Assembly (NCBI GenBank): GCA_028820845.1
Contig: JAPPII010000038.1
Location: forward strand, 1 to 45,859
From: Candidatus Poribacteria bacterium
Lineage (GTDB): Bacteria; Poribacteria; WGA-4E; WGA-3G
Direction of reading: 5' to 3'
Length of the DNA stretch: 45,859 nucleotides
The notes under the pieces are model-generated. The model saw only the letters and a program-made list of their open reading frames with translations, searched no databases and had not been told where the DNA came from. The stretch's first letter is position 1. Each line of letters starts with the position of its first letter. The position numbers and the translations under genes are program-made. This document shows, piece by piece, positions 1 through 45,859 of the stretch.

Positions 1-10
1 CATAGGATCG

Positions 11-35
11 GTGCGGTTAGAAACCGCACCTACCG
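11..35. repeat. Dispersed palindromic repeat, copy 1
   Basis: An 8-bp inverted repeat (GTGCGGTT / AACCGCAC, loop AGA) followed by CTACCG. The same 25 bases recur without mismatch at 24301-24325, between lpxA and lpxC/fabZ, and a relative with the same GGTTAG-AAACC core lies at 27529-27550. The rest of 1-198 holds no gene that I can support. Small repeats of this look are, from memory, common between genes in Poribacteria; that link is inference. Confidence 0.8.
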
Positions 36-198
36 GTGGAGTGCGTAAGTCCTAAAGTGCTTGGAAGCAAGGCTGCGATATATCAATCAACAGTCTCACG
101 AGAACTTCTGGGGATTAACTGTTGCGTTATGCTGAAGGTGGCAGGTCTCTTTGGGCTGCCCCCTTTAGCACACTGCCTTCCTTAAAGGTCCTGTTGTT

Positions 199-1617
199 AT
201 GCTCCTGACAATATCAACAACATATTCCCCAGCGACAGACCTTGGATATCTGTTGCACAAACACCCAGCACGGATCCAATCCTTCGCTCTTAATTTCGGG
301 CAAGCACACGTTTTCTACCCGGAGGCGAGTGCCGAAAGGTGCACAGCAGCCCTGCTTCTCGATATAGATAGCGTTGGACTGACCCGCCGTCCACACGGAC
401 GATCTGGGGAAAATTTCGCACTGGCACCGTACGTCAGCGATCGCCCCTATGTTGCCTCCTCGTTTTTGAGTGTCGCAATCGCGCAAGTATTTAGCAGTGC
501 ATTGTCCGGTAGAAGCAAAGAACGCCCGCAGCTCGCCGAGACAGCGATTCCCTTAGAAGCAAAGTTATCCATCCTCCCGTGTCAGGGCGGCGAACAATTG
601 TTGCGGAGACTTTTCGAGCCGCTCGGTTATAAGATAAAAGTGGAGCGACACATCTTGGACGCGGAATTCCCGGATTGGGGTGAGAGCCGTTATTTCACAG
701 TAACCCTGCAAAACACCTGCCGTTTGAGCGAACTTCTCACGCACCTGTACGTCTTGATTCCGGTGCTTGATGATGAGAAACATTACTGGGTTGACGAGGC
801 AGAAATCGAGAAACTCTTAAAACACGGTGAAAATTGGCTCGCTGTGCATCCAGAACATGAATCCATTGTCGGTCGTTACTTAAAACATTTACGTCCATTG
901 ACCAATCAAGCACTTGCCCAACTATGCGACACAGATCTTCAACAAACCGACGAGGCACTTCAGGCAGAAGAAGAAACGCAAGCTGAAGCAGAAATCAGTC
1001 TGAACGAAATCCGTTTGCAGAGGGTCGCCGAGGCACTCAAGCAGTGCGGTGCGAAACGCGTGCTTGATTTGGGGTGCGGTGAGGGAAAACTCCTCCGTAA
1101 GCTCTTGCATGAAAAGCAGTTTGAAGAGATTGTCGGCATGGACGTTTCGCATCGTGCCTTGAAAATCGCGCAAGAACGACTCCATTACGATCAGTTGCCA
1201 GAGAATCAAAGAAAACGACTCCGTTTGTTCCAAGGGTCGCTCACCTATCGAGACACACGTCTCGCTGGATACGATGCCGCTGCGGTTATAGAGGTGATTG
1301 AACACTTAGATTTACCACGCCTTGCGGCTTTTGAGCGGGTGCTTTTTGAGTTTGCCCGTCCCGGGACAGTTGTACTAACGACACCGAACAGAGAATACAA
1401 CGTGAAATTTGAGAATCTCCAAGGTGGACGCTTTCGACACAAGGACCACCGTTTTGAATGGACGCGGGACGAGTTTCAGTCTTGGGCAACCCGTATCTCC
1501 GAACGCTTCAGTTATGCCGTTGCGTTTCATCCAATCGGACCAACAACTGAAGATGTTGGCGCGCCGACACAGATGGTGGTCTTTACCCGAGAAAATCAGG
1601 AAAAACAGATAACATGA
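199..1617 (+). CDS. hen1: 3'-terminal RNA ribose 2'-O-methyltransferase Hen1 (bacterial)
   Basis: Bacterial Hen1 methylates the 2'-OH of the 3'-terminal ribose at an RNA break so that the RNA repaired by Pnkp resists another cut at the same site. The 472-residue protein has the family's N-terminal domain, starting at the usual MLLTI, which fixes the start, and a C-terminal SAM methyltransferase domain. Visible motifs are DLGCGEG near residues 290-296 (SAM binding), EVIEHL near 365-370 and HKDHRFEW near 414-421, the last two carrying the Glu and His residues that bind the catalytic metal. An AAAGG lies about 10 nt before the ATG. The stop overlaps the ATG of pnkp (ATGA), so the two are translationally coupled as expected for the Pnkp/Hen1 complex. 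I see nothing missing. Confidence 0.95.
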   Translation: MLLTISTTYSPATDLGYLLHKHPARIQSFALNFGQAHVFYPEASAERCTAALLLDIDSVGLTRRPHGRSGENFALAPYVSDRPYVASSFLSVAIAQVFSSALSGRSKERPQLAETAIPLEAKLSILPCQGGEQLLRRLFEPLGYKIKVERHILDAEFPDWGESRYFTVTLQNTCRLSELLTHLYVLIPVLDDEKHYWVDEAEIEKLLKHGENWLAVHPEHESIVGRYLKHLRPLTNQALAQLCDTDLQQTDEALQAEEETQAEAEISLNEIRLQRVAEALKQCGAKRVLDLGCGEGKLLRKLLHEKQFEEIVGMDVSHRALKIAQERLHYDQLPENQRKRLRLFQGSLTYRDTRLAGYDAAAVIEVIEHLDLPRLAAFERVLFEFARPGTVVLTTPNREYNVKFENLQGGRFRHKDHRFEWTRDEFQSWATRISERFSYAVAFHPIGPTTEDVGAPTQMVVFTRENQEKQIT

Positions 1618-4178
1618 TTCTAAAAATCCCTGAACCGTCGCTTGTACTTCTCATCGGCCCTTCAGGTTCAGGCAAGTCCACCTTTGCGAGCAAGCATTTT
1701 AAGCCGACCGAGATTCTCTCGTCCGATTTCTGTCGAGGTCTCGTTTCGGACGACGAAACCGATCAAACAGCAACAAAAGACGCGTTTGAGGTGCTACGGT
1801 TCATCGCTGCCAAACGGCTCGCCGCCGGAAAACTGACAGTCATTGACGCAACCAACGTCCAAGGCGACGCACGAAAACCTCTGCTTGCGCTGGCGCGCGA
1901 ATACCATTACCTCACCGCTGCCATCGTGTTCAACATCCCCACGAAACTCTGTCAGGAAAGAAACGCAACACGACCCGACCGCGATTTAAAACCGCACGTC
2001 ATCCGACAACAACACCAACAACTTCGTCGTTCACTGCGTTATCTTAAGCGCGAAGGTTTTCGACAGTTCCTCTATGTGATGTCCACACCCGAAGTCGTTG
2101 CAGCCGCTCGCGTGGAACGACAACCCTTGTGGTCAAACCGTACAGACGAACAAGGTCCCTTCGACATTATCGGTGATGTTCACGGCTGTTTTGACGAACT
2201 GGTCGAATTGCTTCAAAAACTCGGCTATAAAATCTCAACACAACCCGACGGGGACACTATCGTTGAACCGCCAGAAGGCAGAAAAGCTGTTTTCGTCGGA
2301 GATTATGTTGATCGAGGTCCAAAGGTCGCTGAGGTCTTGCGTCTTATCATGCGGATGCACGAAATGGGTGCAGCGATCTGCGTACCGGGGAACCACGATG
2401 TAAAACTGGTTCGGGCACTCCGCGGGAGAAATGTGAAGCGGACACACGGACTGGCGGAATCACTGGCGCAATTAGCGGAAGAATCAACAGAATTTAAAAC
2501 ACAGATTGCAGAATTTTTAGATGGTTTAGTAAGTCATTATGTGCTTGACGACGCGAAGTTAGTTGTCGCTCACGCTGGAATGAAGGCGGAACTACAGGGA
2601 CGCGCATCAGGGCGCGTGCGGGAATTCGCAATGTACGGCGAAACCACTGGAGAAACCGATGAATTCGGGTTACCCATCCGCCTCAACTGGGCGGAGGAAT
2701 ACCGCGGGACTGCAACGGTTGTCTATGGACACACGCCGGTCACCGAGCCGCAATGGGTAAACCGTACAATCAATATCGATACCGGATGCGTTTTCGGCGG
2801 CGAACTCACGGCGTTGCGATACCCTGAAAGAGAGTTGGTATCTGTCGCGGCGCACCGGACATATTATGAACCCGTGAAACCACTCCTTAATGAAATGGAC
2901 GAATCGTCTCCCCCCAAAACGCAGGGATATGACGATATCTTAGACATCAACGATGTGCTGGAAAGGCGCGCGATCAGCACGCGGTTACACGGCAACCTAA
3001 CAATCCGCGAAGAGAATGCTATAACGGCGTTAGAAGTGATCAGCCGTTTCGCTGTCCATCCAAAATGGCTTATATATCTTCCACCCACGATGTCCCCAAC
3101 CGAAACAACGAACAGGTCAGACCTGCTCGAACACCCCGCAGAAGCGTTCGCTTATTATCACAAGCAAGGGGTAACCGATGTTATCTATCAAGAGAAACAC
3201 ATGGGATCGCGTGCGATTCTCGTTGTTTGTCGCGATCCAGAAACCGCAAAAAAACGATTTGGCATTGCAGATAACACGCTTGGTGTCTGTTACACACGAA
3301 CCGGCAGATCTTTCTTTAACGATGCCGCAGTTGAAACCGCTTTACTTGAACACGTAAAAGCTGCGATGGATGAGGTCGGCTATTGGGAAAGTCTTGGGAC
3401 AGATTGGATTTGTCTTGACTGTGAATTGATGCCGTGGTCGGTGAAGGCACAAGAGTTGCTAAAGCAACAATACGCGCCAGTCGGGACATCGGCGCGTGTC
3501 GCTTTGGAAGCAGCAGTTGCCTCCCTAAAAACCACTGCTGAAAGAGGGGTTGATGTAAATAGTATCTTGGAGAGTTATCGCCAACGCACAGAAGCCGTAA
3601 CCGAATACATCAAGGCTTATCAGCAATACTGCTGGTCTGTTGAATCAATCACAGACTTGAAGTTAGCACCGTTCCACTTGCTTGCGACGGAAGGAAGAAC
3701 GTATTTTGACAAAGACCATCTCTGGCATACGCAAATGCTCACGAAACTCTGTCAAAGTTCTGAAGATGACGTGTTGTTTGCAACCCGATACGGCGTCGTA
3801 GATTTAACCGATGACACGAGCCAAACGGAAGCGATTCGGCAGTGGGAGGAACTCACGGCGCACGGTGGCGAAGGCACGGTTATCAAACCACTGAATTTCG
3901 TCGTTCGAGGCAAACGAGGCTTGGTACAACCCGCTGTAAAGTGCCGAGGTCGTGAATACCTACGGATCATCTATGGACCCGAATATACATTGCCTCAAAA
4001 TTTGGAACGTCTCCGTTCCCGTGGCGTTTCTCACAAACGTTCTCTCGCGCTTAGAGAGTTTGCCTTGGGTGTTGAAGCACTTGAGCGTTTCGTTAGCCGT
4101 GAACCGCTGTCTCGTGTCCACGAGTGTGTTTTCGGGGTTCTTGCACTGGAAAGTGAGGCGGTTGATCCCAGACTATGA
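1614..4178 (+). CDS. pnkp: Polynucleotide kinase-phosphatase-ligase Pnkp
   Basis: Three-domain RNA repair enzyme that heals broken RNA ends (5' kinase, 2',3' phosphatase) and seals them with its ligase domain, working with Hen1. In order: P-loop kinase with GPSGSGKST at residues 15-23; calcineurin-type metallophosphatase with GDVHG at 187-191, GDYVDRGP at 229-236 and GNHD at 259-262; and a ligase/adenylyltransferase domain with EKHMGSRA, whose Lys528 is the expected adenylation site. The length (854 aa) is normal for the bacterial protein. It starts inside the hen1 stop codon (ATGA). All three active sites look intact, so the system should work. Its RNA targets cannot be read from the sequence; the known model is repair of tRNA cut by ribotoxins. 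Confidence 0.95.
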   Translation: MILKIPEPSLVLLIGPSGSGKSTFASKHFKPTEILSSDFCRGLVSDDETDQTATKDAFEVLRFIAAKRLAAGKLTVIDATNVQGDARKPLLALAREYHYLTAAIVFNIPTKLCQERNATRPDRDLKPHVIRQQHQQLRRSLRYLKREGFRQFLYVMSTPEVVAAARVERQPLWSNRTDEQGPFDIIGDVHGCFDELVELLQKLGYKISTQPDGDTIVEPPEGRKAVFVGDYVDRGPKVAEVLRLIMRMHEMGAAICVPGNHDVKLVRALRGRNVKRTHGLAESLAQLAEESTEFKTQIAEFLDGLVSHYVLDDAKLVVAHAGMKAELQGRASGRVREFAMYGETTGETDEFGLPIRLNWAEEYRGTATVVYGHTPVTEPQWVNRTINIDTGCVFGGELTALRYPERELVSVAAHRTYYEPVKPLLNEMDESSPPKTQGYDDILDINDVLERRAISTRLHGNLTIREENAITALEVISRFAVHPKWLIYLPPTMSPTETTNRSDLLEHPAEAFAYYHKQGVTDVIYQEKHMGSRAILVVCRDPETAKKRFGIADNTLGVCYTRTGRSFFNDAAVETALLEHVKAAMDEVGYWESLGTDWICLDCELMPWSVKAQELLKQQYAPVGTSARVALEAAVASLKTTAERGVDVNSILESYRQRTEAVTEYIKAYQQYCWSVESITDLKLAPFHLLATEGRTYFDKDHLWHTQMLTKLCQSSEDDVLFATRYGVVDLTDDTSQTEAIRQWEELTAHGGEGTVIKPLNFVVRGKRGLVQPAVKCRGREYLRIIYGPEYTLPQNLERLRSRGVSHKRSLALREFALGVEALERFVSREPLSRVHECVFGVLALESEAVDPRL

Positions 4179-4255
4179 GATAAACTTTTCAACGGCGTGG
4201 TGTGTTTGGGAGCGTAAATATTTTGCCTTGCGGTGAGAGTTTTTGAATCGTAGAT

Positions 4256-4537
4256 TTATTTTAGGAAGGCGACAACGACTGCACAGATCGCAACGAAAAT
4301 GGAAATACCGGTGAGAACAACATGACGTGTATCAGACCGTCCTTCAAGTTTACCCTTCACCCAGGCGACATCCGTTTTTACATCACTGATTTCCTTGTGT
4401 AAGTCCGTCTGTACATCACTGATTTGCTTGTGTAAGTCAGTTTTTACATCACTGATTTCCGAGCGTAAGGATGATACCTCCTGACGCAATTCATTGAGCG
4501 TAGTGATGACCATTTCTTCAAATCTATTTCCATTCAT
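4256..4537 (-). CDS. Small hendecad coiled-coil protein with C-terminal membrane anchor
   Basis: A 93-residue protein of unrecognised function. After MNGNRFEEM it is charged and helical, with three tandem 11-residue units of the form SDVxTDLHKxI, then a basic linker and a hydrophobic C-terminal segment ending VAFLK, which suggests a tail-anchored trimeric or tetrameric coiled coil. The longer reading frame begins at 4606, but AAGGAAAC lies just upstream of the ATG at 4537, which is why I chose that start. At the DNA level the repeat is a 33-bp unit (4380-4412, 4413-4445, then a partial third copy), so copy number can change in frame. It converges with pnkp. No family name can be given with confidence. 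Confidence 0.65.
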   Translation of the reverse strand: MNGNRFEEMVITTLNELRQEVSSLRSEISDVKTDLHKQISDVQTDLHKEISDVKTDVAWVKGKLEGRSDTRHVVLTGISIFVAICAVVVAFLK

Positions 4538-4852
4538 GATACGTTTCCTTATTAACTTTTGCCGGTTCTGCCAGCGAAACCTCTTAGCACGGAAAACGGG
4601 CGGCACCGCGACAAGGTGTCAGTAGAGACAAGCCAAATCTCATAACTGCTAAAATTAGGATATCACATCCGTGAGAATAAAGCAAGGAAAAAATGAAAAA
4701 AGACAGAATCGCAAACCGGACAACGAATATAACGAAAACCAAATTCCCAACTCCCGAAAAAATTAATGAAAATCCACACAATTTGCAACAAACCCTACAA
4801 AATAGCGTTCTCTTATATAGCCATGAAATGATTGGACCCGTAAATACAAAAA
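4538..4852. other. AT-rich intergenic region
   Basis: About 315 bases between the divergent coiled-coil gene and the lipoprotein gene. It is clearly more AT-rich than its flanks from 4640 on. A 68-codon frame begins at 4693, but it is Asn/Thr/Lys-rich, resembles no family and overlaps the start of the lipoprotein. Promoters for both flanking genes probably lie here; I cannot pin down one convincing pair of boxes. Confidence 0.5.
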
Positions 4853-5767
4853 ATGAAAATTCAGTACTTAAGATACTACCTGCTAATCCTCTGCATTAAT
4901 TTAATCATAGGCATAGGCTGCACAACAGAAAACACCACCAACCCCGTGGATCCGACAGAAAGTTCGGAGGTTGTTCTTGAAAACCATCAACTCACCGAAA
5001 ACGAAACGTGGACACCTGAAAAGACTTACACCGTGAAAGGCACGCTGGAGATTCCACAGGATGTAACCCTCAATATCCAACCCGGCACGACTGTCAAATT
5101 TGGACGCAATGCCCTGCTTACAGTGAGAGGCATCCTAAAGATAGGAACCCCGTTAGCACAGGAACAGGTAACCGAACTCGTCTATCTTACATCGGAGAAC
5201 ATCAAACCCACACCCGCGGATTGGAATGGTATCCTTTTCGATCACACACACGACTTAGAAAGTTTTATCAGGGGAGCAGTCATCGAGTATGCCACAACCG
5301 CACTGGACATCAAAACAACCTCGCCGACTGTGGCGGCGTGTACACTACGTCTGAACACAACCGCCATCGCTTTAGACGGCAGCGACGCACAGATCCAACA
5401 CAACGATATCCTCGACAATAACACCGGGGTCAAAACCATCGGTCGCCAAACACGTCCACAAATCCAAAAAAACAACATTACCAAAAACGAGACCGGTATC
5501 TTCTGTGAAAATGTCCAGTCTATCATTCGCAATAACAATCTGAATGCAAATATCTTCGCACTCCAGTTAAATGTAAAGTTTAACCTAATCGTGAGCAACA
5601 ATTGGTGGGGTAACTCGGACGCTACGGAAATAGCCAACGTCATCATAGATGCCGCCGATCGAGAACTGATTACCAAACAAGTTGGAATCGTCTATTATGA
5701 ACCGTTCACAGACGAACGAATTGCCGACGCAGGTTTCCCATATCCGACATTGTTGGATAGCAATTAG
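4853..5767 (+). CDS. Lipoprotein with right-handed beta-helix repeats
   Basis: 304 residues. A short basic start and hydrophobic stretch end in IGIGC (Cys near residue 23), a reasonable lipobox, followed by a Thr/Asn/Glu-rich linker. The rest has PbH1-like repeats with the usual Asn ladders and I/V-x-N-N turns (for example around ITKNETGIFCEN and IIRNNNLNAN) and a WWG motif typical of the NosD/parallel beta-helix group. Such proteins bind or cleave polysaccharides or act in surface assembly; I see no obvious catalytic residues, so the role is open. It precedes the polysaccharide locus with a 77-nt gap and may belong to it. Outer-membrane or periplasmic lipid anchoring is inferred from the lipobox. 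Confidence 0.75.
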   Translation: MKIQYLRYYLLILCINLIIGIGCTTENTTNPVDPTESSEVVLENHQLTENETWTPEKTYTVKGTLEIPQDVTLNIQPGTTVKFGRNALLTVRGILKIGTPLAQEQVTELVYLTSENIKPTPADWNGILFDHTHDLESFIRGAVIEYATTALDIKTTSPTVAACTLRLNTTAIALDGSDAQIQHNDILDNNTGVKTIGRQTRPQIQKNNITKNETGIFCENVQSIIRNNNLNANIFALQLNVKFNLIVSNNWWGNSDATEIANVIIDAADRELITKQVGIVYYEPFTDERIADAGFPYPTLLDSN

Positions 5768-5844
5768 TGAACCGCAAACCGTTATTCGCGGACCGCGGTT
5801 CGCGATTAGCGAAACGCGAATAGCGAGTAAAGGAGGCATTACCG

Positions 5845-7050
5845 ATGAAACGTACGATTCTGAACGTCTCACAAAATTATCACGTCCGCGGTGGTTCTGA
5901 CCGGTACTTTTTTACGCTCGCTGAACTGTTGCAAAAGCACGGACACCGAGTAGTGCCATTTACAGCAGCGAGTCCGAATAACGAGCCATCTGAATGGGAA
6001 GGCTATTTCCCACGCGGTGCGGATTTCGAGCATCCCGGTGCAGGAGATTTACTCCGCTTTTTGTACTCACACGACGCTGTTAAATCAATCCGACAGCTGT
6101 TGAAAGCCACAGACATCGATCTTGCACACTTCCATATCTACTACGGTAAACTCACCACCTCAATCTTGGAAGTCCTCAAAAGAGACGGTATTTCGCTCAT
6201 TCAGACGTTACATGAATATAAGCTAACCTGTCCCGTCTACAGTCATCTCTCAAACGATCAGATTTGTGAGGCGTGCGAAGGCAAACACTTTTGGCGCGCA
6301 CTCCCAAAGCGATGCAATAGAGGCTCACTCGCTCGTACGGCGTTGAGCGTTACCGAGTCTTACATATCCAAGATGCTCGGTGCCGTTAAGAAATTTGACC
6401 ATTTCATCTCAGTCTCCCATTTCCTCCGAAAAAAGATGATCTCGCACGGCATCCCTGAAGACAAAATCTCAACCGTTCACAATTTCGTCGATGTCTCTGA
6501 CATTACACCTAACTTCTCCGAGGGGGATTATATTCTCTATTTCGGACGGGTGCATCGGAGCAAAGGCATCCTGACGCTTATCGAGGCAGCCGTCCCACTC
6601 ACAGACGTTCCCATCTATATCGTAGGCGACGGCGAAGCGATGCCAGAAGTCCAGCAGATCATCGAACAAAACGGGTGTAAACATATCCATCTCCTCGGCT
6701 TTAAGCAGGGCGACGAACTCCGTGAATTGATTCTCAACAGCATCTGTACAGTGCTACCCTCAGAGTGGTACGAAAACTGTCCAATGTCCGTCTTAGAATC
6801 CTATGCCTACGGCAAACCCGTCATCGGTGCCGATATTGGTGGGATACCTGAACTCATCGTAGATGGCGTTGACGGATGCCTCGTCCCATCTGGTGAACAA
6901 GAAACATTACGAGATCGGCTGCTGTGGATGTCCGAGCATAAAAGCGATGCTGCAGAAATGGGACGCATCGGTCGCTACAAAATGGAAACGGAATTTAACG
7001 CCGACATCCACTATGAAAGAATTATGAATGTCTATCAACAATTCCTGTAG
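5845..7050 (+). CDS. Glycosyltransferase family 4 protein
   Basis: 401-residue GT-B enzyme that probably transfers a sugar from a nucleotide donor to a lipid-linked glycan in the cytoplasm. The N-terminus reads NVSQNYHVRGGSDRYF, typical of GT4 proteins, and the C-terminal donor domain has YFGRVHRSKGI and the stretch CPMSVLESYAYGKPVIG, where the conserved Glu lies before the nucleotide-sugar loop. A Cys cluster (CPVY..CEACEGKHFW) sits near residues 130-155, a feature of some GT4 subgroups. AGGAGG lies 7 nt before the ATG. It opens the run of polysaccharide genes and is followed 18 nt later by an epimerase. The sugar is not readable. Confidence 0.9.
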   Translation: MKRTILNVSQNYHVRGGSDRYFFTLAELLQKHGHRVVPFTAASPNNEPSEWEGYFPRGADFEHPGAGDLLRFLYSHDAVKSIRQLLKATDIDLAHFHIYYGKLTTSILEVLKRDGISLIQTLHEYKLTCPVYSHLSNDQICEACEGKHFWRALPKRCNRGSLARTALSVTESYISKMLGAVKKFDHFISVSHFLRKKMISHGIPEDKISTVHNFVDVSDITPNFSEGDYILYFGRVHRSKGILTLIEAAVPLTDVPIYIVGDGEAMPEVQQIIEQNGCKHIHLLGFKQGDELRELILNSICTVLPSEWYENCPMSVLESYAYGKPVIGADIGGIPELIVDGVDGCLVPSGEQETLRDRLLWMSEHKSDAAEMGRIGRYKMETEFNADIHYERIMNVYQQFL

Positions 7051-7068
7051 GAAACCAAAAACTATACT

Positions 7069-8064
7069 ATGAAAAAGAAAGCATTAGTCACAGGTGGTGC
7101 GGGTTTTATGGGCGCGCACGTCGTTAATGAACTTCTCCGCCAAGGCGACACAGATGTCGTCGCACTTGACGACCTCAGCGGCGGTTTCCGTGAGAACCTT
7201 AATCCCGCTGTAACCTTTGTCGAAGGAAGTATACTTGATACTTCGCTGATAAATCAACTCTGTGAGCAGCATCAATTCGACTACATCTATCATCTCGCTG
7301 CTTATGCGGCAGAGGGATTGAGTCACTTTATCAAACGATTCAACTATCAGAACAACCTCATCGGAAGCGTAAACCTTATAAACGCCGCCGTAAACTACAA
7401 CGTCAAACGCTTTGTGTTCACCTCATCCATTGCTGTCTACGGTGAAAACCAGCTCCCAATGCATGAAGGACTTCAACCGATGCCGGAAGATTCTTACGGC
7501 ATCGCCAAATACGCTGTAGAACAAGAACTCGCTGTCTCCAAACGGCTCTTCGGCTTGGAGTATACCATTTTTCGACCCCATAACGTCTACGGTGAACTTC
7601 AAAATATCGGCGACAAGTATCGAAACGTCATCGGTATTTTCATGAACAACATCATGCAAGAGGAACCTTTGGTAATCTTTGGAGACGGAGAACAGACACG
7701 CGCCTTTACGCACATAGCGGATGTCGCACCCCATATCGCTCGCGCTGTAGACATTCCGGAGGCTTCGGGAGAGGTCTTTAACGTCGGTTCCGATAAATAT
7801 GTAACCGTCAACGAATTGGCGGACTTGGTGATGACAGCAATGGGAAAAGAGGTAAGTGTTATCAATATGCGTGCCAGAGAAGAGGTAAAACACGCCTATT
7901 GCTCACATGAGAAATTCCAAGGTGTTTTCGGAGACACATCAAAGGTAGAACTTCCAGACGGTTTGGACAGAATGGCGACATGGGCAAAATCTGTTGGTCC
8001 ACGAGTTTCCAGTCCTTTCACTAACATCGAAATCCGTAAAAATTTGCCTGATAGCTGGAAGTAG
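7069..8064 (+). CDS. NAD-dependent epimerase/dehydratase (GalE-like extended SDR)
   Basis: 331 residues with the Rossmann motif TGGAGFMGAHV near 8-18, the catalytic TSSIAVYG near 118-125 and Y143-x3-K147 (YGIAK). This is the layout of nucleotide-sugar 4-epimerases such as UDP-glucose or UDP-GlcNAc 4-epimerase and related dehydratases. It would supply a donor sugar to the neighbouring glycosyltransferases. It lies 18 nt behind the GT4 gene, probably in one transcript. The substrate cannot be decided from sequence alone; the closest look is to GalE/WbpP-type enzymes. Confidence 0.9.
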   Translation: MKKKALVTGGAGFMGAHVVNELLRQGDTDVVALDDLSGGFRENLNPAVTFVEGSILDTSLINQLCEQHQFDYIYHLAAYAAEGLSHFIKRFNYQNNLIGSVNLINAAVNYNVKRFVFTSSIAVYGENQLPMHEGLQPMPEDSYGIAKYAVEQELAVSKRLFGLEYTIFRPHNVYGELQNIGDKYRNVIGIFMNNIMQEEPLVIFGDGEQTRAFTHIADVAPHIARAVDIPEASGEVFNVGSDKYVTVNELADLVMTAMGKEVSVINMRAREEVKHAYCSHEKFQGVFGDTSKVELPDGLDRMATWAKSVGPRVSSPFTNIEIRKNLPDSWK

Positions 8065-8261
8065 ATAGCCATCAGCATTGGCCCGCAAGTCCACACGCGA
8101 CTTGCGTAGGTCGCTACGCTTTGGATTTCCATCAGCACACTTCACTTTCGATTTCCGTCAACAAAGACGCAAGCGTTACCCGGTGAATGCCATAAGGCAT
8201 TCATACCGTTGATTACACCTCTTTTTCTTTACTGACCGCTGACTGCTGATCGCTGACCGCT
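8065..8261. repeat. Intergenic composite of dispersed repeats
   Basis: Holds several repeats shared with 22380-22562: the 15-mer AGGTCGCTACGCTTT (about 8107-8121), an ACAAAGACGCAAGCGTTACC block (8161-8180), and a 33-base segment (8182-8214) whose exact reverse complement is 22412-22444. The 33-mer contains the hairpin GAATGCC-ATAA-GGCATTC. The end (8230-8262) is a run of GCTGACNGCTGA-like units directly before the flippase start. Copies in both orientations suggest a mobile or recombining repeat family without coding capacity. Confidence 0.8.
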
Positions 8262-9623
8262 ATGCTATCAAGAAATACGCAACAGCCACAAGAAGTTACC
8301 AACAGCCAACAGCCAACAGCCAACAGCCGTTACAAAACTCTTTGGGTGATGCTAATTACGTGTGCCGGCATGGGATTGAGCCTCCTCGTCCGTGTCCTAT
8401 TGATTCCAAAGCGGTTCGGCTTCAGCGACACAGCAGACGCACTCATAACCGCATTGACGGTGGTGTTCGTTGTTGATACAATTGTCCGAGAAGGTGCTAA
8501 ATTTAGCCTCGTTCCTCTTTTTGTTACGCGTGAAAAGGAGATGCCCCGCGCAGCATATCAACGTTTCACCAATAGTCTGCTGTTCGCTTTAATAAGTATC
8601 GGTTTTGGAATTTTTATCTTAATCGAACTGGTCGCGCCGTGGATAGCAGGCGGATTGTTAGCGCGATCAACTGTTGATGTCGAAAAAGGAACGACACTTT
8701 TACGGCTCTGTGCACCGATCCTTGTCTTCGGATGCGGTAGCACGGTGCTCGGTGCTTTCCTGAACAGCCAACAACGCTTTAAAACGGTCGCACTCCGAAA
8801 CGCATTACCCGCTGGCACTGCAGCGGTTGTATTTTTAGTTCTATGGAACACCGAGAACCTTGAAAACTGGATTGCGGTGGCGTACACTGGTGGCTTTGCC
8901 GTATACTTTGGATGGTTGTGCATCGGAACCTATCGAACGGGACATCGGTATAACCTGATAGGTATCTCTGTAGATACACTCCGCGCTTTGAAGAATACGG
9001 TCACGTTGCCAACACTCGGTTTCGCAACTCGGCAAGTTACAAACCGTCTGTTGGTCGAGATATACCTCGTCTCGCAACTCGGCGGCGGTGCGATTACACT
9101 CTATAAATCCGCTTTCCAGATCTTCTCGGCTTTACAGACCCTTATCGGTATTAGTATTGCGACAACAGGTCTGCCCGATATGGCAACAGACGACGCCGTA
9201 AATGATAAAAAGAAGTTAGGACGCACGCTTAACCGAAATGTACGCACCGCCATAATTATTGGACTCCCAGCAATGCTAATCCTGCTGATATTTCACGAAA
9301 AAATCAGTCGGATTTTGTATGGGAGAGGCGCGACCGATCACGCCTCTATTGAATTAATTGGGCAACTTCTCTTTTGGCTCAGCATAGGATTGATATTTTC
9401 GTGTCTGATACCCGTTCTGAATGCTGGACTCTACGCACAAAAGGCTTACAAGCACATCTTCGCAAATATGGTAATGATGGCGTTTCTTAATTTCATCGCG
9501 GCGTATGGATTGATTGAAATGAGGGGACTCACAGGGGTCGCGCTCGCTGTATCAATTACGGCACTCCTCGCCGTCGGAAATTTGACGCGCCTCCTCCGAA
9601 AGACAAAGGTCTCTTGGTTTTAG
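8262..9623 (+). CDS. MurJ/Wzx-like lipid-linked glycan flippase
   Basis: 453 residues with 12 or so hydrophobic segments; the MurJ/MviN look is clear in the paired Pro/Gly-rich helices, the region LNSQQRFKTVALRNALP and the late segment FHEKISRILYGRGA. It should flip an undecaprenyl-linked repeat unit across the inner membrane, as Wzx or MurJ does. Its place among glycosyltransferases and a polymerase favours the polysaccharide role. The first 25-29 residues are low-complexity Gln/Thr/Asn encoded by a 7-nt tandem repeat (8301-8328), and there is no Shine-Dalgarno before 8262. The true start may be the ATG at 8349, just before the first helix. Confidence 0.85.
   Translation: MLSRNTQQPQEVTNSQQPTANSRYKTLWVMLITCAGMGLSLLVRVLLIPKRFGFSDTADALITALTVVFVVDTIVREGAKFSLVPLFVTREKEMPRAAYQRFTNSLLFALISIGFGIFILIELVAPWIAGGLLARSTVDVEKGTTLLRLCAPILVFGCGSTVLGAFLNSQQRFKTVALRNALPAGTAAVVFLVLWNTENLENWIAVAYTGGFAVYFGWLCIGTYRTGHRYNLIGISVDTLRALKNTVTLPTLGFATRQVTNRLLVEIYLVSQLGGGAITLYKSAFQIFSALQTLIGISIATTGLPDMATDDAVNDKKKLGRTLNRNVRTAIIIGLPAMLILLIFHEKISRILYGRGATDHASIELIGQLLFWLSIGLIFSCLIPVLNAGLYAQKAYKHIFANMVMMAFLNFIAAYGLIEMRGLTGVALAVSITALLAVGNLTRLLRKTKVSWF
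8301..8328 (+). repeat. 7-bp tandem repeat (AACAGCC x4) at the flippase 5' end
   Basis: Four exact copies of AACAGCC. If translation starts at 8262 the repeat is coding, and loss or gain of one copy would shift the frame, as in phase-variable surface genes. If translation starts at 8349 the repeat is untranslated or intergenic. Confidence 0.8.
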
Positions 9624-9626
9624 ATA

Positions 9627-9652
9627 GCAGTCAGCAGTCAGCGATCAGCGCG
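9627..9652. repeat. GTCAGC-type dispersed repeat after the flippase gene
   Basis: Reads AGCAGTCAGCAGTCAGCGAT and onward. It is close to the reverse complement of the run at 8230-8262, so near-inverted copies bracket the flippase gene. It overlaps the 5' extension of the sulfotransferase frame that begins at 9614, which argues against that long start. Confidence 0.7.
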
Positions 9653-9733
9653 TGGCAAGCACAACTTGCTAACCACTGCAAACTAATCTTACTAATGGTT
9701 GACACCAATAAGAAAGAAAAAGAGATAAATGAG

Positions 9734-10654
9734 ATGGGAATGAAAAATGTTCGAGATTATCACTATCTTATTGTAGGCGGCACGACGAAGGCGGCAACAA
9801 CGTCGCTATTCACCTATCTCGCTGACCATCCTGCTACCTGTGCTGCCACTTATAAAGAGACCCGTTTTTTCCTCAGTACCGATTATCCGCTTCCTTCAAA
9901 ATACCGATACAAAGGAGATGTAGAAGCATACAATCGCCTCTTTCCTAACCCTAACGAAAAGCAGCTACGGGTTGAATCAACACCAGACTACCTGTATTGC
10001 GATAAGGCGCGTGAGCGAATCGCAGCGTCCCTACCGCACGTAAAGTTAGTCTTCAGCCTTCGGGAACCCATCTCAAGATTAATTTCGTGGTATCGGTTCG
10101 GGAAGCAAATTGGCAAACTGCCACAAACCCTAAGTTTCGACGCTTATGTTGATCTGCTCTTTGCCGCTGGGCAGCAGGAAGAACAGTACTTGCAAACACT
10201 CCAACAAGGCTGCTATACTACCTATTTGGAACCCTATTTTAATTTATTCGGTCCGGCGCGCATCCACATCCTTTTTTATGAGGAATTGGCGGCGCAACCG
10301 TTGAACGTTATGACCGATTTGTGCAGCTTTGCCGAGATAGATACGGATTTTTATAAAGATTACGCCTTTAAAGTAACAAACCGATCCGAGAATATGAGAA
10401 ACTCTGAACTGCATCGGAAATACCGAGACTTCCGATTCCGACTGCGACAGTGGACGCATAACAAACCGATCATCCATACACCGCTGCGGAGCATCCGAAA
10501 AACAATTGAACCTCTCTATCTCCGTCTAAACACGCAACCTGAAAAGAAAATTCAGATGTCAGAAGAGACGCAATGCCGTTTGACCGCCTATTACAAATCT
10601 GATATTCATGCCCTTAGTGAATTAATTGGGAAACCTTTACCCTGGTCTCTTTAA
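9734..10654 (+). CDS. Sulfotransferase (PAPS-dependent), first of four
   Basis: Transfers sulfate from PAPS to a glycan hydroxyl. The 5'-phosphosulfate loop is GGTTKAATTSLF near the N-terminus and the 3'-phosphate motif is REPISRLISWYRFG, both as in Sulfotransfer_1/heparan-sulfate-type enzymes. The open frame extends upstream to 9614, but that part reads through a dispersed repeat, so I place the start at MGMKNV (9734, or the ATG at 9740), giving 306 residues, a normal size. It sits between the flippase and a second sulfotransferase, so the acceptor is probably the polysaccharide made here. No PAPS synthesis genes are in the window. Confidence 0.88.
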   Translation: MGMKNVRDYHYLIVGGTTKAATTSLFTYLADHPATCAATYKETRFFLSTDYPLPSKYRYKGDVEAYNRLFPNPNEKQLRVESTPDYLYCDKARERIAASLPHVKLVFSLREPISRLISWYRFGKQIGKLPQTLSFDAYVDLLFAAGQQEEQYLQTLQQGCYTTYLEPYFNLFGPARIHILFYEELAAQPLNVMTDLCSFAEIDTDFYKDYAFKVTNRSENMRNSELHRKYRDFRFRLRQWTHNKPIIHTPLRSIRKTIEPLYLRLNTQPEKKIQMSEETQCRLTAYYKSDIHALSELIGKPLPWSL

Positions 10655-10699
10655 TTTCTATGAGGATTTTGGAAGGGAGAGCAGGATCGGGAAAAAATT

Positions 10700-11602
10700 A
10701 TGACAAAAAGAATCCAACTCATGATTGTTGGCGCGCAAAAATCGGGGACATCCTCACTCCTCCGTTACTTGGCACAACATCCAGATATCCATACGCATGC
10801 ACAGTCAGAGATGACCTTTTTCCTTCAAGAACACGAATACACACAAGGGTATGACCGGGCTTTCGCGAAGTACTTTGCAGGTGAGAAAATCGCAGATAAA
10901 CCACTCATTGCCAAGAACGTGATGGTGATGCACTTCCGGGAGGTTATGCAACGGATTTACGATCACAATCCTGAGATACATCTCGTTGTGCTTTTACGGG
11001 AACCCGTTGCCCGTGCCTATTCCGCCTATTGGTGGGCGCGCCGGAGAGGTTGGGAAAACATCAAAACCTACGAAGAGGCACTCGCCACTGAGAAAGCACG
11101 CCTGAACGAAGACCGGTTTAAATGGCGACAGTGTGTCTACCAGTACAACAGCATCTATTACCCACACGTCAAAAATTTGATAGATCAATTCGGGCGAAAT
11201 CAGGTCCACTGCTTCTTAACCGACGACTTAAAAGAAAATGCCGAAGGTATTTGCCAACAACTCTTTAACCGCATCGGTATCCGTGACGATTTCAAACCTT
11301 CAATAGGGGAACGACACAATCAAGCCACTATGCCGCGTTCGGAAGGATTTAACTTCCTCTTTACACAATTTCTGGCATCCCGCAATCCACTGAGAAAAGC
11401 CATTAGAAAACTCGTGCCGGATGCGGCTGCTTACAAACTCAGAAAAGCCGTTCTCGACTGGAACGAAAGACCTCAGAAGGATGAGAATTGGACACCGCCG
11501 CCGCTGGACCCAGAGACCCGCAAACAACAGATGGCGTACTTCAAACCGTTTAACGAACAATTAGCTGAATTATTGGATAGAGACCTGACGGATTGGTTAT
11601 AA
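10700..11602 (+). CDS. Sulfotransferase, second of four
   Basis: 300 residues. The 5'-phosphosulfate loop is GAQKSGTSSLLRYL near residue 11 and the 3'-phosphate motif is LREPVARAYSAYWW, the classic heparan sulfate/NodH-like pattern. The C-terminal third has the usual basic helices and the KPFNEQLAELLDRDLTDW ending of glycan sulfotransferases. It starts 45 nt after the previous sulfotransferase and ends 22 nt before the polymerase-like gene, so it is part of the polysaccharide operon. It is only distantly similar to the upstream copy, so these are not recent duplicates and may act on different positions or sugars. Confidence 0.92.
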   Translation: MTKRIQLMIVGAQKSGTSSLLRYLAQHPDIHTHAQSEMTFFLQEHEYTQGYDRAFAKYFAGEKIADKPLIAKNVMVMHFREVMQRIYDHNPEIHLVVLLREPVARAYSAYWWARRRGWENIKTYEEALATEKARLNEDRFKWRQCVYQYNSIYYPHVKNLIDQFGRNQVHCFLTDDLKENAEGICQQLFNRIGIRDDFKPSIGERHNQATMPRSEGFNFLFTQFLASRNPLRKAIRKLVPDAAAYKLRKAVLDWNERPQKDENWTPPPLDPETRKQQMAYFKPFNEQLAELLDRDLTDWL

Positions 11603-11624
11603 CCATTAACCAACAACTAAAAGA

Positions 11625-12986
11625 ATGATCTACTTTCTGACAGGATACGTCGCTTTTGAAGAGTTTATACTGAAGTTTTTACCCGTTAGCGATGTCATTT
11701 ACTCCTACTTAAGATTCTTCGGCGAAATGCTCATCTACGTGGCTTTCGGGAAACTCGTCATCCATAAACTCTATAGAGGCATCCCTTTCGTCAAAACAGC
11801 AATCGACTTACCAGTTATCGGATTTTACACCGTCGTACTGTTGTCAATATTAGTGAACGGATCCCCACTGATAGGGAGCCTTTACAATATCCGTCCATTT
11901 GCGCGATACATCGTTCTTTTTTATCTGGTCGCGAATTCTAACCTATCAGAGAGACACATCAGAACCTTTTTACGCATCATTCTCGGTGTTGGTATCCTCC
12001 AAATCGGTGCGGGTATCATTCAGTGGGCGGGTGGCCCCGCTGCATTCAACTTCTTTTTACCGCGCGAAACCACACTCACCATAGGTGGGTTCACAAAAGA
12101 ATACAGACTGCTTGAACTCGGCAGAGAAATTGGGAGCGTCTACGGAACTTTAGGCGACACGGTGATCTATGGGGTTTTCATGATTCTCGTCCTTGTCATC
12201 TATCTCTCCCGTATTAGGCGACTGGAGTACCTGAACTTGCTCGGCGCAGCGATACTGTTTTTCTTTATCGCGCGCTCATATTCGCGCGCCGCTACCTTCT
12301 CGGCACTCCTTGCAGGCGGCGCGTGGTTCTACTTTCAGTACGGCTGGAAAAAGACACTTCAATTAGCATTATCCATCGCGATGGTCTTTGGGATCCTCTT
12401 GGCAATAGTAAACCCCTTTAACCTTGAGTACATAAACCCTCGTAAAGCGAGGGTTGGGCTCATTGGGAACGTAACAGGTGTATTTTCAGGTTCTTACGTC
12501 CGCGTCGCGCAGAAACAACGGCTCGGTGCCTTAATTGGGAACGTCCCAACAGTTCTCGTGAACAAACCTATCTTAGGCTACGGCGCAGATCAAAACACCA
12601 CGATTGAAAGGCTTAATGCCAGCCAACGCTCTTTCCTCCTGAAAATACTCAGCAAGAACGGTTTCAAGGATGTGTATTGGGTGGCAATTCTCTGCTTCTA
12701 CGGTTTATTGGGATTAGGCTTCTTCGCGCTAATATTCTACCGGCTCTTTCGTGCCGCTTTAGACCTCTACAGGAGATCCGTTAGTACACCATTGGCTGTG
12801 TCGCGCCTGACCCGGCAGATTTCAATTATCATGCTCTGCCTCGTTGCCGTTACCGCCTTCTTACTCTTCTTCAATCGAACCCTTGAATTCCGAGGTTACG
12901 GATTCTATTTCTGGCTCTGCGCCGGACTCATGTTCGCCAGCGATAGATCGCTTTCAACCTATAGACCGCTGAGGATAACGCTATGA
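11625..12986 (+). CDS. O-antigen ligase/polymerase-like membrane protein
   Basis: 453 residues with about ten to twelve hydrophobic segments and one large loop near residues 265-330 holding Arg-rich stretches (RKARVG, YVRVAQKQRLG), as in the Wzy/WaaL (O-antigen_lig) superfamily, whose periplasmic loop carries catalytic Arg and His. It would polymerise flipped repeat units or attach the chain to an acceptor. Context (flippase upstream, Wzi-like protein downstream) favours a capsule/EPS polymerase. The last codons overlap the glycoside hydrolase start by ATGA. Sequence conservation in this superfamily is low, so polymerase versus ligase remains open. Confidence 0.8.
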   Translation: MIYFLTGYVAFEEFILKFLPVSDVIYSYLRFFGEMLIYVAFGKLVIHKLYRGIPFVKTAIDLPVIGFYTVVLLSILVNGSPLIGSLYNIRPFARYIVLFYLVANSNLSERHIRTFLRIILGVGILQIGAGIIQWAGGPAAFNFFLPRETTLTIGGFTKEYRLLELGREIGSVYGTLGDTVIYGVFMILVLVIYLSRIRRLEYLNLLGAAILFFFIARSYSRAATFSALLAGGAWFYFQYGWKKTLQLALSIAMVFGILLAIVNPFNLEYINPRKARVGLIGNVTGVFSGSYVRVAQKQRLGALIGNVPTVLVNKPILGYGADQNTTIERLNASQRSFLLKILSKNGFKDVYWVAILCFYGLLGLGFFALIFYRLFRAALDLYRRSVSTPLAVSRLTRQISIIMLCLVAVTAFLLFFNRTLEFRGYGFYFWLCAGLMFASDRSLSTYRPLRITL

Positions 12987-14659
12987 TTACCACACAAATA
13001 TCTCCATTATGGGGGCTGCTACACAGCATAGCAGCAAGAGTGGAAGGGTGGAAGAGTAGAAGTACGGCTCCCATCCTTCCGTTCTTCCAACCTTCCATCC
13101 AATCCATAATAACTGTCGCGATATTGTTATTTCTGAACATCGGCTGCCGAGAGGAAGCCCCGCCGCCAGAAGTATTCCGTTTAGAAATTGGCACACAGGC
13201 TGCGCAACCGCTCCGCCATGCCCTCCACGGGTTCAATACAAATATGATGAGCGGCGATTACGGGTACCTTGACACCGATTTTGTCGATTTAACCAAGGCA
13301 CTTATGCCGAAGACCTTACGATTTCCCGGCGGCACAGTAGGAAACTTCTATCATTGGGAAGCCAGCGGCTTTTTTGAGAGTGAAATGGCATCAACGCTCA
13401 ACGCAAAACTTAATAAACGAAACAAAGACAATTACGTTAAACTTCAGAAGCGAAGGAACGGCAAAATCGCTTTTGACGATTTTATGCAGTTGTGTAACAC
13501 ATTACAGATAACCCCTGTTGTCGTTGTGAATCTATGGACAGGTAGTCCCGAAGAGAGCGCAGCGTGGGTCGACTACGCCAAAAGCAAAGGGTATCAAATT
13601 ACACACTGGGAACTCGGCAACGAGTATTATCTGCCACACTACCTCAACAAATACCAGACAGTCAAAAACTACATCGCCGAAGCCAAAAAACATGCCGCAG
13701 CGATGAAAGCCGTTAACCCGAATATAAAGGTATCCGTCTGTGCCACGCCTCTCGGTTTCCACAAAGAAGGGTGGCTGGTAAAAAGACAGCAACGGAAATG
13801 GGACGAAGGTCTCGCAGCGGACAGCAGCTTTTTCGACGCTTACACCGTTCACGCTTATGCTTACAAAGCCGTTCAAAAAAAAGAGATAGAGGAGATGCGC
13901 TGCTACCTCATGGGATGGATTCATTTCGGGGTCGCAGAAGCTCTCGACTACTATCAAAAACTATTTCCAAACAAGGAGATGTGGATAACGGAATGGAACA
14001 TCGCCAATCCTGCGAACCGCGTCGCCAATACACAACTTCATGCAATGTATGCCGGCGATTTTTTCTTAAGACTGCTATCGATACCTAACATCACGCAGGC
14101 AAACTTTCATGTTATCGCTGGTCCCGGGAAGGGGTTTCCCGTATTTTCGCCGATAACGCCTCCAACACCTGGCACTTTTTGGAAATACGGTGGCGAACCT
14201 GAATCGGATTTCGGTAACAATATCCGGCGTGCCGTTTATCCGACTTTTCAACTCATCGGTGAAGCATTTGCGCAGGCAGACACACAGTTTACGGTGTCAA
14301 TCGAAAATTCGCCGCTCCTTGAAGGTGCTTTAACTTATGCAAAGCAACAGATGCCGGGTATCCAAGCACAAGCCGTCGGTAAAAAAAATGATGCAAATGA
14401 AACGGAATACCTTGCCATCTTCATCAGCAATCGCACAAGCGAGCATCACACACCACAAATCGTGATTGACGGCAAGTATTACAAAGGTGATATCACGTAT
14501 CGTTATGTCGCCGATGAAAGACTCAAGGCAACAAATGGAGGCAATGCCGAAATGGAAGGATCCGGCAAAATCGAAGTCCGTATTCAGGAATGGTACGGGA
14601 AAGCAACGGAATTCATTATCCCCAAAAACAGTTTCGGCATCTTGAAAATAAAGAGATAG
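12983..14659 (+). CDS. Secreted glycoside hydrolase (clan GH-A type, GH39/51/79-like), putative lipoprotein
   Basis: 558 residues. A hydrophobic segment ending in LNIGC (Cys55) suggests a lipoprotein, then a (beta/alpha)8 domain with the acid/base motif WELGNEYY (Glu214) and the nucleophile motif WITEWN (Glu337), the arrangement of clan GH-A enzymes. A C-terminal beta domain follows. Such enzymes trim or release polysaccharide; in a biosynthetic locus it may control chain length or degrade misplaced product. The signal peptide is oddly long because a hairpin-forming repeat (13041-13097) lies inside the coding sequence before the hydrophobic core. The start overlaps the stop of the polymerase gene (ATGA). 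Exact substrate and family are uncertain. Confidence 0.82.
   Translation: MITTQISPLWGLLHSIAARVEGWKSRSTAPILPFFQPSIQSIITVAILLFLNIGCREEAPPPEVFRLEIGTQAAQPLRHALHGFNTNMMSGDYGYLDTDFVDLTKALMPKTLRFPGGTVGNFYHWEASGFFESEMASTLNAKLNKRNKDNYVKLQKRRNGKIAFDDFMQLCNTLQITPVVVVNLWTGSPEESAAWVDYAKSKGYQITHWELGNEYYLPHYLNKYQTVKNYIAEAKKHAAAMKAVNPNIKVSVCATPLGFHKEGWLVKRQQRKWDEGLAADSSFFDAYTVHAYAYKAVQKKEIEEMRCYLMGWIHFGVAEALDYYQKLFPNKEMWITEWNIANPANRVANTQLHAMYAGDFFLRLLSIPNITQANFHVIAGPGKGFPVFSPITPPTPGTFWKYGGEPESDFGNNIRRAVYPTFQLIGEAFAQADTQFTVSIENSPLLEGALTYAKQQMPGIQAQAVGKKNDANETEYLAIFISNRTSEHHTPQIVIDGKYYKGDITYRYVADERLKATNGGNAEMEGSGKIEVRIQEWYGKATEFIIPKNSFGILKIKR
13041..13097. repeat. Inverted repeat inside the hydrolase signal region
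   Basis: TGGAAGGGTGGAAG (13041-13054) pairs with CTTCCAACCTTCCA (13084-13097), 13 of 14 positions complementary, with a 29-nt loop. It encodes residues about 20-38 of the hydrolase, between the initiation codon and the hydrophobic core, so it looks inserted into the signal-peptide region. Confidence 0.75.
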
Positions 14660-14786
14660 CCGGGATAGATCCTGTATCTACTCTCTTAGAAACCTTATAT
14701 CTTCCCAATCGCGTTGGAATTCACCAGATACCATCGTGGAATGAAATTGTGAGCGATTAGCGAACAATTTGTCTTAGCTTTACATT

Positions 14787-15833
14787 GTGGAACGATGCCC
14801 AGATTTAATAGTTAAAAATATGATATTTGTTGTCGGTAACAGTCGCAGTGGCACAACGATGATGGGACGGATTTTAGGACAACATCCGGACGTTTACACC
14901 TTTGGCGAACTCCATTTCTTCGGACAACTATGTGCCCCACCCTTTTCTTATGAGATGCCTAAAGCAAATGCATTAAAACTCACTGCAGCACTCTGCTGCG
15001 TCCAACGGGAAGGCTATCGGACGCACGGAAACCCGCGTCGGTTCTTAAAAGAGGCATCGGTATTTCTTGACGGTTTAACCGCATATCCTGAAACACCGGC
15101 ACAACTTTTTTCAGCGTTTCTCCACCATGAAGCAACCGAGAACGGCAGAACGCTCCCGTGCGATCAGACACCACGCAATGTATTTTACATCAAGGACATC
15201 CTCGAACTTTATCCAGAGGCACGAATTATCAACATGATCCGAGACCCGCGCGATGTATTGTTATCCCAAAAGCGGAAATGGAAACGCCGATTCCTCGGCG
15301 GTAGCGATATGCCTATGAAAGAAACGTTTCGCGATTGGGTGAATTACCATCCAATCACCATCAGCCATATTTGGCGTACCGCTGTCAACGCTGCAGATCA
15401 ATTTGCGAATCATGAACGGGTCACCTCTATCTACTTTGAGGAACTCCTTACATACCCCGAAACGACAGTCAAAGGTGTCTGTGACTTTGCCAATATCGCC
15501 TATACCGATACGATGCTCCAAGTCCCACAGGTCGGTTCTTCCGTTGCAGAGGACAAACCGGAGCAACTCGGCATAAACCCACACCGTGCACACAGTTGGC
15601 AGAACGGAGAACTCAGTTCCGCTGAAATTTATCTTAATCAGACCATAACCGCAGCCCTTATGAAGAAACACAACTATAGCCGTGTGTCAATCCAGCCGAA
15701 TATTGCGGGTTTGGCACTTCATCTATTAACATTTCCTATGAAATTAGGAGGCGCGTTCCTCTTTAACCTTGATCGTATGAAGAGTATCCCGCAAACGATA
15801 AAAAGAAGACTTTTCGCGGACAGCGATTTGTAA
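14787..15833 (+). CDS. Sulfotransferase, third of four
   Basis: 348 residues from a GTG start, or 337 from the ATG at 14820. The P-loop-like 5'-phosphosulfate motif is VVGNSRSGTTMMGRIL and the 3'-phosphate motif is MIRDPRDVLLSQKRKW, typical of the Sulfotransfer_3 group. ELHFF after the loop and the late KPEQLGINPHRAHSWQNGELS fit glycan or lipid sulfotransferases. The next gene is another sulfotransferase. Neither start has a clear ribosome site; the ATG at 14820 sits directly before the motif and may be the true one. The target is inferred to be the same surface polysaccharide. Confidence 0.88.
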   Translation: MERCPDLIVKNMIFVVGNSRSGTTMMGRILGQHPDVYTFGELHFFGQLCAPPFSYEMPKANALKLTAALCCVQREGYRTHGNPRRFLKEASVFLDGLTAYPETPAQLFSAFLHHEATENGRTLPCDQTPRNVFYIKDILELYPEARIINMIRDPRDVLLSQKRKWKRRFLGGSDMPMKETFRDWVNYHPITISHIWRTAVNAADQFANHERVTSIYFEELLTYPETTVKGVCDFANIAYTDTMLQVPQVGSSVAEDKPEQLGINPHRAHSWQNGELSSAEIYLNQTITAALMKKHNYSRVSIQPNIAGLALHLLTFPMKLGGAFLFNLDRMKSIPQTIKRRLFADSDL

Positions 15834-15900
15834 AGCGGAGCCTCAAGTTAAGGGAAACCTCTTTGCTAACCGCTAATCGCTAATCGCCAATCGCCAAAAA

Positions 15901-16911
15901 ATGATCGCACAAATAAATCCGCTCTACATCAAAACCCGACCGACGAAAGTCCTCACGCGCCTCATGAGTTACGCCTTCTTTGAAGGACGACCCGTGACGA
16001 CAAAAGGACGTTGGATTAATCCGCTCGTCTTTTCTATTCTGAAAAAGGTCGCCGCAAACAATAGTAAATACAAACCCGTTAAAAAGCCGATCTTCATCTT
16101 AGGCACCGGGCGCAGCGGCACCACAATCCTCGGTATCGTGCTCTCCATGCACAGAGATGTCGGCTACCTGAATGAACCGAAAGCGATATGGCATCTCATT
16201 CACCCTCACGAAGATATTATCGGAAACTATAGTCAAAACGACGCAAAATACCGACTCACCGCTGAAGATGCGACAGACGAAATGCGCCGCCGTGCGGCAC
16301 AGATGTTCGGTGCCTATCTGACAACAATCCGTTCAGAACGACTTGTTGATAAATATCCTGAACTGATCTTCAGAGTGGGTTTTGTGCGTGCCTTATTTCC
16401 AGACGCACGTTTTATTTTTCTTGTCCGTAACGGATGGGATACGTGTCAGTCCATCGCAACTTGGTCAAAACGACTCGGCGTTCACCGCAACGGAGAGAAA
16501 CACGACTGGTGGGGGGTCGAAGACCGAAAGTGGCGACTCATGGTCGAGCAACTCGTTAAAACAGATCCTGCCCTCTCTGAAGTTGCTGATAAAATTGAAC
16601 ATTTCGAGCGACACTTGGATAGAGCCGCTGTAGAATGGATAATCACCATGCGCGCGGGGATCCATCTAATGGAGACCTCTTCGGATTGTACGCATCTCGT
16701 CCGTTTTGAGGACTTAACAGCAAAGCCAGATGAAACCCTCTCAGCGTTATGCGACTTCTGCGAACTGCCAGTAGACAACACCTTCCGTGAATATGCACGA
16801 CAAACGCTGCATCCCGTGCCAGCAAGAAAGCCGTTTGATATTCATCCGAAAATTGCCCCAATCTTCCATGAAACTATGAAAGAATTACAGTTCTCCAGCA
16901 CTCAAGCTTAA
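15901..16911 (+). CDS. Sulfotransferase, fourth of four
   Basis: 336 residues. IFILGTGRSGTTILGIVL (near 65-82) is the 5'-phosphosulfate loop and FLVRNGWDTCQSIATW the 3'-phosphate region, where the usual Arg-Asp-Pro is replaced by Arg-Asn-Gly. The helical C-terminal half includes VRFEDLTAKPDETLSALCDF, the standard sulfotransferase segment. A run of GCTAATCGC-like short repeats lies just before the ATG and there is no evident ribosome site. It is followed 19 nt later by the Wzi-like gene. The altered 3'-phosphate motif makes it the most divergent of the four. Confidence 0.85.
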   Translation: MIAQINPLYIKTRPTKVLTRLMSYAFFEGRPVTTKGRWINPLVFSILKKVAANNSKYKPVKKPIFILGTGRSGTTILGIVLSMHRDVGYLNEPKAIWHLIHPHEDIIGNYSQNDAKYRLTAEDATDEMRRRAAQMFGAYLTTIRSERLVDKYPELIFRVGFVRALFPDARFIFLVRNGWDTCQSIATWSKRLGVHRNGEKHDWWGVEDRKWRLMVEQLVKTDPALSEVADKIEHFERHLDRAAVEWIITMRAGIHLMETSSDCTHLVRFEDLTAKPDETLSALCDFCELPVDNTFREYARQTLHPVPARKPFDIHPKIAPIFHETMKELQFSSTQA

Positions 16912-16930
16912 AGGTTTTTAGATACTACCT

Positions 16931-18628
16931 ATGTTTTGTATTATGCGAAATCGAAAAAAACAACAGAAATTGAATTTGTGTACACTTTTCACCGTTTTCC
17001 TTATTACAGTCTTCTGTATTCCTCCCTATCCTAAAAAGGCAGAAGCCGCTTCACTTATTAACGTGCCGCTAAAGCCAGAACTGTCTGACTTCAATCGTGA
17101 AACCTATCGCTTCATCCATCGTTTACTTAATAAGCGGGTTTTGCCCGGTATACCGCGCGGGTCGTTACCACTCACCCGCAAGCAGGTTGTGTCCTATCTG
17201 TTGGAAGTCCATCAGAAACAGGAAAACGGTGAAATCAGATTAAGTATCATCGACCAAAAGCGACTAAATGCACTCTTAGCATTCTACCGTGAAGTTCGCG
17301 AATTTTCTAAACCTGCTACAGAAATTCCGCAGGGCGGACGGTTGCACGTGATGACGATGGCAGGTGACGACTATCGCTTCTCCTTCGATCTAAGAGGTTC
17401 ACAACGGGTTATCACACACCTCGTTGATAACCTATCCGATGAACAGCCTGTCGAAGGAAACATGCTCGTTACGACCCTCTATCCACACCTTTATGGGCAG
17501 GTTAGAGACAGTTTTGCTTTTACGACTGATATAGCACATAGATTCGTATACGGCGAAATTTTTGACGATTTCTTCCCTGATGAAACAAAAATCAGGCAGG
17601 CGGAGGGTAGACTCAAAAACCGAACGGCGATTAATGCCTATCTAAAATTTAATTTACCGTGGTTTGAACTGCAGCTTGGACAAGACACGCTTCAATGGGG
17701 ACCCGGCTACCACGATAGCCTGCTAATCTCCAAAAACCCGTTAGCTATGGACATGATTAAGTTGCAAGCGAATTACGGATCTGTCACCTTTACCGCTTTC
17801 ACTGGTATATTAGAAGACATGGCGACAGACATCAACGATAAGTATATTTCTGGACACAGAGTTGAAGGGTATTTCTGGGACAGGTTTGGCTTTGGCATCT
17901 CTGAAGTCGTCGTCTACGGCAACCGTTTTGAGCCCGGGTATCTCAATCCAATTAATATTTATCTCATCAACGAGCAGCCGATTTCACGCGCAGATGGTCG
18001 TGTCGGTGGCAGCGGTGACAACGTTCTCATGAGTGTCGATATGCGATTCCGCCCCGTAGACGACTTTGAAATTTATGGCGAACTGATGGTCGATGACGGG
18101 AATCCTGCAGCGAATTTTAAACATTGGGATACGAAGTTTGGCATCCTCGGTGGCATATATCTAACAGATCCTTTCGGTATTCCAGATACCGATTTCCATG
18201 CCGAGTATGCCTTTATCAACCAATACGCATATACGCATGTGAATCCGGTAAATGTCTACAAACACTTTACCACACCGATTGGACATCAAATCGGTTCCGA
18301 TGCTGACAATCTCTGGTTAGAACTGCGCCACCGCTGGACAGACAGACTTGAAACGGTTTTCGGCTATGAGTTAGAACGGCACGGGTCGGGCAATATTAAT
18401 AAGGAACATCCTGCAGATGCCCCGAAAGACGATGTATGGACACCTCTGTCGGGAATCACACAAAGCGAGCATCGTCTGTCAGTCGGTGCTAACTGGGTCG
18501 TGATCGGAAAATATTCACTCTATGCCGAATGGGCGCGTGTATGGCGACGGAACTTGGGAAATCGTTGGGATGTCTACGAAGATGCAAACGAAATCGAAGC
18601 CAAATTCCTCACTCGAATTCCATGGTAA
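16931..18628 (+). CDS. Wzi-like capsule assembly outer-membrane protein
   Basis: 565 residues. A basic N-terminus and hydrophobic core end near KKAEAA, a signal peptide. The middle has the Wzi signature look: FELQLGQDTLQWGPGYHDSL followed by SKNPLAMDMIKLQANYGSVTFTAF, then alternating beta strands to a C-terminal aromatic (…FLTRIPW), as expected for an 18-stranded outer-membrane barrel. Wzi proteins bind capsule at the cell surface. This links the locus to a cell-attached polysaccharide rather than a purely secreted one. The start at 16931 or the ATG at 16943 are both possible. The region 18629-18863 downstream holds a short dispersed repeat (18637-18660) and no convincing gene. Confidence 0.88.
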   Translation: MFCIMRNRKKQQKLNLCTLFTVFLITVFCIPPYPKKAEAASLINVPLKPELSDFNRETYRFIHRLLNKRVLPGIPRGSLPLTRKQVVSYLLEVHQKQENGEIRLSIIDQKRLNALLAFYREVREFSKPATEIPQGGRLHVMTMAGDDYRFSFDLRGSQRVITHLVDNLSDEQPVEGNMLVTTLYPHLYGQVRDSFAFTTDIAHRFVYGEIFDDFFPDETKIRQAEGRLKNRTAINAYLKFNLPWFELQLGQDTLQWGPGYHDSLLISKNPLAMDMIKLQANYGSVTFTAFTGILEDMATDINDKYISGHRVEGYFWDRFGFGISEVVVYGNRFEPGYLNPINIYLINEQPISRADGRVGGSGDNVLMSVDMRFRPVDDFEIYGELMVDDGNPAANFKHWDTKFGILGGIYLTDPFGIPDTDFHAEYAFINQYAYTHVNPVNVYKHFTTPIGHQIGSDADNLWLELRHRWTDRLETVFGYELERHGSGNINKEHPADAPKDDVWTPLSGITQSEHRLSVGANWVVIGKYSLYAEWARVWRRNLGNRWDVYEDANEIEAKFLTRIPW

Positions 18629-18636
18629 GTTTGAAT

Positions 18637-18660
18637 AGCAAGTTTTGGCTTGCAAACTGG
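18637..18660. repeat. Short repeat shared with the sugar transferase gene
   Basis: AGCAAGTTTTGGCT followed by TGCAAACTGG, able to form a small GCAAG/CTTGC hairpin. The first 14 bases recur at 20116-20129, there inside the coding sequence of the initiating sugar transferase. Confidence 0.6.
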
Positions 18661-18863
18661 GGTAAAAAAATGAAGATTTATAGCCACTCCATCATCAAAA
18701 GGCATAAAGCGTTGCGCACAGTTTACCCATCGTTAAAAGAAATTGGACTTTTACGTCTAAAGCGAGTATAATATATACAAAACCTAACGTAAAATAAAGA
18801 TAGATTCTGCTTTAACAGTACGATTTAATTCGCGATGGGTATTGGGACGAGGGAAGAATAAGG

Positions 18864-19982
18864 ATGAGAATTCGGGTATTGGGTATACGTGGGCTCCCTG
18901 CCACTTATAGTGGTCTGGAAACCATCATGGGTGAACTCGCCCCCCGCTGGGTAGAAGCCGGACACGAAGTCATCGTTTACTGTCGTAAGGCACTCTTCAA
19001 AGAGAGACCGGCGGAATGGAAGGGCATCAAACTCGTTTACCTACCGAGTATAGAACATAAGATGTTCAGTACCCTCAGCCACAGTTTTCTGGCAACCCTG
19101 CACGCCTCATTTGCAGCATCCGATGTCATTTTAACGTGGAATGCAGGCAATGGTCCCTTTGGATGGTTCTTCCGCATCGCAGGTAAGACTGCCGTTATCA
19201 ATGTTGATGGAATGGAATGGTTACGTCCAAAATGGAAAGGGATCGGTGCTATCTACTTCAAATGGGCGGCAAAAATGGCAACAGCTGCATTTCCAGTCGT
19301 GATTACTGACGCATCTGAAATGAAGCGACTCTACCTCGAAGAACTCGGCGCAGAAACAACCTATATCGCTTACGGTGCTAACATCGAACCTTCAGAGCAT
19401 CCAGAAATCTTGGAGACTTATGGGCTTGAATCCCGAAACTATTATCTCATCGCCAGTCGGCTTGTCCCTGATAATAATGCTGACCTGATTTTAGAGGCAT
19501 TCGTCGCCTCTAAAAGTCAAAAGCAGCTCGCTATAGCCGGGGGTGCTGATTACAAAGGCAATAAACTCGAAAATGAATTCTTAGATAAATTGAAAAGTAT
19601 TGCCAACGAAAATGTCAAGTTTCTCGGGCACATTGACGATTCTGAACACATTAAAGAACTTCACCATCACTGCTTCGCTTACGTTCACGGGCATCAGTTC
19701 GGCGGCATTAACCCTTCTATTCTCAAGGCGTTAGGCTACTCCAACTGTATTCTGGCACTGAATACACCGTTCAACGATGAAGTCCTTGAAGGCGGGCATT
19801 ACGGTGTCCTCTTTGATAAAAACGTCGCATCGCTGAAAGAGAAAATTCTAACTTTAGAACAAAACCCAGAGATGGTCGAAGATTTTCGGCACCGTGCCCC
19901 TGAACAAATACGGAAACGATTCAATTGGGAAAACATCGCTCAACAATACCTTGATGTCTTTGAACAACTCCAACAGAACTAA
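18864..19982 (+). CDS. Glycosyltransferase with DUF1972 N-terminal domain (rhamnosyltransferase-like)
   Basis: 372 residues. MRIRVLGIRGLPATYSGLETI with VIVYCR soon after is the DUF1972 signature of GT4 enzymes such as WchF-type rhamnosyltransferases, which add the second sugar after the initiating transferase. The donor half has LIASRLVPDNNADLILEAF and a GGINPSILKALGYSNCILA segment in place of the classical EX7E; such variation is usual in this group. GGGAAGAATAAGG precedes the ATG. The next gene is the initiating transferase, which fits a shared early step. The sugar added cannot be proven. Confidence 0.9.
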   Translation: MRIRVLGIRGLPATYSGLETIMGELAPRWVEAGHEVIVYCRKALFKERPAEWKGIKLVYLPSIEHKMFSTLSHSFLATLHASFAASDVILTWNAGNGPFGWFFRIAGKTAVINVDGMEWLRPKWKGIGAIYFKWAAKMATAAFPVVITDASEMKRLYLEELGAETTYIAYGANIEPSEHPEILETYGLESRNYYLIASRLVPDNNADLILEAFVASKSQKQLAIAGGADYKGNKLENEFLDKLKSIANENVKFLGHIDDSEHIKELHHHCFAYVHGHQFGGINPSILKALGYSNCILALNTPFNDEVLEGGHYGVLFDKNVASLKEKILTLEQNPEMVEDFRHRAPEQIRKRFNWENIAQQYLDVFEQLQQN

Positions 19983-20035
19983 TTAGAGCAACACAAGTCA
20001 TATCGAAGATTATACTGTAATTAGAGGAATTAACT

Positions 20036-20752
20036 ATGCCATTCCTATCAAGAAACATAGATCGGATAGGAAACGATGTAGGCGAAAGTCACAGACATCA
20101 AGATGACAGCTTAAAAGCAAGTTTTGGCTCGCAAGTTTCGCCAAAAATACGAACAACAGGAACTCTAGTGGAACGACTCTCCTCTTTCTACGCAAAGCGT
20201 GGCAAACATCTGTTTGATGCTATCGCATCATTTTTCCTCATCATTCTTTTTGCCCCGCTGATGGTGCTAATTGCGATTCTAATCAAATTTACCTCGCGCG
20301 GACCCGTCTTTTTCTCTCACAAGCGGGTCGGGCTAAACAACCAACTGTTTGTCATCCACAAGTTTCGGAGCCTCCATATCGACACACCGTCTTATTCAGA
20401 AAAACCCGGCTCAACCGACGACAAACGTATCGCACCCTTCGGTAAATGGCTTCGTAAAACAAGTTTAGATGAACTCCCGCAACTTTTCAACGTCCTTAAG
20501 GGTGAAATGAGTCTCGTTGGACCGCGTCCAGAGATGCCATTCCTCGCCGAAAATTATGAAGATTGGGAAAATCAACGCCACCTCGTCCGACCCGGAATGA
20601 CAGGACTTTGGCAGCTCAGCCCACGCCGTCAAGGTACAATCCGAGACGGGATCTCTGTTGACCTCGAATACATTGAGAATCTATCCTTCTGGAACGATTT
20701 CAAAATACTGATTCGGACTTTCAAAGTTTTTTGGGACAACAACACCTACTAA
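20036..20752 (+). CDS. Undecaprenyl-phosphate sugar-1-phosphate transferase (initiating enzyme)
   Basis: 238 residues. After a variable N-terminus there is one membrane helix (FLIILFAPLMVLIAILIKFT) and the bacterial sugar transferase domain: SRGPVFFSHKRVGLNN, KFRSLH, the catalytic-site stretch SLDELPQLFNVLKGEMSLVGPRP, and RPGMTGLWQL. It moves a sugar-1-phosphate to undecaprenyl phosphate on the inner membrane, starting each repeat unit. It is the short form (no upstream four-helix domain), as in WbaP/WcaJ C-terminal catalytic units and PglC. Residues about 28-38 are encoded by a dispersed repeat (20116-20137), so the N-terminal 45 residues are probably unstructured or of recent origin. Confidence 0.92.
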   Translation: MPFLSRNIDRIGNDVGESHRHQDDSLKASFGSQVSPKIRTTGTLVERLSSFYAKRGKHLFDAIASFFLIILFAPLMVLIAILIKFTSRGPVFFSHKRVGLNNQLFVIHKFRSLHIDTPSYSEKPGSTDDKRIAPFGKWLRKTSLDELPQLFNVLKGEMSLVGPRPEMPFLAENYEDWENQRHLVRPGMTGLWQLSPRRQGTIRDGISVDLEYIENLSFWNDFKILIRTFKVFWDNNTY

Positions 20753-20760
20753 CCCGCCAA

Positions 20761-21117
20761 ATGAAATTCACCTTCAAAAACCTTACTCGGACGCTGCGAT
20801 GCAGCTTTCGACTGAAGTGCCCTCGGTGTGGTAAAGGTGCGCTGTTTCAAACGTTCTTCAAAATGTTTACCCACTGCACGCAGTGCAATTTGAAGTTTGA
20901 ACGAGAGTCTGGCTATTTTATCGGTGCGATGTACCTCAACTACGGAGCGACTGTCCTCATCGCTTTTGCGAGTTACTTCCTCGCTGAACGGTTCACTTCT
21001 ATCCCCTTCTTCTTAAATCTAAGCATCTGGGGACTCTTCTCTGCCATATTTCCCATTATCTTCTACCGTTATTCAAAGAGTCTATGGCTCAACTTCGATT
21101 ATACGTTCTCTTCTTAG
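20761..21117 (+). CDS. DUF983 family zinc-ribbon membrane protein
   Basis: 118 residues. LKCPRCGKGALF and FTHCTQCNLKFE give a four-Cys zinc ribbon, followed by RESGYFIGAMYLNYG and two to three membrane helices, which is the DUF983 pattern. Function is unknown for the family. I start at the ATG at 20761 because the longer frame from 20731 overlaps the sugar transferase. It closes the plus-strand polysaccharide locus and converges with the SDR gene at 10 nt distance. A link to polysaccharide assembly rests only on position. Confidence 0.85.
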   Translation: MKFTFKNLTRTLRCSFRLKCPRCGKGALFQTFFKMFTHCTQCNLKFERESGYFIGAMYLNYGATVLIAFASYFLAERFTSIPFFLNLSIWGLFSAIFPIIFYRYSKSLWLNFDYTFSS

Positions 21118-21127
21118 CAGACAAAAT

Positions 21128-21874
21128 TTATCGTGTGAAAACCTGTCCGCGTGTGTATGAACCTGCGTCAGAGGCGAGAAATGTGAGCACGCGTGCAACA
21201 CCTGCGGGATCCCCAAGCGACTTGCGGGCATTGGCAACAGCAGCATCTGGGTCTTGACCTTCGCGTCTTGCTGATTCTGCGATCTGTCCCAACTTCAACG
21301 GTGTCGCAAGTCCACCCGGACAGATGGTATGGATACGGATTGGCGAAATCTGGTTTTCCACCACCATCACAAGCCCATTGACCCCGCCTTTGCTGGAGCC
21401 GTAGGCAACTGAAGAACTCCCACCGCGAACGCCTGCCCCTGACGCAATACACAGAATAACACCATCTTCACATCTCCTCATTATCGGAACAGCATGTTTA
21501 AGTGCGAAAAAGGTGCCTTTAAGGTTCACGTCAATAACCGAATCAAAAGTCGCCGTCTCAAACTCATCAATACGGACACCCGGTCCACGCAGCACACCCG
21601 CTGCAGTCACCAAGACATGAATACCGCCAAATTCTGTATCAGCAGTTTTCACCAAGTCTGTCACCTCAGCTTCGACCATAACATCAGTACGTAGGAACCT
21701 CACGACACCACCCGCTTCACGAATTGCCCTGACTGTTTCCTCAGCATCTGTCTCATTAATATCACCAAAAACAACCTTCGCGCCTGCTCTGGCGTATTCA
21801 ATTGCCGTTGCTGCACCAATGCCAGTCGATCCGCCAGTAATCACAGCGACTTTACCATTAAGTCGAACATCCAT
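21128..21874 (-). CDS. SDR family oxidoreductase (FabG-like), short C-terminus
   Basis: 248 residues. GGSTGIG near 14-20 binds NAD(P), and the active site has the Ser before VRGGSSS and YGSSK (Tyr-x3-Lys), as in classical short-chain dehydrogenases. AAGGAGAG lies before the ATG. The protein ends at RGQVFTR, whereas relatives continue with a VDGG-type strand; the last 6-10 residues are missing, right where the gene runs into the convergent DUF983 gene. That could be a small frameshift or a natural variant; it may weaken the C-terminal edge that packs at the tetramer interface. The substrate is not known and it has no clear tie to either neighbour. Confidence 0.85.
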   Translation of the reverse strand: MDVRLNGKVAVITGGSTGIGAATAIEYARAGAKVVFGDINETDAEETVRAIREAGGVVRFLRTDVMVEAEVTDLVKTADTEFGGIHVLVTAAGVLRGPGVRIDEFETATFDSVIDVNLKGTFFALKHAVPIMRRCEDGVILCIASGAGVRGGSSSVAYGSSKGGVNGLVMVVENQISPIRIHTICPGGLATPLKLGQIAESARREGQDPDAAVANARKSLGDPAGVARVLTFLASDAGSYTRGQVFTR

Positions 21875-22040
21875 ATTTCTTCTCTCCTTCGCGACACTTA
21901 GATTTGCTAAAAGAGATTATAAGTCGAATGTGTTTACAACGCAAGCCTTTTGTTTTTTTCTAAGATAGCCTTAGATTTGGGAACCGCGCGGACGCAAACT
22001 AACACTTTATGCTACAAAACGCTCCCGAATCGCGAAAAAT

Positions 22041-22069
22041 TTGCAATTTTCCAGTATGTATGATAGAAT
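22041..22069 (+). promoter_or_regulatory. Putative sigma-70-type promoter of the selenoprotein gene
   Basis: TTGCAA (22041-22046), a 17-nt spacer, then TAGAAT (22064-22069). The spacing is ideal and the -10 box matches 5 of 6. It would give a leader of about 60 nt to the ATG at 22137. Confidence 0.5.
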
Positions 22070-22136
22070 TTTAAAAGGAACAATTGAATTCAGTTTGACA
22101 GATAAAGTCAAAAAATGAATGAGGAGGGAAATCCCC

Positions 22137-22370
22137 ATGGAAGTGAGAATTGAATACTGCACCGCTTGAAACTACCAGCCACGGGCAGCCAGTTTGGCAG
22201 ATGCCTTGAAACAGAAATATGGTGCCGGGGTTATAACTGTCGATTTAATTCCGGGTAGCGGTGGGGCTTTTGAAGTTTCGTTAAACGGAACACTGCTCTA
22301 TTCAAAATTAAAAACCAGAGAGTTTCCGACGACAGAGCAGATAACAAGTGCTATAGACGCAGCAGCGTAA
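22137..22370 (+). CDS. SelW/Rdx-family selenoprotein with in-frame TGA (CxxU)
   Basis: A 77-residue protein if the TGA at 22167-22169 is read as selenocysteine: it begins MEVRIEYCTAU and continues NYQPRAASLADALKQKYG, then PGSGGAFEV near 39-47, LLYSKLK and a final FPTTEQI helix. This is the thioredoxin-like Rdx fold (SelW, SelT, SelH group) with Cys8 and Sec11 as the redox pair, and the conserved GGxFEV follows as expected. GAGGAGGG lies 8 nt before the ATG, a good ribosome site. The frame stays open from the TGA to TAA at 22368, and a SECIS-like stem-loop follows the TGA. Read as a stop, the product would be only 10 residues. No selA, selB, selD or tRNA-Sec is in the window, so the machinery must lie elsewhere. 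Confidence 0.88.
22183..22206 (+). promoter_or_regulatory. Putative bacterial SECIS stem-loop
   Basis: Immediately downstream of the in-frame TGA the RNA can fold with GGGCA (22183-22187) paired to TGCCT (22202-22206, outer pair G-U) and GCCA (22188-22191) paired to TGGC (22195-22198), with a 3-nt bulge AGA on the 3' side and the apical loop GTT. The loop begins 22 nt after the TGA and its first base is G. Both agree with the known bacterial SECIS rules (loop about 16-37 nt from the UGA, a G in the first two loop positions). The fold was drawn by hand. Confidence 0.7.
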
Positions 22371-22379
22371 TGGCTATAT

Positions 22380-22562
22380 AGCCGTCAGGTCGCTACGCTT
22401 TCAGTGGTCAGAATCAACGGTATGAATGCCTTATGGCATTCACCGGGGTTCTCCGAAACCCTTTCAGCGATCAGTAAAGAAAAGAGATATGCGGTAACGC
22501 TCGCGTCTTTGCTGACTGCTGAAAGGATTGCGTAGCAATCCGTGCTGACTGTTGATTGCTGA
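22380..22562. repeat. Composite of dispersed repeats, partly inverted copy of 8065-8261
   Basis: 22412-22444 is the exact reverse complement of 8182-8214 (33 bases), including the GAATGCC/GGCATTC hairpin. GGTAACGCTCGCGTCTTTG (about 22493-22511) mirrors the block at 8161-8180, and GCTGACTGCTGA units continue to the end of lpxI. The 96-codon minus-strand frame across this region is made of these repeats and is not a gene. Confidence 0.8.
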
Positions 22563-22565
22563 TAG

Positions 22566-23369
22566 CTATTCCACAGCAACAATTGCGATCTTACACCGAT
22601 CTGCTTTCTTGACAAGCACATCAACGTCCATAACGAAAGTTCGTCGTGCTTCCACCGCCAGGACACTCGCTTCAACCTGATGCAACACCTTTAGCGTTTG
22701 CATCCCGACCGTTGGCACATCAACACGGAAATCGTGATGCTCCGCTGATGCCTTCGCAACCACAACTCCCTTCTTCCCCAAGTTGCCACCTCTTTGAATC
22801 GTTATATCCGTCCCTTCAATGGCTTCCATAGCGAGCACAATCTGATTTTTAACGACAACCGTCTGCCCGATATCCATGTTTGCTATCTGGCGGGCGGTCC
22901 GAATACCGAGTTCAACATCTGCCCATTGATTCGTTGTCGGTTGTCGCGCCGTTAAAACGCCGGGTTGTGGGAGAAGATGGTGGAGGTACTGATCTTGGGT
23001 GAGGACTGTCAGTCCAACGGATTCAAGATAGGTAAGTGCAGCGTTAACAATCGCGGAGGGTCTTTTACGTCGGTTCTGTACTAAAATCCTGATGGTGGTC
23101 GCATCAATCTGGAAGGGGCGGAGTAGAATATTTTTTTCGACTTTCCCGATAATCACAACTTCTTTTACGCCTGAATCAAGAAGCGTCCGAGCAATCTTTT
23201 GAATCTGACCAACGCCATAAGTGTAAAGTTCATCTGTGATCCCAGCAAAACGCTGCGCGTAGGACTTCGTAATTTGGATGATAACAGGTTGTCGTTCATG
23301 AGCAACAGCGGCACGTGCCAACAGCACCGGCAGCTCGCCTGCGCCTGCAATAATACCGAGTTTTTTCAT
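22566..23369 (-). CDS. lpxI: UDP-2,3-diacylglucosamine pyrophosphatase LpxI
   Basis: 267 residues, the normal length of LpxI (DUF1009). It hydrolyses UDP-2,3-diacylglucosamine to lipid X in the cytoplasm, the step done by LpxH in other bacteria. Visible family marks are the N-terminal LGIIAGAGELPVLLA, TQDQYLHHLLPQPGVLT in the middle, and the C-terminal IEGTDITIQRGG and VPTVGMQTL segments. It is the last gene of the minus-strand lipid A run, 14 nt after lpxA. No lpxH or lpxG is seen. Confidence 0.93.
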   Translation of the reverse strand: MKKLGIIAGAGELPVLLARAAVAHERQPVIIQITKSYAQRFAGITDELYTYGVGQIQKIARTLLDSGVKEVVIIGKVEKNILLRPFQIDATTIRILVQNRRKRPSAIVNAALTYLESVGLTVLTQDQYLHHLLPQPGVLTARQPTTNQWADVELGIRTARQIANMDIGQTVVVKNQIVLAMEAIEGTDITIQRGGNLGKKGVVVAKASAEHHDFRVDVPTVGMQTLKVLHQVEASVLAVEARRTFVMDVDVLVKKADRCKIAIVAVE

Positions 23370-23383
23370 CTTTTAATTTAGAT

Positions 23384-24208
23384 TTAATCGTTAAAAAAAC
23401 GATTCGGTTGGCTAAATCCGATGCCACGTTTAGAAGTCTCGATAAATTGGAGTAGATATTCAACTTCAGGGGTCGTTTCGAGCTCCTCCTTGACTCTGGT
23501 GACAGCATGTCTGAGCGGGAGTCCTGAGCGGAACAGAATACGAAACGCTTTTTTGAGTGCCGCCAGCACTTCAGGCGTGAGTTGGGATAAAGGATTAATC
23601 CTTGATGTCCGAATTCCAATCTGGTTGAGACTCCGCACCCGCGCCGGTTGTCCAGCAGAAAGCGCGAACGGCGGAATATCTTGAACAATCTTCGAGAACC
23701 CACCTGCCATTGCCATCTTACCGACGCGGACATACTGATGCAACGCCGCATGCGCTCCCAATCGAACATCATCTTCAATCACAACATGCCCGGCAAGTGA
23801 GACAAAGTTCGCCATAATTGTCCGATTCCCGACGATAGTGTCGTGCGCAAGGTTAACCCAATTCATTAATAGATTGTTGTCCCCAACGACAGTCGCCCCC
23901 TCCTCAAACGTTGATCTGGAAATAGAGACGTACTCACGAAGTGTATTGCGGTTGCCAATCTTGACGTAACTCCGCCAACCCCCGTATTTCAGGTCTTTAG
24001 ATTCATTACCGATGGTCGCCCCGAAGTAGATTTTGCATGCCTCACCGATAGTTGTCCACTTCTCAATCTGAACATGTGGACCAATCTCAGTGCCGCGCCC
24101 GATATGGACATCTTCACCGACAAGACTGTAGGGTCCAATCTTAACCCCTTCTTCCAATGTCGCTTTTGGAGAGATAATAGCCGTAGGGTGAATGTTAGTT
24201 TCTATCAC
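23384..24208 (-). CDS. lpxA: UDP-N-acetylglucosamine acyltransferase LpxA
   Basis: 274 residues, the usual LpxA size. Left-handed beta-helix hexapeptide repeats begin at IHPTAIISPKATLEEGVKIGPY, and the C-terminal helical part is present (ALKKAFRILFRSGLPLRHAV). The catalytic His is in the segment NWVNLAHDTIVGN and the helix loop has GGFSKIVQDIPPF. It adds the first acyl chain to UDP-GlcNAc. Translation starts at GTG with AGGAGGG 8 nt upstream, and the protein starts with the family's typical IHPTA, so the start is firm. Operon: between lpxC/fabZ and lpxI. Confidence 0.95.
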   Translation of the reverse strand: MIETNIHPTAIISPKATLEEGVKIGPYSLVGEDVHIGRGTEIGPHVQIEKWTTIGEACKIYFGATIGNESKDLKYGGWRSYVKIGNRNTLREYVSISRSTFEEGATVVGDNNLLMNWVNLAHDTIVGNRTIMANFVSLAGHVVIEDDVRLGAHAALHQYVRVGKMAMAGGFSKIVQDIPPFALSAGQPARVRSLNQIGIRTSRINPLSQLTPEVLAALKKAFRILFRSGLPLRHAVTRVKEELETTPEVEYLLQFIETSKRGIGFSQPNRFFND

Positions 24209-24300
24209 AAAATTTCCCTCCTAATCTCGCCATCCCATACAAAAAGGTCTGCCAGTTAATCTTATAGTAGATTTTAGAATTAATTTCACACGTCGCATCA

Positions 24301-24325
24301 GTGCGGTTAGAAACCGCACCTACCG
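24301..24325. repeat. Dispersed palindromic repeat, copy 2
   Basis: Identical over 25 bases to 11-35 (GTGCGGTT-AGA-AACCGCAC plus CTACCG). It sits in the 172-nt gap between lpxC/fabZ and lpxA, where it may influence the transcript, since it can form an 8-bp hairpin. Confidence 0.85.
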
Positions 24326-24380
24326 CGGGTGTTTGAGAATGTAATGTATTTACGGAATCTACTATAATAAGGACTACGGT

Positions 24381-25667
24381 TCAAACAGACGCTAATACGA
24401 TTGAGAGCTCCGCCTCTGTAGCAAGTTGGTCTCCGACATAAACGCGCCCTTCGATGCGTGCAATCCTGCTCCTTAACTGCGCCACCTCTATCTCCAACCG
24501 AAGCTGATCCCCCGGAATAACAGCACGACGAAATGTTGCCTTGCTGATGGAGCGAAAATAGCCGAGTTCACCTTCTTTACCGATGTCCCGTAGCACCAAC
24601 CACGCCGCAAGTTGCGCAAGTGCTTCAATCTGCAGCACGCCCGGCATCACAGGCTGTGTGGGGAAATGTCCTTCAAAAATAGGCTCGTTATACGTCACAT
24701 TCTTGATACCGACAGCGCGTTTTTTGCTCTCATATTCAATGACCCTATCGACCATACACATCGGATGGCGGTGCGGTAACACCTCATAAATATCCATCAC
24801 CTCAATAGGTTCTTGAACGGGTACCTGTTGAAGATGTCCAGCTTCAGCAAGCGCCTGTACAAATTCAGCGTGGAACGTATGTCCCGTCCGCATGGCGATA
24901 ACTTGTGCCTTCGGCAGACGACCCGCCAAATAAAGATCCCCAATCAAATCAAGGATTTTGTGTCGGACAAACTCATCTTCAAATCGGAGCGGTGTACTCG
25001 GTTCACCCATCTCATTGATAACAAGGACGTTATCATAACTTGCCCCCTTACCGATACCGAGTGCCTGAAGTGCTTCAATTTCATTCTCAAAACAGAAACT
25101 CCGAGCCGGTGCAATATCAGAGGCATAAGACTCAGGAGTTATCTCAAGGGTTAAGACTTGGGGGTTGGTTTGTGGATGCGCATAAACAAAAGTTATCTCC
25201 AGTGCGTCAGCCGGAAGTAAAACGAGCTGCCTATCCTCAGTGGAAAGTGAAAACGGCTCATCAACCTCAATAAAGTCGCGTTGGGCATCTTGTGGAACAA
25301 GCCCCACCGCCTGAATATCTTCAACATACCGACCCGCGCCACCATCAAGCCCCGGCGGCTCTGGTGCGTCTAATTCGATTATTACGTTATCAACACCTAA
25401 GCCACCAAGCGCAGAGAGGATATGTTCCACACTGCTAACGGTTGCCTCACCACTGCGTAAACTGGTACATCGCGGCAGAATATCTGCCCAATTTTCGGGA
25501 CACACCTTTATCTCTGGTGCGTCCGCCATATCTACACGCCGAAAGACAATCCCAGAGTCCGCCGCTGCGGGTTTCAAAGTCAATGTTACAGGTTCCCCTA
25601 ACATCAACCCTTTTCCCGTAATCGTTATCTCATTCTGAATTGTCTGCTGTGAATCTGCCTTTGCCAT
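24381..25667 (-). CDS. lpxC-fabZ: Bifunctional LpxC deacetylase / FabZ dehydratase
   Basis: 428 residues, a fusion of two enzymes. Residues 1-280 are LpxC, the committed step of lipid A synthesis: SSVEHILSALGGLGVDN carries the zinc His and catalytic Glu, HKILDLIGDLYLAGRLP the second His and the Asp, and RTGHTFHAEF a further active-site His. In place of the usual GLH(T/S)G near the start it reads GLMLG. Residues 290-428 are FabZ (3-hydroxyacyl-ACP dehydratase): LPHRHPMCMVDRV with the catalytic His, and GHFPTQPVMPGVLQIEALAQ with the catalytic Glu. Such fusions are known from Bacteroidetes and some other Gram-negative phyla. It couples lipid A and fatty acid supply. Followed by lpxA. Confidence 0.93.
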   Translation of the reverse strand: MAKADSQQTIQNEITITGKGLMLGEPVTLTLKPAAADSGIVFRRVDMADAPEIKVCPENWADILPRCTSLRSGEATVSSVEHILSALGGLGVDNVIIELDAPEPPGLDGGAGRYVEDIQAVGLVPQDAQRDFIEVDEPFSLSTEDRQLVLLPADALEITFVYAHPQTNPQVLTLEITPESYASDIAPARSFCFENEIEALQALGIGKGASYDNVLVINEMGEPSTPLRFEDEFVRHKILDLIGDLYLAGRLPKAQVIAMRTGHTFHAEFVQALAEAGHLQQVPVQEPIEVMDIYEVLPHRHPMCMVDRVIEYESKKRAVGIKNVTYNEPIFEGHFPTQPVMPGVLQIEALAQLAAWLVLRDIGKEGELGYFRSISKATFRRAVIPGDQLRLEIEVAQLRSRIARIEGRVYVGDQLATEAELSIVLASV

Positions 25668-25716
25668 TCTGTTTTGTCACTTTCCACGTCGTTACCTCAA
25701 TCACCCGAGTAAACAA

Positions 25717-26736
25717 CTACCGGTTCCGAGAGGCACGCCGCATTTTTCTCACCATCCTATTATGTTCTGAAAGCGTCTTTGAAAAATGATGTTTTCCTCC
25801 GCCTATTGCCACAAAATAGAGATAATCTGTTTTTCCCGGACGCAATGCTGCCATGATTGAATCAATCCCTGGATTCGCAATCGGCCCCGGCGGTAAACCT
25901 TTATATTTGTATGTGTTATAAGGCGAATCCACACGCAGATCCGCTTTCGTCAAAAGACGTTCGGGGTTTCCTAAGGCGTAAAGCACGGTTGGATCCGCCT
26001 GAAGCCGCCAATTCCGTTTGAGTCGATTATGAAAAACGCTCGAAATCCGAGGTCGTTCTGATTTGACCTGTGCCTCTTTTTCAATAATCGAAGCAAGTGT
26101 TACAATCTCATGGCGGGTTCGCCCCAAATCGCGCGCTTCATCATCAAACGTCTCAATCCACCGCTTTGCGAATTCACCGAGCATCATTTCAACAACTTTT
26201 TCTACGGTTGTGCCTTTCGCGAACTTATAGGTATTCGGAAACAGATAACCCTCCACCGATTTGTCTTCAGGTATCCCATACTTTTCCAATAAACCATCGG
26301 CTTCGGTGGCTTCCTGAAACGCCGTAGCAGTCCCAAAGCCATTGGTTTCCCAAAGTTCAGCGATGGCGATCATCGTTAAGCCTTCCGGTACCGTCCAGCT
26401 GACAAGGGTAACCTGTCCTTTTTCTAACTCATCAAGGATATCCGACAGGGACATGTTTCGCCGCAAGAGATATGTTCCTGCCTGCAAACGTCTACCTATT
26501 TCCCTGTGTCGCACAAGCAAACGAAAAGCATGTTCACTTCGGATTAGCTTCTCTGCAGCCAATCGTTTTGCGATCGTTCGCGAATTGCTCCCAGTCGGTA
26601 TATCGAAATTGACAACAGCTTCTGAGGAAGAAGGGGCAGACACCCAAAACACGCCTATCAACGAGGCAATGAGACAGAGAATAGCAACGCTACACAACAT
26701 CAATATCGCTATTCTCATCTTTCCGATTCTTCCCAT
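25717..26736 (-). CDS. mltG: Endolytic murein transglycosylase MltG
   Basis: MltG (YceG-like) is an inner-membrane enzyme that cuts nascent peptidoglycan strands. After a single membrane helix (MRIAILMLCSVAILCLIASLIGVFWV) come a LysM-like beta region and the catalytic domain with LASIIEKEAQ (active-site Glu), ADPTVLYAL and SPYNTYKYKGLPPGPIANPG, all hallmark segments. The frame is open from 26784 (GTG), overlapping little of ruvX, but residues before MGRIGKM add an unusual Cys-rich head; I place the start at 26736, with 26745 or 26718 (GGGAAG upstream) as alternatives. It lies directly behind ruvX, an arrangement seen in many bacteria. Confidence 0.92.
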   Translation of the reverse strand: MGRIGKMRIAILMLCSVAILCLIASLIGVFWVSAPSSSEAVVNFDIPTGSNSRTIAKRLAAEKLIRSEHAFRLLVRHREIGRRLQAGTYLLRRNMSLSDILDELEKGQVTLVSWTVPEGLTMIAIAELWETNGFGTATAFQEATEADGLLEKYGIPEDKSVEGYLFPNTYKFAKGTTVEKVVEMMLGEFAKRWIETFDDEARDLGRTRHEIVTLASIIEKEAQVKSERPRISSVFHNRLKRNWRLQADPTVLYALGNPERLLTKADLRVDSPYNTYKYKGLPPGPIANPGIDSIMAALRPGKTDYLYFVAIGGGKHHFSKTLSEHNRMVRKMRRASRNR

Positions 26737-26791
26737 CGTCAACATTTTCTCACAGGAGCGACATGCCGATAACCCACTATCCACACGAAAA

Positions 26792-27238
26792 TTAGGCGTT
26801 CTCTACCGACGCTGGAGAAGCGATCTCCTGACAGCGATTCATATAATCTTTCAGGATAAGCACCGCCGCCACCTCATCTATGATCCCCTTTTGTTCTCTC
26901 GCGTCCTTGCCAAGTTCACGCAGGATTGCTTCCGCTTCAGCCGTCGTGAAGCGTTCGTCCTGAAACTCAATGGGAACGTCAAGTACACCTTCCAAGCGTT
27001 TCGCAAACTTCTGAACCTTCTCTGCCTGCGTACCGAGCGAGTCGTCAAGTGAAATAGGTAAACCAATGATCACACGTTCAACCTCGTGGATAGAGACGAG
27101 GTCTGAGATAACGATTAGATCCACCTGGCGATTTTTTCGAGTTAGTGTACATAGCGGGTGCGCCGCAACGCCAAGCGCATCACTGATTGCGACCCCAATG
27201 CGTGTATCTCCGATGTCTAAACCAAGGAAAACCGCCAT
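26792..27238 (-). CDS. ruvX: RuvX/YqgF family Holliday junction resolvase-like nuclease
   Basis: 148 residues, the standard size. RNase H-like fold with GLDIGDTRIGVAISD (catalytic Asp) at the start, FQDERFTTAEAE in the middle (catalytic Glu/Asp region) and a final IIDEVAAVLILKDYM with the last Asp. Known roles are 16S/23S rRNA 5' processing and possibly recombination. AAGGAAACGACA precedes the ATG. First gene of the run ruvX-mltG-lpxC/fabZ-lpxA-lpxI. Confidence 0.94.
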   Translation of the reverse strand: MAVFLGLDIGDTRIGVAISDALGVAAHPLCTLTRKNRQVDLIVISDLVSIHEVERVIIGLPISLDDSLGTQAEKVQKFAKRLEGVLDVPIEFQDERFTTAEAEAILRELGKDAREQKGIIDEVAAVLILKDYMNRCQEIASPASVENA

Positions 27239-27579
27239 TGTCGTTTCCTTCTTACGTTCTTAAAATTAAATCTACCATTCCCTCGTCAGTTTCCAAGTCG
27301 TTCTTCTAACAGGATAAAGAAACTGTAAACTTGAGAAATATCACTTTAAGAATTTTACACGAAAAGTTGCGAGTAGTCAAGAAAAATCTCAAGACAGGCG
27401 GGTAAACATTTTGGCAGCGGATTATAGATAGCGGTTCGCTGTTAGCAGATAACGGTTAGTTGGTGTCTGTCAGAGTCAGGATTGGCGGGATTTTAGGATT
27501 TTCAGGATGAAGTTGCTGCTTAGGGATAGGCGAGGTTAGGAAACCTCGCCGATGCGGAGTGTCTAAACAATTGTAAAAA
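27239..27579. other. Intergenic region with repeats
   Basis: About 340 bases with no gene. It carries a short set of repeats: TAGCGGTTCGCTGTTAGC-like units near 27428-27455, an A/T-GGATTTTAGGATTTTCAGGA block near 27480-27510, and a strong palindrome at 27529-27550. It separates the housekeeping minus-strand operon from the accessory region that follows, so it may mark the edge of an inserted or variable segment. Confidence 0.6.
27529..27550. repeat. Palindromic repeat, GGTTAG-AAACC family
   Basis: GGCGAGGTT and AACCTCGCC (9-bp stem, loop AGGA). The core matches the copies at 11-35 and 24301-24325, with different outer stem bases that still pair, which argues for selection on the stem. Confidence 0.7.
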
Positions 27580-28170
27580 CTACCATAGCAGTTTGAATAC
27601 AAAGCCACCTACAATTACGATTACCAAAATCGTTGAAAAAATAAAGAGGAGCCGTTTCCGAACTGAAAGGGATTTCCGTTTGATATTAGCGACTTGTCGC
27701 ATAATATTGGGTACTAAACTTGCAGATATCTGCACGCTGCCGAGTACTTCTTGAATGAGGCGCATTTCATCCTCTCGTAAAAGTCTTCGCGCCTTTTGAA
27801 GTCGCCTTGTAACTGCAGTCCCTGACACACCTAAGTATCCCCCAATCTTTTTGGTTGGCAGTTTGCCGAGATAATAGAGCGTGATGACCGTTCTCTCACT
27901 CTCTGGCAGTTTTTCCAACGTTTTTTTCACGCGTTCATAGCCATCTTCGCTTGTATTTGTCTCACGCCGCTCAGATATATAACAAGCGCAGGAAGATCGT
28001 TTTTCTACTCCCATCAGTACATCCTCCAGCGATTACATCGCTGATTTGTTACGTAGGAACTAATTTCGCGATAAATACAGCCACCCAATAAACCGAATCA
28101 GATATTTTCGCGTCAAGAGATCGTTGTACACTTTGATGAAGAGATCTTAGGTAATAACCTTCTCAGATAG
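27580..28170 (-). pseudogene. Decayed ECF sigma factor with C-terminal membrane anchor
   Basis: From 28014 there is an open frame of 144 residues with sigma region 4 (LEKLPESERTVITLYYLGKLPTKKIGGYLGVSGTAVTRRL split by similarity) and a final membrane helix. It is clearly related to the intact sigma factor at 40283-42940 (LEKLPESERTV identical). Upstream, in the same frame, region 2 can still be followed: DLFIKVY and RFIGWLY align with DVFLRVY and RFAGWLY of the intact copy. It is interrupted by TAA (28147-28149), TAG (28060-28062) and TAA (28033-28035), with no frameshift. The two TAA codons align with Gln codons of the paralog, as C-to-T changes would give. GGAGGA lies before the ATG at 28014, so the region-4-only remnant may still be translated. 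There is no propeller. Confidence 0.75.
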
Positions 28171-28190
28171 GAAACATAACGTTTCCAATC

Positions 28191-28499
28191 TTAAGGGTCT
28201 AAAATTGTGCAATTCCAGACAAATTCCATCGTGGCGTATTCTGCAACTTTTTTCATGAGACGCGTGTGCGTTTCACGCCACAACTCCGCCGTGCTTCCGA
28301 GGTGTATCTCCTTATTTTGCCAAAGTTCCGAGACACAATAGCCCGCCCGGTCTTGGTAGGTATCCAATAATTCAACCTCCAAGCACCCGGGGGCACTTCG
28401 TAGAACAGGAAGCCACTCAGTTTCAAGGAACTTCTTCAAATCCTTCTTTTTCTTTTTTTCTCGCATTGTGAAAATATAAAAAACTCTTGATTTCGCCAT
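28191..28499 (-). CDS. Small protein, possible dimeric alpha-beta barrel (ABM-like)
   Basis: 102 residues. Pattern strand (VFYIFTMRE), helix with KKFLETEWLPVLRSAPGC, strand (VELLDTYQ), YCVSELW, and helix (ELWRETHTRLMKKVAEYA), then a final strand. This resembles the antibiotic-biosynthesis-monooxygenase/dimeric alpha-beta barrel fold, but no active-site pattern is evident and the call is tentative. AGGAGG lies 6 nt before the ATG, so it is surely translated. In the cassette order it takes the place of the Cys-rich peptide gene of the second cassette, between A24 protease and sigma factor. Confidence 0.7.
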   Translation of the reverse strand: MAKSRVFYIFTMREKKKKKDLKKFLETEWLPVLRSAPGCLEVELLDTYQDRAGYCVSELWQNKEIHLGSTAELWRETHTRLMKKVAEYATMEFVWNCTILDP

Positions 28500-28592
28500 A
28501 TCATACCTCCTTTTTTATTTTTGCATATTCGGACCTTTACTGAAAAACGGAAATTTCCTAATAATGGTCAATCACAATTGAACACGCATTTA

Positions 28593-29726
28593 TTAAAAAA
28601 ACGTGAAGAAAGGGCCTCGACACAGAAGCGTCAAGATAACCCCCAGACAGATCACAGGCGCGAACCGCACAGAGCGTTGAATGCGGATTTTGTTGTCAAA
28701 ATCCGCAAATTTGCCATCTTCTGCCAACTGCTTTAATTCGGCTACTTTCTCTTTTGACACCCCACCAGGTAACGTCCCGAGAACAATATTTGTGTTTAAT
28801 ACATTCGGGAGTGCAAACCCTTGTTTACTATAAACGAGTTCCCCATCCTCACCTTCAATTTTAACAATTTGTTCGGCAGGGACCATTCTCTCTTTCAAAT
28901 CAGAGATGTCTATCTCCCTATCTAACACCATGCTGTCTAAATTATGAACGAAGTGTTTCCCAAAGAAGAAGATAGCGATATAAACAAGGTATACTTTCAA
29001 AAGCGGGACGTAAGCTGCCGACCAGGCACTCAGCGTCCAAGACGTTGTGATAACCATCAGCCCAATCAACACGACACAAACAACATAGTTCCGGATCCTT
29101 TCCAGACCGAATTTCTCTACATAGTGACTGAGGATAAAATACAGAGACAACACCAATAATAACCGATACCAAAACCCCAGTTCAATCCCCAACCAGTCCA
29201 GCGAGAGCATAATAAGCTGTCCCAGCCCAAGGAGAAAAATGAGTCGAAAAATCATGTCAAAAATCTGTTCACGAAAGTTTTCTTGCCGGAAAATTTCCAC
29301 AAATGCTTCCCATTTCTGATGCATCTTGGTTTTGATGCACAGATACGCCACAAGAATCAGGCAGTAAGGGACGAAGATGTTGATAATCAGGGTCATCGGT
29401 GTGTATTGAGCAAACGCGTTTGCTTCGGTAAACAACCCCACCGGCATCAACAGAGAGGCACCCCAAATCAGTTTAGCATCTCCGGCGGCGAAGATGCCGA
29501 ACCAATAAAGTGCCAGAACGATGAAGAAACCGCCCAGAAGCGTCGCTATACTGCCTAAAAGCGGGCTACTTCCCGACAAAACAGAGATAACTTGACAGAG
29601 AATCCCGGCGTAGATAGCACCGTAGCTGCAATAATTCTTAATTTTTCTTTCTCGTAAGTCTGTATAAGTCGCGGATAGACAAAAGAGTAGAAGCAGCACA
29701 ATAGATAGATTTTGATAACTTAGCAT
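28593..29726 (-). CDS. A24-type (prepilin peptidase-like) membrane aspartic protease, copy 1
   Basis: 377 residues with about eight membrane helices. The two catalytic Asp of the A24 family are visible: Asp23 in YTDLRERKIKN and Asp83 in AAGDAKLIWG (the GxGD site, with Ala in place of the first Gly). The C-terminal 100 residues form a soluble part (MVPAEQIVKIEGEDGELVY) and a last helix, absent from ordinary prepilin peptidases and shared with copy 2 at 43606-44742. A24 enzymes cut leader peptides at the cytoplasmic membrane face. No pilin or secretion ATPase gene is near, so the substrate is more likely something made by this cluster, such as the Cys-rich peptides; that is inference. GGGGAG precedes the ATG; the gap to the glycosyltransferase is 18 nt. 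Confidence 0.82.
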   Translation of the reverse strand: MLSYQNLSIVLLLLFCLSATYTDLRERKIKNYCSYGAIYAGILCQVISVLSGSSPLLGSIATLLGGFFIVLALYWFGIFAAGDAKLIWGASLLMPVGLFTEANAFAQYTPMTLIINIFVPYCLILVAYLCIKTKMHQKWEAFVEIFRQENFREQIFDMIFRLIFLLGLGQLIMLSLDWLGIELGFWYRLLLVLSLYFILSHYVEKFGLERIRNYVVCVVLIGLMVITTSWTLSAWSAAYVPLLKVYLVYIAIFFFGKHFVHNLDSMVLDREIDISDLKERMVPAEQIVKIEGEDGELVYSKQGFALPNVLNTNIVLGTLPGGVSKEKVAELKQLAEDGKFADFDNKIRIQRSVRFAPVICLGVILTLLCRGPFFTFF

Positions 29727-29744
29727 ATTCTAACTCCCCAAATC

Positions 29745-31385
29745 TCAGAGGAGACTTTCCAAGATTTTTTCCACACGTTCGGGTTCCTGACATATAGACT
29801 GAAACACAGTTCTGATCTCCATGGGAGTATGTTCCTCCAATAGAGACATGGCAATTCCTTGCTCGACATCAACAGCAGATGGCACCTTTGATAACACTAA
29901 TGCTTCCGACTCAATTTCACCAGATACCAAATTGTAATGTTTCCTAAAAAGCAGACGAAGTTTCGTGGGATTAGATTGGCGCACCGGACGACTGCGAAGT
30001 TCTCTAAATAAGTTGAGGATTCGCTGGACAGCTGCTTCATAAGTGTAAATTGAAACTGCCTCTAATCCCTCCTGCCCTAAACGTTTCTGCTCGTCAGGGT
30101 TTTCAAAGAGAAATTTGAGTTCCTGCGATATGGTTTCAACTGGTAGCTGAACTGGGTCAAAAAGACTTGGGGCAACTTGAACGAATCGGCAAGCACCTGA
30201 CATCTCTTTGGGGACAGAATTCCCCCAAACAACCGTTGGAATACCACATGCAACGATCTCAAGTAGGAGTAGCGGTGATGCCCCGAGAATTGTGGGAAAC
30301 AACAATGCGTCTAAAGCATTAAAGATGAAGGGACTTGCCTCTTTGTCTTGTTGAGACGCAATATTAAAGAAGTTGACACAACCATCACCTGTGAAATCGT
30401 CCATCAGGCTGGAATGAATCACAAGGTAGTTGAGATCAGGGTTTGCAGACCGTAGTTTTTGCATAAAGCGAAGTGTTTCGTGCGGATGAAGCCCTGGCAC
30501 AACTCCCACCAACGGCTTTTGCAAAATTTCCGCATTCCCGAGTGCTTGAGACAATTGGTGCTTACACGCTGTTTTATCCATCGGTTTGAAAACAGATGTA
30601 TCAACACCGTAAGGGATATGATGAAAAATACGCATATCGGGAACGAAATCTGCAAAGAAGGTCTGTGTCCACGAGGCATCACACGCAAAGGCATCGAAAT
30701 GTTTCAACGCTGCACATCTCTCAAGAGCCGTGTTTCTCGCTTTATGGCTTATCAAAGCCTCACTGGACAGACGGAGGACAGTTGGAATTGTATTAAATTT
30801 TAGGAAGACCTGTTCTCCCTCGGTAAGTGGTGATAGAGTGAGGATGCCATCACAGTCCTTTGGAATAAACTTTGCCGGTGAAAACGTACGGTCGTTTCTA
30901 AAGAAAATCGGTTGAACCCCTTCAGCTCGCAAACTTTCTGCAATTTCTTGGTAATTACTGAGTGTTTCAGGCAGTCCCAAATAAACATCTGCATGCACTG
31001 CCAACAGTGTTGTCAAGTGATGATTCGCGGCACTCAATAAGAAAGGTGTCCTATCTCTACTCTCGGCAACACTTGGTGTTATATAGATTTTCAATCGTTC
31101 AGGACACCGAGGGTGTCCACTGTTAGATGGATCCGGCGAAAACAGAATCCCCATTTCCGAAAGTTTAGCGAGAAACGCGAGTGCCTCAAGGACCTCAGAA
31201 CGACTATGTTTGTCGCTAAGGGTTTCAATAACGACATCTGTCTCTGAAGCACCACAGACATTCAAGACATCGCAGACAACTTCAGGCACTGGGATAACAA
31301 CTCCGGCATCCAGATCGGCAACAAATTGCTCGCCATTGCGTTTGAACTGATGCAAGTTATGCAAATTGCGAGGGAATTGGATCAT
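29745..31385 (-). CDS. Glycosyltransferase with N-terminal PqqD-like (RRE) domain, copy 1
   Basis: 546 residues. Residues about 8-90 follow the PqqD/RiPP-recognition-element pattern: HLHQFKRNGEQFV, a strand with VVIPVPEVVCDVLNVC, then a winged-helix part with VIETLSDKH and LAFLAKLSEMGILF. The middle is a GT-B glycosyltransferase with IPYGVDTSVFKPMDK and, in the donor half, ASPLLLLEIVACGIPTVVWG, where the first Glu of EX7E is Gly. The last 80 residues (SLLEEHTPMEIRTVFQ) form a tail shared with the other two copies. RRE domains hold leader peptides of ribosomal peptides, so this enzyme may glycosylate a peptide. GAGGAG precedes the ATG. The domain call is by eye. Confidence 0.75.
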   Translation of the reverse strand: MIQFPRNLHNLHQFKRNGEQFVADLDAGVVIPVPEVVCDVLNVCGASETDVVIETLSDKHSRSEVLEALAFLAKLSEMGILFSPDPSNSGHPRCPERLKIYITPSVAESRDRTPFLLSAANHHLTTLLAVHADVYLGLPETLSNYQEIAESLRAEGVQPIFFRNDRTFSPAKFIPKDCDGILTLSPLTEGEQVFLKFNTIPTVLRLSSEALISHKARNTALERCAALKHFDAFACDASWTQTFFADFVPDMRIFHHIPYGVDTSVFKPMDKTACKHQLSQALGNAEILQKPLVGVVPGLHPHETLRFMQKLRSANPDLNYLVIHSSLMDDFTGDGCVNFFNIASQQDKEASPFIFNALDALLFPTILGASPLLLLEIVACGIPTVVWGNSVPKEMSGACRFVQVAPSLFDPVQLPVETISQELKFLFENPDEQKRLGQEGLEAVSIYTYEAAVQRILNLFRELRSRPVRQSNPTKLRLLFRKHYNLVSGEIESEALVLSKVPSAVDVEQGIAMSLLEEHTPMEIRTVFQSICQEPERVEKILESLL

Positions 31386-31398
31386 TCTTAACGCTCCT

Positions 31399-33099
31399 CT
31401 ATCCGTTTATAGCCTCTTCAAAACCAAAGACCTTTTCGAGAACCAGTTCAGCTCTCTCCCGACCATAAAGATGATGTAGCACGGCTTCGACCTCATGTCG
31501 GCTGTGTTTTTTAAGGAGTGTCAATGACAAACCCTCCGCTATGGGTTGGGCATAGCGATCCTTCATCAGCGGTCTCTCCTTTTGGGTAGTAATGTTATTT
31601 AGTATTGATCGACTTTCAATTTGTCTCCGACGATTGTTAAAATAAGGAGAGAAAGAGATAGCAAAGTGCCGTTTATACCCACTCTCCAACTGTTGAATTC
31701 GCTGTAGTTTCCTGAACAACCCAATAACCTTCTGTGCGGTTTTATCCCACGTAAAAGTCAGTGCCCGTTCTCTTGCCTTCTGTCCTAATGCCAATCGTGC
31801 CTTCTCATCGGTGAGCAGGCTATTGACGGCATCCGCCATTGCATCCGGTGAAACCGTTCCAGCGAAACTCCCAATTTCATGGTCATAAGCCCGTGCTGGC
31901 ACAATAATTCCCGCGTCCCCAACAACCTCAGGAAGCCCATCAAGACATGGCACAACGGGTGGTACTCCGCAAGCCATCGTCTCTAAGAGCGCGAGCCCAA
32001 ATGTCTCTTCACCCACCATTGATGGAAAGCAGTAAACATCGAAAGCATTTATCAGTCGCGCGAGCTGGTCTCGTGGTTGTTGTGGGGCGCAAATTAGGTT
32101 CGGAGGGAGTTGCTGGTGCCCGTAGAAATTGAGCATTGGGGCAGTCATCAGAAAACACGCATGTGGCAGGCGTTCTGCGATTTTTATGTAAACCCCTGCC
32201 CCCTTCTCAGGCTGAAACCTTGAGAAGAAACCGACAACGGGTGAAGTAGCGATTTGAGGTGCATTGAGCACCTTTGCAATTTCATTTTTCGCTTTTTGCT
32301 TGTCCAAGGGCTGAAATCTGTTCGGGTCAACCCCGTAGGGTATGGTATGAAAAATATCCGTGTCAAAGACGAATCGGCTATACAGCTGCTCTACCGAGTT
32401 CGTTGGCACCCAAAAGGCATCAAAAGGGCGCATCGCCGCATACCAGAGCAATCCTGCGTTAACGCCTTCGCCATTGTGGCCTTTCGCCGCATGAAGCGGA
32501 ACAACAAAGGGGGCATCTATATAATCTATAAGCGAAAGAAACCACGTTTCGGGATGACTTTCTAAAAGCACGCCATCATAATCGCGCTGCATCAACTTCA
32601 AACGAGCAGACATATCGTTGAATTGGAACCTGATACCTTGCACATTCTCACTGAATTTCTCGTCGCGCTCACCGACCACGTCAAGAGAGGCATAAACTTC
32701 CAGCGATTTGATGAGATTGTGATGGGCAACCGACACCCCTCCAGCTGCAAGTGTGATGTCAGCTGCATAGGGACTCCTTTGCAGGACGAGGATCTTCAAT
32801 TTCCGGGGAGTTTCTGTCTCTAACAGCGGTGAACTGCTTTCGAGGTTTGAAAAAAGAAGTCCCTGCTGCTCCATCGCCGCTAGCGAATTTAATGCCGCAA
32901 TGACCGACTCACTGCCGTATTTCTTCCGCAGCTCCTCTATGATTTCTTTACTTGAAAATGATGGACACAGGTCCAAGATATCCCAAGTGATGTTATCAAT
33001 CTCCAACACAGCACATTGGTTCAGGTCAGCGACGTACATCCGGTGGTTTCCCTGTCGGAATTTATGTAGATGCGTGGTCGATTTCGGACAGACTAACAC
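31399..33099 (-). CDS. Glycosyltransferase with N-terminal PqqD-like (RRE) domain, copy 2
   Basis: 566 residues from a GTG start with AAAGGAG upstream; the ribosome site overlaps the cytochrome stop. The N-terminal part (FRQGNHRMYVADLNQCAVLE, then IDNITWDILDLC and LAAMEQQGLLF) matches copy 1 and the PqqD/SCIFF-maturase style of N-domain. The GT4 part has IPYGVDPNRFQPLDK, GFFSRFQPEKGAGVY and an intact EX7E: EETFGLALLETMACGVPPVV. The C-terminal tail is the LLKKHSRHEVEAVLHHLY version of the shared domain. Distant from copy 1 outside the motifs, so duplication is old. Role as for copy 1: glycosylation of a peptide or another cluster product is inferred. Confidence 0.78.
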   Translation of the reverse strand: MLVCPKSTTHLHKFRQGNHRMYVADLNQCAVLEIDNITWDILDLCPSFSSKEIIEELRKKYGSESVIAALNSLAAMEQQGLLFSNLESSSPLLETETPRKLKILVLQRSPYAADITLAAGGVSVAHHNLIKSLEVYASLDVVGERDEKFSENVQGIRFQFNDMSARLKLMQRDYDGVLLESHPETWFLSLIDYIDAPFVVPLHAAKGHNGEGVNAGLLWYAAMRPFDAFWVPTNSVEQLYSRFVFDTDIFHTIPYGVDPNRFQPLDKQKAKNEIAKVLNAPQIATSPVVGFFSRFQPEKGAGVYIKIAERLPHACFLMTAPMLNFYGHQQLPPNLICAPQQPRDQLARLINAFDVYCFPSMVGEETFGLALLETMACGVPPVVPCLDGLPEVVGDAGIIVPARAYDHEIGSFAGTVSPDAMADAVNSLLTDEKARLALGQKARERALTFTWDKTAQKVIGLFRKLQRIQQLESGYKRHFAISFSPYFNNRRRQIESRSILNNITTQKERPLMKDRYAQPIAEGLSLTLLKKHSRHEVEAVLHHLYGRERAELVLEKVFGFEEAING

Positions 33100-33110
33100 T
33101 ATACACTCCT

Positions 33111-35108
33111 TTACTCACGACAGTCTCCTGTTACCCTTCCACGCCAAAGGCTACCGTCAATAATTCGTCCATCAATCACCAAAGTCGGAGACCCTTTGAT
33201 ATTGAGCTCCTCTGTCCTTTGGACATCCTCAATAAGATCCAGTGTTATTTTTTTCGTTTCTACTGCTTCTGCAATCCTGCCGACATCCAGTCCAACATCC
33301 TTTGCGCAATTTACCCACGCTTCCTTAAGGTGATCCGCGCGGCAGAGCAGATAATCAAAGAGTTTATCTGGATACAACTCGGCGATAACCATCTGTCGCT
33401 TGTTCTCAATCAGTTCGGGTTCACCATGGAGACTTGTAAATTCAATCTTTCCACTCCCGTTTTTTTCAGATGTCTCTTTTTGATTTACATTTACAATAAA
33501 CCGCAACTTGAAATCAATGGTATCTCCATACTTTTCAAAAAATGGGAGTAATTCCTGCTCGGCTTGCACACCGTAAGGGCAATACGACATCACAAAAAGT
33601 TCAACCTCGGGTTTCATGGGTCCGCGCATGCGCTGCTCAAGAATCTGTTTGAGGCTCGGCTGAGAACGACTGTGATCCACTTCAGACATCACCTGTTCAA
33701 CAAACTGGTCAAAACCTGGAGAATGTTCTGGCGTGTGACATTCCATACAAACTTTTTCAGGCACTTGACCCCGGATATTGTTCTTCAGCGGTGTGTATAC
33801 GTGTTGTTTACCCGGACCGTGGCAGGTTTCGCAACCAACATCCACAAGATGCTCGCGATCGGGATTTCCTATCTGGTAACCGCTCTCATACCCCGATCCA
33901 GTGACGTGGCACGTAATGCATTCTGGATAATACTCCCTGCCGACTGTGCGTAACGTGTTAAACGCTGTCGCATGTGAGGAATGCGACCACTGGGTGAACG
34001 CTTTCTGATGACATTCTTGACAAGCTTGAGAACCGATATAACTGTTCGTATCATCCTGTTCAAAAGGTTCGAAAGAAAACAGACGATGACTAACAGTCTG
34101 CAATTGACCGTCGGTAGCGACTCGATGATAGAAATCATCCAACAGTTTCCTAATGTCCGGATCGTCGGGGACATGATCGGTTAGGGCGATCTGCTGAACT
34201 TGGGCGGAAATGTCCATTTCCTCATCAGTTAGCAGCAACGCACCGAGTGTTTTCCCCTCGGCATTACAATACGCTAATAAGACATCGCCAACTTTTTCGG
34301 TTTCACCTTCAAACGGACTCAAAATCGCTGAAAAACTGGGATATTCGCGCGCCAACACCCGATTGACTTCTGGGGGAGAATGACTCAATCCAACAACGAA
34401 ATCGGACCGTTCTTGAATTTCAGAGAGAAGGGAACTGAGTTTCTCAGAGACAGACGCTATTTCCGCTGGGTCCTTAAAGTCCAATGCGACCAGAGCGATC
34501 CGTTTCTCTTCAACTGTTTCTACCAAATACGAGTCAGAATCTTCGGTTAAATCCGAATCTAAAAATGTAAAAGATAGGTCAGCTTTCCTATTTTGAATAA
34601 TCTCCGTCTCGGTATCAAATGGAAAAAACGCATCATACCCCATCATTTCCATCGCTGTAAAAGCGGTTTGCACGCGATGCTGGTCTCGTTTATGAACCTC
34701 ATTGTTAGTTGAAACGGCATCGGATTCAAAGGAATGCGATTTCATGGTTGGGAGTTGAGAAGGTTGAACACCGCCGAGATCCACGAGCAGCGGAGAGAAT
34801 CCGTTTTGTCGAATATCGGATATCGCTTTTGCCCGTCTCGGTAGTCCACCCGATTGCCCAATGAAGCAACCGCACGGCTCCAGCTGCGCTTGCGTGTTCC
34901 CCGTGAAGAAAAGCAGTGGCGTACTGTCCGGTGACATCTGCTTCAATTGAGGCAGATAATCCGTCAAAGATGTCGCATGAATCTGAGAAGCGAATTGTTT
35001 CGTCTCTCTAATATGTTGTAACCTTTTCGCTTCACTCCATTGTTGATAAACAAACGGCCCTACAACAACAACTGTCAGAATCAGCGTCAGTAATATGTAT
35101 TTTCTCAA
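33111..35108 (-). CDS. Tetraheme cytochrome fused to metallophosphatase-like and thioredoxin-like domains
   Basis: 665 residues from TTG with AGAGG upstream. N-terminal signal anchor (residues 5-20), then a UshA/5'-nucleotidase-like region (LLFFTGNTQAQLEPCGC near 65-81), then four heme sites CxxCH at 363-367, 397-401, 426-430 and 454-458, like the c554 group, and last a DsbA-like domain with FVMSYCPYG near 505-513 and GSPTLVIDGR (cis-Pro loop). The DsbA motif is CPYG, so the second Cys of CxxC is missing. The protein should be periplasmic and able to pass electrons to or from a thiol. In this cluster, a partner for the Cys-rich peptides is the natural guess, unproven. Confidence 0.82.
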   Translation of the reverse strand: MRKYILLTLILTVVVVGPFVYQQWSEAKRLQHIRETKQFASQIHATSLTDYLPQLKQMSPDSTPLLFFTGNTQAQLEPCGCFIGQSGGLPRRAKAISDIRQNGFSPLLVDLGGVQPSQLPTMKSHSFESDAVSTNNEVHKRDQHRVQTAFTAMEMMGYDAFFPFDTETEIIQNRKADLSFTFLDSDLTEDSDSYLVETVEEKRIALVALDFKDPAEIASVSEKLSSLLSEIQERSDFVVGLSHSPPEVNRVLAREYPSFSAILSPFEGETEKVGDVLLAYCNAEGKTLGALLLTDEEMDISAQVQQIALTDHVPDDPDIRKLLDDFYHRVATDGQLQTVSHRLFSFEPFEQDDTNSYIGSQACQECHQKAFTQWSHSSHATAFNTLRTVGREYYPECITCHVTGSGYESGYQIGNPDREHLVDVGCETCHGPGKQHVYTPLKNNIRGQVPEKVCMECHTPEHSPGFDQFVEQVMSEVDHSRSQPSLKQILEQRMRGPMKPEVELFVMSYCPYGVQAEQELLPFFEKYGDTIDFKLRFIVNVNQKETSEKNGSGKIEFTSLHGEPELIENKRQMVIAELYPDKLFDYLLCRADHLKEAWVNCAKDVGLDVGRIAEAVETKKITLDLIEDVQRTEELNIKGSPTLVIDGRIIDGSLWRGRVTGDCRE

Positions 35109-35147
35109 AAAAACCTCTGTGTTTCTAAATAGGTGTTAGCTTCTGGG

Positions 35148-36251
35148 TTAGTTCTTCGGTTCACCTTTGACTCCACCCCAGCGTGTCAGCAGTTTACCTG
35201 TTGCCTCAACAGCACGAAAACCAGTATCAAAGACGAGAACGTCTGGAAAAAATTCCCACCCTTCTCCAACACCGCCGAAAACATAAATCTTGCCGTTGAC
35301 CGCCACTGCACCAAAAGGGCGCATGGGCACGGGCAAGGATGGAATATCGCGCCATGTCTCTGTCCGTGGATGATACACATCCACTGTCGCTAAATACTGA
35401 CGAGGTATGTGTAGCCCAGGGACACCTCCAATCAGATAAATTTCATCTCCAATAACAATTGTCGAGAACCCAAATTTGGCAGCTAACATATCCTGTTTCT
35501 TTTCCCATTGATGATTTATGGGGTCGTATGCCTCAATGACCGTTAGGATCTGCCGCCCCGCGGCTGCGGGTGGCCATCCGCCAATGACATAAAGACTGTT
35601 GTTGACGACAGCCACATTATCTGGGTCGCGGCGAGTCGGCATGTCCGGTGCTTTCCCCCACATATCCGTCGCCGGATTATAGACATCAACCCGGGACATC
35701 GCTACTTCATGCTCCGCGCCGACCCCCGTTGAACCGCCAATGAGATAGACCCTTCCAGCAATCACACCCAGATCAAAGCCGATACGAGAAACTGGCATGT
35801 TTCCTTTCTTGATCCATCTATTCGTCTTCGGATTGTATGCCTCTACGTGACGGATAAGTTTCATATTCCAAATTTTGTTATCTTTCGCATTATACCCTCC
35901 AAAGACATAGATAATCCCGTCGACTACCGCAGATCTCATACCATGGCGGGGCGTTGGCATGTCTGCGCGTCGCCGCCACCTATTGGTTTGTGGATCATAC
36001 TCATCAACGGTTGAAAGTCCAAAAGGTCCAGGAACTATTGGAGGAAGTGCCCTCACGTCTTCATTGAGGCTGCCACCGATAAGATACACTTTATTATCCA
36101 CAACGGCTGTGGCGAAATTCACTCTCTCCGTCGGGAGCTGAGTGACGAGTTCCCAATCCGCTGCCGCAAAAGACAATATTAGCATCTGCAAAAGAATGAA
36201 CGCAACGCAGCCAATAATGATACTTGTTTTAGAGTTAAATACGCTTAACAT
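35148..36251 (-). CDS. Secreted Kelch-repeat protein
   Basis: 367 residues. Signal peptide with core IIIGCVAFILLQMLILSFAAA, then about six Kelch repeats, each with a GG doublet and spaced Tyr/Trp (KVYLIGGSLNE, GIIYVFGGYNA, RVYLIGGSTGV, NNSLYVIGGWPP, DEIYLIGGVPG, GKIYVFGGVGE). This folds as a beta-propeller, probably in the periplasm or at the surface. GGAGG lies 7 nt before the ATG. Located between the LamG protein and the cytochrome fusion, same strand, short gaps. No catalytic residues can be named; it likely binds protein or glycan. Confidence 0.9.
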   Translation of the reverse strand: MLSVFNSKTSIIIGCVAFILLQMLILSFAAADWELVTQLPTERVNFATAVVDNKVYLIGGSLNEDVRALPPIVPGPFGLSTVDEYDPQTNRWRRRADMPTPRHGMRSAVVDGIIYVFGGYNAKDNKIWNMKLIRHVEAYNPKTNRWIKKGNMPVSRIGFDLGVIAGRVYLIGGSTGVGAEHEVAMSRVDVYNPATDMWGKAPDMPTRRDPDNVAVVNNSLYVIGGWPPAAAGRQILTVIEAYDPINHQWEKKQDMLAAKFGFSTIVIGDEIYLIGGVPGLHIPRQYLATVDVYHPRTETWRDIPSLPVPMRPFGAVAVNGKIYVFGGVGEGWEFFPDVLVFDTGFRAVEATGKLLTRWGGVKGEPKN

Positions 36252-36404
36252 TGATTATTCCTCCGTGCTTAGTGGTTATCAAGTACATTCTTAGCCTACA
36301 GCGATTGGTAGACAGTTATTTTCTTTCGTCTTTAACATTGCTTACACGGACACAGATTTTTTGACGTATCACAAACTTATCGAAAGCCGAGAACTGCTTA
36401 CCAA

Positions 36405-37247
36405 TCATTGTGCTTTGACTTTCAGTGGGGTACCAGTCTTCGCGCCATTTTTACCTTCCAGATGATAGGCGTTGCCTGATGCGTCTGAGAATTTCGTTGT
36501 TCCCCCCGGTTCATCAAAATGCCACAACGCGACGGTCTTCGCGTCATTCTTGAACTTGTCGCGCGGCGTGAAACCTTCTTTAGCAACATCGTAACGCGCC
36601 ACCGTCGAGATGCGGACCTCATCAATATATCCCGCAAAAGCACCCCAAAAGTGAGTGTGACGCGTGGAACCAATTTTCTCTCCAAAGCCCCCAAGTGTAA
36701 AATCCTTTGGACGCTCGAGGCTTGAGAGATCGTGTGCAAGCGTTATGCTTTGCGAGGAGATGTGTGCGACATCGTTGACAATTGTTGTTGTCTGACCCTC
36801 CTTCGCCTGAAAAGCGATGTGATGCCATTGGTTTGGTGAAAGGACTACCGGGTGGTAGGATGTCCCCACAACCCTTTTCTTCATTATAATATGTGCTTGC
36901 ATTCTTAGGAATAAATCTCCCTTCTGCCACTTGAGTTTCTTCCTTACGTTCTCCCACCCATCATGGACATCGTTGACCACATCCATCTTGACTTGTTGGC
37001 TGAGAATCATTGCGTGTATATCATCAGCAGGCGGTGTGGTCGGATATATCCACGCTTCTATCGTGAATTCGTCCGTGCCTTCCGGTAAAAGTGTGCCGAA
37101 TGTTTCAAAATCCAAAACGGCGTAGTCATCGACCCCGTCAAGTGCTAAATAGTTTCCACTAGCCGGTGAAGGGGGTGGAAGTGCTTTCACACTCAACGGG
37201 ATGAATGTAAGCAAAAAGAGGCAGGTCAGGATGTGTCGGTTTCTCAT
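36405..37247 (-). CDS. Secreted LamG/concanavalin-like domain protein
   Basis: 280 residues. Signal peptide (MRNRHILTCLFLLTFIPLSVKA) and one LamG-like fold: GVDDYAVLDFETFG, FTIEAWIYPTTPP, PNQWHHIAFQ, FAGYIDEVRISTVARY and VALWHFDEPGGTTKFSDASG, all typical. I use the ATG at 37247 because the longer start (37280) has no ribosome site and spoils the signal peptide. LamG proteins bind glycans or proteins outside the cell. First gene after the Cys-rich peptide, separated by a hairpin; same strand as the rest of the operon. Confidence 0.88.
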   Translation of the reverse strand: MRNRHILTCLFLLTFIPLSVKALPPPSPASGNYLALDGVDDYAVLDFETFGTLLPEGTDEFTIEAWIYPTTPPADDIHAMILSQQVKMDVVNDVHDGWENVRKKLKWQKGDLFLRMQAHIIMKKRVVGTSYHPVVLSPNQWHHIAFQAKEGQTTTIVNDVAHISSQSITLAHDLSSLERPKDFTLGGFGEKIGSTRHTHFWGAFAGYIDEVRISTVARYDVAKEGFTPRDKFKNDAKTVALWHFDEPGGTTKFSDASGNAYHLEGKNGAKTGTPLKVKAQ

Positions 37248-37328
37248 TTTTGTCTTCTTCCTCGTCGGCAAAGCAAGCATTCGACATAAGGACGTTCAGT
37301 TATTTCTGTATTGCCCACTATAAAAGCA

Positions 37329-37369
37329 AGGACTTATACAAAAACGATTGGACGTAACTGATAAGTCCT
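37329..37369 (-). terminator. Hairpin after the first Cys-rich peptide gene (possible attenuator)
   Basis: AGGACTTA (37329-37336) pairs with TAAGTCCT (37362-37369), extended by AGC/GCT-like ends, loop about 25 nt. It lies 33 nt after the peptide stop and before the LamG gene. There is no strong U run, so it may protect the peptide mRNA or partly stop transcription, which would give more peptide than downstream enzymes. Confidence 0.45.
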
Positions 37370-37401
37370 CGCTTATATGGAACACGTAAAGGCTTACCGC
37401 G

Positions 37402-37662
37402 CTAGCAGCACCAGTGCTCCAGATGACCGCCTTGATTGGTACCGGAGCAACAACCGGTCCACTCGTCTGTGGAACAATAACCATCCCCACATGAGATTGT
37501 GTCACATGCGAGTGCATCGGGTGTGAGCATCAGTGACGCAAGAATCGCTCCCGCTGCGACAGTACCAGCAGCTAAAGCGTTTTTGTGGGCAACATGCCCA
37601 TCTTCTTTGACGAAGAAGTCGCTGAGACGTTGCTTCGTCAGTTGGACTACATGAGTCTGCAT
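37402..37662 (-). CDS. Secreted Cys-rich peptide precursor, copy 1
   Basis: 86 residues. A charged head (MQTHVVQLTKQRLSDFFVKEDG), a hydrophobic stretch with AAGTVAAGAILASLML, then TPDALA and a 34-residue tail that starts with Cys and has seven Cys, with two CC pairs. The ALA before Cys fits a signal peptidase I site. AAAGGAGAT precedes the ATG. It shares the FFxxExGxV head, the hydrophobic core and TPxAxA with the peptide at 43148-43405, while the tails differ, as in families with a common leader and variable cores. The sigma-type motif at 37762-37793 lies 99 nt upstream. It may be a bioactive or surface peptide with modified or cross-linked Cys, Ser and Thr. Function is not known. Confidence 0.8.
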   Translation of the reverse strand: MQTHVVQLTKQRLSDFFVKEDGHVAHKNALAAGTVAAGAILASLMLTPDALACDTISCGDGYCSTDEWTGCCSGTNQGGHLEHWCC

Positions 37663-37761
37663 TAGAGTTTATCTCCTTTCATCATATTTGAAAAACGGTA
37701 ATGCTTTAACCTTATAATGCGTAAAACATTTTAAACATGGGTAAACAGCTCCGTTTAAAAT

Positions 37762-37793
37762 TTAAGACACCTTTTTGCAGGAGAAAGGGTGCA
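37762..37793 (-). promoter_or_regulatory. Bipartite ECF-type promoter motif, copy 1
   Basis: On the minus strand: TGCACCC (37793-37787), a 16-nt spacer, GTGTCTTAA (37770-37762). Both boxes and the spacing are identical to 43061-43030 upstream of the intact sigma gene; part of the spacer (TTTCT then C) is shared too. The form, a -35-like box with CCC or ACC and a -10-like GTCTTAA at 16 nt, is what ECF promoters look like, and autoregulation is common. It lies 99 nt before the peptide ATG. Confidence 0.65.
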
Positions 37794-37822
37794 TAAATGC
37801 CAAAAGATCTGTGTTTACGCTC

Positions 37823-37854
37823 AAAAAAAATTGTAAGAGCGAACCTTAGGTTCG
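37823..37854 (-). terminator. Putative terminator of the TIR operon
   Basis: Minus-strand hairpin CGAACC-TAA-GGTTCG (37854-37840) followed 9 nt later by eight T (37830-37823). It lies about 270 nt after the last TIR gene and before the peptide promoter motif, insulating the two units. Confidence 0.5.
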
Positions 37855-38127
37855 TCCCTTTCGTATTTAAGATGTCGTTACGAACAGCCAATCTTATCGC
37901 CTATAAACCTCGTTATAGCTGATAGGTAAGCTGAATGGATTTAGTTCTCCTCTTTTATCAGTTTATGGGCTCTTGGAGCCTCGGAATTAATTCCTAAACA
38001 AGCGGCATAATCTTGAGAATGCGCGGACAGAATATTCTATTTAACATTAAAATATAAACGACTTCAGTGAGTTGCGCGTTTGTAAGAAATTTTTTATCAA
38101 GAACGCGCTTCCTCACCGAAGTATCCA

Positions 38128-38755
38128 TTACCGAGGTGTCGATTTCAAAAGTCGAGTATTCTTCTCATAGATATCTTGTATCCCATATCGGTCTTGAATG
38201 TTTTTCGCTTCGTAAACCGGCACGGGTGTATGTTTTTCCCCTAAGATGTCAGCGATGCTTTGTGCCCATATCTCAACTTCATCAAGCCACCGGAGCGGGG
38301 TACCGAGCGCGACGAAGGCAGGCACTTCGCTGATATCTACATCATGTATAAAATGAGCGATAAGGGGGTGTGGCGCGGATGGCAGCGTGTTAAAGGGTTT
38401 CGCGTATCGTTGTCGTCCGCGAGCACCCCCGATTTCATAAGGGATCCACGGGGAATCCAATGTTCCTGGGCCGATAACACCTAATAGAGCAGAAGAGACA
38501 TCTAATCCCTGCTCAATGCACAGAGCGGTTTTGACATCATCTTTTTCGGCTTGGGCATGCTCCATGCATTTGTCATGCTCATCTAACCAATAGTGTAGTC
38601 CATCTATATTCTCTAATATTATTCTCTAATATTTCTGCACATTTCAGGGCTATTTGCATATCACAAATTTTGCGTCTGTAAGAGATGAACACGACAGATT
38701 TTATGTCAGGATCAAAACTACGTTGTCCGACTTCAAAAAGGTTTTTTGTAAGCAT
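38128..38755 (-). pseudogene. TIR-domain gene broken by a 13-bp tandem duplication
   Basis: Translation from the ATG at 38755 gives a TIR start (SVVFISYRR near residues 20-28) that runs off frame after 45-50 residues. The rest, in another frame, continues the same domain: YWLDEHDK, ALCIEQGLDVSSALLGVIG and SPWIPYEIGGARG, with the putative NADase Glu in the last motif. The break lies at an exact 13-base duplication (38608-38620 and 38621-38633). Removing one copy gives 615 nt, an uninterrupted 204-residue TIR protein joined as AEILENIDGLHYW. The start is 5 nt after the stop of the middle gene, so it is the third gene of the operon. Either the strain has lost it very recently or it switches by slippage. 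Confidence 0.82.
38608..38633. repeat. 13-bp tandem duplication (ATTCTCTAATATT x2)
   Basis: Two exact adjacent copies. Being 13 bp, one copy too many shifts the TIR reading frame. Identity of the copies suggests a recent event. Confidence 0.95.
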
Positions 38756-38760
38756 TATTT

Positions 38761-39267
38761 TTATTCCTGTTCTGTCTTAGACAAGTTACTTATATCTTCG
38801 ATACCAGCAAGTACTGCAAGCGTTCGCATGTACGCGCGCAAAATCTCTTGAAGTGATTCAAGTTCGGTTCGGAACTCGATGCATAACGCGGGATCATCAA
38901 AAGCACCTGCCAGACTTTTGCGGTGCCACTTTGCCGTAAACGGACGCACCTCTTGATTGAGGATAATGATCGCGATCTGAGCAAATTCTACACAGTCTGG
39001 ACCTTGGGCAAGAAGAATCTCTCGCGTGGTTGGAAAGAGCGAATACACACTATCTAATGCGATCTTCTCATCGCCATGTTCTGGAGGCAAGGGCTGTGTG
39101 GTAATTCGAGTAACCATTTCAATGTACAGATCCCACGACGCTTTTCGATCATTTCCTATGGGATGTGGGTTTCGTTTTGTATTCAGGAATTTCTCATTAA
39201 AAGTCACCCCCAGTTTTATAAGAGGATAAACCAAAGCACTAAGTTGGGTTGGATCAAATTCCATCAT
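38761..39267 (-). CDS. Unrecognised protein in the TIR operon
   Basis: 168 residues (167 if the second ATG at 39264 is used). I do not recognise it. It looks mostly helical and soluble, with a charged C-terminal helix (LESLQEILRAYMRTLAVLAGIEDI) and no signal peptide or Cys cluster. It starts at the end of the first TIR gene with no gap and ends 5 nt before the start of the second TIR gene, so the three are translated together. A regulator, adaptor or effector of TIR proteins is possible from context only. Confidence 0.75.
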   Translation of the reverse strand: MMEFDPTQLSALVYPLIKLGVTFNEKFLNTKRNPHPIGNDRKASWDLYIEMVTRITTQPLPPEHGDEKIALDSVYSLFPTTREILLAQGPDCVEFAQIAIIILNQEVRPFTAKWHRKSLAGAFDDPALCIEFRTELESLQEILRAYMRTLAVLAGIEDISNLSKTEQE

Positions 39268-39822
39268 TTAATCAGACCACCTTTCGCCCGATCGATTATT
39301 TTTGAACGAATCACGAGAGTTATCGGGCGGAGGATTCTCGTTTCTCCGTTTGAAAGCTTCGTGTATCCACGACTGCACAGTATCTGGATCATCACTCCAA
39401 TTGTGGATTGTTGCGAACCTGCATTCAATATTATCGTAGAGTCTCGGAGGGGTTGTGTTAGGATAATAATGGGTAGGCTTACCGGGTGGTCTGGGGTACG
39501 TCGGTAATATAATCCCCAAAAGTCCGGAACGGGAATTGTATTGTGTTTGGCGTATGCTGGAACCGATTTCCCAGTCTACGAATTTTCGTTGCCATGTATG
39601 GGCACCTACTAACACGACTGTCACTGTGGAATCTCGAAGGTACTCATCTCGGATTTTTTGATGGATTGTCTCCGTTTTGAGGTTTGGGTCAATGTCGCCT
39701 ATTTCAACGGATTCTGACACCATGATGTCATGGATATCCGAAAACAGCAGTTCAAATCGTTCCCTATAGTCTTGATCTTCTGCATGGTAGTAGCTGACAA
39801 AGACCCGGTGTCTGTTGTTCAT
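39268..39822 (-). CDS. TIR-like (MTH538/DUF1863, ThsB-type) protein
   Basis: 184 residues. RVFVSYYHAEDQDYRERFE at the start, TVTVVLVGAHTWQRKFVDWEIGSSI in the middle and a SGLLGIILP strand give the TIR-like fold of the MTH538 group, to which the Thoeris sensor ThsB belongs. Glu85 in VDWEIG is the expected catalytic residue. The C-terminal tail is polar and low-complexity. AAGGAG lies 9 nt before the ATG. ThsB-type proteins make cyclic ADP-ribose-like signals on phage infection; here no ThsA (SIR2 effector) is seen, but a second TIR gene and an unknown gene follow, so this may be a defence unit of a different layout. Confidence 0.85.
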   Translation of the reverse strand: MNNRHRVFVSYYHAEDQDYRERFELLFSDIHDIMVSESVEIGDIDPNLKTETIHQKIRDEYLRDSTVTVVLVGAHTWQRKFVDWEIGSSIRQTQYNSRSGLLGIILPTYPRPPGKPTHYYPNTTPPRLYDNIECRFATIHNWSDDPDTVQSWIHEAFKRRNENPPPDNSRDSFKNNRSGERWSD

Positions 39823-39992
39823 TTACATGTCTCCTTTTGAGGTAAGCAATAATTGGCAAATTTTGTAGATTTTTCATACCTACAGTTCGCCTTGATTCTA
39901 ATTTTCTATCTTTCTTGTTAATTCCGAACCGCTTGACCCAAATCCTAAGAATCACTCTTGTCAGGCGGACTTACAATAATTCTAAAATACAC

Positions 39993-40027
39993 AATTCAAC
40001 GTTGAATTCCACATGCGTTTATGTGGA
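39993..40027. other. Palindrome and hairpin between the TIR and sigma genes
   Basis: AATTCAAC-GTTGAATT is a perfect 16-bp palindrome (39993-40008), and TCCACAT (40008-40014) pairs with ATGTGGA (40021-40027). It could be an operator or the end signal of the sigma gene; there is no T run. The rest of 39823-40037 holds nothing else. Confidence 0.4.
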
Positions 40028-40037
40028 AATCCCCTTA

Positions 40038-40321
40038 TTATTCCGCCGCAAGCGATATCTGAAATATCCCATGCGCTTTAGTGGCACTATAGAGTCTGTT
40101 ATTCATTATACCAAGAGAGACAACCTCGCCCAGCACTTCTGAAGCAACTTGATCCCAACGTCCATCCGTATCCAAACCGTAAACGCCTGTATCTCCCACA
40201 CCGTAAACTCTGGGACCCGTCACAGCAAAATGATTCATAACGAATTGATTTATGATAATAGGTCTCCCTGTTCTGTCCGTTATCACGCGCCAGTGTTCCC
40301 CAGTTTCTGAGACCAAGACGC
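40038..40321 (-). pseudogene. Frame-shifted C-terminus of the sigma factor propeller
   Basis: In the frame next to that of the sigma gene the propeller continues: RGVLVSETGEHWRVI joins to the VYVATE of the main frame, then RVYGVGDTGVYGLDTDGRW and NRLYSATKAHGIFQISL up to 40038. The switch is at about 40322-40327. The total length from 42940 is 2903 nt, one short of a multiple of three, so a single inserted base would restore a 967-residue protein. Confidence 0.8.
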
Positions 40322-42940
40322 CTCGGTCGCGACGTAAACCGTTGAACCGGCAAAGACAATTTCTTTGAAGGAAGTAAAGCCGAGCGGCAAGTTCGGTGTA
40401 ACATCTATCCAATTGCTGCCTCCATCAAGCGATTGAAACAGGTGACCCTCCCGTTTCCCGACGTATACAGTTTCTCCTGAGACTGCTAATTTGAATCCCT
40501 TGTCAAAGCGGTTGTCATCAGACAATTTACCAAGGTCTATCAATTCAGTGTCCGTCCACACTGCGTCACCCGGTCTCCACTTAAAGAGTCTACGATTGTA
40601 TTCCGCATAGAGCACACCGCAACTCATCGCAAACGCCTTGACTTCTACCCACCTTTCAACAAGGCGCGTCGTCTCAGACAACTGATTCTCTCTCATCCGT
40701 TCCGTATCAAAAACTGGTGTGGCTTGAATTGGAATTAGGCTATCGCCGTCTTCAGATAAACGGGAAATACGCAAGTGATGTTCTTCCGGAGAAATAAAAT
40801 AGAGGATCCCGCTATCAATCAGAAACTTTGAGCTATAATCAAAATCAATACGAGACAGATCTGGCTTTACGGATTTCCGTGAGACCGTTTCAGTATCCAC
40901 GCGTACTTTTTTCCAAGACCGGCCAGTGTTGGTTGACTGATATACCTCCTCCCCAGTAAATGCATATAATTTATTGTTGAACACAACCAAATCATTTATC
41001 CATCTTCCCAACACGCCGTCCATAAATATATGCCACGACTCACCGCCATCCGTTGTGCGATGAATGCCAAAAGCACCCGCTTTATAAAACACTCTATCGT
41101 TTACCACCGCAGCGGGTGAACGATTAAGCATAAATAAATTCGTGTCAATTCCGAGAGCTGTCCATGTGTCTCCGCCATCTGTTGATCGAAATTCGTTGGA
41201 ACCCAACGCTAAGAGTGTTTTACCTGTTGTCAAAAGTCGGACCCCAGAGGGCAGCATCGTCGCGCGATATCCATCTTTCGGCGTTATTTCAGTCCACGAT
41301 GCTCCCAAGTCCACTGATCGATAAATCCTGCCTGAACTGGGCTCGCCCTTTGGCACTATGGATCTCGCATCCGTTGGTGTCAATCCGTACAGATCAGGTC
41401 CCATGCCGACATAGAGATTACTGCCAAGCACTGCCAAGGAGTAGACAGTTCTTGAGTCCCCTACCGGCAATTTCCGCCAAGTACCTGAATCCAGACGGTA
41501 GAGACCGCGGTTTGTGCCAGCAAACACCGTCTTTCCAACAGCAGTGATTGCCGAAATCCTTTCGCCTGTCAATCCATTGCTAACTGGATCCCATTCAACA
41601 CCGCCGTCTATAGATCGGAAAATTCCCTCGTCTTTTAACGCCAAATACATCGTCATATCCGTCGGTGAATGTTGCGTGTATGTCTCCTCGGTGATGATAA
41701 GTCCAATAGCCTCTCCGTTTGGACAGACGCAAAACACATTCCATGTTTCGCCTTTATCCATCGAAGCAAATATTTCATTCGTAGAGACGACATAGAGCAT
41801 CCCGCGATTTCCTACCATCGGCATCAGAAAGTCATCTATCGGAATACCCGTGTTCAGGTGCCGCCATGCTGTCGCTTCCTGTTCTAATTTGTACATCCCC
41901 GTTGCTGCAAAAGCGAAGGTCGTTCCATCAGAAAGCGTGTAGATATCGTGGACATGACCGCCAGGGGGTCCGTCTGTTTGTGCCCACTGCTCAGTGGAAA
42001 ACCTGCGTAAATCCTCTTCGGGATATGTTCGTAAAGTTGCTTCGGAAAACTGCGTGCCAGCACCAACGCTTTTCCCAGGTGCAGCAGACCGACCGAACTG
42101 GTTTCGTATAGACGGCTTTGATATAACGTCAAGGACCATAGGCGCGTCAATGATTTCAACCGTCGGTTCAGATCTCGCGTCGAAACTATACGGCTTTTGG
42201 AAGCGCTCAAGATACTGATGACTCACGCCTACCAGTAACACAAACAAAATTGTCGCCGCACCGAAAGCTGCCCACGGCACTAAGGGTTTTCCAGTCGGTG
42301 GAGGCGTTGGATTAATGTCGGCGACTTGTCGCATAATGCGTGCCGTTAGATCGGCAGGTAACTGCACACCTCCAAGTACATTGCTCACCAAGGATTCTGA
42401 CGTTTGTAAACGCTCTCGTCCGCGGCGCAGCCGACTTTTCACTGTGTTCACCGACACACCTAAGAAGTTGCCAATCTCCTTCGTCGTCATCTCACCGAGA
42501 TAGTAGAGCGTTACGACCGTGCGTTCGCTCTCCGGCAGCTTTTCCAAAAGTTTTTTGACAATTTCAGCCTTATGCTCGGCAGTGTCTGTTTCGCGTTCCA
42601 GCGTTACGTGATGTGCATAAGAGGCTTCCTCTATCTCTTCCGGGGGTATATTTTCCAACGACTGCATCGACAGCGGTTTGTGTTTTTTAATCCAAGTCAG
42701 CGTCAGTCGATCAGCAATCACATACAACCATCCCGCAAAACGCTTAGGATCTTCCAATGTCCCGAGTTTTCTGTATACTCGGAGAAAAACATCTTGAGTC
42801 AGTTCTTCAGCATAGTGAAAATCGCCAATCTTCCGCCATATCAGGGCGTGAACCCCCTTTTGATGCTTCTCGACTAAGGCGTTGAATGCCGAATCATCGC
42901 CTGATAAAATCCGCTGTATTAACTGAACATCGTTTTCCAA
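40283..42940 (-). CDS. ECF sigma factor fused to membrane helix and Asp-box beta-propeller
   Basis: 885 residues as read. Residues 1-75 are sigma region 2 (ELTQDVFLRVYRKL, RFAGWLYVIADRL), 110-180 region 4 (LEKLPESERTVVTLYYLG, VSVNTVKSRLRRGRERL), then an anti-sigma-like linker (ADLTARIMRQVADI), a membrane helix (AAFGAATILFVLLVGV), and many BNR/Asp-box repeats (STDGGDTWTALG, RTTDGGESWHIF, SLDGGSNWIDV) that form a propeller outside the membrane. I start at TTG 42940, which follows the ribosome site GGAGGT by 8 nt and gives the usual ECF N-terminus; the frame runs open to 43015. A frameshift ends it at 40283. It carries the promoter-like motif in its own upstream region. Signal sensing by a tethered sigma factor is inferred. 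Confidence 0.85.
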   Translation of the reverse strand: MENDVQLIQRILSGDDSAFNALVEKHQKGVHALIWRKIGDFHYAEELTQDVFLRVYRKLGTLEDPKRFAGWLYVIADRLTLTWIKKHKPLSMQSLENIPPEEIEEASYAHHVTLERETDTAEHKAEIVKKLLEKLPESERTVVTLYYLGEMTTKEIGNFLGVSVNTVKSRLRRGRERLQTSESLVSNVLGGVQLPADLTARIMRQVADINPTPPPTGKPLVPWAAFGAATILFVLLVGVSHQYLERFQKPYSFDARSEPTVEIIDAPMVLDVISKPSIRNQFGRSAAPGKSVGAGTQFSEATLRTYPEEDLRRFSTEQWAQTDGPPGGHVHDIYTLSDGTTFAFAATGMYKLEQEATAWRHLNTGIPIDDFLMPMVGNRGMLYVVSTNEIFASMDKGETWNVFCVCPNGEAIGLIITEETYTQHSPTDMTMYLALKDEGIFRSIDGGVEWDPVSNGLTGERISAITAVGKTVFAGTNRGLYRLDSGTWRKLPVGDSRTVYSLAVLGSNLYVGMGPDLYGLTPTDARSIVPKGEPSSGRIYRSVDLGASWTEITPKDGYRATMLPSGVRLLTTGKTLLALGSNEFRSTDGGDTWTALGIDTNLFMLNRSPAAVVNDRVFYKAGAFGIHRTTDGGESWHIFMDGVLGRWINDLVVFNNKLYAFTGEEVYQSTNTGRSWKKVRVDTETVSRKSVKPDLSRIDFDYSSKFLIDSGILYFISPEEHHLRISRLSEDGDSLIPIQATPVFDTERMRENQLSETTRLVERWVEVKAFAMSCGVLYAEYNRRLFKWRPGDAVWTDTELIDLGKLSDDNRFDKGFKLAVSGETVYVGKREGHLFQSLDGGSNWIDVTPNLPLGFTSFKEIVFAGSTVYVATEASWSQKLGNTGA

Positions 42941-43029
42941 GATGAGAGACCTCCGAACAATAAGGCGGTAGAATATAAGAAACGGAAAAATGATAAAATA
43001 TAAGGAACGGGTCACATCCCTTTTAAATA

Positions 43030-43061
43030 TTAAGACACAACTTTTCTGAAGAAAGGGTGCA
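43030..43061 (-). promoter_or_regulatory. Bipartite ECF-type promoter motif, copy 2
   Basis: TGCACCC (43061-43055), 16-nt spacer, GTGTCTTAA (43038-43030), identical in boxes and spacing to copy 1 at 37762-37793. It ends 89 nt before the sigma gene start, so it would make the sigma factor autoregulated and coregulated with peptide copy 1. Confidence 0.65.
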
Positions 43062-43108
43062 AAAAATTAAAAAATCTCAATTTAAAATTGTCAATTTGAA
43101 ATCATAAG

Positions 43109-43139
43109 GCGTTCCCACTGCGGAAAACAGTGGAAACGC
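43109..43139 (-). terminator. Hairpin after the second Cys-rich peptide gene
   Basis: GCGTTCCCACTG (43109-43120) pairs with CAGTGGAAACGC (43128-43139), 11 of 12 positions, loop of seven. It starts 9 nt after the peptide stop. No clean T run follows, so stop or mRNA-protecting roles are both possible. Confidence 0.55.
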
Positions 43140-43147
43140 AACACAGA

Positions 43148-43405
43148 TTAACTATCATAAACACATCCAGATTTCCATTCCTTACAAGTTCCCTTAGAGT
43201 ACTCTTCACACCACGCCTCACATCGCCCGTCCGAGCCGCAATCATCATCACTGACACAGGAAGCCTCGGCGGATGGCGTATACACCATCTGCGATATCAA
43301 AAAGGCACCGCTGGCGACACCTAAAGCTAGGGGTGCCCGAACGCCGACCCGTCCAGCCTCGGATGTAAAAAATCGCTTAACTTCGGCGCGAATCTCTTTC
43401 TTCAT
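43148..43405 (-). CDS. Secreted Cys-rich peptide precursor, copy 2
   Basis: 85 residues from the ATG at 43405, which has AAAGGAGGA upstream (the longer frame from 43438 lacks one). Head MKKEIRAEVKRFFTSEAGRV, hydrophobic stretch with LALGVASGAFLISQMV, TPSAEA, then a 37-residue tail with six Cys (at tail positions 2, 8, 14, 18, 26 and 33). The SAEA before Ser fits signal peptidase I. It shares FFxxExGxV and TPxAxA with copy 1, and CG near the tail start (DCGSDGRC against SCGDGYC), but is otherwise different. It lies between the A24 protease and the sigma gene. Confidence 0.8.
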   Translation of the reverse strand: MKKEIRAEVKRFFTSEAGRVGVRAPLALGVASGAFLISQMVYTPSAEASCVSDDDCGSDGRCEAWCEEYSKGTCKEWKSGCVYDS

Positions 43406-43438
43406 TTGGATTTTCCTCCTTTCTGCCGGACCTCTCAT

Positions 43439-43605
43439 CCAGCGAAATTAGTTCCCAGTACCAAAATGTTGTTAAAATCAACAACCCAAATGTAAGACGG
43501 ATTCGACTTATGCATATATTGTATCTGTTCATAGGAAATAAATCTATCTCCGTCTCACGGGTAGGAGTAGAGCTCTCCCGCTGGAAACGCTTGAAAACTA
43601 AAAAG
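43439..43605. other. Gap upstream of peptide copy 2
   Basis: Holds a hairpin GTTGTT-GATTTT-AACAAC on the minus strand near 43470-43490 and no copy of the bipartite motif, so peptide copy 2 may be read from the A24 gene's transcript or from another promoter. Confidence 0.4.
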
Positions 43606-44742
43606 TTAGAGTAATTGCATCAGTTTGAAATAAAATGGACCTTGGCAAAGCACCGTTAGCAGTGTACCGAGGAAAATAACCGGCGCAAAGCCAATCGAGG
43701 GTTGAATGTTCACTCGATTGCCAAATTCAGAGAAAGCACCTTCCGCCGCAAGGTTTTGCAATTGGATTATCTCATCTGCAGTGAGTCCCGCGGGGTCCGG
43801 AGAAATAACCGTATTTTTCTCCTGACGGCTTGAAAACGCTACCTGTCGTTTTTCATAGCGGACAGCACCGTCTGTGTGTTCTACCCGAACGATTTGCTCA
43901 GCAGGAATCATGCCAACCTCAAGACCACTTACATCAACGGCACTGTTCAACGTTATACTTGCCAAACCGAGTACCAATTGTTTCGCAATAACGAAAACAA
44001 GAAAGTAGAGTCCTAAGAGAACAGCCAGACTGGAGAGAAACGCAGGCACAGACGGCATCGCTTGCAACGATAACCAAACGCATACGAAACTAACAACGGC
44101 GTAATAGACCGACGTTTTCGGTAACCTCGACAGTAACTTCTGTATTAGCGTGAATGCCAGCAAAACGAAAACAAGGTGCAAAATCCGGTCAGGTTCCCAC
44201 CCAAAGCGTTTTAATAGATAGGTCAATGCAGACCCGATACCGATGAACAGAAGTAGACTGAAAAGTTTTTCGAGCAGCAACGGTTTTTGAAAACTTGACT
44301 TAAAGAAATACCGAAGAAGGTCCAACTTATTTCGCATTCGCACAAACTTGAAAATTAGATATACCAGTAGCCCTATTGCGTACGGAATGATAATATTCAG
44401 GGCAACGATCAAGGGCGGAAAACTCAAAGTGCCGCTCAGATTTCTGAAAAGTGACAACGGGAAAATTAAACAGACTCCCCAAAAGAGTTTGGAATCCCCG
44501 GGCGAGAAGATACCGAACCAATAAAAAGCAAACGCAATCAGTCCGCCTCCTAAGAAAAGCCATAAGATGTCCAGCGGCGTTGTTTTGCCAAGATACCATG
44601 CCATCAATTGGCTAAGCGTCCCTATATACAGGACCCCCAGAGAGCAGAAATTGCGGATCTTCTGCGTCTTTACGTCGGTATAACTCGCATATCCACAAAA
44701 AACGAGGGACAAAAGAATTAGAAAGTATTCATAATGTGACAT
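43606..44742 (-). CDS. A24-type (prepilin peptidase-like) membrane aspartic protease, copy 2
   Basis: 378 residues from the ATG at 44742, a start that aligns exactly with copy 1 (28593-29726). Catalytic Asp23 in YTDVKTQKIRN and Asp83 in FSPGDSKLFWG fall at the same positions as in copy 1; the GxGD site reads SPGD. It has about eight membrane helices and the same C-terminal extension (MIPAEQIVRVEHTDGAVRYEK then FAPVIFLGTLLTVLCQGP). A TTG at 44754 is an alternative start overlapping the glycosyltransferase stop. The neighbour is again a glycosyltransferase of the cluster type upstream and a small gene downstream. Same inferred role as copy 1. Confidence 0.82.
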   Translation of the reverse strand: MSHYEYFLILLSLVFCGYASYTDVKTQKIRNFCSLGVLYIGTLSQLMAWYLGKTTPLDILWLFLGGGLIAFAFYWFGIFSPGDSKLFWGVCLIFPLSLFRNLSGTLSFPPLIVALNIIIPYAIGLLVYLIFKFVRMRNKLDLLRYFFKSSFQKPLLLEKLFSLLLFIGIGSALTYLLKRFGWEPDRILHLVFVLLAFTLIQKLLSRLPKTSVYYAVVSFVCVWLSLQAMPSVPAFLSSLAVLLGLYFLVFVIAKQLVLGLASITLNSAVDVSGLEVGMIPAEQIVRVEHTDGAVRYEKRQVAFSSRQEKNTVISPDPAGLTADEIIQLQNLAAEGAFSEFGNRVNIQPSIGFAPVIFLGTLLTVLCQGPFYFKLMQLL

Positions 44743-44750
44743 AGGATAAA

Positions 44751-45770
44751 TCAACCTCGTATTAGGGGCTTCATCTCTGGTGCGAAATTGTCGCGCTGTT
44801 GAACAGAAGTTTCCATCTTGAAGTGCTTAAATACTGACGCTACTTCAGTCGGCTTGTGCTGTTCCATAAGTGTCTCTGCCAAAGCTTTTTCGAGATGCTC
44901 ATATCTGTTAATGCCCAATCTATATGCCTCAGCTGTTACTTTACGCGTCTGAGGATTATACCGACGGCAAAAAATAGGACGGAACAAGTTTGCCTCCGTT
45001 TGATAACGCCTCATCATCAACGGATGATTCTCCGCAAAGATCCGAACAATATTTCTTGTTGTCTCCTGCCAAGTGTATTTCTGAGCGAAACCTTTTGCGA
45101 TTTTTTCATATTCAGTACGGATCTTAGAGGGTTCTAACCCTCGATGTATCGCAGCCGAAAGTTCGTCCATAGATACATGAAAATCACCAAAATTATCCCA
45201 TTCCAATCCGATATTCACACCAGCCCCTTCTACTTCTGTTGGGAGACCATATTTCGCCATAGCGACACACGGTGTTCCATAAGCCATTGCCTCTAAAACC
45301 ACCGAAAGCGGTGTTCCCGGCATTGCAGGAAAACAGACCAGATCCAAAGCCTGAAAGAAGAGCGGGGAAATTGCAGCCATATCTTCGTCATCCGCCGTGA
45401 AAATTACCACATTGTCCGGTAGATTTTTATAGTGCCGTGCCAATACATAATCATAGACAAAAATCGAGAGATGTCGGTTGGCTCGCGCAAACGCAGAAAT
45501 CCACTGTGCCCCAAGATTCGGTTCAAATCCAGAGATCAATCCAACAATCGGACGCTCAGCAAACATGGGTTTGTTAAAGATTGCAGCGGTGTGTTGTTTT
45601 GCTAACCCTTTATCAATCGGTTCAACGAGGTTGATACCGTCGGGAATCATACGGATATGTTCGGCAGGAATACCAGATTCGCTCAGCCACTCCTTCATCC
45701 ACGATGCTTTGACAACTAAACTATCGTTGACTTTTTGGGCTGTATAGAGTGTCAAGAATGATTCGAGCAC
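44751..45770 (-). CDS. Cluster-type glycosyltransferase, N-terminally incomplete (copy 3)
   Basis: 339 residues from a GTG. It corresponds to the second half of copies 1 and 2: IRMIPDGINLVEPIDKG, IVGLISGFEPNLGAQW, and PLSVVLEAMAYGTPCVAM (first Glu of EX7E replaced by Gly), then the shared tail with LAETLMEQHKPTEVASVFKHF. The PqqD-like domain and the first Rossmann half, about 230 residues, are missing. In the frame, TAA occurs at 45831-45833, 26 nt from the window end, so the rest must lie in another frame beyond the edge or is lost. Either a frameshift, a truncated gene or an assembly edge explains this. Confidence 0.75.
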   Translation of the reverse strand: MLESFLTLYTAQKVNDSLVVKASWMKEWLSESGIPAEHIRMIPDGINLVEPIDKGLAKQHTAAIFNKPMFAERPIVGLISGFEPNLGAQWISAFARANRHLSIFVYDYVLARHYKNLPDNVVIFTADDEDMAAISPLFFQALDLVCFPAMPGTPLSVVLEAMAYGTPCVAMAKYGLPTEVEGAGVNIGLEWDNFGDFHVSMDELSAAIHRGLEPSKIRTEYEKIAKGFAQKYTWQETTRNIVRIFAENHPLMMRRYQTEANLFRPIFCRRYNPQTRKVTAEAYRLGINRYEHLEKALAETLMEQHKPTEVASVFKHFKMETSVQQRDNFAPEMKPLIRG

Positions 45771-45859
45771 TGAACTTTGGAGTTTTTGGCTGTTTTCTAA
45801 GAAATCTAAAGTTTGGACTGTATTGTAAAGTTATGCTGCCTCGTCAAAAGGCAGGGGCG

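Follow-up and report, generated by a model that had tools for sequence, protein, structure and literature searches.

The stretch of DNA analysed here (the window; 45,859 nucleotides from a sponge-associated Candidatus Poribacteria bacterium) contains what we read, with a probability of about 0.97, as a functional single-gene unit for a SelW-like selenoprotein of the Rdx family, in which UGA codon 11 would be decoded as selenocysteine (Sec). The evidence visible in the sequence is family membership, conservation of the TGA, the Sec machinery of the genome, constraint on a hairpin just downstream and conservation of the promoter. The features are listed in Table 1.

A SelW-like frame with one in-frame TGA

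The frame opens at ATG 22137 and closes with TAA at 22368-22370, and the TGA at codon 11 is its sole break in 77 codons, exactly as laid out in the preliminary description. Read through, it gives MEVRIEYCTAUNYQPRAASLADALKQKYGAGVITVDLIPGSGGAFEVSLNGTLLYSKLKTREFPTTEQITSAIDAAA, where CTAU (residues 8-11) is followed by GGAFEV (42-47), the motif pair of Rdx/SelW proteins. That description had assigned the product to the SelW/Rdx family from CTAU and GGxFEV, and profile searches agreed: Pfam Rdx (PF10262) matched over the whole length (profile 1-73 of 74, E=1e-24, 87 bits vs a cut-off of 22.6), and the NCBIfam profiles SelTWH_Campy (E=2.9e-25) and CXXU_selWTH (E=6.1e-21) were matched above their cut-offs, TIGR02174 with 74.5 bits against 34.2. 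Solved SelW-like chains were matched as well (2fa8 at 4.6e-11 and selenoprotein W, 2npb, at 2.3e-4), and by similarity to these members the product would adopt a thioredoxin-like fold. The genome (5.69 Mb, 125 contigs, 95.5% complete) has no second Rdx gene, and this one is interrupted by that single TGA alone. The nearest public loci, at 97-99% protein identity, belong to Candidatus Poribacteria metagenome assemblies.

The codon found at the Sec position in relatives had been proposed as a check, any sense codon other than Cys or Sec counting against the reading. Codon 11 was TGA in 64 of 65 public loci and TGC in the remaining one, and no other codon occurred. All 36 poribacterial loci carried TGA, as did 28 of the 29 from other bacteria (Rossellomorea, Gemmatimonadota, Acidobacteriota, Chloroflexota, Planctomycetota, Binataceae and others); the single TGC was that of Defluviimonas L080. 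The sample was unselected for TGA because the peptide patterns of the scan excluded residue 11. Homologues thus have Cys or Sec opposite the in-frame TGA, as expected of a bacterial selenoprotein. In the phylum at large, an Rdx match was detected in 78 of 85 genomes, and in all 78 a single in-frame TGA was the only stop within the frame; for these matches it is the number of TGAs that was counted, the position at codon 11 having been confirmed in the fetched loci. In a single genome, a decayed selW whose active-site codon had mutated to a stop would also show an in-frame TGA, but here the TGA and the intact frame around it are kept in 78/78 phylum matches and in other phyla, frameshifts and second stops are absent, and the promoter and ribosome site are retained. 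The phylum-wide conservation of the TGA rules out such a pseudogene for practical purposes.

Table 1. Position of the selW-like gene, its signals and other genes mentioned in the text (window coordinates unless a contig or locus is named).
Feature	Position	Strand	Remarks
selW-like (Rdx family) selenoprotein gene	22137..22370	+	77 residues; CTAU redox motif
In-frame TGA, read as selenocysteine	22167..22169	+	TGA conservation in relatives
Bacterial SECIS-type hairpin, GGGCAGCCA-GUU-UGGC-AGA-UGCCU	22183..22206	+	predicted fold, synonymous constraint, covariation
Sigma-70-type promoter, TTGCAA-17-TAGAAT, TG before second hexamer	22041..22069	+	consensus scan, conservation
Ribosome-binding site GAGGAGG	about 22121-22127	+	read directly; retained in poribacterial orthologues
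lpxI, lpxA-like acyltransferase, lpxC-fabZ fusion, in a row	22566-25667		lipid A synthesis cluster adjoining selW, kept in close relatives
selD	L017:1483-2526		in-frame TGA at codon 17, VKCAGUASKL
Peroxiredoxin-like domain L086	C5:39097-39468		TGA at GGUTAE
Peroxiredoxin-like domain L087	C5:38650-39018		TGA at TGUTAE
Peroxiredoxin-like domain L089	C31:24333-24707		TGA at WUPFC
AhpD-like gene L092	C4:69049-69234		CHYU

Selenocysteine machinery and a SECIS-type hairpin

The preliminary description had held that the lineage makes selenocysteine and had named the Sec machinery as what to look for. All its parts, which a bacterial selenoprotein needs, are encoded in the genome: selA (593 bits, contig 3), selB (351 bits, contig 124), selD (363 bits, contig 123) and, immediately downstream of selB, a tRNA-Sec (78.1 bits vs a gathering score of 47) with anticodon TCA according to ARAGORN. 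Gene content thus favours Sec synthesis in this lineage. With an in-frame TGA of its own, selD would itself encode a Sec-containing SelD. Across the 85 phylum genomes, tRNA-Sec passed the strict cut in 72 and selA its cut-off in 72. In the same search two genomes (G003 and G004) lacked the Rdx gene, tRNA-Sec and selA together, as expected of Sec loss. A third (G061; 96% complete, 180 contigs) had the TGA-containing selW, and neither a full selA nor tRNA-Sec was found in it, presumably through an assembly gap rather than true partial loss.

A limited look at other selenoproteins, covering three families, returned six AhpC/TSA matches with one TGA each. In the three that were translated, the TGA stands at the catalytic position (DFTGGUTAE, DFGTGUTAE and GVWUPFCRD). 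Two of these domains are tandem neighbours on contig C5, separated by some 80 bases, and the remaining three one-TGA matches are on C99, C11 and C22. The AhpD-like gene, judging from its CHYU motif, likely encodes a selenoprotein.

If TGA stood for Trp, Gly or Cys, through code reassignment or general suppression, the selW frame would likewise be open. Against this, 9 of the 30 long stop-to-stop frames of the window end in TGA, the genome holds the whole Sec machinery, and further TGA codons occupy redox-active positions. Since TGA commonly ends frames here, reassignment is ruled out, with hardly any probability left to it; TGA therefore serves both as a stop and, with a SECIS, as Sec.

A hairpin is predicted shortly downstream of the selW TGA, its apical loop starting 22 nt after it and beginning with G, the arrangement looked for in bacterial selenoprotein genes. 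A G in the apical loop is a named feature of bacterial SECIS elements (PMC1088965). Among 32 distinct orthologues, synonymous diversity was 0.12 in codons 12-23 vs 0.36 downstream (Mann-Whitney p=2e-4), and Ser19 was always AGT and Leu20 always TTG, despite six possible codons for each. In 31 sequences from several phyla, 90.8% of the cells of the apical stem were paired. Double changes in this stem numbered 18, vs 4.5 in shuffles and 0-9 when the stem was slid; the sequences are related, so the shuffle counts are not probabilities, and the slid control preserves that relatedness. The stability of the poribacterial hairpin alone was unremarkable (z=-0.12 for 42 nt and -1.69 for a trimmed 26 nt). 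Because single-sequence folding is not significant by itself, the case for a SECIS rests on conservation and covariation. An Rfam scan of the window gave no match and hence no support for a SECIS. The poribacterial apical stem has 4 pairs followed by a 3-nt AGA bulge, and many other phyla have a continuous stem of 6-7 pairs. The putative SECIS, absent from the preliminary description, would supply the requirement that was missing for reading the TGA as Sec, a proposal of that description which the machinery, the TGA conservation and the hairpin now jointly favour.

Transcription, start site and gene neighbourhood

The selW-like gene would form a functional single-gene transcription unit with its own predicted promoter. 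The promoter-like pair and the good ribosome site described earlier were both recovered: the former was matched by the consensus scan, and of 35 poribacterial orthologues nearly all retained its motif, aAAAAA(C/T)TTGCAATTT...TGGTA(A/G)AAT, within a leader that otherwise diverged; the latter lies just upstream of the ATG. These signals also bear on the possibility that only a short product is made, either 58 residues from TTG 22194, lacking CxxU, or just the 10 residues that precede the TGA. A standard-code frame with a TTG start does exist at 22194-22370, but the ribosome site and the conserved ATG belong to 22137, and the N-terminal CTAU segment is conserved at the protein level. The TTG is itself conserved because it lies inside the SECIS hairpin. 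We consider a short product extremely improbable, and the full-length Sec-containing product is the preferred reading.

The gene is flanked by a short-chain dehydrogenase gene and DUF983 on one side and by lpxI-lpxA-lpxC on the other. These neighbours are retained in closer relatives, the dehydrogenase lying more than 1 kb further off in many; in three loci (L053-L055) none of them was matched within the fetched flanks. A functional link drawn from the neighbourhood was rejected, as selW, between the short-chain dehydrogenase gene and lpxI, has a promoter to itself, and no role in lipid A synthesis is proposed because it would be transcribed alone. The intergenic segment 22376-22565, between selW and lpxI, consists of dispersed, partly palindromic repeat pieces with 48 matches in the genome and includes a 37-nt inverted pair. 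Its most recurrent core, of 36-40 nt (about 22412-22447), also occurs at window positions 8179-8214.

Proposed mechanism and relation to known SelW proteins

We infer Sec insertion at codon 11 and redox activity of the product. In the proposed mechanism, SelA and SelD would make Sec-tRNA(Sec), SelB would deliver it to UGA codon 11, guided by the mRNA hairpin just downstream, and the ribosome at that codon would insert selenocysteine in place of stopping. The product would be a small thioredoxin-like domain, in which Cys8 and Sec11 of CTAU could form a reversible selenenylsulfide and carry out thiol redox chemistry. Family knowledge points the same way, a CTAU pair in a thioredoxin-like protein implying chemistry of this kind.

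Bacterial SelW-like proteins (PF10262; TIGR02174 / NF041051) share with the poribacterial one the small thioredoxin-like protein, CxxU and GGxFEV, as well as a TGA with a bacterial SECIS hairpin behind it, whose apical loop contains G. The poribacterial hairpin differs only in detail, its apical stem of 4 pairs having a 3-nt bulge beneath it. Eukaryotic selenoprotein W (2npb) belongs to the same family and has the same CxxU position, but its SECIS lies in the 3' UTR (PMC1088965), whereas the poribacterial one directly follows the UGA. Rdx proteins with Cys, such as 2fa8 (Atu0228) and L080 of Defluviimonas, are of the same family with CxxC; Cys replaces Sec, making a SECIS unneeded, and L080 has TGC for TGA.

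SelW-like proteins were the most abundant selenoproteins of the Sargasso Sea and Global Ocean Sampling (GOS) metagenome surveys (PMC1088965, PMC2398784). SelA and SelB were reported to co-occur in most sponge symbiont bins, from various phyla (PMC5649159), and SelW in Poribacteria is not described in that paper. The poribacterial selW was thus called correctly; probably under-annotated, it belongs to a known family, which among marine bacterial selenoproteins is the commonest. The frame left under the standard code is a 58-residue, TTG-start fragment, and mis-calling or omission by gene callers is therefore plausible. A bolder picture, which we hold to be improbable, is that a distinct poribacterial SECIS form (short apical stem, AGA bulge) co-evolved with SelB in a symbiont phylum whose thiol redox defence relies heavily on selenium, the SelW-like protein then having a symbiosis-related redox role.

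What is known of SelW and of Sec decoding stays as it was. In Poribacteria genomes this gene is easily overlooked, and the finding corrects its annotation; Sec decoding appears near-universal in the phylum, and the genome has several other selenoprotein genes.
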